Part shown: positions 1 to 42,634 of the stretch, one piece after another
Numbering within the stretch: the stretch's first letter is position 1
How the letters are laid out: each line of letters starts with the position of its first letter
Assembly (NCBI GenBank): GCA_003660975.1
Contig: QMVG01000007.1
Coordinates: forward strand, 1-42,634
Reading direction: 5' to 3'
Length of the DNA stretch: 42,634 nucleotides
From: Microcaldota archaeon
GTDB lineage: Archaea; B1Sed10-29; B47-G15
Notes under the pieces: model-generated
What the model saw: only the letters and a program-made list of their open reading frames with translations
What the model was told of the DNA's origin: nothing
The model's database searches: none
Made by a program: the position numbers and the translations under genes

Positions 1-2
1 TC

Positions 3-194
3 AATATTCTTCTCCAAACTAAACCAGCCATTGAAGAACATAAAAATAAAATTAAAAAATTATTTAAAAAAAATGAAAGTAAACTAAAAGTTATATCATC
101 CGATCAAATAATAAAGGAATTTAAGCAATTTTTAAAAGGAAAATCTTCATACGAGGAAACTTTATTTAAATTATACTATTCAAAGTCTGCTTAA
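3..194 (+). CDS. 3' end of an unknown protein (partial)
   Basis: An open frame enters from the left edge and runs to a TAA at 192-194, giving the last 63 residues of a protein. The peptide is Lys-rich and helical-looking, ending in LYYSKSA. The DNA is very AT-rich compared with the neighbouring genes, which fits recently acquired or accessory sequence. No motif is recognisable and the N-terminus is outside the window, so no function is offered. The frame has no internal stops over 63 codons despite AT-richness, which is the main reason to call it coding. Confidence 0.55.
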   Translation, partial: NILLQTKPAIEEHKNKIKKLFKKNESKLKVISSDQIIKEFKQFLKGKSSYEETLFKLYYSKSA

Positions 195-249
195 TTCCTT
201 ATTTTCCTTTAATTTTTCCCTTAACTTTCTTTTCCCTTGATTGAACTCC

Positions 250-717
250 CTAATTCTCTACAATTACTTGTGTTTGAACAAGGGCCATCCAAGGGCTTGA
301 TTCTGGAGCTCCCTCATAAGTCGCTGACACGCCTATCCCGTAAACGCCGTTTTCTACCTTTGTCGTGTCCAACAAAATTTCCTGGCCGTTAGATGGATTG
401 TCCACCCATTGAATTATAACATTGGGGTTGCTGTAAGGATCGCCGTTAAATCCCTGTGGAGCCAGGGAAACCAGTATTTTCGTGGCCTCACTTGGAATGC
501 TCTCTAAAGTCACTGTCACTATACCACTTATCTTTTTGCCTTCTGTTGGTGATATCTTTACTTTAAGGCCATTGTCCTCTAGATTGATTTCTGTTTTTGT
601 CTGCTGCATCTCCTGATTCTGTGTTGTCTCTCCACCTTGCTGAACGCAACCGCTTATGAAAACTATCCCAACTATCGTTAACAACAGAACTGCAATGCTG
701 CTATATTTGGACGCCAT
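250..717 (-). CDS. Secreted lipoprotein, Ig-like tail
   Basis: The 155-residue product has an N-terminal signal segment (about residues 8-22) ending in a lipobox ISGC, with Cys24 as the expected lipid-anchored residue. This is followed by a Gln/Thr-rich linker and a beta-rich domain (about 50-155) resembling an Ig/Big-type fold. It is probably tethered to the outer face of the membrane. The ATG at 717 has an AT-rich TATA-like stretch about 30 bp upstream and no Shine-Dalgarno site, suggesting a leaderless single-gene transcript. The substrate or partner cannot be read from the sequence. Confidence 0.75.
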   Translation of the reverse strand: MASKYSSIAVLLLTIVGIVFISGCVQQGGETTQNQEMQQTKTEINLEDNGLKVKISPTEGKKISGIVTVTLESIPSEATKILVSLAPQGFNGDPYSNPNVIIQWVDNPSNGQEILLDTTKVENGVYGIGVSATYEGAPESSPWMALVQTQVIVEN

Positions 718-829
718 GAATTAGGTTAAAAACTAATTCTTTAAAAATATTTCGTTTTAATCGAGAGCAGCGTATGCCATATAAAATGTGCTGTTAAATT
801 AATAAATCAAAAACTACAAAAACATAAGC

Positions 830-1762
830 ATGGCAACATCCTTATTCTATGACGCTGAAAGAAAAAAGAGAAGAATCGCTAGAGGATACAATAAGCATAG
901 GTCTGGCTTTTCATGGACCCATTTCAGCAGTAAGGAAGAGGACTCATTGGATAAGCTTATGGAAGAGCTGGGCAGAGACGCTGAATTTAAAGCAGACCTG
1001 ATAGAGGAGCAGAGGCCTAGGTTCAACATATTTAAAGACTTCTACGTGCTTATTCTTGGCATCCCAAGCAGTAAAACAATAACATCCGAAAAGGATGACT
1101 ATGACATGGAGCAGTTAGCCATTGTAATTAAAAGAGACAGGATTGTGAGCATCTCAAGGAAAAAAATGCCTTTGATAAGAAAAGTAATGTTTAAACTGAG
1201 CAAGAAAAAGAGAAGATTAAGCAGTAGTTATGTTCTTTCAATGCTTTTGGAAGAGATTACTGAAAACATAATAAAGACCATTGAATCCTATGAGGACATA
1301 ATTGAGAGCGTTGAAAACAGCATAATGAAAGGGAAGGTTGAGAGGGATGTGCTTCTGAAAGTAAACAGCATGAAGGAGAATGCATTCCATATCTCAAAGG
1401 TGCTAAAAGCAAATTACCAGTCAATTGTCAGGCTAGAAAATGCTCTGAAGAAGTGGGGCGGATATGAATTTAACGTAAACATAAAAGACAGGGTTCTTTA
1501 TGCCCTTGACAATGTAGAAACAATAAGAGAGTCTCTTAGGGGAATAACAAATCTTTACATTGGAATCATGTCGCACAGGATGAATGAGAACGTGTATAAG
1601 CTGACAATAATAGGTACTGCTTTTCTTATCCCTATGCTGATAGCAGCTTTTTATGGCATGAATGTTCCACTGCCTAAATTAACTTTTTGGCAGCTGGTCT
1701 TTATAAGTTTCACAACAGCATCGCTAATACTGGCCATAATGAAGGCCAAGAAATGGATTTAG
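830..1762 (+). CDS. corA: CorA-family divalent cation transporter
   Basis: The 310-residue protein has the CorA layout: a long soluble cytoplasmic N-terminal part with helical segments (about 130-250), then two C-terminal membrane helices (about 257-275 and 287-305). The signature GMN tripeptide is at residues 276-278, in the context AAFYGMNVPLP, at the end of the first helix. It should form a pentameric Mg2+ (or Co2+/Ni2+) channel. The N-terminal 30 residues are unusually basic. The ATG at 830 follows an AT-rich TATA-like box about 26 bp upstream, consistent with leaderless transcription. No partner gene is obvious; the next gene is convergent. Confidence 0.9.
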   Translation: MATSLFYDAERKKRRIARGYNKHRSGFSWTHFSSKEEDSLDKLMEELGRDAEFKADLIEEQRPRFNIFKDFYVLILGIPSSKTITSEKDDYDMEQLAIVIKRDRIVSISRKKMPLIRKVMFKLSKKKRRLSSSYVLSMLLEEITENIIKTIESYEDIIESVENSIMKGKVERDVLLKVNSMKENAFHISKVLKANYQSIVRLENALKKWGGYEFNVNIKDRVLYALDNVETIRESLRGITNLYIGIMSHRMNENVYKLTIIGTAFLIPMLIAAFYGMNVPLPKLTFWQLVFISFTTASLILAIMKAKKWI

Positions 1763-1769
1763 GACCAAT

Positions 1770-1964
1770 TTACTTTAAGCTTTCATCAATACTCCCATCA
1801 GGCAACATATTGTCTGGATGGTACTCTCCCTTTTCCTCCATTTGGTATCTCTTGCATTTTCTAAAGTCTCCAAAGCAGTAGTCCTCTATCCAATGCTTGT
1901 CTATTTTTCCTTCTTCATAGAACCTTTTCATTGGACATACTGAATACCACTTGCACAGCATCAC
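1770..1964 (-). CDS. Small Cys-containing protein
   Basis: A 64-residue protein with four cysteines: C4 and C10 in CKWYSVCPM, then C30 and C37 in the segment DYCFGDFRKCKRY. This spacing recalls short archaeal proteins sometimes annotated as uracil-DNA glycosylase-like or metal/Fe-S-binding, but no catalytic domain is present. Its start overlaps the end of the SdpI-type gene by 4 bp, so the two are translationally coupled. Its 3' end converges on corA, 7 bp away. Function unknown; a small metal-site protein is the cautious reading. Confidence 0.7.
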   Translation of the reverse strand: MMLCKWYSVCPMKRFYEEGKIDKHWIEDYCFGDFRKCKRYQMEEKGEYHPDNMLPDGSIDESLK

Positions 1965-2605
1965 AAACGCCTGAACAACAGATAAGAGTAAATCACAAGA
2001 TAAAAGGCAACAAGAAAAACAGATGCAATTATGAAATAGAAGGCATAATTAACGAAGATTATGCTGATTACTGTGACAAAGGCCATGGCTTTGAAAAGCT
2101 TCCCTCCCCTCTTATGTGTTTCTTTCCAAACCTTGTCATTGGACAGTGTCCATGGTGTCCTTATGCCGACAAACCAATTTCTTTTTGAGTGTTGTAGTAC
2201 CTCTCCCATGAAATAGAAAAGCAAAGACAGGGCTGGAAGAACAATGTAAGTTATTCTAACATCAACAAAATTGGCGAATACAATTATAATCTGCATGTAA
2301 AGCAAAAACAAAATAATCAATTTTACAAGCATCTTGTAATAGCTCTCGAATTTCTTATAGTTCTTCGCAAGAGGGTCTATTGCTGGCAAGATGTAAAAAA
2401 GCAAAAGCAGGAACAATGAAAGAGAGGGTATCAAAAAAAGGCTGGGAAATTTAGGCATGTATGAGTCCACATTTCCGTAAGCGTCCCAATGCATTGGAAT
2501 TTTTTCAGGCAGAATGGGAAGGAAAACAAGAGATAACAAAAACATAAGTGCAACTGCCACCAGGCCTGTTTTTGACAAATATTTCATACAGAAGATATTA
2601 AGCAA
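1961..2605 (-). CDS. SdpI/DUF1648-type membrane protein
   Basis: The 214-residue protein carries an N-terminal DUF1648 segment (IPMHWDAYGNVDSYMPK, about residues 36-52), several membrane helices, and an SdpI-like motif (NWFVGIRTPWTLSNDKVW, about 143-160), then two more C-terminal helices. In Bacillus, SdpI gives immunity to the SdpC toxin, but most homologues have no defined role and archaeal versions are best called SdpI-family. The upstream ATG gives MLNIFCMKYL; the internal ATG (MKYLSK) at 2587 is an equally possible start. It overlaps the following small Cys-rich gene, implying one transcript. Confidence 0.8.
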   Translation of the reverse strand: MLNIFCMKYLSKTGLVAVALMFLLSLVFLPILPEKIPMHWDAYGNVDSYMPKFPSLFLIPSLSLFLLLLFYILPAIDPLAKNYKKFESYYKMLVKLIILFLLYMQIIIVFANFVDVRITYIVLPALSLLFYFMGEVLQHSKRNWFVGIRTPWTLSNDKVWKETHKRGGKLFKAMAFVTVISIIFVNYAFYFIIASVFLVAFYLVIYSYLLFRRL

Positions 2606-2637
2606 AACTTATTAAAATAACCTGCCTTTAAGAGAGC

Positions 2638-3915
2638 ATGGCAAAGCTAAAGCGGAGCTTAAATTTTACAGAAGTAACCTTAACAGGTGTCGGCATCATA
2701 CTCGGGGCTGGCATATATGCTCTGATAGGCCAAGGAGTTGCCTTAACTGGCAATTCTGTTTGGCTGGCTCTGCTTTTTGGCGGTATAATTGCAATGTTCA
2801 CAGGCATGAGCTATGCTGAGCTTTCTTCTATGTTTCCAGAAGCAGGGGCTGAATACGAATACGCTTCAGAAGCGTTTGGGAAGAGGTTGGCGCTGGCCTT
2901 GGCTTTGTTGATTGTCATTGGTGCAGGCATATCTGGCTCGGTTGTTGCATTGGGCTTTGGGGGATACCTCAGCCATTTTGTGAATATTCCTATGCAACTC
3001 TCTGCTTTGTTGCTGATAGTTGCAAGTACTGGAGTCCTATTATATGGAGTAAAAGAATCTGCATGGCTTGGCATAATATTTACCATCATAGAGGCTTTAG
3101 GCCTATTTATCATAATCGCAATAGGCATTCCTCACCTTGGTGGAGTTGATTATTTTGAGATGCCGCATGGACTTACAGGCTTATTGAGCGCTACTGCCCT
3201 GATGTTCTTTGCTTTTGTGGGCTTTGGGGACATATGCAAGCTCAGTGAAGAAACAAAAAAGGCCAAAAAGATAATTCCCATAGCAACCATCTCTGCTATT
3301 GCTATAAGCACTCTGTTGTATGTGCTAGTGGGCCTTGCCGTTATCTCAATACTGCCATGGCAGGAGCTTGCTTCATCTGACGCACCAGTGGCAGTTGTGG
3401 CTCAGCATGTCTTAGGAAGCAAAGGAGGGACCACGCTTGCTATGATTGCTCTGTTCTCTACATCAAACACATTGCTGCTGTTTCTCTTAGCAACCTCAAG
3501 ACTAATGTATGGAGTTGCTGAAAAAATAAAGAAAATATCCAAACTGGCATGGGTACACCCAAGGTTCAGAACGCCGTGGTATGCTATTCTCTTTGTAAGC
3601 ACTGTCTCGGCTGTCTTTATATTTGCTGGCAGTATACGGGAAGTGGCTTTTATAGGGAATTTTAGCATATTTGTAACTTATATTGTTGTGAACGCTGCGA
3701 ACATATACATAAGAGTGAAGATGCCAAAAATCAAAAGAGGTTTCAGAGCGGGCCCATCTTTCCACAGGCTCCCAGTAATATCTGTGCTTGGCCTGCTTTC
3801 CAGCGTATTCTTGCTGCTAAACTTGTCAAAGGATGCAATAATATACGGCTCTGCAATCACTTTGCTATCCCTTGCGCTGTCTTACTTGCTGGTCAAGCCT
3901 TCAGCCAAAAAATGA
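2638..3915 (+). CDS. APC-superfamily amino acid permease
   Basis: The 425-residue product has about 12 hydrophobic helices and the N-terminal APC signature GVGIILGAGIYALIG (about residues 17-31) in the unwound first helix that binds substrate. The conserved loop FAFVGFGDICKLSEETKKAKKIIP (about 191-214) includes the EE..P pattern of the family. It should import amino acids with proton or sodium coupling; specificity cannot be read. The C-terminal end overlaps the convergent exported-protein gene by 15 bp. The start is an ATG directly after an AT-rich region. Confidence 0.88.
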   Translation: MAKLKRSLNFTEVTLTGVGIILGAGIYALIGQGVALTGNSVWLALLFGGIIAMFTGMSYAELSSMFPEAGAEYEYASEAFGKRLALALALLIVIGAGISGSVVALGFGGYLSHFVNIPMQLSALLLIVASTGVLLYGVKESAWLGIIFTIIEALGLFIIIAIGIPHLGGVDYFEMPHGLTGLLSATALMFFAFVGFGDICKLSEETKKAKKIIPIATISAIAISTLLYVLVGLAVISILPWQELASSDAPVAVVAQHVLGSKGGTTLAMIALFSTSNTLLLFLLATSRLMYGVAEKIKKISKLAWVHPRFRTPWYAILFVSTVSAVFIFAGSIREVAFIGNFSIFVTYIVVNAANIYIRVKMPKIKRGFRAGPSFHRLPVISVLGLLSSVFLLLNLSKDAIIYGSAITLLSLALSYLLVKPSAKK

Positions 3916-4431
3916 AAAGAGCATTCTCTTAAACACGTCAACGAAAGCAAGCACAGGATTACTGAACTTTTTCGCGACGTTTAAGACCAATCTTTTCTGC
4001 GGCTCTACTGTTATCAGGCCAGCCTCTTTGGCACTGAGCACCGCTGTGATTGGGTCCTCGCCGTTCTTTATGTCTTTTAGTATCTGCTTGACACTATTGA
4101 CATTTGTTTTTATCAGCAGCGAAGGGTAACGGAAAGCATCAGACCTTATGTCAGTTACTCTGCCTCCCTTGAACTCTATTGCCCCTGCTACCTGGTCATC
4201 AACAAGAACATTAATTTCATGGTCTCCCATTAGGGGGCCTAAAAAATAAGGCACATATGAGCCTATGCGCTTGTTTATCTCGCTTAGCTGATTCTTGGCC
4301 AGGGGAATTATTTCTCTTGCTTTCTGGACTATCTCAGCAGTTGTCATAGAATCTATATCCTGCGGGAAACTTATTGCCACGCAGACTGGCAATAACGCAA
4401 GCAGGAGAACAAATGGCAAAACCCTCTTCAT
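3901..4431 (-). CDS. Exported protein of unknown function
   Basis: The start is placed at ATG 4431 (MKRVLPF) because a GGAGGT Shine-Dalgarno site lies 7-8 nt upstream, and because the residues from this ATG form a clean signal peptide (about 1-18, ending CVA). A longer frame starts at 4455 but would overlap that signal. The mature part is about 158 residues. It has a central alpha/beta region that faintly recalls SCP2-like lipid-binding folds and a hydrophobic C-terminal patch (LAFVDVFKRMLFSFFG). The Shine-Dalgarno site overlaps the stop codon of the preceding anchored protein, so the two are coupled and may act together on the cell surface. Confidence 0.7.
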   Translation of the reverse strand: MKRVLPFVLLLALLPVCVAISFPQDIDSMTTAEIVQKAREIIPLAKNQLSEINKRIGSYVPYFLGPLMGDHEINVLVDDQVAGAIEFKGGRVTDIRSDAFRYPSLLIKTNVNSVKQILKDIKNGEDPITAVLSAKEAGLITVEPQKRLVLNVAKKFSNPVLAFVDVFKRMLFSFFG

Positions 4432-4442
4432 ATCAATACCTC

Positions 4443-5033
4443 CTATAACCTCCACATCAAGTTTTTGTAAACAAGCTTTAAGTTTTTAGCATCAGCAGGA
4501 AGCTCAAAAAGCAAAATTCCCTTTGCTGTCTCGCCTGTTAACAGGTGGCTGCTTTTTAATTCATCTGCTCCTTTCCTGTATGGTATGCGGTGGTAGTCAA
4601 AATTATTCTCGTCTTTCAGTATAAAGTCATTAACATCAAAGTCATATGCCTCCCTTGATGGATTCCAGACACTTATGAGCACAAAAACAAACACAGAGTT
4701 TTCCTGTGCGCTGTGATTTAGATAACCTTCTGAAGGGCTGAAATACATATACGACTTGGCCTGATTGGCATTCATCAGGGTTATGAATGCTCCATCGTCC
4801 TTATAGCCTATCCCAATGTCATTGCTCACATTGACTGTTTTATATTCTGTTGCAGCTGTGCCGATGATTTCGCTGGCTCTTTGCTGGAAAGCAATTGTAA
4901 AAACAAGCATGAAGACTACAAATACTATAAAGCCCAGTAAGAGTATATCAGAATAATCAAGGTCTCTTTTGAATACAACTTTTACTGGCTCTCCTTTGCT
5001 TCTTTTTCTCTTTTTACTTTTAGCTTTAGGCAT
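4443..5033 (-). CDS. Membrane-anchored DUF4352-like protein
   Basis: The 196-residue protein starts with a very basic cytoplasmic tail (about 1-26), one transmembrane helix (about 30-49) and an extracellular beta-sandwich (about 75-196). The external domain includes segments such as VFVLISVWNPSREAYDF and LKDENNFDYHRIPYR, typical of DUF4352/TelA-type Ig-like domains. A TATA-like box (AGCTTTATATTC on the minus strand, about 5055-5067) lies some 27 bp from the ATG, suggesting a leaderless first gene of a two-gene unit with the exported protein at 3901-4431. Molecular role unknown. Confidence 0.7.
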   Translation of the reverse strand: MPKAKSKKRKRSKGEPVKVVFKRDLDYSDILLLGFIVFVVFMLVFTIAFQQRASEIIGTAATEYKTVNVSNDIGIGYKDDGAFITLMNANQAKSYMYFSPSEGYLNHSAQENSVFVFVLISVWNPSREAYDFDVNDFILKDENNFDYHRIPYRKGADELKSSHLLTGETAKGILLFELPADAKNLKLVYKNLMWRL

Positions 5034-5135
5034 ATGTTGTTTAATACAAAGAGCATGAATATAAAGCTAACCTCAAAATGCCCACTTTGTTTGCATAGCC
5101 TTATTCCGATTAGAATTCAGGTAAAGAATAAAATT

Positions 5136-5405
5136 CTATACAGAATTCCTTTTGCTCTTGAGCTCTCTGAGTTTTCTTCTGTGGGAAGCCCACTCCTCGG
5201 CCATAAAGAAAAGGAAGATTAGGAAAATAAAGAGCGGAAGAAGGAATAGCAGGTACATAAAAGGGGAGGAAAGCTTTACAAAGAGAATAAGCACAACAGC
5301 AAAGAAAAATGCGGCAAAGGAGAAAATTAATGTCTGTTCTGAACTTTCTAACATACTCTCTACTTTCTTGATTTCCCTCTCAATTTCCTCCTCTATCCCT
5401 GCCAT
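5136..5405 (-). CDS. Small two-helix membrane protein
   Basis: An 89-residue protein with an acidic, coiled-coil-prone N-terminus (about 1-24), two adjacent membrane helices (about 26-45 and 50-68) and a basic C-terminal tail. It begins 4 nt after the stop of endonuclease III, so it is probably co-transcribed with nth. No family is recognised. The charge pattern puts both termini in the cytoplasm if the two helices form a hairpin. The tight spacing and clean topology support a real gene. Confidence 0.65.
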   Translation of the reverse strand: MAGIEEEIEREIKKVESMLESSEQTLIFSFAAFFFAVVLILFVKLSSPFMYLLFLLPLFIFLIFLFFMAEEWASHRRKLRELKSKRNSV

Positions 5406-5409
5406 AATA

Positions 5410-6087
5410 TTATTCTATTTTTGGATAATAAAGCTTTTTGCTTGGACAAATATCGCTAAGGGGGCATTTGAGACAGAGAGGTTTTCTGGCCTTGCATATG
5501 CTCTTGCCATGATTTATCAATAGGGTGTGGAAGATGGCCTGTTTACGCTGTGCAACTGTAGCTTCAAGAAGCTTCTGAACCTTTTCCCTGCTTGTTCCTT
5601 CCGGAACTATCCCTAACCTTGTTATCACTCTCTGAACATGAGTATCCACAGGAAATGATGGCTTCCCCAAAGAAAAAGCAAGAACTACACCAGCTGTTTT
5701 TGGGCCAATGCCTTTTATGGAAAGCAGCCAGGACCTGGCCTCTTCGTCTCTCATTTTCTTAAGAGGAGAAAGAGTAAAGTCAGCAAAATCCTCCTTCATT
5801 TTTCTCAAAGCGTTTTTTATGTACTTAGTTTTGCTTCTGTAAAGCCCACTTTCTTTCAGCAGCTCTTCAAGCTCTTTGTCTCTAGCAGCAAGTAATTCAT
5901 CCCATGACTTAAAGCGCTTTTTCAACTTAGCAAATGTTTTCAACGTGTTCACGTCTGTGTTGTTCTGTGAGATTATTGTCTGCACAAGCATATCCACAGG
6001 GCTCAAAGCAGGCAAGCCCATGTTTAAGCCAGCGTAAAAAGATTTCAGCCTTTTAAACACTTCATCAAGCTTCTCTGCATTTTTCAA
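5410..6087 (-). CDS. nth: Endonuclease III (DNA glycosylase/AP lyase)
   Basis: A 225-residue base-excision repair enzyme removing oxidised pyrimidines. The helix-hairpin-helix SIKGIGPKTAG carries the expected catalytic Lys130, and Asp148 follows in FPVDTH, the two residues of a bifunctional glycosylase/lyase. A [4Fe-4S] site is complete: Cys198, Cys205, Cys208 and Cys214 (C-x6-C-x2-C-x5-C). The start is a TTG at 6087 with GGGGTG 5 nt upstream; no ATG is available in frame. It leads a minus-strand unit with the small membrane protein. The window also holds an Ogg-type glycosylase at 19535-20353. Confidence 0.93.
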   Translation of the reverse strand: MKNAEKLDEVFKRLKSFYAGLNMGLPALSPVDMLVQTIISQNNTDVNTLKTFAKLKKRFKSWDELLAARDKELEELLKESGLYRSKTKYIKNALRKMKEDFADFTLSPLKKMRDEEARSWLLSIKGIGPKTAGVVLAFSLGKPSFPVDTHVQRVITRLGIVPEGTSREKVQKLLEATVAQRKQAIFHTLLINHGKSICKARKPLCLKCPLSDICPSKKLYYPKIE

Positions 6088-6143
6088 GAAAACACCCCAT
6101 AAAGCTTTTTAAATAAAAGCTATTTATAGTTTTGGTGTTTTTC

Positions 6144-7085
6144 ATGAAAAAAACAAGGAACGCAAAAAGGACAAGACCTGTGCAAAAGAAGTCAAAAAGC
6201 AAGTCAAGAGCAGTGTACTTCGCGAGCGCTTTAATAGTTGGCATAATACTAGCCACTGCAAGTGTGAGCCCACGCGCAGTAGGCATTATGAAAAGACCAA
6301 GCTGTTCAATGATTGAGGACAGGCCTTGTTACCAGACCGTCTACACATTTAGGAGCGGAAGGAGCATAACACGTGTGTGGAGGAACACAAGGCATGCAGA
6401 GTGGTTTTGGCAGAGGTTCTGCGAGAACAAGAGGCTTGCAAAAATAAGTGAAAATGAAGAGGAAACAGTAATATGTCCTGAAAGCAAGGAGAAGGTTTAC
6501 GACTGCCAGATAGGAAGGTCAAAAAGGCTACACATCCTTAAATATGCTGGAGAATGTAAAGCAGTGGAGATAAATCCGCTAAAACCGCCTAAAGGAAGCT
6601 TATACAATCCAGGCGAGATAAGCATTGAGGGAAACGACAGCTCATCATTAGAAACTAACTGCAAGCCCAAGGCAAAGGAGCAACTTACTGCAATAGAGAG
6701 TTTAGCAAAAGCCCTTGATGAAGACAAAAAAGCAGATGTGTATACAGACCACGGCATAGATGAGGTAACCCATTGGTATTACACAGGAGAGCTTGGAGAT
6801 TACTATATAGATATCCACTTTTACGGGTATATGGACAACGGGGAAGAGCATCAATTCCAGGGAAAGTACACGCTTAGATACAAAGAGGGCACTAAGCAAA
6901 TAGAGAGGCATTACGAAGCTTACTACTGGGAGGACTTACCAAAAGGGGCTTTTTTCAAGGATTATGGCTATAAATTGTACAGCAGTTACAGCGATGGGGA
7001 GAAAAACGAATCATGCGAGTGCAAGGACTACACATTGGGGGACACACCAGCGCGTGTCGGCTGTGAGGGCATCTGCTGTCACTAA
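6144..7085 (+). CDS. Anchored Cys-rich extracellular protein
   Basis: The frame begins at ATG 6144 (MKKTRNAK), preferred over in-frame TTG/GTG codons 9-12 nt earlier because GGTG lies just upstream. The 313-residue protein has a strongly basic N-terminus, one membrane helix (about 22-42), and a large exported part with many cysteines (for example PSCSMIEDRPC, CPESKEKVYDC, ESCECKDY and a terminal CEGICCH). The cysteines suggest disulfides outside the cell. No family is recognised. The basic/TM start overlaps head-to-head with nth, so the two share a short divergent promoter region. Confidence 0.7.
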   Translation: MKKTRNAKRTRPVQKKSKSKSRAVYFASALIVGIILATASVSPRAVGIMKRPSCSMIEDRPCYQTVYTFRSGRSITRVWRNTRHAEWFWQRFCENKRLAKISENEEETVICPESKEKVYDCQIGRSKRLHILKYAGECKAVEINPLKPPKGSLYNPGEISIEGNDSSSLETNCKPKAKEQLTAIESLAKALDEDKKADVYTDHGIDEVTHWYYTGELGDYYIDIHFYGYMDNGEEHQFQGKYTLRYKEGTKQIERHYEAYYWEDLPKGAFFKDYGYKLYSSYSDGEKNESCECKDYTLGDTPARVGCEGICCH

Positions 7086-7502
7086 TCACCACGGACTAGG
7101 TTCGTAGCTGAGCGAAATGTTAATTGATTTGTCTATTTGATATGAGGAAACACCAACATTTGCCAACTTGCCGTCCACGTAAAAAAGCCAGAACAAACCT
7201 TTTTCCTTATTTTCTTCAACCCCTCCTATTGATGTGATATAAGCACCCATGCCGGGATATGTTTTGTAGCGTAACTCGTCTACATTATCTCTTATGACAT
7301 CAAAGACTGTAGAACCCCTTTCAACAGAAATATTCTTAAAAATATCTTCTCCAGCCCCGTTAAATAAGATTTTTAGGTATACAGTTACATTTCCGCTTTC
7401 ATTATGGGTATTTACTCCTGTGTTTATTGGAAATATATAGAAAAAAAGAAGGGACAATATAACTATGCTAATGAGTAATATTTTGCCTTCCCAATGTTTC
7501 AA
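7086..7502 (-). CDS. Membrane-anchored DUF4430 protein
   Basis: A 138-residue protein with an N-terminal membrane anchor (about 7-25) and a single DUF4430 domain (about 38-135), the fold of the C-terminal beta domain of animal transcobalamin and intrinsic factor. The diagnostic segment is FWLFYVDGKLANVGVSSY near residues 104-121. Its ATG overlaps the stop of the 719-residue B12-capture-like protein by 4 bp, so it is the last gene of the operon. A role as accessory cobalamin-binding or docking protein at the membrane is an inference from fold and neighbours. Confidence 0.8.
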   Translation of the reverse strand: MKHWEGKILLISIVILSLLFFYIFPINTGVNTHNESGNVTVYLKILFNGAGEDIFKNISVERGSTVFDVIRDNVDELRYKTYPGMGAYITSIGGVEENKEKGLFWLFYVDGKLANVGVSSYQIDKSINISLSYEPSPW

Positions 7503-9658
7503 TAAAATCCCCTTCTATTTTTCATGAAAAACAGATATAAAAGAATAACAAGTACAACAGAAATTAAAATAAGAAGCAACTCAAATACGTGGAAATCAAT
7601 ACGTGCTGTTGCCATGGCTGTGATTGGCTTATTTTCAGCTTCCCTTGTCTTGCTTGCTTTACTTGTATTGTCTTTAGCTGTACGGCCTTTGCTACTTAGC
7701 CCTTCCCTGCCCTCATAAACAGAGTATGGGCTTTGGCCGCCTGCTGTTGCTTTTTCTCCTGTTCTTTCATTGAGTGTGGTATTGCTCGTGCTGTAACTTT
7801 CATTCTCAGAACTTGCGTTCAAAGAAGAGACATTAACAGCTGCATTTTCAGTTTTGTTCACACTCTCGTTTCCTTTGCTCTTGTTTTTGAATAGAGTTGG
7901 AGGTATATATGTATATCCGCCACCGCCGTACGAAGAACCTCCACTTCTCTTTTTTTCCAAGACAGTTGTGCTAGCTGAAGCCCTTGCAATGTTCCCAGCA
8001 AGGTCTTTGCACTCTCCGTAGACTCTCTTTTCGCCAGTGCCTGGGCTGAGAGTCCATGAGACATTAGTGGGGCTCTGCCATGAAGACCATGTGGAATTAT
8101 CATTACTATACCTACACTTGTAAGCCAGTTTTGCATCTGGCACTATGACAACAGAGTGTGAATATGCATCATCGTGTTTTAGGGAAAATGAAAAGTATGG
8201 TGCTCTGTTGTCAAAATGTCTATTTGTCAATGTCATCAATGCCAGAGCAGTATCCATGGCATTTGACTTGTTCTCTCTCTGATAGTTCCTGTTAAAGCCA
8301 AAGTCAGACATCTGGAGCTTTTTTAAACAAATTAATGCTTTGCTAACATTGCTTGAATTTCCATAGCCGTAACTTCTTAGAGCCATAACAGCAAATGCTG
8401 TTACTCTCGGATCATCCGGGCTGCTCTGGTTTTCATCATAAGACCAACAACCATTGCTTCTCTGGACGGACAGGATATATGACAAAGCCCTTGAACTGTT
8501 GCTGTCGTTCACATTCTGCATAGCAAAAGCGAGAAGAGATTCTGCAGTAAATTCAATGGGCTTAGGCTTGCACAAAGAACAGCCAGGAACTATATATGGT
8601 GTGCTTCCGTTGGGCATCTGAGAATTCCTTATGAACTGCGTTGCGTTTGTTTGGATATTTTTCATAGATAGCGCCATAACAACCCAGTCTGTTGAATCTA
8701 TGTCTGTAGAGCCAAAGAAACCAAAGCCGGTGTTGTTAGCTTGTTGGGAGAGAATGTAATCTATAGGAGTATCTCCACTGCTGTTCTGGATATGTGAAAC
8801 ATTAAAGCCCACATGCTCAAGAGCCAAGACATATGCAGATGTTGTCAAAATATCAACGCCCCAGCCAGATGACCAACCTGGTCCTGGATTGCTAAGCACG
8901 CATGAATTATTAGCATATCTTATTGACTCATTTGCTAAAATGCCTGCATCATACATGCCCATCATTCCAAAAGGGTGATTCCAAGCAGCAAATCCACCAA
9001 TCTTGCCACTACTTGCATTAAGATTGTATAAAAGCCAAGACATAAGCTCTTTTGTCATGTTTTGTTTGTCAAGCACGCGTACTGTGCTTATCAAATTCCA
9101 ATTTGAGTCATAAGTTGCATTTACTGTGAAATTAACGTAATGCCTTGCCTTTAATGTGTATCTGCCAGAAGCCAAGTGTAAAGAGACATTGAGCTCTCCA
9201 TTAGAATCTGTGTTTCCTATGCTAACGTTGCTTCTGCAATCCGTAAAATTACACAGTATTATGCTAACATTTGCGATGCCTGAATTGTTCTCATAGCTAA
9301 CATTAACGTAAAGTCCTGTTGAGTCTGGCATATATCTTAGCTCTATCGTGTCATTGCCTTGTAAAATATATGAGCTTACACCTACCATTGATAGACTCCC
9401 ATTAACGTAAAAAGCCCAATAGTCATTGCCCCTTGGAGCAACCCCGTTAACAGCTGTTATGTTATATCCAGCTCCAGAGGAATAATAAGAAAGGCTCAAG
9501 GTTGAATTAAAAGCGTCAAATGCTGTCTGATTTGAAGACGCATTGAAACTAGTGTTCACATCTGACCCCAAGAAAGTGGGAAAGTCAGCCACAACACTTA
9601 CATTAAAAGCAAATGCAACGTGCATAGCTAAAGCTAAGAGTATCACAAATCTCCTCAT
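7499..9658 (-). CDS. Intrinsic-factor-like surface protein
   Basis: The 719-residue protein has, in order: a signal peptide (1-17); a DUF4430 domain (about 18-110, with DYWAFYVNGSLSMVGVSSY); a carboxypeptidase-regulatory-like beta domain (about 113-185); an alpha/alpha-barrel of prenyltransferase/squalene-cyclase-like repeats (about 200-485); an Ig-like module (about 487-570); a Ser/Thr/Asn-rich, glycosylation-prone stalk; and a C-terminal membrane helix (about 689-712). DUF4430 plus alpha/alpha-barrel is the domain pair of transcobalamin and intrinsic factor, in reversed order. It sits between an ECF S-component and a second DUF4430 gene, downstream of B12 adenosylation and B12-dependent reductase genes. 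A strong GGAGGTG site precedes the ATG. B12 capture is inferred, not shown. Confidence 0.8.
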   Translation of the reverse strand: MRRFVILLALAMHVAFAFNVSVVADFPTFLGSDVNTSFNASSNQTAFDAFNSTLSLSYYSSGAGYNITAVNGVAPRGNDYWAFYVNGSLSMVGVSSYILQGNDTIELRYMPDSTGLYVNVSYENNSGIANVSIILCNFTDCRSNVSIGNTDSNGELNVSLHLASGRYTLKARHYVNFTVNATYDSNWNLISTVRVLDKQNMTKELMSWLLYNLNASSGKIGGFAAWNHPFGMMGMYDAGILANESIRYANNSCVLSNPGPGWSSGWGVDILTTSAYVLALEHVGFNVSHIQNSSGDTPIDYILSQQANNTGFGFFGSTDIDSTDWVVMALSMKNIQTNATQFIRNSQMPNGSTPYIVPGCSLCKPKPIEFTAESLLAFAMQNVNDSNSSRALSYILSVQRSNGCWSYDENQSSPDDPRVTAFAVMALRSYGYGNSSNVSKALICLKKLQMSDFGFNRNYQRENKSNAMDTALALMTLTNRHFDNRAPYFSFSLKHDDAYSHSVVIVPDAKLAYKCRYSNDNSTWSSWQSPTNVSWTLSPGTGEKRVYGECKDLAGNIARASASTTVLEKKRSGGSSYGGGGYTYIPPTLFKNKSKGNESVNKTENAAVNVSSLNASSENESYSTSNTTLNERTGEKATAGGQSPYSVYEGREGLSSKGRTAKDNTSKASKTREAENKPITAMATARIDFHVFELLLILISVVLVILLYLFFMKNRRGFY

Positions 9659-9677
9659 GAATTACACCTCCTATTCC

Positions 9678-10199
9678 TCAGGTTAGATACACTGCCTTGC
9701 TAATCTCCTCTACCTTGTCTTTCACAACATCAATGAAAAGGGCAGCGTGCGGTAAGCACAAGGGAACTATAACAGTATTGCCAATTATCTGTATTGCAGC
9801 AAATGGGATTGCCATTATTGTTGCCAACAAAAGGGATTGACCTGTAATCAAAGGCCAAGCTGAATTCACTATTACCTGATAAAGCAAGGTGAGAAATGCT
9901 GCTGAGGTAGCCAGCTTTTTCCTATCCTTTATATATGATTTCGGCAGGAACCCTGAAATAAAACCCACCAAGCCAAAAGCGGAAAATGTGAAGAACGTCC
10001 ACGGGCCTGGAAGGCCTATGTAGAGGTCGCTAAGCAAAAGCGCCAAAGAGCCTGTTAGAAAACCCTGGATTGGACCATATCTCAAACCAGCCAACATGGC
10101 AAAGGCTGTTATTGGTTCTAGGTTTGGAATGCCTGCCATAATAGCTCTGGCCACGGCGGCGGATGATACTAATGCGGGTAAGGTAAATTTTCCCTTCAC
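9678..10199 (-). CDS. ECF transporter S-component, probably cobalamin
   Basis: A 173-residue hydrophobic protein with about six membrane helices and ECF substrate-binding-subunit character: small-residue-rich helices, the segment PITAFAMLAGLRYGPIQGFLTG (about 28-49) and a LSDLY stretch. S-components bind a vitamin and dock onto a shared EcfA/A'/T module, which is not in this window. The start is GTG 10199 with GAGGTG 5 nt upstream. Its place between the adenosyltransferase and the DUF4430 surface proteins makes cobalamin or a precursor the likely cargo; other vitamins cannot be excluded. Confidence 0.82.
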   Translation of the reverse strand: MKGKFTLPALVSSAAVARAIMAGIPNLEPITAFAMLAGLRYGPIQGFLTGSLALLLSDLYIGLPGPWTFFTFSAFGLVGFISGFLPKSYIKDRKKLATSAAFLTLLYQVIVNSAWPLITGQSLLLATIMAIPFAAIQIIGNTVIVPLCLPHAALFIDVVKDKVEEISKAVYLT

Positions 10200-10208
10200 A
10201 TAAACACC

Positions 10209-10760
10209 TCAGTACTCTATTCCTCTTCTTGCTCTCATTCCTTTTTGATAGGAGTGTTTTATTTCTCTCATCTCTGTTACGAGGTCAGCAGCATTTATCA
10301 ATTCCTCTTTTGCTTTTCGCCCTGTTATCACCAACTCAACCTGTTTAGGCTTCTCCTTTATCAAAGACAGCACATCATCAATGGAGATATATCCCATATG
10401 CACCGCCACGTTCAGCTCGTCAAGTATCACCAAGTCATATTGCCCACTCATAATGGTTTTTCTTGCTTCCTTAAGACCTTCCAAGGCCCAATGCTTGTCC
10501 TTGTCAGGGACTGGAGCAAGGCAAGACGGATCTGGTTCACCACTGGGGAGTGCTGGGCATGGCCTGCCGTATTGTTTTACATAAACGCCTAATTTCTTAA
10601 GCGATTTAAGTTCCCCTGAAGGATATGACTTGAGGAACTGAAGCAAGGCAACGTTCAGTGAAGAGCCCCTGGCTCTCACAGCAAGCCCAATTGCGGATGT
10701 CGTTTTTCCCTTGCCATTTCCTGTATAGACCTGGACGATTCCTTTGCTCAAATGTGGCAT
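10209..10760 (-). CDS. cobA: Cob(I)alamin adenosyltransferase, CobA/BtuR type
   Basis: The 183-residue protein has the P-loop TGNGKGKTTSAIG (residues 13-25) typical of CobA/CobO/BtuR, which transfers the adenosyl group of ATP to cob(I)alamin to make coenzyme B12. The Walker B-like segment is LVILDELN (about 110-117), followed by VAVHMGYI. The length is normal for the family. Its ATG overlaps the last 13 bp of nrdJ, and a G-rich site (GGGGG) lies about 9 nt upstream inside nrdJ. The coupling places coenzyme manufacture directly with the enzyme that consumes it. Confidence 0.93.
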   Translation of the reverse strand: MPHLSKGIVQVYTGNGKGKTTSAIGLAVRARGSSLNVALLQFLKSYPSGELKSLKKLGVYVKQYGRPCPALPSGEPDPSCLAPVPDKDKHWALEGLKEARKTIMSGQYDLVILDELNVAVHMGYISIDDVLSLIKEKPKQVELVITGRKAKEELINAADLVTEMREIKHSYQKGMRARRGIEY

Positions 10761-12874
10761 GTTGGGCAGCCCCCTGCATAATCTGCTTCAACTGTTACCT
10801 TGCCATTTTCGTAGCTTATAGGCCCTTGCTTCTCTTTTTCGGATTTGCTCACGCCTATGTTTAGCACCTGCTCTGCCCTTGAGCCATCTCTGTATATCGT
10901 TATGCCCTTACATCCCATCTCATAAGCCATTAGGTATGCTTTTCTAACATCATCAACAGTTGCTGAGTTTGGCATATTGATGGTTTTGCTTACAGCGCTG
11001 TCAACATATTTCTGGAAAACTGCCTGCATCTTGATGTGGTCCTCTGGCTTGATATCAAGAGCAGTGACAAATATTCTTTTAACATCATCAGGTACCTCTT
11101 CCATATCCTGAACAGAACCTTTTGCAGCAATCCTCTCCATTAAGGCCTCTGAATAGAAACCTCTTTCCCTTGCTACCTTTTCAAAGTAAGGATTAACTTC
11201 CAGCATAGGCTCTCCATCAAGTATATTTTTCCTAACAAAGCAGATTGCAAACAATGGCTCTATGCTGCTGCTGCATCCTGCAATAATGCTAGTTGTACCT
11301 GTTGGAGCTATGGTGGTAACAGCTGCATTTCTCATAGGAATTCCCTGCTTTCCATATATGCTCCTGTCCCACGCAGGGAAGTTTCCTCTCTTTTTTGCAA
11401 GCTCCTGCGAGGCCTTGTGGCTCTCTTCTTTTATAAACTTCATCAGCTTTTCAGCTAACTGCAAAGCTTCTTCTGAATCATATGGTATGCCCAATTGAAT
11501 TAACATGTCTGCAAAGCCCATAACACCTAGCCCTATTTTCCTTGTCGTTTTAGACATCTCCTCTATCTGTTTCAGAGGAAACTTGTTCATATCAATAACA
11601 TTGTCCAAAAAGTGAACGCCTTTGTGGACGAGCTCTCTTAACTTATCCCAATTAACATCTCCATCTTTGACGAGCTTGGCCAGGTTTATGTGCCCCAAAT
11701 TGCAAGACTCATATGGAAGTAATGGCTGTTCCCCGCAGGGGTTTGTTGCCTCTATTTCTCCTAAGTCTGGTGTTGGGTTGTGCTTGTTTATTGTATCAAG
11801 AAATATCATGCCAGGGTCTCCGTTCTTCCAGGCCATATTCACTATCAAATCAAAAACCTGCTTGGCGTTCAATTTGCCTACTGGTTTTTTTGTTCTGGGA
11901 TTTATGAGCTCGTAATCTTCTCCTTTCTTCACGGCCTCCATGAACTCATCTGTAGCTCCAACAGAGATATTGAAGTTCGTGAGACTCTTGCCATCCATCT
12001 TGGCAGTTATGAACTCAACTATGTCTGGATGGTCCACGCGCAGCACGCCCATGTTCGCTCCTCTTCTCTTCCCTCCCTGCTTGATCACATCAGTAGTCAC
12101 ATCAAAGACTCTCATAAATGAAACAGGTCCTGAGGCCACGCCTCTTGTGGTCTTCACAACATCTCCTTTTGGCCTTAACCTGGAAAATGAGAAGCCAGTG
12201 CCTCCTCCACTCTGGTGTATCTTGGCAGTGTATTTAACAGCATCAAAGATGCCATCCAAAGAATCCTCAACGGGAAGCACAAAGCAAGCAGAAAGCTGCT
12301 GAATCACTGTGCCTGCGTTCATCAAACAAGGGCTATTGGGTATGAACTCAAAATTAGACATCATATCAAAGAATTCTTCCTCAGTTTTCTTTACATTTGC
12401 GTTTGGGTCATAAAGAAGGTCGGCCTGGGCTATGTTCTTGGCCACTCTCCTAAACATCTCGGCAGGGGTTTCTATAACCTTGCCTGTTAGGTCTTTTTGA
12501 AGATACCTCTTCTTCAAAACGGTCATTGCATTTTCCATTTTCTGAATTTTCTCATTGAGAGCTCTTATCTTTCTCAATCTCGCTCTCTCTTCCCTGTAAA
12601 GTATATATGCTTTCGCAACCTCTGCCTGACCTGCCATTATAAGGACTGTTTCAACTATGTCCTGAATGTCTTCAACACCTGGTATCGTATGCCCATCAAA
12701 CCTGTCCTCCAGCTCTTGAACGACCTTGTCAGTTAATGCTTTTGCAAGCGTTTCATTCTTTTTGCCCACAGCTTCCATTGCCTTCAAAATAGCAATAGTA
12801 ATTTTCGTTGGGTCAAAATCAACGATGTTGCCCTCTCTTTTCCTAATCTGCCTCAAACTGTAATCTACTACCAT
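10748..12874 (-). CDS. nrdJ: Adenosylcobalamin-dependent ribonucleotide reductase
   Basis: The 708-residue class II reductase makes deoxynucleotides using a thiyl radical generated from coenzyme B12. An ATP-cone (about 4-95) precedes the barrel. Cys197 (QLSACFVLP), Cys380 and Glu382 in NPCGEQ, and Cys391 in ESCNLG match the reducible pair, thiyl Cys and catalytic Glu; the 11-residue gap between Cys380 and Cys391 agrees with the family. The C-terminal tail has the redox pair Cys703-Cys706. It heads the B12 operon. The minus-strand leader (about 12875-12950) has a TATA-like TTTTAATATAA near 12940-12955 and no visible cobalamin riboswitch. Confidence 0.96.
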
Positions 12875-13005
12875 CCCAATCCCTGCCTACGATTAAACTT
12901 TCTTATCAATCTGCCTGCTTCAATAAGCAAAAGGATAAGGAAATAGTTATATTAAAATGCTTCGCTTCAGAAATCAAACAAAATTAGGAGAACAACTTAG
13001 AAAAA
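12875..13005 (-). promoter_or_regulatory. nrdJ leader and intergenic gap
   Basis: The 131 bp between nrdJ and iscU hold the nrdJ promoter on the minus strand: a TTTTAATATAA TATA-like element near 12940-12955 followed by a leader of about 50-60 nt. I looked for B12-box-like sequence and a riboswitch fold and saw neither. A weak inverted pair CTTAT/ATAAG is present but only 5 bp. Confidence 0.4.
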
Positions 13006-13413
13006 TTAACAATTGCGTTGTCTTTCACTGTTTTTGCGCTTCCTGTAGTCTCCTATGGCCTTACGCAGTGCCTCAACAGCTAACACAGAACAGTGAAGTT
13101 TCACTGGAGCTAAGCCGTCCAACTTTTTCAAAACATCATCCTTTGTGAGCTTTTCAGCTTCTTCTATTGTCATTCCCTTTATCATATCTGTGAGAATACT
13201 CGAACTGGAAATCGCAGCCACACAGCCAAATGTTTGAAATTTCACATCTGTTATTACATTGTCCTTTACTTTTATGTAAAGGTACATCACGTCTCCGCAA
13301 ACTGGATTTCCCACTCTACCGATGCCGTCAGCGTCTTTTATCTCACCCATATTGTGTGGATTTCTAAAATGCTCCAAAACCTTTTTTGAATATCTGAATG
13401 CATCCATCTTCAT
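13006..13413 (-). CDS. iscU: Fe-S cluster scaffold protein IscU
   Basis: The 135-residue protein has the three IscU cysteines Cys39 (NPVCGD), Cys64 (FGCVAA) and Cys108 (LHCSVLA), plus Asp41 and His107, which assemble a nascent [2Fe-2S]/[4Fe-4S] cluster. The start is put at ATG 13413, whose first bases overlap the TGA of iscS; an ATG at 13407 is also possible. AAGGT lies just upstream. Operon with iscS and an upstream HTH regulator. The C-terminal RKRKNSERQRNC tail is a short extra extension with an additional Cys. Confidence 0.95.
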   Translation of the reverse strand: MKMDAFRYSKKVLEHFRNPHNMGEIKDADGIGRVGNPVCGDVMYLYIKVKDNVITDVKFQTFGCVAAISSSSILTDMIKGMTIEEAEKLTKDDVLKKLDGLAPVKLHCSVLAVEALRKAIGDYRKRKNSERQRNC

Positions 13414-14588
13414 CAACCTTTTACATCGTAGTTGTCAAAGCTGTGCTTGAACGGGCTTATCTGCCTCAATTCATCAACGCAAAGCTTAATTTTCTCTACA
13501 GCATATTTTGTTTCCTCCATGCTGTTAAATCTCCCAAAAGTCATTCTAACAGTACCATGTATGATTTTGTGGTCAAGACCTATGGCAGATAAGACATGTG
13601 ATGGTTTTAATGACCTTGAAGAACAAGCACTGCCTGTTGAAACAGCTATCCCATAGTCATCTAATTTGTAAAGTAAGCTCTCTCCCTCAATATACTTAAA
13701 AGTTATATTGGCATTATTGACAAGTCGCCTGTTTGGATTGTCAATACCAGGACCGTTAAGCAAACTGTCTTCTACCTCCAACAGCTCTCTAACAAGATAA
13801 TCTCTCATGCTTTTTATCTTTGAGATCTCATTTGCTGTCATAAGCTCAGCAGCTTTTGCAAAAGCAACTGCTCCAGCCACGTTTTCTGTTCCAGGCCTTT
13901 TGCCAAACTCGTGAGGCCCTCCGTAAAACAGTGGCTCTATTTCAATGCCTTCTCTCACGAACAATGCCCCAACTCCTTTTGGGCCGTGAATCTTATGCGA
14001 AGCCATGCTTATCATATCCACGCCTGTCTTTTTCACATCTATAGGAACTTTTGTAAAGCTCTGCACACAGTCCATATGGAGAATACTCCCTTTATCATGC
14101 ACGATCTCTGATATGGCTTTCATATCTTGAACTGTGCCTATCTCATTGTTGCCGTGAATTATGCTAACCAGGATGACATCGCCACTCAACTCGTCTTGCA
14201 ATGCATCTAGATTCAAGAATCCTTCTGAATCCACTGCTAGCTTTACAACACCAAAACCTCTTTCTTTCACAGCCAACATCGTGTTGTTAACAGCAGGGTG
14301 TTCAATTGTGGATGTTAACAATTTTCCTTTTTTCTTGGCTAAGCATATTCCCTGTATTGCCAAGTTATCGCTCTCAGTTCCCCCAGAAGTGAAAACAATC
14401 TCATTGGCATTTGCATTTATTTTCTTGGCAATGCTTTCCCTTGCTCTCTCAAGCGCCTCTCTTGCCTCTCTGCCAAAAGCATGTAGTGAAGAAGCATTGC
14501 CATAGATGTCCGTGAGATACTTTTTCATCTCTTCAGCAACTGCAGGGTCCACTCTTGTGGTAGCTGCATTGTCTAAATAAACCCTCAT
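13413..14588 (-). CDS. iscS: Cysteine desulfurase
   Basis: The start is ATG 14588 (MRVYLDNAATT), because GGAGG lies 7-8 nt upstream and family alignments begin here; a longer frame to 14663 would add an unrelated 25-residue tail. The 391-residue PLP enzyme takes sulfur from cysteine. Lys199 (SHKIHGPKG) should bind PLP and Cys322 (STGSACSSR) on the mobile loop carries the persulfide. It is followed immediately by iscU, giving a minimal sulfur-donor plus scaffold pair, and preceded 2 bp away by the HTH regulator gene. Confidence 0.95.
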   Translation of the reverse strand: MRVYLDNAATTRVDPAVAEEMKKYLTDIYGNASSLHAFGREAREALERARESIAKKINANANEIVFTSGGTESDNLAIQGICLAKKKGKLLTSTIEHPAVNNTMLAVKERGFGVVKLAVDSEGFLNLDALQDELSGDVILVSIIHGNNEIGTVQDMKAISEIVHDKGSILHMDCVQSFTKVPIDVKKTGVDMISMASHKIHGPKGVGALFVREGIEIEPLFYGGPHEFGKRPGTENVAGAVAFAKAAELMTANEISKIKSMRDYLVRELLEVEDSLLNGPGIDNPNRRLVNNANITFKYIEGESLLYKLDDYGIAVSTGSACSSRSLKPSHVLSAIGLDHKIIHGTVRMTFGRFNSMEETKYAVEKIKLCVDELRQISPFKHSFDNYDVKG

Positions 14589-14590
14589 AG

Positions 14591-14929
14591 CTAAGCCTCC
14601 AAAAAGTGCTTTCTTTTTGGATTTAGGTATTGCAATATGCCAGCTTTCCAAAGCTTTTGGCATGTGCTACAGAAAAGCTGTTGGTTATCTGCCTCAGCGA
14701 TTTGCTCAACAGCTTCTCTTATTATTTTCATCATGCTCTTGTTCTTGTAAAGTTTTTTAGCTCTCGCTCCCCTGGACATATTAAGATAGTAGGACACTGC
14801 TGCCTGGCTAACACCGAGGTACGAGGCCACTTCTTGCTGTTTAAGGCCCTTCTTTTTCAATTCGGCTGCAAAGACGGCCCTCACAGCAGGCAATATTTCC
14901 TTTGAAACTATCTCACAACGAGTTATCAT
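14591..14929 (-). CDS. HTH regulator of the isc operon (COG2522-like)
   Basis: A 112-residue DNA-binding protein with an XRE-type helix-turn-helix (about 29-49, QQEVASYLGVSQAAVSYYL). Cys5 near the N-terminus and Cys87/Cys90 (CSTC) at the C-terminal side could hold a metal or Fe-S cluster, as seen in archaeal COG2522-type regulators. It is the first gene of the iscS-iscU operon. Two identical-arm inverted repeats flank its TATA box and one abuts its start codon, so autoregulation is likely. The idea that it senses Fe-S status is inference from context and cysteines. Confidence 0.85.
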   Translation of the reverse strand: MITRCEIVSKEILPAVRAVFAAELKKKGLKQQEVASYLGVSQAAVSYYLNMSRGARAKKLYKNKSMMKIIREAVEQIAEADNQQLFCSTCQKLWKAGILQYLNPKRKHFLEA

Positions 14930-14942
14930 ATAACACTGTTAT
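14930..14942. promoter_or_regulatory. Proximal operator of the isc operon
   Basis: A 13-bp perfect inverted repeat ATAACACTGTTAT (arms ATAAC/GTTAT, three-base centre) directly abuts the regulator's start codon. A further GTTAT at 14922-14926 gives a third half-site 8 bp away in alternating orientation. Bound repressor here would cover the transcription start of a leaderless mRNA. Confidence 0.65.
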
Positions 14943-14950
14943 AAAAAAGC

Positions 14951-14961
14951 AGATATAAAAA
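14951..14961 (-). promoter_or_regulatory. TATA box of the isc operon
   Basis: On the minus strand the sequence reads TTTTTATATCT, centred about 27 bp before the ATG at 14929. That spacing places transcription initiation at or near the start codon (leaderless). It lies exactly between the two inverted-repeat operators. Confidence 0.6.
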
Positions 14962-14962
14962 G

Positions 14963-14975
14963 ATAACGCTGTTAT
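14963..14975. promoter_or_regulatory. Distal operator of the isc operon
   Basis: ATAACGCTGTTAT, a second copy of the 13-bp inverted repeat with the same arms, lies 33 bp (about three helical turns) from the first and upstream of the TATA box. The two copies differ at one base in the centre (A/G), so the shared consensus is ATAACRCTGTTAT. Confidence 0.65.
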
Positions 14976-15159
14976 TATTCTATTAACCTGTTGTTGGTAT
15001 AATGTCTCATTAACCGAAGTTTTTAGGCAAAGCGAGAAAATTTAGGTGTGGCTCTGCAAGAGCCGAACTGGTTAATGTATGTTATGTGCCCTGAACGGAA
15101 TGAAGTGGAGTGAGAGTGCAACGTGATTGAGCGAATGATAGTGAGCGAAGAGGTTAGGC
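14976..15159. other. Gene-free stretch, hairpin and GAGYGA-rich tract
   Basis: No convincing ORF. It holds a 6-bp perfect hairpin GGCTCT-GCA-AGAGCC at 15050-15064 and, at about 15093-15150, a purine-rich tract with repeated GAGTGAG/GAGCGAA-type words. Both lie downstream of the minus-strand PIN/ASCH operon. They could be a 3'-end element or the scar of an insertion; nothing more can be said. Confidence 0.4.
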
Positions 15160-15522
15160 TTACGCTAATTTAATTAATTCCGAAACAGTGATTAATATTG
15201 CTCCTTTGGCTGGCAAACCTTTATTTTCTGGCATTTTTTCAACAAATTTTTTCCATTTACCGCCTGTAAAGTATTCGGCGGTGCCTACTAATTTATAACC
15301 ATTCCAATCTTTATCCCAGACAGCAAGGCAAACATTGTTATTTTTTTCAAGATTTTCTTTTGTTTGTTTCATATAGTTATCGGTGATAAGAATTTGATTT
15401 TTAGAAACAACTTTAACATAGGCAACGCCGATTACATTAGGTTTGCCAGCTTCATCAACAGTAGCAAAAGCTAAAGGATTTTCTTCAATTAGTTTTTTTA
15501 ATTCTTCATTTATTTCTATCAT
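15160..15522 (-). CDS. FMN-binding split-barrel (PPOX-like) protein
   Basis: The 120-residue protein resembles the pyridoxamine 5'-phosphate oxidase-like split barrel: FATVDEAGKPNVIGVAYVKV (about 20-39) followed by a segment ending in LAVWDKDWNGYKLVGTAEYF. It probably binds a flavin. The start is ATG 15522, since GGTGG lies 5 nt upstream; the reading frame upstream overlaps the ASCH gene. It is the last gene of the AT-rich three-gene unit. No substrate can be inferred, and its presence here may be incidental to the PIN/ASCH proteins. Confidence 0.8.
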   Translation of the reverse strand: MIEINEELKKLIEENPLAFATVDEAGKPNVIGVAYVKVVSKNQILITDNYMKQTKENLEKNNNVCLAVWDKDWNGYKLVGTAEYFTGGKWKKFVEKMPENKGLPAKGAILITVSELIKLA

Positions 15523-15931
15523 TTTTACCACCAGAATGTGATTTTAAAAGATTTTCAACAGGTGGAAGATAAACCCATGATTGTGGTGGCGTAAATTTAG
15601 GATAAATCAGTTTTGGGTCAATAGGCTCTGAAAATTTCTTAACACCTATAATCTCAATTGCAACCCCTTTCCCCATACCAGAAAAGTATGTAAAAAATTC
15701 TTTTTTAGTTAAACCTGAGAGATTTCCGTAATTTTTCCACAGCTTTTCAGGTTTATCTTTTATAATCTTTCCGACATGAAATTTACAAACAATTTTGCTA
15801 ATGGGCTTTGTGGCATAGACCAACACTTCATCAACATCTTTCTTAAAGGGTGCTTTTCTAAACTCATACCTCTTATCCTGTCTCAAAATCGCATCAACAT
15901 ATTTTACTTTAATCGATAGTATAGCGATCAT
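15506..15931 (-). CDS. ASCH-domain (PUA-like) protein
   Basis: A 141-residue protein whose N-terminal part fits the ASCH fold: ILSIKVKYVDAIL then the KRYEFRKAPF motif (residues 20-29), the equivalent of the GxKxxExR signature, and a beta-rich remainder (EVLVYATKPISKIVCKFHVG). ASCH domains bind RNA or modified nucleotides; some cleave RNA or deaminate cytidine derivatives. The ATG has GGAGGTG about 11-13 nt upstream. It overlaps the PIN-GNAT gene upstream by 23 bp and the split-barrel gene downstream, so the three are translated as one unit. Confidence 0.75.
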   Translation of the reverse strand: MIAILSIKVKYVDAILRQDKRYEFRKAPFKKDVDEVLVYATKPISKIVCKFHVGKIIKDKPEKLWKNYGNLSGLTKKEFFTYFSGMGKGVAIEIIGVKKFSEPIDPKLIYPKFTPPQSWVYLPPVENLLKSHSGGKNDRNK

Positions 15932-17411
15932 TTATTTCCGCCACCTCCTTTATTTTTAGATATTTATTATGAGGAATTTTAATTATCGTTTGTGGGGGAC
16001 CTTTTAAAATTCCATTATCTAAAAGAAAATGATATTTAATTGGCTTCTTAAAGTGCATAATCCACCAAAACAATATAATCTTTGTTGGTTTTTTTGAAAT
16101 TTCTTTGATCTCTGATAATGAGTAAACACTTCTTTTCCCCACATAAGAGACAATTTCAGTTACATTTGTGAGATTGTCATACACTTTTTCTACAATGCCC
16201 AGGGATGTTATTCCCCTTATATCCCCAGACCTATAAAACAATAGGACATCACCGCACTCCATACCTCTAATTCTTGAATGGCATAGATATGCCTTCTTTA
16301 TCGTGTTCCCTTCAACTACGAATTCTCCAGCAGATTCCAATAAGGTGGTTTGTCTTGGCGCATATTCTGTAAATAACCTATTATGCCATTTATCTCTTAT
16401 TGGAATGATGAATTTATTAACTCGATCACCATCATAAAAAGAGGGATAAAATTCTTTATACACTTCTTGTGGTGTATATTTCTTAGATTTGCAGGGAACT
16501 AATTGTTTTATGAAAATATATTCACCGTTCTCTTTTTGTGCTTTAGGCTTAAAACCATATTCTTCTATTAAAGATACAAGAAAATCATTACGTTCTCTGA
16601 AATGAGTCAAATAGACCTCTTCGATATCCTTTTGAATGGCTGTCTGAATGGATATTTTTATGAATAACTCGCCAATCTTTGATCCTCTATCTATGGGGTC
16701 TACCTTTAGAGTGCATATCTTTAACCTTTTTTTCTTTGGTAATGGTCGTCGAATGGAGTTTATAGGTTCATTTTCATCTTTGAGTATAAGAATAGCTCCT
16801 ATTCTACCATTTACAAAATGAACCCGTGCTTTTCTCCCTTCCCTTGAAATCTTTTCCCACCATATCTCAAAATCCTTATAGTCTCTTTTAAGTGAGTCAA
16901 ATATTGGGTCATCCAAATTTAAGTTATATGCTGGGAGATATTTTAATGGTGGCAGAGGCAATATTCTCCTGCCTATCTCTTTTCTAAAGTATTCCAAGGC
17001 CTCACGTATATGGAAAATACGGTCTGCTATTCCAATTTTGATTGCTTTTCTGTGGATTTTCTCATCTTCAGTAATCAAAAAATCTACAGCATTTTTATAA
17101 ACGCAATAGAGCAGATGATTATCGACTCTGTCATGAGCGTTATTAGTTTGTCCTATCAATGATATGAATTTGTCATCCTTTTTAGGACATGGTGGCAGAT
17201 CTATAATAGGGTATGTTTTCAATTTTGAAAGAACTATTTTTCTTCTATCGGCATTTTTATCTTTTTTAATTTCTTCTAATGATGATGGATGAATTACAAC
17301 TTTATGCTCTGTTTCATTTAAAATCCGTAAAAGTTCTTGAACATCATTCGGTACCTCCTTCAGATCTTCCCGATATATTATGATATTAGTATCTATGAGG
17401 ATTCTGGTCAT
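15909..17411 (-). CDS. PIN-GNAT-PUA/EVE-like fusion protein
   Basis: The 500-residue protein starts at ATG 17411 with GGTGG 5 nt upstream. Residues 1-150 form a PIN nuclease domain with the acidic set Asp7 (LIDTN), Glu46/47, Asp94/Asp97 and Asp116. Residues about 165-310 look like a GNAT acetyltransferase, with KVDPIDRGSKIGEL (236-249) as the acetyl-CoA loop. Residues about 320-500 resemble a PUA/EVE-type base-reading domain (GMECGDVLLFYRSGDIRGI). A single chain with RNA cleavage, acetyl transfer and modified-base recognition folds is unusual. Coupled to an ASCH gene. An RNA-targeting toxin, defence or modification role is inference. Confidence 0.75.
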   Translation of the reverse strand: MTRILIDTNIIIYREDLKEVPNDVQELLRILNETEHKVVIHPSSLEEIKKDKNADRRKIVLSKLKTYPIIDLPPCPKKDDKFISLIGQTNNAHDRVDNHLLYCVYKNAVDFLITEDEKIHRKAIKIGIADRIFHIREALEYFRKEIGRRILPLPPLKYLPAYNLNLDDPIFDSLKRDYKDFEIWWEKISREGRKARVHFVNGRIGAILILKDENEPINSIRRPLPKKKRLKICTLKVDPIDRGSKIGELFIKISIQTAIQKDIEEVYLTHFRERNDFLVSLIEEYGFKPKAQKENGEYIFIKQLVPCKSKKYTPQEVYKEFYPSFYDGDRVNKFIIPIRDKWHNRLFTEYAPRQTTLLESAGEFVVEGNTIKKAYLCHSRIRGMECGDVLLFYRSGDIRGITSLGIVEKVYDNLTNVTEIVSYVGKRSVYSLSEIKEISKKPTKIILFWWIMHFKKPIKYHFLLDNGILKGPPQTIIKIPHNKYLKIKEVAEINDRYTID

Positions 17412-17479
17412 TTTTACCACCGTATCAATGGCTTAATAAGATTGATAGCCTTATCTAATTCTTTCACAAAGTTGTTACT

Positions 17480-17665
17480 ATGAAGAACTTTATTAATTTA
17501 GATGTTAAAAAACTTGCGTCGCAAGAGAGACATATCTCATAGGCAAGCGTACATTTCAGTTGTGAGAAGGAAGGTCCAATAAAACATCAAGAGAATTTTT
17601 ACCATCCCGTTTGGATAAAAAGCAAAGGGTTTGTTCCTGATGAAGCGAAGATAGAAACCCAATGA
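17480..17665 (+). pseudogene. Small ORF with in-frame stop
   Basis: From ATG 17480 a frame of 62 codons reads to TGA 17665, interrupted once by TAG at 17540-17542. The part after the stop (ASVHFSCEKEGPIKHQENFY then HPVWIKSKGFVPDEAKIETQ) has protein-like composition, which suggests a once-intact gene of 61 residues or a fragment of a larger one. There is no Shine-Dalgarno site. TAG is used as an ordinary stop elsewhere in the window (for example at 4443 and 36835), so readthrough is not assumed. Confidence 0.35.
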
Positions 17666-17694
17666 TTTTTTATTTTTAATGTCTCAACATATGC

Positions 17695-18240
17695 TCATGA
17701 GCAGTTTTGCAAAACCTTGTCTGGCTCCTCTTTGAGGTGGGAGAATATCTCTTCCTCCAATTTTACGTATTTTTTATACAGCTTCTCATAGAAAGTGCTA
17801 TCTCTGTTATATTTTTTGGCATACCTCTTTTCAATGGCGTTAAAGCGCTCTCTCAGTGAAACTATCTCACTTCCCAAAACCCTGGCATCAGCATAACTTA
17901 CTAATTTCTCCTCAATGCTTTTGAGCTCGTCCACTTTGTCTATGCGGTGCAGATAGACAATGCGGCCTAATTCTGGATACCCCATATCTGAAAGCAGTTT
18001 CATCGCATATTCTCCGTGAGTAAAGCCCTTTTCTATTTCATACACCTTATCCAAATCATGAAGAAGTGAGGCGATGTCAACGATATTTACATCTACATCT
18101 ACCCCAGCCTCCTTTAAGCGCCTTGCAAGGTAAACCGCAACACAATTTACCTTTTTCGAATGCTCAATGATATGAGCATATGATGAGGTTATGTGTTTTT
18201 TTAACAGCTTTTCTGCCTCTGCCCTGCTTGGAAGCTTCAT
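17695..18240 (-). CDS. HD-domain hydrolase
   Basis: The 181-residue protein (start ATG 18240, MKLPSRAEA) is an HD-superfamily phosphohydrolase. Motif residues are His in YAHIIEHSKKV, His-Asp in ASLLHDLDKV, and a further His in FTHGEYAM, the metal-binding set. Small proteins of this type act on nucleotides or phosphate esters; specificity is not visible. A TTG at 18264 could lengthen it by 8 residues but lacks a ribosome site. The C-terminal third is a charged helical region. It is divergent from the deaminase gene, 53 bp apart, so they share a promoter region. Confidence 0.82.
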   Translation of the reverse strand: MKLPSRAEAEKLLKKHITSSYAHIIEHSKKVNCVAVYLARRLKEAGVDVDVNIVDIASLLHDLDKVYEIEKGFTHGEYAMKLLSDMGYPELGRIVYLHRIDKVDELKSIEEKLVSYADARVLGSEIVSLRERFNAIEKRYAKKYNRDSTFYEKLYKKYVKLEEEIFSHLKEEPDKVLQNCS

Positions 18241-18293
18241 AACTCTCTTTATGGGGGACAGCAATAAAAACTTTTAGAAACAAAAAATAGAAC

Positions 18294-19547
18294 ATGTCCA
18301 TTCTAGTAAAAGACGTAATAATAGATGGAAGAAAAAAAGACATCTACATTGAAGATAAGCTTATCTCAGAAATATCTAATGACATAAATGTTGAAGCAGA
18401 CTTCATAATAAAGGGTGAGGGCAAGTTATTAGTAATGCCTGCTTTTGTAAACACGCACACGCATGCTGCTATGTCTTTGTTTAGGGGATATGCAGATGAC
18501 CTGGCTCTAGATACCTGGCTCAAAGAACATATTTGGCCTGCGGAGGCCAAGTATGTAAACAAAGACTTCGTTTATTATGGCACATTACTATCCTGCATTG
18601 AGATGGCAAAATCAGGTGTGGGCACATTTGTGGACATGTACTTCCACGAGATGGAAGCTGCTAAAGCAGTGGAAAAATGTGGCATGAGAGCTTACTTAGG
18701 TCATGGTATTATAGACATCAACAAGAGCGCTGAAGAGGATTTGAGAGAGGCAGAGAATATAGTAAGAAAATTGAGAGGAGAAAAGATTAAGGGAATAATA
18801 ACACCCCATGCCCCATATAGCTGTTCTGATGAGACGTTAGTAAAAGCTTGGGAGATTGCGGAAAAATACGATACGATATACCATATCCATGTATCTGAAA
18901 CAAAAAAGGAAGTGGATGACATAGTAAAAAGAAGAAAAAAAAGACCTGTTGAGCTACTTGATTCTTTAGGCGTATTATCAAAGAGAAGCCTGCTTGCTCA
19001 CGCGGTTTGGGTAAATGAGGGCGAAATAAGAACTATAAGTAAGAGAGGGGCCACTGTATCCCACAACCCAATAAGCAATATGAAGCTGGCCTCTGGCGTT
19101 GCTCCTGTGCAGAGCATGCTTGAGAAAGGGGTTAACGTAACAATAGGCACTGACGGCTGTGCATCCAACAACAACCTTGACATCCTCGAAGAATTAAGAA
19201 CTGCGAGCTTGCTTCAGAAATTAAGCAATATGGATGCCTCTGCACTGCCAATAAGTGAAGCTATTAAAATGCTAACAGAAAATGCTTACAAGTTTTTGGG
19301 ATTGAATGTGGGAATCAAGGAGGAAAAGACAGCAGATATAGTGCTTGTAGACATGAGGGACATAAATATGATTCCTGGCCATAATGCTTATTCCAACCTT
19401 GTTTACTCTGCCAAAAGCTGTAATGTCCACTCTTTAATAGTGGATGGCGAGCTCGTAATGAAAAACAGGAAAATGCAACTAATAGATGAAGAAAAAGCGA
19501 TGGAAGAAATTGAGGCTTTTATTTCCAAAACCTTTCAGAATGGATGA
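18294..19547 (+). CDS. mtaD: Adenosine-derivative deaminase (MtaD/DadD type)
   Basis: The 417-residue amidohydrolase has the metal ligands His55 and His57 (NTHTHAAMS), His in YHIHVSET, His in LLAHAVW and Asp in IGTDGCASNN. The motifs match COG0402 deaminases acting on 5'-methylthioadenosine, S-adenosylhomocysteine and 5'-deoxyadenosine. In methanogens a member recycles 5'-deoxyadenosine made by radical SAM enzymes; several such enzymes or homologues are encoded in this window. An AATAAAAACTTTTAG box about 26 bp upstream suggests leaderless transcription. The end overlaps convergently with the Ogg gene by 13 bp. Confidence 0.88.
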   Translation: MSILVKDVIIDGRKKDIYIEDKLISEISNDINVEADFIIKGEGKLLVMPAFVNTHTHAAMSLFRGYADDLALDTWLKEHIWPAEAKYVNKDFVYYGTLLSCIEMAKSGVGTFVDMYFHEMEAAKAVEKCGMRAYLGHGIIDINKSAEEDLREAENIVRKLRGEKIKGIITPHAPYSCSDETLVKAWEIAEKYDTIYHIHVSETKKEVDDIVKRRKKRPVELLDSLGVLSKRSLLAHAVWVNEGEIRTISKRGATVSHNPISNMKLASGVAPVQSMLEKGVNVTIGTDGCASNNNLDILEELRTASLLQKLSNMDASALPISEAIKMLTENAYKFLGLNVGIKEEKTADIVLVDMRDINMIPGHNAYSNLVYSAKSCNVHSLIVDGELVMKNRKMQLIDEEKAMEEIEAFISKTFQNG

Positions 19548-20353
19548 TCCCATGAACAGTAGAAAATAAATTCCTGGGCATAAGCAGGATAGGGTGAAAA
19601 ATATTCTCTTGCGAAACTGCGTATTTTATCATCGCTCTGTTTTGACTTAAAATAATGCTTTAACATAAACCTTCTAACCCACCTATCCACTGGAAAAGCT
19701 TCCATTTTTTCAAGGGAAAAGGCCAAAATGCAGTCAGCAACTTTATGGCCTATGCCGTTAAAAGACATAAGAATCTCTTTTGCCTCGTCGTAAGGCAAGT
19801 TTTTCAAAGAGTAAATGTCAAAGCCACCCTGAACTGATTTAATAAACTCATATATCCATTTCGCCCTAAAACCAAAACCCAAGCTTCTGTAATCAGAAAC
19901 AGAAAGAGAGTAGAGTTTTTCAGGTTCTGGAAAGCTGTAATACTCTCTACCATCAAAATATAGGGGATCGCCGTAGCGTTCTGATAACCTCTCAACAAGC
20001 ATAGAGATGTTTTTGAAGGAATTGTTAACTGAAAGTATGTAGGAAAGAGAGCACTCAAATGCATCCTGCCTCAACAAGCGCATTCCCTTGTAAAAAGAGA
20101 CGCACTTGTTAATTATGCTGTCTTTGCCTATTGAGAACAGCACCTTATCATAATCAATATCCAAGGAGAGATAGTGTTTGATGAGATTTAGTTCAGCATT
20201 CCCCTCATAAAAAAGCTTATTTCCCTCCTGCCGCAATCTTATAAACTTCCCCTTAACAACGCCTTCCCAGAACTCTCCTTTCTTTTTCCACCTAAAAGCC
20301 TGGCCGCACCCAAGCGTTTTGTCAAGAGAAAAAGTCCTAACCTTGATGAACAT
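19535..20353 (-). CDS. ogg: 8-oxoguanine DNA glycosylase, Ogg1 type
   Basis: The 272-residue protein has the Ogg1 N-terminal motif CGQAFRW (16-22) and a helix-hairpin-helix with Lys204 (NGIGHKVADC) and Asp223 (FPVDRW), the expected catalytic pair for excision of 8-oxoguanine with lyase activity. There is no C-terminal Fe-S cluster, unlike nth. It lies head-to-head with the 372-residue helical protein across about 57 bp, and its 3' end runs 13 bp into mtaD. Length and motif spacing agree with an Ogg1 rather than the shorter archaeal Agog family. Confidence 0.9.
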   Translation of the reverse strand: MFIKVRTFSLDKTLGCGQAFRWKKKGEFWEGVVKGKFIRLRQEGNKLFYEGNAELNLIKHYLSLDIDYDKVLFSIGKDSIINKCVSFYKGMRLLRQDAFECSLSYILSVNNSFKNISMLVERLSERYGDPLYFDGREYYSFPEPEKLYSLSVSDYRSLGFGFRAKWIYEFIKSVQGGFDIYSLKNLPYDEAKEILMSFNGIGHKVADCILAFSLEKMEAFPVDRWVRRFMLKHYFKSKQSDDKIRSFAREYFSPYPAYAQEFIFYCSWDHPF

Positions 20354-20410
20354 AGGGATATTATGTGAGCAGTATTTATAATATTTTTATCATAAATTCT
20401 TTGTGGTGAA

Positions 20411-21529
20411 ATGGTTGCAAAGAGAAGGAGAGTAAAGGTTGCTATTTTAAGGCCTTTTGAAGACATTAATGGCAAAATAAAAAGCAAGGTTATTCCAATA
20501 AGTGACAAAAGAGTTTTCAACGCAGAAATGCCAACAAAGAAAAGCATGAGAGGGGTCTGGCCCCCGCCAGAAAATGTCGGTAAGCAGGAATACTTGAAAA
20601 CAAAGGAAAAACTGCGTGAGGCACTGTTCAAGGATATTGAAAGCTACTTTGTAAAAAGCAAAATAAAAAACAGAGAAATCCCTGAGGGCAGAGAGTTACG
20701 GAAACTGCTTGCTGAGAGCAAGTTAATTGAGAAGTTAGGCAAGAAGGAGGCTGGAGCGCTGGTAAAAAAGTTCAAAGACCCTGAAGAAGCGCTGGCAGCT
20801 TTCAGGCTGTCCAGCTATAAGAAAGAGAGAGAAAAAATTGACAGCTACCTAAAAAAGCATAGAGGAAACGCAGTAAAGGCATTGCAGGAGCTTGAGCTGT
20901 TCAAAAAGGTTGGAAGCGAGAAAGAAAAGCAAGAGCTAATAAAACGCTTCGGAAGCCTTGAAAGAGCATGGCTATTAACAAAGACAATAAACCCTGAAAA
21001 AAGTCTAAAGAGGTTGAAAGACCTGGAAAAGCAGTACGGAAAGGAAGTGGAAAAGTTGCTTTTGTCTGCTGTATTAAGCGGTGCGAGCCTTGAGGAGAGC
21101 TTGAAGAGCCTTGAAAAGCAAAAGATTAGAAAAGTGACTGCAAAGAAAATAAGAAAGGAGCTGGAAAAAAGCTACAAAGAAGATATGTTGAGAAGGATAA
21201 AAAAAGAGCTTGATGCAGTAGAGAGGGAAATTGCAAAACTGGAGAAAAAACTGAAAAGGGCTGAAAAGGAGGGAGATAAAGACAGGGCAGTTGAGCTAAC
21301 GATAGATATAGCAGATAAGGAAATAGAACTGTTAAAGCTAAGCAACAGGATGATGGAAATCGTAAATGAGCAATTGGGAGGACCTAAGCTGTCAGAGGAG
21401 ATAAAAGAAAAATTAAAGCAAGCAGAGAGAAAGTTAAAGGAAATGGGCATAGACACTGGCAGCATGCCCCCTGACAAAAGAGCATTCTTCCTAAGAAAAA
21501 TGCGTGAAGAATTAGAAAAGAAAAAGTAA
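20411..21529 (+). CDS. Helical repeat protein of unknown function
   Basis: A 372-residue, Lys/Glu-rich protein. After a basic start and a WPPPENVG turn (about 50-57), it shows two approximate repeats of about 62 residues (roughly 98-160 and 160-221). Each has an L-x-E-x-x-L-x-x-KxG helix, a KxF/KRF-x-x-x-E-x-A segment and a long charged helix. The C-terminal third is coiled-coil (about 250-330). No family is recognised; the convergent 3' neighbour is rpl/rps-type gene S8e, whose end directly abuts it. A nucleic-acid or ribosome-associated role is only a guess from charge and context. Confidence 0.75.
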   Translation: MVAKRRRVKVAILRPFEDINGKIKSKVIPISDKRVFNAEMPTKKSMRGVWPPPENVGKQEYLKTKEKLREALFKDIESYFVKSKIKNREIPEGRELRKLLAESKLIEKLGKKEAGALVKKFKDPEEALAAFRLSSYKKEREKIDSYLKKHRGNAVKALQELELFKKVGSEKEKQELIKRFGSLERAWLLTKTINPEKSLKRLKDLEKQYGKEVEKLLLSAVLSGASLEESLKSLEKQKIRKVTAKKIRKELEKSYKEDMLRRIKKELDAVEREIAKLEKKLKRAEKEGDKDRAVELTIDIADKEIELLKLSNRMMEIVNEQLGGPKLSEEIKEKLKQAERKLKEMGIDTGSMPPDKRAFFLRKMREELEKKK

Positions 21530-21922
21530 TTACTTCTTTTCTTCTATCAAAACTGCGTTTACTGTGCCGTGCTGCCCTGGGCGTGACGTAACCTTTGCCA
21601 ATCCAATTTCTGTTTCTATTATTGCCCCTTTTGTTATTATGTTTCTTCTCGCATAGTTCCTGTTTGCTGGGTTTTCTTTTTCAGTGATTATCTTAACCTT
21701 CTTGTATTTTTTTGCCTTTGGGTCAAAAACATTAACAGTAGCTGCTATTCTTATTTTGTTCTTGGTATTGCCGCCCCTAACTCTCTGGGGTTTTATGACG
21801 TCCTTGTCCCCAATTGTGGTTAGAGTTGGCAACCTGCCCATCTCGTGCTTTCTCTTTTTTCTGTTTTTCTTCAACCTTCCGCCACTTGCCTTCCTCAGAG
21901 ACCTACCGTGCGAAACTCCCAT
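21530..21922 (-). CDS. rps8e: 30S ribosomal protein S8e
   Basis: The 130-residue protein has the S8e N-terminus with [13 protein letters not shown] (about 8-20), the RKRKHEMGR segment, and the repeated IVE-like barrel strands found in archaeal S8e (for example [18 protein letters not shown] at the C-terminus). Length is normal for archaea. The ATG is at 21920-21922. The start is separated by about 47 bp from the divergent cgi121 gene, so both use a shared AT-rich promoter stretch. It is monocistronic here. Confidence 0.95.
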
Positions 21923-21969
21923 AACATCCCTTCCATATCTTTTTAACTTGCTTTTAATATAAGATTATT

Positions 21970-22380
21970 ATGATTGTTAAAAAGGTGCTCCTGAGAAGCT
22001 CTGCCGAGGATGAAGTTTTGGGCTTTTTGAAAGAGCACCCTAAAACACAGCTTATAAGAGCTGAATTTATCCACGGCCAGAAGCACGCTATACATTGTGT
22101 CCAACAGCTTTTAAAAGCTTTTGCCCAAAAAAGAAACATAAGCAGTAAAGAGGAGATAGAGCTGATACTCATCGCTTTGGCTGAAAGGCAGATAAAGAAG
22201 GCTATTGAAAAAAACAGCTTAGAGGGAGAGGTAGTTTTTATCTCTTGGGCGGATGAGGCTGAGAGCTTTTACGAGGAATTTAGAAATCGCTTCGTTGCAA
22301 GAGAATTAAAACTAGAAGAGGAGGACAGTGAGACGCTGCAGGCAATAGAAAAGAGTGCTACTTTTTGGATTCATTCCTAA
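21970..22380 (+). CDS. cgi121: KEOPS subunit Cgi121
   Basis: The 136-residue protein shows the Cgi121 pattern: FIHGQKHAIHCVQQLLKAF (about 34-52), followed by a helix with EEIELILIALAERQIKKAI (about 61-79) and a C-terminal strand. KEOPS makes the threonylcarbamoyl-adenosine modification of tRNA, and Cgi121 binds the tRNA 3' end. The other KEOPS genes are not in the window. The 3' end overlaps a small minus-strand ORF (22358-22492). Confidence 0.82.
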   Translation: MIVKKVLLRSSAEDEVLGFLKEHPKTQLIRAEFIHGQKHAIHCVQQLLKAFAQKRNISSKEEIELILIALAERQIKKAIEKNSLEGEVVFISWADEAESFYEEFRNRFVARELKLEEEDSETLQAIEKSATFWIHS

Positions 22381-22492
22381 GCTCTTCTTCCAATTTTCTA
22401 AGGCGCTCTAGCAATCTTTCTTTTGCAAAGCCAGGTGGTATAAGATTTAACCTCTGCTTTATGAGGAATATCTCTGCTTTCTTATCTTCCAC
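22358..22492 (-). CDS. Short helical protein (44 aa)
   Basis: Starting at GTG 22492 with GGAG 4-5 nt upstream, the frame encodes 44 residues rich in Lys/Glu and Leu (IFLIKQRLNLIPPGFAKERL, then LERLRKLEEEL), ending at TAG 22358. The start overlaps the stop of the membrane protein gene, implying coupling. The two-helix layout broken by IPPG is protein-like. It also overlaps the tail of cgi121 by 23 bp. No family recognised; a small accessory of the upstream membrane protein is possible. Confidence 0.5.
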   Translation of the reverse strand: MEDKKAEIFLIKQRLNLIPPGFAKERLLERLRKLEEELRNESKK

Positions 22493-23054
22493 GAAGCTCC
22501 TCTCCTTCAAAAATGAGTTTGCATGGTAAGGTTAAACAGTCCACAGTAATAAAAACATCGCTGTCCCTCCAGGCGTGGGCAGCATTGAACGAACAAGTAA
22601 TATCGCTGGTGTTCAAACAGTGTATCTCAAGCTGTTCTACTGGAATGGTCGTGTTAGCCACAACCTCCTCTGCTGTTAATGTCTGATTCTCCTTAAAGTG
22701 AACGCTGTCTTCAGAGGCTCTTGTCATGCCTGAGTAATAGGAATCAAGAAGCAATCTTCTGCTGGTTGCCAAAGGGTCGTGAACATCCATAGGTGTTATG
22801 ATTTTCTGAATAACTAGAGTAATAAATATTGAGCTGTACGAAAAGCAGATGAGGAATGCTATTATCAAAAATAATGTTCTTCTTTTTACTGTTTCTGCAA
22901 TAGTTAGCGCGGACACCAGAAGAAGTAAAACTAAATCTGAAAACAGAATGGCCAGAACTGAAAGATAAAGAAAGCCGCTATTGAATAGGAGAAATGCGAG
23001 TAAAAGTGAAACGAGTAAGGAGGAAATGTAAATATATTTTCCCTGTTTCTTCAT
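22482..23054 (-). CDS. Membrane protein with external domain
   Basis: The 190-residue protein has three to four hydrophobic helices in its first 90 residues and a soluble C-terminal domain of about 100 residues with cysteines (CLNTSDITC and CLTLPC). By the positive-inside rule that domain should be external, where the cysteines could pair. It is in a minus-strand unit after the zinc-finger gene and before the 44-residue ORF. Function unknown. Confidence 0.7.
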   Translation of the reverse strand: MKKQGKYIYISSLLVSLLLAFLLFNSGFLYLSVLAILFSDLVLLLLVSALTIAETVKRRTLFLIIAFLICFSYSSIFITLVIQKIITPMDVHDPLATSRRLLLDSYYSGMTRASEDSVHFKENQTLTAEEVVANTTIPVEQLEIHCLNTSDITCSFNAAHAWRDSDVFITVDCLTLPCKLIFEGEELRGR

Positions 23055-23089
23055 ATGCTATATTTTAACAGAGATAGGATAAAAAGCAT

Positions 23090-23293
23090 TCAGGTTCGCT
23101 TTCTTTTCTCCCTCCACTCTTTTATCAGCTTTTGCATCTCTTTTTCGTAGCAGGCAGGACAGTAGTCATAGTCCTTCCACAAAATATATAAAAAACGTTT
23201 CCTCAATTTCCTAACGCATTTTTCACAAAGTGGCTTTCCACACTTCACGCAACGCGTGACAGCTTCCCTGTCCGGGTGGTAATAGCACTTCAT
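23090..23293 (-). CDS. B-box-like zinc-finger protein
   Basis: A 67-residue protein with HPDREAVTRCVKCGKPLCEKC (residues 6-26) and a second pair CPAC (about 45-48), giving a zinc-binding finger like the B-box/treble-clef found in archaeal small proteins and at the head of some rhomboid-type proteins. The C-terminal half is a basic helix. G-rich sequence precedes the ATG. It leads the unit with the membrane protein. A protein-protein or nucleic-acid adaptor role is likely but unproven. Confidence 0.75.
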   Translation of the reverse strand: MKCYYHPDREAVTRCVKCGKPLCEKCVRKLRKRFLYILWKDYDYCPACYEKEMQKLIKEWREKRKRT

Positions 23294-23343
23294 GCCCTAT
23301 CCCTCTAAAATAAAAGAAGTAGAATAAATATAAAAAAGGTGGT

Positions 23344-23598
23344 TTAGTAAACAGACTCTCCTGCTAACTCTCCCAAGGCATCGCTCTCATTCATTGATAA
23401 GTTTGGGTTCAGGTCCTCTATAACTGCTTCCTGCTCTTCAACGCCTAGCACACCCGTCTCTTCCCCTGGTGCCGTGCTTCCCTCTCCTGGGCTCACTGTC
23501 TCTCCACCTGCTGGTGCTTGGGTCGCCTGCCTCCCAATGCAACCTGCGAGAAAGGCCAGCACGAAGATGGTCAAAATAGCTAATACTGTGTACCTCAT
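23344..23598 (-). CDS. Small surface lipoprotein
   Basis: The start is ATG 23598 (MRYTVLAIL), because GGAG lies 9 nt upstream, inside the end of the preceding gene. The 84-residue product has a signal segment with lipobox LAGC (Cys20), a Gly/Pro/Glu/Thr-rich spacer and an acidic tail. It overlaps no other coding sequence except this start region: its Shine-Dalgarno site lies in the last codons of the Kazal protein gene, so the two are coupled and may work together at the surface. No domain is visible. Confidence 0.7.
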   Translation of the reverse strand: MRYTVLAILTIFVLAFLAGCIGRQATQAPAGGETVSPGEGSTAPGEETGVLGVEEQEAVIEDLNPNLSMNESDALGELAGESVY

Positions 23599-23602
23599 AC
23601 TA

Positions 23603-25795
23603 TCACGCTCCTGCATTCCTTCTGTTTCTTATGGCGCTTGTTATTCTCTGTCTTATCAGCGCTGGGTTTAATACATCTTCCTTTTTTATCGTGGCATTTC
23701 TAAGTCTCTCGTCAAGTATGCCCAATCTTCCCTGCCCATACTTCTGCAGTACTTTGCTAATGCCTTTTCTGCTAATTTTTGTTTTTACTGCTGAGCGCCA
23801 TGCCTTTGTTATCCTTTGCCTCAAGGTTGCCTCAACCTGCTTTGCGCCTGTATACTCTGCCTTTGCAGCGCTTAGGTTCTTATTCAAAAGAGCCTTCTGT
23901 GCTTTTATTATCCTATCTCTGTATTCATAGAACTTCCTTCTGATAGCACTTACATCTCCGCCTTTTGCTTTTATTGCTGCCACTAACCTCTCCGCATTCC
24001 TCTCTGCCCTGCGCAGTCTGTTTCTGAGCAATACTCTTTGTTTTTTCAAAAACTCGCTTCTTGACAAGGCGAAGTGCCTCTGTATCTCATTCCTTACTCT
24101 CTTTGCTTCAGTTATATTCCCGCTTTCTATAGCTGAAATATATTTCTGCTTTTCCTCTTCCATTTGCTGTAGCCTGCTTTCCATCAGGCTGACATTCAGA
24201 CCCCTGTTGTAGAGCCTGTTAATCTTTTCCTTCAGCAGACAGATGTGCAGCTCTATTATCTTTCTCTCAACATCTTTCAACTGCTGGACAATGTTTTGCC
24301 ACTGCTCTCTCCTTTCCTGCTTGTAGCTCTCTCTTATCTGCTTTATCCTAGACCTTATCTCATTAGCGTACTGGTCCAAGCCCTCAATTTCATGCGCCTT
24401 GGTCCTGAACTCCCTTATCTTTTCCTTCATCTCTCTAACCAAAGGCTTTAATTCGCCCGCATCGGCATCCTTCATTTCACTTGCAATTGAAGATGCATCA
24501 TGCCTTATGCTTTTCAGCTCAGTGGAGTCTATGCCATATTCATCTGCCACAGCAATGACTGCGTCCATCTCCTCTATGATCTGCTCTGCGTAGAACTTGT
24601 CAAGAGCCGCACCAGCGTTGCTCCTTAACCTAAGGAATGCTCGCCTGCCCTGTCTCATAATCCTCCTCAATTCCTCTGAGCAGACAGATTCCTTTCTCCT
24701 AATCTTAGGAGCTTTTACGACAGACGCAAACAACTCTTCTCCTGATGCCTCACTGCTGTCACACTCTCCAACGTAGTCAACCTCCACTCCTGCTGCCTCT
24801 GCCATACACTCGTTTGAATAGGTTTTTCCGTCAATGCCACAGACAGGGTCATACTCCATGGTGCATGCAACTATTGGAGTTGTGATTACATTAGTTCCTC
24901 CGCCTACTGACGCTGCTGCCCCTGTCTCGCTCTCTGCTGCACCCTGCGATTCCTCTTCAGCGCAGTGATACTCTACTTCAGCAGTAGCAGTCAAAGTATT
25001 CTGGGCTACAAAAGTAGGAGTCACGCTCTTAAGGGTCACAGTAAGCCTTCCTACTTTTACAGAGCTGCCTGTATTTACTGTCTTCTCAACTGTCTGGCCG
25101 TCAGATGTAATCCTAAACTTTGCCTGAGAGGTAGAGGCCAAAAGCAGTTCAACTGAGCCGCAGTCTGTTTTCATTACCTCTCCTACCTTTATGAAAGGGC
25201 CTGATACGCTCAGACACTCATACTCGCAGGAAACAATAACTGTCTGGATGTTTTGCTCTGTGAAGCCTGCCTCTGCTGAGTGGACAGTTATCTTTAAGTT
25301 GCCAATAGTAACTGAGCTTCCTACGTTTACTGTCTTTGTAGTTGTATATCCTCCTGAGCTTATTGAGAAAGTAGCTGACTTTCCAGGTGAAGCTATGTTC
25401 AATGTAAACGAACCGCAGTTTGTATGAACTGTGTCTCCTGCTGTCATTATTGGGTGAGTAGTGCTTGATGCACTTAGACACTCATACTCGTAGGAAACTA
25501 TGCCTGTCTGGATGTTTTGCCCTGTGAAGCCTATCTCTGCTGAGTGGACAGTTATCTTTAAGTTGCCTACGGTAACTGAGCTTCCTACGTTTACTGTCTC
25601 TGTAGCTGTCTGTGCCCCTGAGCTTATTGAGAAAGTGGCTGACTTTCCGGGTGAAACCATATTCAATTTAAATGAACCACAGTTCGTCTGAACTGTGTCT
25701 CCTGATGTCATTATTGGGTGTGCTGCGACTGCTGTCCCTACAAAGGCAAGCAAGACAAGCGCTGTGAAGACCAAAACAGGTCCTCTTAAAGCCAA
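23603..25795 (-). CDS. Secreted repeat protein with Kazal domain
   Basis: The 730-residue protein starts at TTG 25795, supported by AGGAGGTG 5-6 nt upstream. A signal peptide (1-25) is followed by three copies of a beta domain of about 86-88 residues (about 26-113, 114-199, 200-285), two of them nearly identical, each with NCGSF/DCGSV and EYECL-type cysteines. A Kazal-type inhibitor domain follows (about 311-344, with EYDPVCGIDGKTYSNEC), and then long charged coiled-coil helices (about 370-700). Kazal domains block serine proteases. A strong TATA (GATTTATATAATAAC, about 25862-25876) and long leader suggest high expression. Confidence 0.82.
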   Translation of the reverse strand: MALRGPVLVFTALVLLAFVGTAVAAHPIMTSGDTVQTNCGSFKLNMVSPGKSATFSISSGAQTATETVNVGSSVTVGNLKITVHSAEIGFTGQNIQTGIVSYEYECLSASSTTHPIMTAGDTVHTNCGSFTLNIASPGKSATFSISSGGYTTTKTVNVGSSVTIGNLKITVHSAEAGFTEQNIQTVIVSCEYECLSVSGPFIKVGEVMKTDCGSVELLLASTSQAKFRITSDGQTVEKTVNTGSSVKVGRLTVTLKSVTPTFVAQNTLTATAEVEYHCAEEESQGAAESETGAAASVGGGTNVITTPIVACTMEYDPVCGIDGKTYSNECMAEAAGVEVDYVGECDSSEASGEELFASVVKAPKIRRKESVCSEELRRIMRQGRRAFLRLRSNAGAALDKFYAEQIIEEMDAVIAVADEYGIDSTELKSIRHDASSIASEMKDADAGELKPLVREMKEKIREFRTKAHEIEGLDQYANEIRSRIKQIRESYKQERREQWQNIVQQLKDVERKIIELHICLLKEKINRLYNRGLNVSLMESRLQQMEEEKQKYISAIESGNITEAKRVRNEIQRHFALSRSEFLKKQRVLLRNRLRRAERNAERLVAAIKAKGGDVSAIRRKFYEYRDRIIKAQKALLNKNLSAAKAEYTGAKQVEATLRQRITKAWRSAVKTKISRKGISKVLQKYGQGRLGILDERLRNATIKKEDVLNPALIRQRITSAIRNRRNAGA
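25199..25720 (-). repeat. Tandem in-gene duplication, 264-bp period
   Basis: Two direct nucleotide repeats inside the Kazal protein gene align with a 264-bp offset (for example the TGTCTGGATGTTTTGC word at 25241 and 25505). They are about 85-90% alike by eye, so the duplication is recent. A third, more diverged copy lies at about 24941-25198. The repeat encodes one beta domain of 86-88 residues. Confidence 0.8.
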
Positions 25796-25861
25796 ATAAA
25801 CACCTCCTGCTTTATTTGCATTGCTGAATCAATTTTGATGTACTCTTACTATGAAGGAGTG

Positions 25862-25876
25862 TTATTATATAAATCT
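25862..25876 (-). promoter_or_regulatory. TATA box of the Kazal protein gene
   Basis: On the minus strand GATTTATATAATAAC lies about 70-80 bp before the TTG start, which predicts a leader of roughly 50 nt carrying the AGGAGGTG site. Most other first genes here look leaderless, so this promoter type stands out. Confidence 0.5.
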
Positions 25877-25882
25877 TTTCTA

Positions 25883-28084
25883 TTATTCTCTGAATTCTGT
25901 GAGCAACAGCTGTCTTATTCTCTTCGCTTTCTTTTCCCCCAAACCGCGCACTCTCCTCAGCTCCCTCTCAGTGGCATTAAAGACAGCTGAGACAGAGCCA
26001 AATCTTTTGAGTAATTCCTCTGCTGCTTTTGGACCTACATTAGGCAGAGAGGAAACAATGTATTTCTGCCACTCAGAAATGGATGCCTTTGGTTTCTCTC
26101 CGCGAAGGTGGGGTGATGAACCTTCTTCCTTTTCCTGTTTTGCCAACAGTGCGATAAACTTGGCTGTTTCAACTATGCTCCTGCTGAAGAGCAAAGCAAC
26201 GCCGTGCTTAACTATGAGAGAGACTAGAGCACCTCTTAGAGCATTGTCATTGACCTTTCTCTCATGCTCGTAGATATCTCCCTCAACAATAATAACAGGC
26301 AGTTCAAACTGCTCCCTCATTAACCTAACTTGCTTGAACAGCCTTCCATCAATGATGCTCTGAACAAAATCAGACGCGCTTTTTCTCTCAATCACAATTC
26401 TGTCGCTTATTATATAATCTCCAACTTTCAAAGCGTGCTGCTTTACTCTTATTCCCTCATCAACTAAGGCCCTTATGATTCCTGATGGTGCTTCCCTGTA
26501 ATCCACAAAAACAGACAGCTCTTCAGGGCTTCCCTCAACGTAATTGTCTAGTGTAGTTTGGCTGTCTTTCTTTATCTCAATCCTATTGCTCATCTTTTGA
26601 AGGATTTTATACATCCTTTCCTCCTTATTTCTGCTTGCCCAGTAATATGCCTCGTCTGCTGTCTTCTCAGTCATTAAAACAGTAACCTTGCCCTCATGCT
26701 TTCTGCCAGTCCTGCCTTTTCTTTGAATTAACCTTATCTCTGAAGGGACTGGCTCATAGAATATAACATGGTCAACGCTTGGTATGTCAAGACCTTCCTC
26801 TCCTATGCTGGTCATTATAATAACTGGAAACTCCCCTTCCCTGAATCGCTTTATCAGGGCCTTTTGTTCCTTCTGCGAAAGGCCTTTGTCCTTATTTCTT
26901 GTTGCCTGCCCTATAAACTTCTCTGCTCTTATCCCCCTGCTGTTAATCAACTCTTTAAGGTACTGCGCTGTCTCCCTGTAGTGTGCAAAAACAATAACGC
27001 TCTCATTGTTCCTGACGCTTTTCTCCACTTCCCCTAAGAGCATCAAGACCTTTGGGTGCTCTACTCCTCTCTTCTTTAAATCGCTCAGCTCAACGATTGC
27101 CTGCTGTATGGCAGGGTGTGAAAGTATACTGCGGCTGGCTCTGCTTTTTTCATAACGCAGCTTGCTGAGAAAATTTAAGGTCTGGCTTACGCCCTGCGTC
27201 TGACACAGTTCCAAGGCATGCTGCACCTTAATCAACGAGGCCAGCACTGAAATAAAATGATACGCGGAAGGGTTTTCAGATGTTTTCCTCGCAAGCTCAT
27301 TCTGCAGAGATATCAATTGTTTTTTTAAAGGGAGGCCTCTCAATGTTCTTATCTTCAATCCAGCGTCCTTGAGGGCCTTGCTTTTTTCTCTCAAAAACTC
27401 CTCAAGCAGTCTGGCAACACTAAGCAGTTCTGGATTTAACTCACTTTTTCTCCAAAACAGCTTTTTCTTGTGAATATACGGCTCAACGTCTGGGTCACTT
27501 TCTGTTCTTATTTCTATGTGCTTGATGCCCAAATTCTTCTTGACTTCATTTATTTTATTTCTATTGGCTCCTGGTGAAGCTGTAAGTGCCAGAATTAGAG
27601 GGTGCCTTGCCTCTTTAAGATACCTTTCTCCAATATATGTATATGCATAATCACCTACTGCCCTGTGGGCCTCGTCAAAAACGACAATGGATACGTCTTT
27701 TAGAGATATTCTATTTTCCTCCAGGTCATTGGCTATTGTCTGGGGAGTAGCAGAGACAACCCTTGCCTTTTCCCATATCTTCTTCCTCTCTTCTGCTCTT
27801 ACCTCTCCTGTTAACAGCACGATTTCTGCCTCATCTATGTCAAGTATCTCTTTAAGGCTGTGCTGATGCTGTTGGGCCAGCGGTTTTGTTGGGGCCAAAA
27901 ATAGGGCCTTTCCCCTCCTCAACCTGCTTGCAATAACTATGGAAGCAATAACGGTTTTGCCAAGAGCAGTAGGTGCAACAACGAGAGTGTTTCCTTTTTC
28001 AAGCACTGCCTTTGCTATGTTCACCTGATACTCTCTTCTCTCTATCGTGTTTTTCTTTATGTTGGGAAAGTCCAAATATGCCAT
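25883..28084 (-). CDS. hef: Hef helicase-nuclease
   Basis: The 733-residue protein acts on stalled replication forks. Its SF2 helicase part has APTALGKTV (about 37-45), FDEAHRAVGDYAY and the motif VI region IQRKGRTGR. Then comes an XPF/ERCC4 nuclease with GDYIIS and VIERKSASDF (about 553-573), and C-terminal tandem helix-hairpin-helix (LPNVGPKAAEELL and VRGLGEKKAKRIRQLL). All expected nuclease residues are present, so it is the intact archaeal form rather than an inactive FANCM. Its ATG lies 1 nt after the stop of the upstream HD phosphohydrolase gene: one operon, probably nucleotide pool plus fork repair. Confidence 0.95.
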   Translation of the reverse strand: MAYLDFPNIKKNTIERREYQVNIAKAVLEKGNTLVVAPTALGKTVIASIVIASRLRRGKALFLAPTKPLAQQHQHSLKEILDIDEAEIVLLTGEVRAEERKKIWEKARVVSATPQTIANDLEENRISLKDVSIVVFDEAHRAVGDYAYTYIGERYLKEARHPLILALTASPGANRNKINEVKKNLGIKHIEIRTESDPDVEPYIHKKKLFWRKSELNPELLSVARLLEEFLREKSKALKDAGLKIRTLRGLPLKKQLISLQNELARKTSENPSAYHFISVLASLIKVQHALELCQTQGVSQTLNFLSKLRYEKSRASRSILSHPAIQQAIVELSDLKKRGVEHPKVLMLLGEVEKSVRNNESVIVFAHYRETAQYLKELINSRGIRAEKFIGQATRNKDKGLSQKEQKALIKRFREGEFPVIIMTSIGEEGLDIPSVDHVIFYEPVPSEIRLIQRKGRTGRKHEGKVTVLMTEKTADEAYYWASRNKEERMYKILQKMSNRIEIKKDSQTTLDNYVEGSPEELSVFVDYREAPSGIIRALVDEGIRVKQHALKVGDYIISDRIVIERKSASDFVQSIIDGRLFKQVRLMREQFELPVIIVEGDIYEHERKVNDNALRGALVSLIVKHGVALLFSRSIVETAKFIALLAKQEKEEGSSPHLRGEKPKASISEWQKYIVSSLPNVGPKAAEELLKRFGSVSAVFNATERELRRVRGLGEKKAKRIRQLLLTEFRE

Positions 28085-28085
28085 G

Positions 28086-29297
28086 TCAATCCTCTATTGC
28101 CTTTTTTACTTCCTGTCTTACTTTTGGAAGGTACTTATCCAATGTATAAACAGCAAATGCAGGTGCAACCATGCGCTTGTTTAACAAGGACTTGATGAGC
28201 TCTGACATCTCTGACAAGTTAACTATCTCTCCATTTTTTCTTAGCACCTTAACCTTTGTTTCTTCCTGCGTTTTCTTTTTTATTGACTGAAAGTGGGAGT
28301 CAAGCATCACGTAATCGCTCTTAATCCCTGATTTTTTGGCTATCTCCTCTTCAAAAGCTCTTGGATCAGATGCAATGTTCTTTATTTTCTCTCTTTTTTC
28401 ATCGTTTAAATCAATCTCTGAAAGTAAATACGCTGTTTTGAACAGTCTTCTCAGAACAATTCTGTCATAAATCTCCTTTGCGAAACTGTCCCCCTCTTTC
28501 AGTGCAAGCATCAGTTCCATATCATTGTACTCCTCCCAGTTTGGATGCCTGTCCTTCACTCTAGTAAAAGCCCTCTGTAGCATTTCGGCAGCAATCCTCA
28601 CCGTGTGGTGTGCGTAAACATTGGTGTACATGTGGTTTCTCGCAATGAGCATGCTCTCAACACTGTCAACCGCCTTTTCCATTATGCAGAATTGCCCGTC
28701 TGCTATAACAAATGTAGTCATAAGCCTCTCCACGTCCACTGCGCCAAAATGCACCCCTGTAAAGTATGCATCTCTCGGCAAGTAGTCAAGCCTGTCTGCG
28801 TCAATATCTGCTGCTATTATGTGCTGGAGGTTCTGGTTTGGGTGCTTCTTTCTCACGAGCTCTGCTACCTCTTTTGCTTCTATGCCGTGCCTCTCCAGCA
28901 TTGAAGGAATCTCGCCCGAGCCATCTATCGTGAAGCTGATCTTTCCTGTTATCAGATCTGCCCCTCTTTCTTCATGCTCCTTTTCCTGAAAGCGGGTTAA
29001 AGCATGGGAAAAAGGGGGGTGGCCTATGTCGTGAAGCATAGCAGCTGCCTTCAAAATATTCCTCTCATCTTCTGAAAATCCCATATATGAGGCAATTGTT
29101 GAGGCAAGGTAGGACACGCCCACAGCGTGAAGAATCCTGCTGTGCGTAGCCCCTGGGTAAACGAGGTATGTCAGGTCCAATTGCTTTATATGAGAAAGCC
29201 TTTGCAGCTCAGGGCTATTTAAAAGTTCCAACTGCAGCTTATCAAGCATAATGCTCCCATGAATTGGGTCTCTTATAAATTTCACGTCCCTGCCCAT
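28086..29297 (-). CDS. HD phosphohydrolase (COG1078, dNTPase-like)
   Basis: The start is ATG 29297 (MGRDVKFIRDPIHG); the longer frame to 29363 would add residues absent from the family. The 403-residue protein has His in THSRILHAVGV, the HD pair in AMLHDIGHPPFSHAL and Asp in DIDADRLDYLPRDAYFTG, typical of SAMHD1/dGTPase relatives that hydrolyse deoxynucleotides. There is no Shine-Dalgarno site, and an AT-rich box precedes the ATG. It is coupled to hef. Confidence 0.9.
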   Translation of the reverse strand: MGRDVKFIRDPIHGSIMLDKLQLELLNSPELQRLSHIKQLDLTYLVYPGATHSRILHAVGVSYLASTIASYMGFSEDERNILKAAAMLHDIGHPPFSHALTRFQEKEHEERGADLITGKISFTIDGSGEIPSMLERHGIEAKEVAELVRKKHPNQNLQHIIAADIDADRLDYLPRDAYFTGVHFGAVDVERLMTTFVIADGQFCIMEKAVDSVESMLIARNHMYTNVYAHHTVRIAAEMLQRAFTRVKDRHPNWEEYNDMELMLALKEGDSFAKEIYDRIVLRRLFKTAYLLSEIDLNDEKREKIKNIASDPRAFEEEIAKKSGIKSDYVMLDSHFQSIKKKTQEETKVKVLRKNGEIVNLSEMSELIKSLLNKRMVAPAFAVYTLDKYLPKVRQEVKKAIED

Positions 29298-29374
29298 GAT
29301 TAAATTATATACTAATCTATTTTTATCAGTGATGTTGCAAAAAGTTTTTAATAAGAAGGGCATTAATTTCTACG

Positions 29375-29908
29375 ATGAAAAGAAATGACTTAAAGAAAAA
29401 GCTCGGCAGAAGGGTTAGATATCTTGACGTGTTATCAAAAAAAGTAAGGGGAGAAAAACATTACGTTGGCTTCAGGAGCTTCAACGCAGAGGTGGAAAAG
29501 GGCAGAGTAAAGTGCGGCAACCCTGACGTAAGATTGGCTCTTGTGGAACCTCTTAAGAAATTATTGGAGAAAAATGATGCAGAGCGCATATTCGACCTGG
29601 CGTTGGAGTTCTCTGCTAAGCAGAGATATGACCCAGACGACGTCATAAAATTTGTGATTGAGTACTCAAAAGCTTGGAAGAGGGGAGAGTTTAAAAAGCC
29701 AGAGATTAAGAGAACAAAGAAGCCCCCTATTGAAAAAGTAATTGAAAGAAACCTAAGCAAAGGCGTGCGGATAGACCAGCTGGAAAGGGCCTTACGCGTT
29801 ATGTATCCAAACCTGCCTGAAAATGAAATAAGGAAGAGGATAGAAAAGTATATACGCAAGCTCAGGGAAAGGGAAGATAAAAGGAGGAGAGGCCTTACTC
29901 CAAAGTGA
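29375..29908 (+). CDS. Basic helical protein, unknown
   Basis: A 177-residue protein rich in Lys/Arg, with two helical blocks: about 45-95 (LALVEPLKKLLEKNDAERIF and a DPDDVIKFVIEYSKAW segment) and about 118-170 with an R-rich end. The layout suggests an RNA- or DNA-binding protein. It is divergent from the HD phosphohydrolase gene and its stop overlaps AlaX by 14 bp. No family recognised. The ATG at 29375 lies just after an AT-rich TATA-like stretch. Confidence 0.7.
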   Translation: MKRNDLKKKLGRRVRYLDVLSKKVRGEKHYVGFRSFNAEVEKGRVKCGNPDVRLALVEPLKKLLEKNDAERIFDLALEFSAKQRYDPDDVIKFVIEYSKAWKRGEFKKPEIKRTKKPPIEKVIERNLSKGVRIDQLERALRVMYPNLPENEIRKRIEKYIRKLREREDKRRRGLTPK

Positions 29909-30602
29909 AAATGAGCCTTGTGGTATCAGCGCCTTTATTTTCTGTTTTTATTATGTTGATGTGCCCTATCTCCTTCGTGTTTCTGACATGGGTGCCTGCA
30001 CAGGGGTCTATGTCATAGCCATCTATTACAACAAGACGCACGTCCTTTATGAAGGAAGGCAGCCTTTCAAACATCCTGCGCCTTCTTTCATCAACTCTCC
30101 TTATCATGTCTTCTCTTGTTGTCATCTCTATCCTTATCTCTCTCGCTTCGTCAACTGCTCTGTTGAACCTGTTAACGATATCTTCAAGCATATGCCTATC
30201 TGGCTTGAATGGTTTGAAGTCCACCCTTGATCGCTCAGTACCTATCTGATTGCCAGCAACCTCTGCACCGTAGTTGTCAAGCACTATGGCAGAGAGCAAG
30301 TGTTCTGCTGAATGCATGCGCATATGTTTATATCTTCTGTCCCAGTCCAAGTGGCAATGGACAAGGCTTCCAACAGGGATAACCTCAGAAACATAGTGTT
30401 TAACTATTCCCTTTTCTTTCGCGACTCTGCTTACTTCTATTTTCCTTCCTTCCCAAATTAAAAAGCCCTTGTCAGAGGGCTGTCCTCCTCCCTCTGGATA
30501 AAAGCAACTTCTGTCAAGAACAATGTAATTTTCAGCTGATACAAGCACTTCTGCATCACATTCTTTTATGTAATTGTCCTTCATATGCAAAAGCTCTGTC
30601 AT
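29895..30602 (-). CDS. alaX: Alanyl-tRNA editing protein AlaX
   Basis: The 235-residue protein hydrolyses mischarged seryl/glycyl-tRNA(Ala) in trans. Zinc ligands are His97 and His101 (HSAEH) and Cys201 and His205 (CAGTH). It has the Gly-rich FYPEGGGQPSDKG motif (about 34-46) of the N-terminal barrel, so it is the longer AlaX-M type. GAGGT lies 6 nt upstream of the ATG. It is the third gene after a membrane protein and a radical SAM gene, all minus strand and tightly packed. Confidence 0.92.
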   Translation of the reverse strand: MTELLHMKDNYIKECDAEVLVSAENYIVLDRSCFYPEGGGQPSDKGFLIWEGRKIEVSRVAKEKGIVKHYVSEVIPVGSLVHCHLDWDRRYKHMRMHSAEHLLSAIVLDNYGAEVAGNQIGTERSRVDFKPFKPDRHMLEDIVNRFNRAVDEAREIRIEMTTREDMIRRVDERRRRMFERLPSFIKDVRLVVIDGYDIDPCAGTHVRNTKEIGHINIIKTENKGADTTRLIFTLE

Positions 30603-30611
30603 AAAAATACC

Positions 30612-31355
30612 TCACAAGCTCTCAACAACACCATCAATTGTTTTTATAGCTATTTCCTTGGTGTACGGCTTGCACTTCTTGGCAATCTCCTTCAATTTTT
30701 CTTCAGAGCTGACCTCCTCAAGCACAGAGGGGTCAACAACAGCTCTTGAAGCATCCAATTGCTGGAGAAGGTACCTATCACAGTTCCTTCCAATGTCTTG
30801 AGCTATCTTGACAATGTCATGCTCGTGAAGTAAAGCAGGAACAAAGGTCGTCTTGCACTCAAAGAAAAATTTCAAAGCAGGTCTTACCTCAAATATTTGC
30901 CTTATGCCTGTTAATACTTTTTCAGGGTCAATGCCTCCTAAAAGCTTTTTGTAATGGTTTTTTCTATGCAAAGGGGCTTTAATGTCAAGAGACAGGTAAT
31001 CCAGAGCGTTTTGAGTGGCCATTTTTATAACAGCCCCTGCATTTTCCCCGTTTGTGTTAAGCTTTATCTTCAGACCTTCCTCTTTAAATGACTTTGCAAG
31101 AAAAATTAAAGCCTCTTCCTGCTCTGTTGCTTCGCCTCCATCAAACGTGACTGCCTCTATAAGCTGCCTCTGTTCCATGACTTGGTTAAAAACATCTTCA
31201 ACAGAGTAATCCTTACATGTCAGAGGGTCTAGAATGTCTTTTTCATAGCAAAAAGGACACCTGTATCTGCAACCTCCAAAGTAAATCACAGCTGACGACA
31301 AGCCAGGCCACTCCAGCGTAGAGACATTAACTATCCTGCCTATTTTAACGTCCAT
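30612..31355 (-). CDS. Radical SAM activating-enzyme homologue (NrdG/PflA-like)
   Basis: With start ATG 31355 the protein is 247 residues. Cys29, Cys33 and Cys36 form the C-x3-C-x2-C SAM motif (GGCRYRCPFC), and DGGEATEQ follows as the SAM-contacting GGE segment. The closest families are COG1180 glycyl-radical-enzyme activases, including the anaerobic ribonucleotide reductase activase. No glycyl-radical enzyme is in the window, while nrdJ is. Its target is thus unknown. Genes above and below are on the same strand. Confidence 0.82.
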   Translation of the reverse strand: MDVKIGRIVNVSTLEWPGLSSAVIYFGGCRYRCPFCYEKDILDPLTCKDYSVEDVFNQVMEQRQLIEAVTFDGGEATEQEEALIFLAKSFKEEGLKIKLNTNGENAGAVIKMATQNALDYLSLDIKAPLHRKNHYKKLLGGIDPEKVLTGIRQIFEVRPALKFFFECKTTFVPALLHEHDIVKIAQDIGRNCDRYLLQQLDASRAVVDPSVLEEVSSEEKLKEIAKKCKPYTKEIAIKTIDGVVESL

Positions 31356-31378
31356 AATTATCTTATGCAAAAAGAGGT

Positions 31379-31972
31379 TTATATCTCAACCGTATGTCCT
31401 ATGTCTCTGAGGCTTTTAACCCTTTTTTCATAAGGTCTTTTCTCATACTTTTGCATGTATGCTATAATGAGGATCATAAGCACAAAAAGCAGGAATGCAG
31501 AGACGATGCTGAATTTAAAATTTGTTTCAAGTAATCTTGATATAATCTCTCTCTCCAAGTTAATTGAGAGTTTGCTTAGCAGGGGACCTTCAAAGAGCAA
31601 TTTTACGAGAGACGCATAACAGAAAAGAATCAAAGAGCTGATGGCCGAACTTATCTTCACAATTTGCAGTATGGCCTTTGCCTTTCTCTCTGAGAGGTAT
31701 GTCAGCACGAAGATTATGAACGAGAGGGCAAGAGAAATGAGGAAAAGGTCAATGCTGAGGTTGTAAATCTCAAACATAGAGTTTTCGAATACCAAAAGAA
31801 AAGCAAGCGGCCCCAAAAATGCATATGCCTGCTCAACTATTCTGCTTTCAACAAGCTGCGAGCTGTCATATTCTCCCAATATATTTAAGCTTTCAGTAGC
31901 AATTGCAAAGCTAAGGAATGCCAAAATGGCAATAATCAGGAAAACTGTTGAAAGCAGATGTGCAAACCTCAT
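31379..31972 (-). CDS. Multi-pass membrane protein
   Basis: The 197-residue protein has an N-terminal hydrophobic helix (about 5-28) and three to four further helices (about 47-67, 70-92, 103-125, 153-172), then a basic C-terminal tail. No family is recognised. It precedes the radical SAM gene by 24 bp and is divergent from rio1, so it heads the AlaX unit. Confidence 0.65.
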   Translation of the reverse strand: MRFAHLLSTVFLIIAILAFLSFAIATESLNILGEYDSSQLVESRIVEQAYAFLGPLAFLLVFENSMFEIYNLSIDLFLISLALSFIIFVLTYLSERKAKAILQIVKISSAISSLILFCYASLVKLLFEGPLLSKLSINLEREIISRLLETNFKFSIVSAFLLFVLMILIIAYMQKYEKRPYEKRVKSLRDIGHTVEI

Positions 31973-32022
31973 AAGCTGATTACTGCATATTCATTTAAAT
32001 CTATTTCTCCAAAAAGATAACT

Positions 32023-32772
32023 ATGAACTGGGAGAATGAATTGAAAAAGCTCAGGGTGAAAAGACAGAAGGATTCAGAGCACTTCAAAATTTTCCAGAGA
32101 GTATTTGATGAGTATACAATAAAAAATATCAGAACTTTGATCGATAGGGGGATATTCAGGGCTTTAGACTTTCCAGTGAGCACTGGCAAGGAAGCAGATG
32201 TTTACAGAGGAAGCACGAGAGCAGGAGGTTATGTGGCTGTTAAAATCTACAGAATAGAGACAGGAGATTTCAAGAACATGTGGGAATATATTCTGGGAGA
32301 CCCAAGGTTTAAGAAGGTTGGCAAGGGAAAAAGGGCCCTTATAAGAGAGTGGTGCAAAAAGGAGTTCAGGAATCTAAGCGAAGCTTACAACATTGGCATA
32401 AGGGTTCCGCAGCCATTCGCGTTTAAAGAAAATGTTCTTGTTATGGAGTTCATAGGGGAAAACGGTGAAGCTTCGCCACTGTTAAAAGATGTCAAGGTAA
32501 AGCAGCCAAAAGCATTAATAGATGAAGTCATCACATTCATACAAAGGATGTACTCAGAAATACGCCTGGTGCATGCAGACATTTCTGAGTTTAATATAAT
32601 GATGAAAGGAGAAAAACCTTACCTTATTGACATGGGCCAAGCTGTTAATCTAAAACACCCCAGAGCCCTTGAATTTTTAAAGAGAGATTTATATAACGTT
32701 GAGAGGATGGCAAAAAAGATGAGTGTAGAAGTGGACCACGAAAAAATGTATAGGCAGATTGTAGGTGTTTAG
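32023..32772 (+). CDS. rio1: Rio1-type serine kinase/ATPase
   Basis: The 249-residue RIO kinase has the nucleotide loop STGKEADVYRG (53-63), Lys74 (VAVKIYR), the catalytic motif HADISEFN (Asp186, Asn191) and the metal Asp203 in LIDMGQ. RIO1 acts in late maturation of the small ribosomal subunit. It ends at TAG directly followed by the GTG start of the KH gene, the conserved archaeal order rio1-KH. The ATG start is at 32023. Confidence 0.94.
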   Translation: MNWENELKKLRVKRQKDSEHFKIFQRVFDEYTIKNIRTLIDRGIFRALDFPVSTGKEADVYRGSTRAGGYVAVKIYRIETGDFKNMWEYILGDPRFKKVGKGKRALIREWCKKEFRNLSEAYNIGIRVPQPFAFKENVLVMEFIGENGEASPLLKDVKVKQPKALIDEVITFIQRMYSEIRLVHADISEFNIMMKGEKPYLIDMGQAVNLKHPRALEFLKRDLYNVERMAKKMSVEVDHEKMYRQIVGV

Positions 32773-33291
32773 GTGGGAGAAGCTTTTGAAGATATTGTCA
32801 ATGTGCCCCTGGATAGGATAGGAGTAGTGATAGGAAAGAAAGGTGAGACTAAAAAACTGATTGAGGAAAAAACAGCTGTTGAGCTTAAGATAAACTCCAA
32901 GACAGGAGAGGTAAAAATATACAGAAAAAATGGCGAAAAATCCGTGCTTGCGAGACAGGTAATTGAGGCGATTGCTGTTGGTTTTTCACCCGAAAAGGCT
33001 TTAAAGCTGCTTGACAATAATATATACATAGATAAAATTGACATCCGCCGATTTAGCAGGAACCAAAAAGACCTTGAGAGAATAAAATCCAGGCTTATCG
33101 GAAGAAAAGGAAAAGCCAAGCGTTTCATTTCAGAAGAAAGCAAAACAGATATAGTTATATATGATGCTTACGTAGCAATTATTGGCCGTCCTGAAAATAT
33201 TTACTTGGCCAGGCAGGCTATTTTAAAACTAATACACGGAGCGCCACACAGCGCTGTTTTTCACTTTATTGAAAAGCGTTCAGAGGAGTAG
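32773..33291 (+). CDS. KH-domain ribosome biogenesis protein (Dim2/Pno1-like)
   Basis: The 172-residue protein has two KH domains: the first with IGVVIGKKGETKKLIEE (GKKG 21-24), the second with SRLIGRKGKAKRFISEES (GRKG 110-113). Archaeal Dim2 binds the 3' region of 16S rRNA during 30S assembly and is the usual partner gene of rio1. The start is GTG 32773, contiguous with the rio1 stop. It also overlaps the first base of the top6B frame. Confidence 0.9.
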   Translation: MGEAFEDIVNVPLDRIGVVIGKKGETKKLIEEKTAVELKINSKTGEVKIYRKNGEKSVLARQVIEAIAVGFSPEKALKLLDNNIYIDKIDIRRFSRNQKDLERIKSRLIGRKGKAKRFISEESKTDIVIYDAYVAIIGRPENIYLARQAILKLIHGAPHSAVFHFIEKRSEE

Positions 33292-33296
33292 TGCAG

Positions 33297-34895
33297 ATGC
33301 CTGAAAAACATGCGAAAGAAATTTTTAAAGAGTTTAGGGAACACAGCATAGCCGAGTTCTTTAAAAAGAACAGGCAGATGTTGGGCTATTCAGGACCTGT
33401 AAAGAGCCTTACTACAGTAATCCATGAATACCTAACAAACTCACTAGATGCTTGTGAAGAGGCAGGCATATTGCCTGATATATTTGTTCAGATAAAGCGC
33501 TTGGGACCGAATTATTATTTGGTCATAAATGAGGACAACGGTCCTGGCATTCCCAAGAACTATGTTGGAAAGGCCTTTGGCACCATGTTGGCAGGGACAA
33601 AGTTTCACAGATTCCAGCAAGCAAGAGGGCAGCAGGGAATAGGTGGTGCTGGCTGTGTTATGTTCTCTCAAATAACAACAGGAAAGCCAACGAAGATTAT
33701 AACAAGCACTGGCAAAGGTGTTATATTTGAAGCCGATATTTCAATTGACGTGAAGACAAACAGCCCAAAAGTATCAAATGCAAGGGAATATCCAGGAACA
33801 ATGAGGGGCACGAGAATTGAAACGCATTTAAAGCATGTGAAATACCAGAAAGGGGAGCAGAGTCCAGACGAATACATAAGGAGGACTGCTTTGGCCAATC
33901 CACACGCCAGAATAACATATATAGACCCTGATGGCATCCAAGTAGTTTATGACCGCGTTGTTGACAAGATTCCAAAAATCCCAAAGAAAACAAAACCGCA
34001 CCCAAAAGGTGTGGAGGTTGATGACCTAATGACATACGCAAGCGTGACAAAGGCAAGGTCAATAAAGGGCTTTTTGGTGAACGACTTCACGAGGTTTAGC
34101 ACGAAAAAAGTAAAAGAATTACAGGAAATGCTTGACTTTGACCTAAATAAGACGCCTCAGAGCCTGACTTGGGAAGAAGCTGAGAAGATAGTAAAGGCAA
34201 TAAAGAAAATGAATTTCATTGCCCCACCAACAGATGTGCTGATTCCCATAGGAGAAGAACACCTAAGAAAAGCATTGCAAAACATATTAGAACCAGAGTT
34301 TGAGAGGGTGTTAACAAGACCTCCTGCCATATACAGGGGAGGTGTGCCATTCATAGTTGAAGTGGCCATCGCATATGGTGGCAAGGCAGGTAGAAAAAGC
34401 AACAACAAAGAGAGCGTTGAGCACCAGATGGAAATAATGAGGTTTGCAAACAGGGTGCCTCTGCTTTTTGATGCTGGCTCATGTGCAATAACAAAGGCAG
34501 TACAAAGCGTAAATTGGAAAAAGTATGGGATACAGCCAGAAGGACCAATAACAGTTCTGGTAAACTTTACATCAATTCACGTTCCTTATACGAGTGCAGG
34601 AAAGCAAGCAGTTGCTGATGAGGAAGAGATTGTAAAAGAGATAAGATTAACCTTGATGGACGCAGCAAGGCGTATAGGCATATTCATATCAGGAAAAAGG
34701 AAAAAGTATGAAAAAGAGAAAAGATTACAAGAGTTTATGAGGTATATTCCTGAAACAGCTGCGAGTATAGCAAAAATAACAGGGGAAAGTGAAGAAGTTA
34801 TAAGAAAAAGGCTTGAGCAGATTGTGAAAGAAAAGTATGACGTTGAGGAAGGAGGTAAGGAAAATGGTGAGCAAGAGCGACAAAATGGCTCTTGA
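33297..34895 (+). CDS. top6B: DNA topoisomerase VI subunit B
   Basis: The 532-residue ATPase subunit has the GHKL motifs: HEYLTNSLDAC (N-box), NEDNGPGIP and QQGIGGAGCVM. The start is ATG 33297, since GGAG is 8 nt upstream; an in-frame GTG at 33291 overlaps the KH gene stop. It ends inside the start of subunit A, a 32-bp overlap, so the two subunits are made together. Topoisomerase VI relaxes and decatenates DNA. Length agrees with the family. Confidence 0.95.
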   Translation: MPEKHAKEIFKEFREHSIAEFFKKNRQMLGYSGPVKSLTTVIHEYLTNSLDACEEAGILPDIFVQIKRLGPNYYLVINEDNGPGIPKNYVGKAFGTMLAGTKFHRFQQARGQQGIGGAGCVMFSQITTGKPTKIITSTGKGVIFEADISIDVKTNSPKVSNAREYPGTMRGTRIETHLKHVKYQKGEQSPDEYIRRTALANPHARITYIDPDGIQVVYDRVVDKIPKIPKKTKPHPKGVEVDDLMTYASVTKARSIKGFLVNDFTRFSTKKVKELQEMLDFDLNKTPQSLTWEEAEKIVKAIKKMNFIAPPTDVLIPIGEEHLRKALQNILEPEFERVLTRPPAIYRGGVPFIVEVAIAYGGKAGRKSNNKESVEHQMEIMRFANRVPLLFDAGSCAITKAVQSVNWKKYGIQPEGPITVLVNFTSIHVPYTSAGKQAVADEEEIVKEIRLTLMDAARRIGIFISGKRKKYEKEKRLQEFMRYIPETAASIAKITGESEEVIRKRLEQIVKEKYDVEEGGKENGEQERQNGS

Positions 34896-35955
34896 GCGGA
34901 TAAGAGAATTTGGAAAGCAACTGCTGGAACAGATTAAGAGAGGGGAATCTCCATATTTCCAGATGCCTACGAGAACAAAAGGAAATGTTATGTTTGAGGA
35001 AGGAGACAAGACACTAAGCCTCGGTGGAAGAATGAGCACCAGGAGATTCCTGAACTATGCCCACACAAGGAAGTTCATGCAAAGCGTTATGATAGCTGCT
35101 GCTACAATGGAATATATAAAAAGCGATAGGACTGTTGGAAAGCGTGAGCTTTACTACAACCTAAAACACTCGCTGCCCAACAGCAAACAAAACACATTTG
35201 AGGATGACACTGAATCTGGCTCTGTTCTGGATGACTTAGAAGCATCTCTGAACATATTGAGGGAACAGTTCCACGTGATAGCAAAGGGCAGGGGGAGCAT
35301 CTACGGTGACTTAGACTTGAGGCAGGCAGGTGATGAGTTCTCGTGCAAAGGCCTCGGAAGGGGTGGCTGGCTTATTCCAGGCTACACAGAGGACGTTGAA
35401 TTTCTCAATTACAACGCAGATTTCATACTTGCAATAGAAAACGATGCCATGATGTCAAGGCTCATTGAGGAAAAAGCGTGGAAAAAATTAAACTGCCTGT
35501 TGGTGACAGGAGAAGGCATGTTTCCAAGAGGTGTTAGGAGGTTCGTAAAGAGAATGCATGAGGAGTTGAAGCTCCCAGTCATTGCCTTTGTTGACGGCGA
35601 TCCTTGGGGCTTTTATATTTACTCTGTGCTGAAATACGGTTCAATTCAGCTCGCTCACCTAAGCGATAGGTATGCTGTGCCTGATGCAAAGTACTTGGGC
35701 ATGACCATGGATGACATAGAAACCTACGGCCTTGAGCACGTTACTGAAAAATTGAAGGACATTGACAGAAAAAAGATAAAAGAGGAGATGCAATACCCTT
35801 GGTTTAAACACTCTCCAGAGTGGATGAGGCAGTTAAAGCTAATGGCAGAAAAAGGGGTCAGGATAGAGCAACAGGCCTTAGCAAACAAAAGCTTGGCATT
35901 CGTGGCTGAGAAATACCTGCCTGAAAAGGTAGAAGAGGGCAAATTCCTGCCTTAA
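34864..35955 (+). CDS. top6A: DNA topoisomerase VI subunit A (Spo11-like)
   Basis: With start ATG 34864 (GGAGG 8 nt upstream) the protein is 363 residues. The catalytic tyrosine is in KRELYYNL (Tyr97/98). The toprim domain has VTGEGMFPRG and FVDGDPWGF, with the metal Glu and Asp residues. It makes the transesterification cut of topoisomerase VI. The gene ends about 60 bp before the DUF1699-like gene; a TATA-like box lies in that gap. Confidence 0.95.
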   Translation: MVSKSDKMALERIREFGKQLLEQIKRGESPYFQMPTRTKGNVMFEEGDKTLSLGGRMSTRRFLNYAHTRKFMQSVMIAAATMEYIKSDRTVGKRELYYNLKHSLPNSKQNTFEDDTESGSVLDDLEASLNILREQFHVIAKGRGSIYGDLDLRQAGDEFSCKGLGRGGWLIPGYTEDVEFLNYNADFILAIENDAMMSRLIEEKAWKKLNCLLVTGEGMFPRGVRRFVKRMHEELKLPVIAFVDGDPWGFYIYSVLKYGSIQLAHLSDRYAVPDAKYLGMTMDDIETYGLEHVTEKLKDIDRKKIKEEMQYPWFKHSPEWMRQLKLMAEKGVRIEQQALANKSLAFVAEKYLPEKVEEGKFLP

Positions 35956-36014
35956 CTAAGAAAACTTTATTAAAGAGTAAATGTGTAAAAATATTACTTC
36001 TTATGGTGATTGCG

Positions 36015-36392
36015 ATGAAAGTGATAAGGGCGAGGAACAAGATAGAGCTCATAGAACAGATAAAGAGTATGGAGGGTGAGCACGGAGAGGTCTATATCAA
36101 TATGAGGCCAACGCTAGACATAGTTGAAAAAATAATTGAACGTTTCCCAAACGTAGAAAAGATTATGTGTCCGCCAAGCCTTCATGTGCAGACAAGCAGA
36201 AAAGTTTTCAAAAAGCTTGCAGACAAGGGAATCAAGCTGGAGCCAGGCGAGTTTAGGGTTGGCAGACCAAAGAAATATGATGATGAAACCATAGCAGAGA
36301 TAACTAATTTGAGAAACCAGGGAATGCCTGCAAAGCAGATTTCAGAGAGGCTCAATATTCCGCTGAGGACAGTGTACTTCTACCTTCAATGA
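36015..36392 (+). CDS. DUF1699-like HTH protein
   Basis: The 125-residue protein starts at ATG 36015 (MKVIRARNK) with GGTGA 5 nt upstream. The N-terminal half is alpha/beta (about 1-75, with NMRPTLDIVEKIIERFPN), and the C-terminal half is a helix-turn-helix (about 79-125, GRPKKYDDETIAEI then QISERLNIPLRTVYFYL) similar to resolvase-type HTH. This fits the archaeal DUF1699 family, whose role is not established. It precedes a 50-residue membrane protein by 12 bp. Confidence 0.75.
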   Translation: MKVIRARNKIELIEQIKSMEGEHGEVYINMRPTLDIVEKIIERFPNVEKIMCPPSLHVQTSRKVFKKLADKGIKLEPGEFRVGRPKKYDDETIAEITNLRNQGMPAKQISERLNIPLRTVYFYLQ

Positions 36393-36404
36393 GGGGACAG
36401 AGCA

Positions 36405-36557
36405 ATGGGGGACATCGCTACAAAGAGCAGGATAGTAGCATCCTGGATTATAGGCCTTCTCCTGATAGGTGCAGCTATATTTAATTACTTTCACTTAAGC
36501 GCGTTTGAACGCTTGATTCTTTTCCTGATAGGTATTATGATAGTGCTTATATTCTAA
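36405..36557 (+). CDS. Small two-helix membrane protein (50 aa)
   Basis: The 50-residue frame from ATG 36405 has GAGGGG 8 nt upstream, overlapping the stop of the HTH gene. It has a short charged start, then two hydrophobic helices (about 12-27 and 34-50) around a polar NYFHLSAFER turn. The stop TAA at 36555-36557 is one base before the tRNA-Asn 5' end. The coupling and topology support a real protein. No family known. Confidence 0.7.
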   Translation: MGDIATKSRIVASWIIGLLLIGAAIFNYFHLSAFERLILFLIGIMIVLIF

Positions 36558-36558
36558 T

Positions 36559-36633
36559 GCCTCGGTAGCTTAGCCCGGTTAAAGCGCGCGGCTGTTAACC
36601 GCGAGACCGCCGGTTCAAATCCGGCCCGAGGCG
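36559..36633 (+). tRNA. trnN: tRNA-Asn (GTT)
   Basis: A 75-nt tRNA with acceptor stem GCCTCGG/CCGAGGC, discriminator G36633, a D arm with TAGCTTAGCCCGGTTAAAGC, an anticodon stem CGCGG/CCGCG with loop CTGTTAA (anticodon GTT, Asn), and TPsiC stem GCCGG/CCGGC with loop TTCAAAT. No intron and no encoded CCA. It starts one base after the stop of a 50-codon ORF, so its promoter must lie inside that ORF or the tRNA is cut from the upstream mRNA. Confidence 0.97.
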
Positions 36634-36641
36634 CTTAAAGA

Positions 36642-36651
36642 TTTATATAAA
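36642..36651 (+). promoter_or_regulatory. TATA box of the 54-aa coiled-coil gene
   Basis: TTTATATAAA, centred 24 bp before ATG 36670, with no Shine-Dalgarno site: a leaderless promoter just behind the tRNA. Confidence 0.55.
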
Positions 36652-36669
36652 AAATTTCTTATTCTCACG

Positions 36670-36834
36670 ATGCCAGAGAAAAAGCTGAGCGAGGAAGAAA
36701 TGAAAAGGCTGCTCTTGGAAATAGATGCAATCATTGCAAGAGGTCACGCTACAAGGGAAGTACTTGAAAAAAGGCAGGAATTGCAAAAGGAGCTAAAGAA
36801 AAACATTAGGAAAAAGTTGAGAAGGAGAAGGTAA
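36670..36834 (+). CDS. Short charged coiled-coil protein (54 aa)
   Basis: The 54-residue frame (ATG 36670 to TAA 36834) is almost wholly helical with Lys/Arg/Glu heptads (LSEEEMKRLLLEIDAIIA, then a basic RKKLRRRR end). The TATA box is at 36642-36651. The gene ends against the YjbQ stop with no spacing. It may bind nucleic acid through its basic tail; no family is recognised. Confidence 0.65.
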   Translation: MPEKKLSEEEMKRLLLEIDAIIARGHATREVLEKRQELQKELKKNIRKKLRRRR

Positions 36835-37236
36835 CTATTTACTGATAATCTCAACGTAAACAGTTCTTCTTCTGGGACCATCAAAATCTGCTAACATTAT
36901 GTCCTGCCATCTGCCCAGAAGCAGCCTGCCTTCTCTTATGATGATAGTTTCAGAAGGACCCACAAGAGCTGCCTTTATGTGGGCGTCTCCATTGCCATCC
37001 ACCTTGTCGTGTCTCCACACGCCTCTCGGAATTATCTTTTCAAGCATATCAAGGATGTCAAGCATAACGTTTGGGTCCCAGTTTTCGTTTATCAATATGC
37101 CTGCTGTGGCGTGAGGCACATAGACCACGCAAATGCCTTCCTTGACTTTGGACTGCTTTACGATTTCATTCACTTTCTTTGTTATGTCTATTATTTGGTT
37201 TCTCTTTTCTGATTCCACTGTGAAGCTGAAGAGCAT
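36835..37236 (-). CDS. yjbQ: YjbQ/UPF0047 family protein
   Basis: The 133-residue protein has the family's His-rich signature: VPHATAGILINEN, the NGDAHIKA loop (with GNGD) and LGRWQDI. YjbQ-type proteins have been described as weak thiamine-phosphate-synthase-like enzymes; the true role is unclear. The ATG at 37236 is about 26 bp from a TATA inside the palindrome at 37255-37278, suggesting leaderless transcription. Confidence 0.9.
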   Translation of the reverse strand: MLFSFTVESEKRNQIIDITKKVNEIVKQSKVKEGICVVYVPHATAGILINENWDPNVMLDILDMLEKIIPRGVWRHDKVDGNGDAHIKAALVGPSETIIIREGRLLLGRWQDIMLADFDGPRRRTVYVEIISK

Positions 37237-37254
37237 AATCTGCTTATGAACTTA

Positions 37255-37278
37255 CTCATAAAAAAATTTTTATATGAG
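37255..37278. promoter_or_regulatory. Palindromic divergent promoter
   Basis: A 24-bp near-perfect palindrome (CTCATA arms around an A/T core) contains a TATA-like box on each strand. Leftward it is about 26 bp from the yjbQ ATG; rightward it is about 25 bp before AAGGTG at 37296-37301. It should fire in both directions. Confidence 0.55.
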
Positions 37279-37295
37279 TTTTCAATAAAAATTAC

Positions 37296-37420
37296 AAGGT
37301 GTTTTTTATGACGCTGTTGAGTAGCTGCTGTACCAGAAGAATTTATTTTAGCTACTCAGCAGTATGGCCATCAGCAGCTGATAAAAAGTACATAAGCTGC
37401 TGAGGCTGCCTGCAACATCC
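37296..37420 (+). ncRNA. Orphan structured transcript or 31-aa ORF
   Basis: Downstream of the palindromic promoter, two stem-loops occur in tandem. Arms 37314-37326 and 37350-37362 match over 13 nt with one mismatch, and 37371-37379 pairs perfectly with 37395-37403; both use CAGCAG/CTGCTG words. A 31-codon ORF (ATG 37308 to TGA 37403) with AAGGTG 6 nt upstream lies across the same sequence, encoding MTLLSSCCTRR at its start. It could be a small regulatory RNA, a leader peptide before the MFS gene, or both. Confidence 0.35.
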
Positions 37421-37479
37421 TAAACTATTTCTGTGCTTAGAGCAGGTATGCCTTGTAGCTTTAATGGACAGTGTTGAGA

Positions 37480-38658
37480 ATGAGGTATGAAACAAGGCTT
37501 TGCGCGTTGAAATTCGCCCTCTCCTTCGGGATTTCCGGAGCGTTAGCAGTGCCTCTTCTCACGCTGTGGGGAGGTCTGAGCCTCACAGAGGTATTCCTTT
37601 TGCAGACCTGGTACAGCGTGCTTGCTGTGGCATTTGAGATTCCAACAGGCAGCATTGCTGACAAAATAGGGAGAAAGAAATCGCTGCTGCTAGGCTCTGT
37701 GCTTTCTGCACTAGCATGCGTTGTTTACGTGAGCTACCCTGCATTTGCTGTCTTTGCCCTTGGAGAACTGCTCTTCGCAGTTGGAGCAGCTCTCAACTCA
37801 GGAGCAGCAGAGGCATTTGCATACGACTACCTAAAAAGGACAGGCAGAGATATGCACTCCTTGGGGCTTTTCTCCAAGATGAGAGCTGCCTCAGTAATAG
37901 CGCATATACTGGCCCTGCCTCTTGGCACTGGCATAGCTTCCCTGCTGCCTTTCCCTATGAGCCTGAGAATGCCAATGTTTTTGACAGCACTGCCTTTCAG
38001 CATAGCAGCAATTGTGGCACTATCAATGAAAGAACCTGAATTAAGCGGCAGGGGAAAAGCATACCTGACCCTGGTAAGGAAAGGTCTGACATATCTAGTG
38101 AGGCACGAGAAATTAAGAGCGCTAGCAATAGACAAAGCAAGCATCTCTGCTGTGGCTTTTATGATGTTCTGGCTATACCAGGCCATACTAATGAAATACA
38201 ACCTGCACATATTCTGGTTTGGTGTGCTGGCTGCAGTGTTCAACATAGCTGGCGTAATAGCTATAGGCATCTTGGTGAAAGCAGAGGACAAATTAGGGCT
38301 CAAGAATACCCTAAGTGCTACATCTCTGATAATAGGCTTGTCTTACATAGCTACCAGCTTAGGCATAGTGCCCATTGCTGTGTTGGGAATTACAGTGGTG
38401 ATATCTCTAAAACTTGGAAGAGAGCCAATATTTGACCACTACATGAACAGGCATATAGCTTCTGAAACAAGGGCAACTGTGCTCTCTGCAGTATCAATGC
38501 TCCAGAGGCTGTTGATATCACTGCTCTACGTGGTTGTTGGAGTACTGGCAGACATGTCTCTGGAAGGGACATTAGTGGTCCTAGGCGTAGCTGCCATGAC
38601 ACTTGGTTTAGCATCAAGAGTGAGAGAAGAAAAGCTGGGCGTAGAAAACAGCAGATGA
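37480..38658 (+). CDS. MFS transporter
   Basis: The protein of about 392 residues (start ATG 37480; a GTG at 37471 is possible) has about 12 membrane helices in two halves and the MFS loop motif GSIADKIGRKKSLLLGS (about 50-66) between helices 2 and 3. It moves small solutes, often by proton exchange; the substrate is unknown. It lies downstream of the structured 37296-37420 region and ends just before a hairpin terminator. Ribosome-site support for the start is weak. Confidence 0.85.
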   Translation: MRYETRLCALKFALSFGISGALAVPLLTLWGGLSLTEVFLLQTWYSVLAVAFEIPTGSIADKIGRKKSLLLGSVLSALACVVYVSYPAFAVFALGELLFAVGAALNSGAAEAFAYDYLKRTGRDMHSLGLFSKMRAASVIAHILALPLGTGIASLLPFPMSLRMPMFLTALPFSIAAIVALSMKEPELSGRGKAYLTLVRKGLTYLVRHEKLRALAIDKASISAVAFMMFWLYQAILMKYNLHIFWFGVLAAVFNIAGVIAIGILVKAEDKLGLKNTLSATSLIIGLSYIATSLGIVPIAVLGITVVISLKLGREPIFDHYMNRHIASETRATVLSAVSMLQRLLISLLYVVVGVLADMSLEGTLVVLGVAAMTLGLASRVREEKLGVENSR

Positions 38659-38669
38659 GAAGGCCACCC

Positions 38670-38694
38670 TAGGGGGCATTCGCCCCCTATTTTA
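38670..38694 (+). terminator. Hairpin with T-run after the MFS gene
   Basis: TAGGGGGC-ATTC-GCCCCCTA is a perfect 8-bp, GC-rich stem with a 4-nt loop, followed on the plus strand by TTTTAT. It resembles a bacterial intrinsic terminator, between two convergent genes. On the minus strand no T-run follows. Archaea mainly terminate at T-runs, so the stem may be structural. Confidence 0.5.
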
Positions 38695-39967
38695 TCTTCA
38701 TTAAATTCTTCCTAAGGCACGATAGCGCAAGTGGCTTTATTATTGGATTCTTTTCATCCTTGATTCTCTTCCAGACATCATAATCAAGCAAATTCTCACA
38801 AGAGATGCCTAATTCATCACAGGCTTGCTTCACGGCCTCATAGCTCTCTGTATACTTCATGTAGGCATATACTCTTTTGTAATGCTTCCTGTGGGCTTCC
38901 AAATATTTCCTAACCCTGTCTTTTGTTACAGCAATGTACTCTTTCATCAGCTCCTCTGTCTCCTCCCACTCAGGCCAGTCATAGGCATTAAAAGGATGAT
39001 TGTCTGAAAACTCTATTGGAACCACGCCAGGTGTGCTTACAACTACCCGGTGTATTCTTGGAAATATTTTAAGTTTGGATATTGTTTTGTATATGGCTTT
39101 GTGCGTTGATGATGATGTGTACGGCTTCTTAAAGGAACATGGAAGGAAAAGGAGGATGTCCTTGCCTTTTGGGGCTTTGTAAAACCTCTGGAAGTAATCC
39201 TGCCATACATTGAAGTAAGGGTGCTTCAGGTTCTCCACAGAAGCTCCCTCTATCAGCAGCTGCTTCTCAGCTGGAAACTTTGGTCTGAATGCGTAGTTTT
39301 GGGCATCTGTTTCTATTTTTGGATTGTCTTTGTAAGGCGCTACGATTTCTTCAAACTCCTCAGGAGAGAGAGGCCTCCACTTCCCATTTACCCAATCATC
39401 AAAGAGGGGGGCCTTGGAATGTGGGAATGTATTTATCAAAACTATTGAGTCACTGTATTTCAGAGCAAAGTTAACGCTCTTCTCCAAATCTTTTTTGATG
39501 TCCTTAGAAAAGGGCATATTTACCATGAGATATGTTCTCACCTTGCAATTGTTCCTGTGCAATGTCTCAACTGCTTCAAGATAGTGTTTTATCCTAAATG
39601 GTTTTTGGTATTTCTCAAGAATCTCATCATCCGCGACTTCAAGACCTATGGCCACTGTTAGGTTCAAACCCTTGAAGGTGCTTAAGTTTTCATCTGTTAT
39701 GTATTGAGGTATCGACTCTATTATAAGGTTTTTGACGCCTTTGCTTTTGAGCTGTTTAGCAAACCAGTCCCTGAACTCCAATGGAAATTGCTTGTCATCA
39801 AGAAAAGAACCGCTTGAAAAGACTTTTACGGTGCTGTCCAAATTTAAAGACTCCACTTGCTTCTTCATTTTGTCTATGTCAACAGGGAACTCTAGCCTTC
39901 CCCAGCCACAAGCGTAGCACTTTCCCCATGAGCACTTTCCAGAAGACAGTATGATAACAGTTGTCAC
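38687..39967 (-). CDS. RaSEA-ArcS-like fusion, archaeosine synthesis
   Basis: The 426-residue protein has an N-terminal radical SAM part (about 1-245) beginning TTVIILSSGKCSWGKCYACGWG with a C-x4-C-x2-C cluster site like RaSEA. The C-terminal part (about 265-400) starts with FLPCSFKKPYTSSSTH, matching the PC-x3-KPY-x2-S-x2-H signature of the ArcS lysine-transferase (DUF5591) domain. ArcS and RaSEA together turn preQ0 at tRNA position 15 into archaeosine and are normally two proteins. The start is GTG 39967 overlapping the TGA of ksgA. It ends against the terminator hairpin. Confidence 0.85.
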   Translation of the reverse strand: MTTVIILSSGKCSWGKCYACGWGRLEFPVDIDKMKKQVESLNLDSTVKVFSSGSFLDDKQFPLEFRDWFAKQLKSKGVKNLIIESIPQYITDENLSTFKGLNLTVAIGLEVADDEILEKYQKPFRIKHYLEAVETLHRNNCKVRTYLMVNMPFSKDIKKDLEKSVNFALKYSDSIVLINTFPHSKAPLFDDWVNGKWRPLSPEEFEEIVAPYKDNPKIETDAQNYAFRPKFPAEKQLLIEGASVENLKHPYFNVWQDYFQRFYKAPKGKDILLFLPCSFKKPYTSSSTHKAIYKTISKLKIFPRIHRVVVSTPGVVPIEFSDNHPFNAYDWPEWEETEELMKEYIAVTKDRVRKYLEAHRKHYKRVYAYMKYTESYEAVKQACDELGISCENLLDYDVWKRIKDEKNPIIKPLALSCLRKNLMKIK

Positions 39968-40725
39968 TGCCTCACCTGCTTGTATAGCGATCTTAGATCA
40001 TTGATATCAAGAGAGCGCACTTTTCTCGTGTCATTTATCTCCTTGGAAAAGGCAATCTTAACTGCGTTTTTCACGTCTTTATTCTTGTATCTAAAAAGCT
40101 CCCTGACAAAGTCATCAAATGCCTTATCCTTCTCAACACCTTTTTTCCTCAATCTGATAACAGCACTGTCAACCTTTGGCATTGGGTAAAAAGAGGATTT
40201 ATTGACTACTTCCATCATTTTGGCATCATAATAGTAATTGACCATTACGCTCAATCTCCCGTAATCTGGGTCTCCTGCTCCTGCAAGCATCCTTTCAGCA
40301 AACTCTTTTTGGTATGTAATGACTGCCAAGTCAAAGTCATAATCTAAAAGCTTGAATGTTATTGGAGCGCTTGCACTGTATGGAATGTTCGAAACTACCT
40401 TCGTGAATGAAGGCAGCTCCACTTTCAAGAAATCATCAAAAATAAAGTCAATGTTTTCATAAGCTGAAAGCTCGCTTTTTAACACTGGCTCCAATCTCCT
40501 GTCCTTTTCAACAGCGATTACTTTAGCTGCTTTCTCAGCTATCTTCCCGGTCAAGAAACCAAGACCTGGCCCTATTTCAAGAACAACATCGTCTTCTTTC
40601 AGCTCTGCATATCGTATCATCCTGTCAATAAAGCCCTCGTTTATTGCAAAGTACTGGTCCAAAACAGGAGATGCTCTAAAATTATATTTAGCCTCTATCG
40701 TTCCAATTCTGGACTTCAGGTCCAT
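39964..40725 (-). CDS. ksgA: 16S rRNA dimethyladenosine transferase (KsgA/Dim1)
   Basis: The 253-residue methyltransferase (ATG 40725; a GTG at 40734 is possible and would overlap the DUF655 stop) has the SAM site LEIGPGLGFLTG and the catalytic NIPYSASAPI. It dimethylates two adenines near the 3' end of 16S rRNA. It follows DUF655 in the usual archaeal L21e-rpoF-DUF655-ksgA order, but the next gene is the RaSEA-ArcS fusion rather than a HemK-type methyltransferase. Confidence 0.94.
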   Translation of the reverse strand: MDLKSRIGTIEAKYNFRASPVLDQYFAINEGFIDRMIRYAELKEDDVVLEIGPGLGFLTGKIAEKAAKVIAVEKDRRLEPVLKSELSAYENIDFIFDDFLKVELPSFTKVVSNIPYSASAPITFKLLDYDFDLAVITYQKEFAERMLAGAGDPDYGRLSVMVNYYYDAKMMEVVNKSSFYPMPKVDSAVIRLRKKGVEKDKAFDDFVRELFRYKNKDVKNAVKIAFSKEINDTRKVRSLDINDLRSLYKQVRQ

Positions 40726-40730
40726 CCCAA

Positions 40731-41297
40731 TCACGGCCTCTTTATCTTTGGGTTTTTAACAAACAAATAGTACTTGCAGTTTCCTTGCAGTTCTTCCAGT
40801 ATCCTGTCAACTATTACCCTCTTTGGGTCAGGCATCAGGTTTATCCTCTCGGATATCTCTTTAAAGGATTCAAAATTTTTCTTCTCCCTCTCGTCAAGTA
40901 TGTCAAACATGTGCTTCTTGCCAACGCCTGGCAACAGCTCCAAGGAGTGCTGCCTTATTGTTATTGGACCTGCCTTATTGAAGAAATCGACAAATTCCTT
41001 TTCTCTTTGCTCGACCATCTCGTTAACCACATCTCTCAATTCATTTCTTGCTGTGGCTGTTAACCTAGAAAAGTCAAGCTTCCCTTTTATGTACTGAATC
41101 TTGTCTCTTTTTTCCTTTCCTATATATACTCTGTCGCGAAGAGAAAGCTTCACGCCTGGCTTAACGCTCAACTCAAGAAGGGTGAAGTATTTTTCTCCCA
41201 GAGCTTGCGCTATGGCTTCCTTCTTATAAGAGGAAGCATATCCCATTGGGAGAAAGTCCAATACAATTGCGTACTCTTCTCTAAACAATTCATCCAC
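40731..41297 (-). CDS. DUF655 family protein
   Basis: The 188-residue protein begins MDELFREEYAIVLDFLPMGY, the DUF655 N-terminus, with an OB-like segment (VKPGVKLSLRDRVYIGKEKR, about 46-65) and a helix-hairpin-helix-like LELLPGVGKKHMFDIL (about 118-133). DUF655 is nearly always between rpoF and ksgA in archaea and probably binds RNA or DNA, but its role is not known. Its ATG lies 11 bp after the rpoF stop. Confidence 0.9.
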   Translation of the reverse strand: MDELFREEYAIVLDFLPMGYASSYKKEAIAQALGEKYFTLLELSVKPGVKLSLRDRVYIGKEKRDKIQYIKGKLDFSRLTATARNELRDVVNEMVEQREKEFVDFFNKAGPITIRQHSLELLPGVGKKHMFDILDEREKKNFESFKEISERINLMPDPKRVIVDRILEELQGNCKYYLFVKNPKIKRP

Positions 41298-41307
41298 CCT
41301 TCTGTTG

Positions 41308-41646
41308 TCATAGCTTTTGCACTATCTCAAGTATTTTTTTTATCTGAGGCTCTTTTAAATCGAACCTGATCTTTTCAAATATCAGTTTTACCTGCTCTTT
41401 ATTTGTTGGTTTAACATCCACTATCTTCACTGCGGTTTTTTCATCTATTCCCATGGCTGTCAGCTCGTTTATAGCTTCCTTTACCTTCTTCGATGAGCTT
41501 TTTCCAAACTCCTTGGCATAATCAAGCGTAACCTTTTGCTCGTAGGTCAGCTCTCCAAATTCCTTTTCCTGCTTTTCAAGTATTTTTTTTACCTCTGTGA
41601 GAGGTATGTATTTTTGTCCTATAATCTCCTTTCCTATCATATACAT
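41308..41646 (-). CDS. rpoF: RNA polymerase subunit Rpo4 (RpoF)
   Basis: The protein of about 112 residues matches archaeal Rpo4/Rpb4: an N-terminal MIGKEIIGQKYIPLTEVKK strand/helix and a C-terminal HRDC-like helical part (EAINELTAMGIDEKTAVKIV then KEQVKLIFEKIRFDL). It forms the polymerase stalk with Rpo7. The ATG at 41646 overlaps the L21e stop (TGATG); the next ATG at 41640 is a close alternative. Normal length. Confidence 0.9.
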   Translation of the reverse strand: MYMIGKEIIGQKYIPLTEVKKILEKQEKEFGELTYEQKVTLDYAKEFGKSSSKKVKEAINELTAMGIDEKTAVKIVDVKPTNKEQVKLIFEKIRFDLKEPQIKKILEIVQKL

Positions 41647-41942
41647 CACTTCTGCGCTGTTAGATGAACAGGGTGCACAAGCACTTTCTTCTTTGCTTCT
41701 ATATCAGATACCTCCACATAATAACAATCTCCCTGCTTCCCTTTTATCACTCCTGTTTTTCCCCAAAACCTTCTGTGGGGCCTCCCATTGTGAACAGAGC
41801 TGTCGACTGTTATGTGCACCCTTTGGCCTGTCTTAAACTCTTGTATGAATTTATTAACATTAGGTATGCCTTTTTCTCTAACCCTTTTTCTAGCCTTGCT
41901 TCTAGTTTTTGCCATCGGTCCCTTATGTCTATGCTTAACCAT
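41646..41942 (-). CDS. rpl21e: 50S ribosomal protein L21e
   Basis: The start is ATG 41942 (MVKHRHKGPMAKTRS) with GGAGG 7 nt upstream; an upstream TTG at 41948 is less likely. The 98-residue protein has the L21e core GQRVHITVDSSVHNGRPHRRF (about 41-60) and the GKTGVIKGKQGDCYYVEV segment. First gene of the four-gene rpoF-DUF655-ksgA-archaeosine operon. Confidence 0.95.
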   Translation of the reverse strand: MVKHRHKGPMAKTRSKARKRVREKGIPNVNKFIQEFKTGQRVHITVDSSVHNGRPHRRFWGKTGVIKGKQGDCYYVEVSDIEAKKKVLVHPVHLTAQK

Positions 41943-42000
41943 AAGCAATCCTCCTACACTCCTTTATTTTTGTGTTAAGTTAGTATTTAAAACAAACACC

Positions 42001-42009
42001 TTTATATAT
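42001..42009 (+). promoter_or_regulatory. TATA box of the 106-aa membrane gene
   Basis: TTTATATAT, about 27 bp before the ATG at 42033, with no Shine-Dalgarno site; a leaderless promoter. Confidence 0.55.
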
Positions 42010-42032
42010 CTGTTACCACTAAAAAGTAGTGT

Positions 42033-42353
42033 ATGGGAGAGATGACAGGCGAAGACAGGATATTTAAGTTTTGCATGGCTGTATTCGTATTGCTATTGTC
42101 TTATTATGCCATATATGGCGTGACAAATTTATTCAAGTTGCTCATATTCCTCGTAGCCCTTACAGCTGTAATACTAATGCTAAAAGGTGTTGTGGAAATA
42201 ATACTTTACGGAGAGCACCAGTCGTTTTCATCTGGAGGGGCCATAGCAGTGCTGCTTGTGCTCTTGTTCCAAGGAATGCCTGTCTTAATAAATGCTTTTC
42301 TCTTCATAGCTAGCATTCCGTTAACCTTGCTCTCAATGTTAAAGGGCTTCTAA
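42033..42353 (+). CDS. Small multi-pass membrane protein
   Basis: The 106-residue protein has three helices (about 12-30, 34-56 and 70-102, the last possibly two). It has a charged start (MGEMTGEDRIFK), no cysteine pattern and no known family. A TATA box at 42001-42009 places the transcript start near the ATG. It lies between the L21e unit (divergent) and tbp (same strand). Confidence 0.65.
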   Translation: MGEMTGEDRIFKFCMAVFVLLLSYYAIYGVTNLFKLLIFLVALTAVILMLKGVVEIILYGEHQSFSSGGAIAVLLVLLFQGMPVLINAFLFIASIPLTLLSMLKGF

Positions 42354-42461
42354 AAGCTTGGCTTTTTAAAGCATAAGCTTTAAATACCTTTTTAAATACT
42401 ATATTAATCCCTTTATAAGCAAATTTATTGCACTGGTTTTAAACAGTAAGGAGCTGGTATT
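42354..42461 (+). promoter_or_regulatory. tbp promoter region with repeated TATA-like words
   Basis: TTTAAATAC occurs twice (42379-42387 and 42391-42399), 12 bp apart, and CTTTATAAGC at 42411-42420 is the best TATA, about 45 bp before the ATG. GGAG lies 9 nt before the ATG, so this gene has a leader. A gene encoding TBP preceded by several TBP-like sites hints at self-control. Confidence 0.4.
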
Positions 42462-42634
42462 ATGGATATTAATTTTAAAATAGAGAACATAGTGGCATCT
42501 GCTTCTCTTGGTGTGGAGCTAGACCTCTATGCGATAGCAAGAGAGGTTGAGAATGTAGAATACGAACCAGAGCAGTTCCCAGGAGCTATACTGAAGCTGA
42601 AGAATCCAAAAACAAGCTTGCTTCTTTTCAAGAA
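42462..42634 (+). CDS. tbp: TATA-box binding protein, 5' part (partial)
   Basis: The first 57 codons before the right edge encode IENIVASASLGVELDLYAIA then YEPEQFPGAILKLKNPKTSL, the first repeat of archaeal TBP (FPGAILKL is diagnostic). The ATG at 42462 has GGAG 9 nt upstream. TBP recruits TFB and RNA polymerase at TATA boxes. The rest is outside the window. Confidence 0.95.
   Translation, partial: MDINFKIENIVASASLGVELDLYAIAREVENVEYEPEQFPGAILKLKNPKTSLLLFK

Follow-up and report, generated by a model that had tools for sequence, protein, structure and literature searches.

Gene content of the operon

The window, a stretch of 42,634 nucleotides from a Microcaldota archaeon, carries five tightly packed genes on the minus strand, which run from position 12874 to position 7086 in the following order:

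10748–12874, minus strand: nrdJ, 708 amino acids, class II (adenosylcobalamin-dependent) ribonucleotide reductase with an N-terminal ATP cone (NF006417, TIGR02504, PF03477)
10209–10760, minus strand: cobA/btuR-type ATP:corrinoid adenosyltransferase, 183 amino acids (PF02572, TIGR00708)
9678–10199, minus strand: CbrT-like ECF S-component, 173 amino acids, predicted B12-binding membrane translocator with six helices (PF07155, PF12822)
7499–9658, minus strand: surface protein of 719 amino acids with a DUF4430 domain and an alpha/alpha-toroid (PF14478, PF00432)
7086–7502, minus strand: short DUF4430 protein of 138 amino acids with a signal or membrane anchor at the N-terminus, candidate CbrS-like capture subunit (PF14478)

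The nrdJ and cobA genes overlap by 13 nt and the last two genes by 4 nt, whereas cobA and the S-component gene are separated by 9 nt, and the S-component gene and that of the 719-amino-acid protein by 19 nt. The families were assigned with Pfam and NCBIfam models, with matches above the curated cut-offs. The ORFs, overlaps, and family matches all agree with the single-strand five-gene operon of the original prediction, which was based on the sequence alone; its five gene identities were correct, but it overlooked the PF00432 toroid domain of the 719-amino-acid protein and a second NrdJ elsewhere in the assembly. Shine–Dalgarno-like stretches precede several of the operon starts, the clearest being AGGAGGTG, ahead of the gene for the 719-amino-acid protein. 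The only Rfam match in the whole window was a tRNA, and no cobalamin riboswitch was found at the gathering threshold. On the opposite strand, a 317-amino-acid ORF with a hydrophobic N-terminus (6132–7085) is convergent with the operon and stops right at the end of its last gene; it had no Pfam or NCBIfam match. The window is archaeal by its gene content, which includes both topoisomerase VI subunits (A and B), a RIO1 kinase, a PNO1/KRR1-type KH protein, and an ERCC4-type helicase. The source assembly (G000) comprises 1.33 Mb in 130 contigs and is 89.7% complete.

Adenosyltransferase and ribonucleotide reductase

The CobA protein scored 203 bits with PF02572 and exceeded the cut-off of TIGR00708, matched the solved adenosyltransferases 4HUT and 1G5R, and retains the P-loop GNGKGKTT at residue 14. 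NrdJ exceeded the curated cut-offs of NF006417 (1032 bits) and TIGR02504 (783 bits), matched PF03477, and aligned along the enzyme with the class II NrdJ of Thermotoga maritima (1XJK, E = 5e-141). The motifs LSACFV, NPCGE, CNLG, and C-terminal CPTC are all kept, and the redox and thiyl cysteines of a class II ribonucleotide reductase are present. A second class II NrdJ of 831 amino acids, 47% identical to that of the operon, is encoded on the 4.5-kb contig C47 (L075:47-2542); among the NrdJs compared, it was nearest to that of G018, another genome of the class. With a GC content of 46.8%, this contig may or may not belong to the source genome. The second enzyme weakens the idea that the operon is tied exclusively to its own NrdJ. 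NrdD-like proteins of approximately 600–655 amino acids that have an ATP cone but lack a recognizable glycyl-radical motif (L077:1800-3614, L075:2532-4460, and L021:10591-12558) are widespread in the class, next to real reductases. Those on contigs C2 and C47 were considered as working class III enzymes and rejected because this motif is missing.

DUF4430 surface proteins

The 719-amino-acid protein consists of a signal peptide, a DUF4430 domain (residues 44–109), an alpha/alpha-toroid (approximately residues 200–480), a low-complexity stalk, and a C-terminal transmembrane anchor, with hydrophobic segments at residues 5–23 and 694–712. Both surface proteins passed the PF14478 cut-off of 23.8 bits (42.3 bits for the 719-amino-acid protein and 55.2 bits for the 138-amino-acid protein), and PF00432 was also above its cut-off in the larger one. 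DUF4430 had been equated with the beta domain of transcobalamin and intrinsic factor, and the profile evidence bears this out: a profile of 15 short DUF4430 relatives matched transcobalamin-1 (E = 8e-8), transcobalamin-2 (E = 2e-4), and intrinsic factor (E = 0.04). The domain was present in 102 of the 394 archaeal genomes sampled. It also occurs at the C-terminus of ArsR-type HTH proteins of 168–183 amino acids, whose genes are divergent from DUF4430–toroid genes (L111:3848-4363, L113:4360-4866, L114:4032-4541, and L116:4456-5007). These proteins, possibly cytoplasmic B12-sensing regulators, match DUF4430 with modest scores; the two tested reached 29.6 and 22.3 bits.

Like transcobalamin and intrinsic factor (4KKI, 2PMV, and 4ZRP), the 719-amino-acid protein joins a DUF4430 beta domain to an alpha/alpha-toroid. 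However, the order is the reverse of the N-terminal alpha/alpha barrel and following beta domain of those proteins, the toroid is matched by PF00432 instead of a transcobalamin alpha-domain model, and B12 binding is putative. In structural comparisons of its model (pLDDT 62.5), terpene cyclases were the nearest folds and transcobalamin appeared at rank 27, which does not bear out a reading of the toroid as the alpha domain of transcobalamin in particular. The best sequence matches were to SQHop-cyclase-type proteins (drimenyl diphosphate synthase), and the protein contains 41 N-glycosylation sequons, where its composition would predict 12.7. These fold and sequence matches, together with the abundant sequons and long stalk of a general surface protein, lend some weight to the possibility that it is an adhesin, an enzyme, or a structural toroid-fold protein that does not bind B12. 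This alternative deserves to be taken seriously but is the less probable one, given the protein's own DUF4430 domain, the position of its gene directly after that of the S-component, and a relative in G290 whose gene adjoins those for an S-component and a short DUF4430 protein. B12 binding by the 719-amino-acid protein is accordingly described here as plausible, and the short DUF4430 protein is the better-supported candidate of the two. The same order of DUF4430 and toroid domains was found in five further archaeal genomes (G037, G058, G170, G290, and G306), and a tblastn search of the DUF4430–toroid region against plasmids gave no match. In G315 and G179, DUF4430 and toroid-like proteins are encoded by separate adjacent genes (L118:2865-8629 and L119:1117-3486), as if the domains of a transcobalamin had been split.

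Conservation of the gene neighborhood

The original prediction called for the same gene order in related archaea, and it was found in two genomes of the source genome's class that belong to different families: as nrdJ–cobA–S-component–DUF4430 in G018 (L016), and with the last two genes in the variant order DUF4430–S-component in G009 (L021). The recurrence of the gene set in G018 and G009 indicates that the operon order is not due to chance. Although the NrdJ of G009 is 61% identical to that of the operon, its S-component fell on another branch of the S-component tree, a long branch of unsure placement, suggesting that S-components may have been swapped within a stable gene setting. More broadly, S-component and DUF4430 genes are same-strand neighbors, within approximately 1.1 kb, in 23 archaeal genomes. 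Among these are 15 of 27 loci picked by DUF4430 score alone, the S-component scores being weak in a few. In G014, the two genes are convergent and thus lie on opposite strands.

Several independent settings of DUF4430 genes mostly point to corrinoids. The cluster in G025 includes BtuF- and BtuC-family genes as well as CbiB, that in G107 includes a BtuF-family gene, and that in G331 includes both CbiB and CobS. In G240, a DUF4430 gene adjoins EcfT and EcfA, and in G130, one adjoins a whole ECF set. The S-component–DUF4430 pair in G051, an Altiarchaeota genome, adjoins a Meth_synt_2 gene, which is probably a core MetE.

Search for an ECF module

In group II ECF systems, the modules are encoded apart from the S-components. 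The S-component was originally expected to dock on a shared EcfAA'T module, and a search of the genome for one was proposed. No EcfT (PF02361) was found in the source genome, of which approximately 90% is covered by the assembly; the same search identified EcfT in G009 and G011 and therefore works in the class. EcfT was absent from 13 genomes with an S-component and DUF4430 (G000, G014, G018, G035, G053, G058, G076, G078, G098, G188, G235, G269, and G271) and present in 11 others (G009, G027, G031, G051, G069, G198, G215, G228, G249, G290, and G368). Two of the EcfT-less genomes, G035 and G076, are single-contig assemblies that are 98–99% complete, and a third, G058, comprises two contigs. The EcfA model TIGR04520 scored 210–261 bits in seven genomes with EcfT and at most 176 bits in eleven without it, with no overlap between the genomes tested, although none reached the curated cut-off and the comparison is therefore relative. 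The best score in the source genome was 139 bits, so that no ABC ATPase with an EcfA-like score was found there either. On the S-component tree, EcfT status required six changes, at least five of them on well-supported branches, suggesting that the ECF module was repeatedly lost or gained while the S-component was kept.

An EcfAA'T module may nevertheless exist that the assembly does not contain or that has diverged beyond recognition. If the S-component docks on it, the operon would encode a standard group II ECF importer for B12, supplemented by capture proteins. A module could be missing from a genome only 89.7% complete in 130 contigs, although the closed relatives soften this point. The class member G009, whose operon is of the same type, has both EcfT and an EcfA-like ATPase, and the EcfT of G290, at 49.6 bits, demonstrates that divergent forms exist, a still more divergent one of which could escape the model. 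Against this stand the absence of EcfT from 13 genomes with the S-component and DUF4430, including the single- and two-contig ones, and the drop in EcfA-like scores in step with EcfT absence, which together make docking on a shared module the less likely reading. The data fit better with a BtuM-like importer that works alone and relies on CobA for trapping, and we lean slightly towards motor-free transport by the S-component.

Identity and substrate of the S-component

A profile of eight S-components (A1) identified CbrT of Lactobacillus delbrueckii (6FNP) with E = 1.3e-15, followed by FolT with E = 0.67, and CbrT was the only significant match among the solved S-components. With the single sequence, CbrT was likewise first (E = 5e-4, compared with 0.24 for the next match). 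The AlphaFold2 model (pLDDT 87.5) has the six-helix S-component fold, and its best Foldseek matches were all S-components, at a probability of 1.00 even though E exceeded 0.001. FolT, RibU, and ThiT led this search, in which the fold does not discriminate the substrate, and BtuM was found at rank 45 (E = 8.8). BtuM gave no sequence match to the S-component in single-sequence or profile searches. The S-component contains one cysteine, near the C-terminus. B12 is thus the well-supported choice among the candidate substrates, in line with the earlier assignment, and its binding and transport are predicted from sequence relationships. That the protein carries riboflavin, folate, or thiamin and stands in the operon incidentally, as the riboflavin name of its best Pfam match (PF07155) and the leading folds might suggest, is very improbable, given the CbrT match and the repeated pairing with DUF4430, joined by CobA and NrdJ in three genomes.

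Corrinoid supply

The TP_methylase model, which picks up the several methylases of corrin synthesis, identified one gene in the source genome, not the set needed for the corrin pathway. This single gene is probably diphthine synthase, because every member of the class but one has exactly one. None of the 19 class genomes had a FecCD (BtuC family) permease, which was found in 13 of 14 control genomes. Together, one TP_methylase and no FecCD make de novo synthesis and BtuCD uptake unlikely, and the organism likely depends on outside corrinoid, as had been proposed; the full synthesis pathway with BtuFCD that would have spoken against the proposal was not found in the genome. A B12-binding domain match on a 46-kb contig of the assembly (C6, L076) was not accepted as a sign of further B12 use. 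The GC content of this contig is 57.8%, compared with approximately 39–41% in three other contigs sampled, and its genes, named from sequence reading, include a bacterial-looking methylmalonyl-CoA mutase, a sigma-54 regulator, and a branched-chain amino acid transporter, so that it is probably a bacterial contaminant of binning.

Comparison with known systems and proposed pathway

The operon is an archaeal variant of an arrangement already known in lactobacilli. In L. delbrueckii, CbrT has been proven to transport cobalamin and cobinamide and is encoded in the cluster nrdJ–cbrS–cbrT–pduO (PMC5997447). Both loci bring together a class II reductase, an adenosyltransferase, and a B12 S-component (ECF-CbrT, 6FNP), whereas the archaeal operon has CobA/BtuR instead of PduO and an extra anchored DUF4430–toroid protein, and no ECF module was found. 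The rtpR gene of L. rhamnosus has a DUF4430 gene as its neighbor, and the encoded protein appears to be the "additional lipoprotein component of putative cobalamin ECF transporter" listed in a table of the same paper (PMC9963975). BtuM of Thiobacillus denitrificans is a solitary B12 S-component whose gene adjoins btuR; it has been proposed to work by facilitated diffusion, with adenosylation trapping the substrate (PMC6072759). The archaeal protein has in common with it the general S-component fold, an adjacent adenosyltransferase gene, and a genome without EcfT, which is the gene context of a solitary transporter, but differs in its CbrT-like sequence, DUF4430 surface partners, and nrdJ. With BtuFCD, the operon shares a role in corrinoid import, and certain other archaea have DUF4430 genes clustered with BtuF/BtuC-family genes, whereas the class of the source genome has no detected FecCD permease. 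Our literature search for archaeal links between DUF4430 and ECF-type B12 uptake found nothing closer than these bacterial cases.

We infer the following pathway. At the cell surface, the two DUF4430 proteins would capture cobalamin by binding it and then hand it over to the CbrT-like S-component for passage across the membrane. Inside, CobA would adenosylate the cobalamin, both making the active cofactor and trapping it, and NrdJ would use the adenosylcobalamin for deoxyribonucleotide synthesis. Since no ECF motor was found, the S-component probably acts alone in the way proposed for BtuM, through toppling or facilitated diffusion, with adenosylation and binding to the enzyme as the driving force. 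Of the complete outside-to-enzyme path originally predicted, the sequence of capture, import, adenosylation, and use is supported, whereas docking on a shared ECF module is not, and NrdJ is not the sole reductase. B12 scavenging is a highly likely function of the operon, and the whole explanation, in which a small-genome archaeon uses the operon to scavenge corrinoids and the import step is motor-free, is a probable one. More speculatively, small-genome archaea might have repeatedly lost the ECF motor while keeping CbrT-like S-components and transcobalamin-type surface proteins, with capture and CobA trapping replacing ATP in motor-free uptake and the DUF4430–toroid protein serving as a prokaryotic two-domain transcobalamin analogue of reversed order.

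These results suggest a likely function, corrinoid capture, for archaeal DUF4430 and a concrete way in which archaea unable to make B12 could take it up. If the motor is truly absent, solitary S-component transport would extend beyond BtuM and BioY, and ATP-free substrate movement would become directly testable.

Follow-up and report, generated by a model that had tools for sequence, protein, structure and literature searches.

RaSEA, the radical SAM enzyme that works together with ArcS in the last steps of the synthesis of archaeosine, a tRNA modification of archaea, is said to have been identified by Yokogawa et al. in 2019. In Thermococcus kodakarensis, lysine is transferred by the ArcS-RaSEA complex only, and archaeosine is then formed by RaSEA (PMC11298593). 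This complex consists of two non-covalently associated chains and contains a full-length ArcS. ArcS acts on the preQ0 nucleoside, and the lysine transfer depends neither on the L shape of tRNA nor on a particular sequence (PMC11298593). The archaeal gene described here encodes the same two cooperating catalytic modules, but places them in one chain. In the literature searched, which did not include the 2019 RaSEA paper, no description of an ArcS-RaSEA fusion was found, and an earlier mention is possible.

The window analysed is a 42,634-nucleotide stretch of DNA (contig QMVG01000007.1) from a small DPANN-type archaeon of the Microcaldota. Its features of interest are laid out as follows:

38687..39967, minus strand: fused RaSEA-ArcS gene, 426 aa; its GTG start overlaps the stop codon of ksgA
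39371..39964, minus strand: RaSEA-like radical SAM half, aa 2-199, equivalent to TIGR01210 positions 15-229 of 313
39908..39934, minus strand: CX4CX2C motif of the iron-sulfur cluster, whose C12, C17 and C20 do not vary among 37 fusions
39206..39370, minus strand: connecting stretch, aa 200-254, in the position taken in stand-alone RaSEA by its C-terminal part (PPWLWS..., RGPHNCxxC, CxC)
38795..39205, minus strand: half with the DUF5591 / ArcS core for lysine transfer, aa 255-391
39101..39142, minus strand: ArcS signature PCSFKKPYTSSSTH (PCx3KPYx2Sx2H), aa 276-289
39964..40734, minus strand: ksgA (16S rRNA dimethyladenosine transferase), operon gene upstream of the fusion
40731..41297, minus strand: DUF655 protein, operon gene upstream of the fusion
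41308..41649, minus strand: rpoF (Rpb4-like RNA polymerase subunit), operon gene upstream of the fusion
41646..41948, minus strand: ribosomal protein L21e, which opens the L21e-rpoF-DUF655-ksgA run
36559..36634, plus strand: tRNA-Asn(GTT) with G15 at window position 36573, which the pathway may use as a substrate

The fusion gene terminates the L21e-rpoF-DUF655-ksgA run, its GTG overlapping the TGA of ksgA by four bases (GTGA, 39964-39967). The initial annotation had embedded the gene in this operon, which is right for the window but does not extend to the family: the setting is confined to close relatives around the window's order, and a specific tie of the fusion to the L21e-rpoF-ksgA operon is rejected. 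The tRNA-Asn is the single tRNA of the window, and G15 is present in it.

On the encoded protein, Pfam finds a Radical_SAM domain at aa 24-156 (3e-11) and DUF5591 at aa 255-391 (1.6e-17, 64 bits vs a cut-off of 26). The top NCBIfam match is to RaSEA (TIGR01210, 6.4e-30, aa 2-199, model positions 15-229 of 313), and the next matches are to two ArcS models (1.8e-19 and 5.7e-18, aa ~221-390). Both halves score under the curated equivalog cut-offs, at 104.5 bits vs 212 for TIGR01210 and at 70 vs 600 and 65 vs 440 bits for the ArcS models (NF040592 and NF053620); the TIGR01210 cut-off of 212 bits is reached in none of the 46 genomes tested. The probability that the two-domain match arose by chance is negligible. 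The fusion of a RaSEA-like radical SAM half with a DUF5591/ArcS half in one protein is thus real, as are the other parts of the initial annotation's description of it: a RaSEA-like cluster site at the N-terminus, the ArcS signature in the C-terminal half, and the loss of the TGT-like N-terminal and PUA C-terminal domains, neither of which is found in the protein by Pfam. An assembly or frameshift artefact is ruled out, since dozens of assemblies carry the fusion at full length and it is split only in one (G017).

The AlphaFold2 model of the fusion, built on an alignment of 24 sequences, has a pLDDT of 91.7 and a pTM of 0.85. Its Foldseek matches include the radical SAM proteins Elp3, viperin and lipoyl synthase on the one hand, and the DUF5591 protein AF0587 (2q07) on the other. 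AF0587 shares the DUF5591 fold, but is a 306 aa chain with no radical SAM domain. A sequence-profile search concurs with these fold matches and adds one to queuine lyase (6p78, 4e-12). The C-terminal domain matches DUF5591 both by sequence and by fold, contrary to one of the two outcomes that the initial annotation had named as refuting its reading. In the searches made, no RaSEA structure was found in the PDB.

In 37 distinct fusions, the invariant positions include the three cysteines of the CX4CX2C motif (C12, C17 and C20), which align with RaSEA cysteines, and P276, C277, K281, P282, Y283 and S286 of the ArcS signature. C277 and the three cluster cysteines are the sole invariant cysteines of the fusions. 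The final H of PCx3KPYx2Sx2H is kept in all aligned fusions except L025:6001-7299 and L026:6001-7296, which have W instead. These two full-length fusions come from MAGs titled Desulfurococcales; such labels may be unreliable, and the titles suggest either lateral transfer or mislabelled bins.

The KxFxSGSFLD, ES(R)PE and GLE motifs known from stand-alone RaSEA are retained in the RaSEA half, whose likeness to TIGR01210 also covers CxnCxxC, K(V/I)(F/Y)xSGSF(L/F)D and K-G-F. Unlike RaSEA, this half is joined to DUF5591 and scores below the cut-off, and its match ends at position 229 of the 313 in the model, so that the C-terminal ~85 model positions are missing. The absent part bears PPWLWS and, in most of the stand-alone RaSEAs aligned, RGPHNCxxC...CxC, which is not seen in the fusions. 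With ArcS (archaeosine synthase subunit alpha, NF040592/NF053620) the fusion shares the DUF5591 core and its PCx3KPYx2Sx2H signature. It differs from ArcS in lacking the TGT-like N-terminal domain and PUA, in being joined to radical SAM, and in having a core nearer to stand-alone DUF5591 proteins. Beyond what had been claimed before, the RaSEA half is itself trimmed, the family is widespread and conserved, and its frequent neighbor is arcTGT.

Full-length fusions are present in 44 of the 297 archaeal genomes scanned, across many families, and one more genome, G017, carries the fusion as two fragments that both lie at contig ends. Among GTDB loci with the fusion, titles include Aenigmatarchaeota, Diapherotrites, Nanohaloarchaea, Micrarchaeota and Altiarchaeota. 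Within the window's phylum, the fusion occurs in 16 of 19 genomes and TGT also in 16 of 19, genus g12 having neither. Separate RaSEA and ArcS genes, which the initial annotation had proposed looking for and whose presence was its other refuting outcome, are found neither in the host (89.7% complete) nor in the 44 other fusion genomes. In these 45 genomes, other TIGR01210 matches reach at most 44 bits and mostly cover an ELP3-like stretch, and secondary DUF5591 matches occur only in G112, being arcTGT or below the cut-off. An archaeal-type TGT is encoded by 43 of the 45 fusion genomes vs 3 of 25 small genomes without the fusion; of the remaining comparison genomes, 7 of the 25 have a bacterial-type TGT and 15 have no TGT. 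The Fisher value for this co-occurrence (7e-13) is only indicative, because the 25 genomes were hand-picked (small, and free of fusion, RaSEA or ArcS in earlier scans) and relatedness was not corrected for. The bacterial-type TGTs (410-447 bits) belong to the small fusion-less archaeal genomes G034, G055, G064, G086, G106, G185 and G220, in line with the queuosine genes reported in DPANN (PMC8204110).

The host genome (1.33 Mb in 130 contigs, 89.7% complete) has the fusion as its sole DUF5591 and sole TIGR01210 match, with no second RaSEA or ArcS found, although for this genome alone a gene may have been missed. It encodes one TGT, of 561 aa (C1:152542), which is archaeal: it scores 494 bits on TIGR00432 vs a cut-off of 350, but 95 bits on the queuosine-type model TIGR00430, whose cut-off is 307, and it carries PUA-type matches at its C-terminus. 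The arcTGT expected for the pathway is therefore present. A true QueC was not found in this 89.7% complete genome, the top score being 23 bits. There is one YhhQ/Vut_1-family carrier (C2:1972, 131 bits), whose preQ0 substrate is assigned from its family only. Among the 19 genomes of the window's phylum, the sole true QueC (249 bits) is G008:C16:20966-21595, and a YhhQ-type carrier is found in three (G000, G009 and G011).

Linkage to arcTGT is the strongest independent indication that the fusion acts in archaeosine synthesis. In 18 of the ~37 distinct loci with long flanks, arcTGT lies at most 4 kb from the fusion gene, always head-to-head, and in several of these 18 the two genes are directly adjacent. 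The pair in L017 was scored as convergent only because the 5' ends of its stop-to-stop ORFs overlap. A gene resembling M24 (creatinase/Xaa-Pro peptidase) by eye, represented by L094:60-1262 and its homologues, is near the fusion in 21 loci.

Quick, unrooted trees were built for both halves. In the tree of the N halves, 49 fusions group as a single clade set apart from 17 RaSEAs (SH-aLRT 100), and the C halves also form one clade (SH-aLRT 92). Since each half forms a single clade, the trees fit a single ancient fusion event. The C-half clade joins the mini-ArcS of genome G040 (88) and then the stand-alone proteins of family f36 (99), outside full-length ArcS, a placement that is provisional because of long branches. 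The G040 locus (L052:1376-3986) is an operon that holds, in this order and in overlapping reading frames, a YhhQ-like protein (identified by eye from sequence), RaSEA and the mini-ArcS. The latter is a stand-alone DUF5591 protein of 216 aa in a 219-aa open frame, downstream of yhhQ and overlapping raSEA. It is a minimal DUF5591 core with 40% identity to the C half of the window's fusion, and it likewise adjoins RaSEA; the difference is that the genes are unfused and that this RaSEA retains its C-terminal Cys motif. The G040 genome has arcTGT and no full ArcS was found in it, a 559-aa candidate having turned out to be arcTGT. The G040 pair is the unfused counterpart of the fusion. The f36 proteins (L054:1968-2666, L089:1590-2297 and L090:1622-2383) are stand-alone DUF5591 proteins of 232-254 aa with PCx3KPYx2SxxH. 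One of their bearers, G047, also encodes a full 714-aa ArcS and RaSEA, and because some of them coexist in this way with both enzymes, they may have a different role. Near the f36 gene in L054 and L089 lie genes that, judged by eye, encode an aminotransferase-like protein and a RecA/KaiC-like ATPase.

From the observed sequence, predicted fold, conservation, gene complement and linkage, we propose, at a probability of about 0.86, that the fusion is a single-chain archaeosine synthase, its chemistry being assigned from homologues and gene context. Modeled on the homologues, the two reactions and the order in which they occur would be the following. The arcTGT encoded elsewhere in the genome would replace G15 of the tRNA by preQ0, which, given the lack of QueC, is probably imported via the YhhQ-type carrier. 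Next, the DUF5591 half at the C-terminus would add the lysine side-chain amine to the nitrile of preQ0-15, yielding preQ0-Lys. The N-terminal radical SAM half, holding a [4Fe-4S] cluster on C12, C17 and C20, would generate a 5'-deoxyadenosyl radical and cleave the lysine part, so that the formamidine of archaeosine remains. The fusion would thus be the ArcS-RaSEA complex made permanent, that complex being the one required for lysine transfer in Thermococcus. Since ArcS can do without the L shape of tRNA and without a particular sequence (PMC11298593), a permanently fused enzyme that has no PUA domain agrees with this scheme.

The two steps might also be carried out differently. Because the DUF5591 branch is separate from classical ArcS and the C-terminal cysteine module of RaSEA is lost, another amine donor could be used, or radical cleavage could proceed without an auxiliary metal site, so that tRNA position 15 would carry archaeosine or a 7-deazaguanine that is related to it and not yet described; we consider such changed chemistry unlikely. 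It is quite improbable that the same two reaction types serve another target or amine donor and yield a different 7-deazaguanine derivative. The C half does branch with stand-alone DUF5591 proteins and not with canonical ArcS, at least one of the three f36 proteins seen (that of G047) coexists with full ArcS and RaSEA, and the RaSEA half has shed its Cys-rich end. Yet arcTGT is nearly always present and often a neighbor, the fusion genomes have no other ArcS or RaSEA to finish archaeosine, RaSEA in G040 has no ArcS-like partner other than the stand-alone sister and arcTGT, and the lysine-transfer signature is intact.

The shortening of the RaSEA half (model 15-229 of 313) could be taken to mean that a single half is active and the other is a scaffold: the protein might, for instance, transfer lysine while its radical SAM half has decayed, or the opposite might hold. 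Decay would have erased the motifs of the half concerned, whereas the cluster cysteines, the GSF/GLE-type motifs and the ArcS signature are all invariant over very divergent fusions; decay of one half is therefore disfavored, and we regard it as very unlikely. The match of the family profile to queuine lyase 6p78 (4e-12), which also acts on a 7-deazaguanine, would suit an N half that resembles queuine lyase and serves in base salvage as a radical SAM enzyme, with a DUF5591 domain attached. But RaSEA is by far the best family match of the N half, and the host encodes the archaeal TGT for G15 (TIGR00432, 494 bits), not the queuosine TGT (TIGR00430, 95 bits vs 307), which leaves this reading with hardly any probability. 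The minimal single-chain archaeosine synthase proposed in the initial annotation is the reading supported by the gene complement and the arcTGT linkage, with catalysis attributed by homology.

As a single-chain archaeosine synthase, the fusion would define the minimal parts of the reaction, without the TGT-like domain, PUA or the C-terminal module of RaSEA. One chain of ~430 aa would be a convenient target for studying the structure and mechanism of the radical step. Under curated cut-offs this protein is called as neither RaSEA nor ArcS, and it is likely to be the enzyme that finishes archaeosine in many DPANN-type archaea with neither of the textbook genes.
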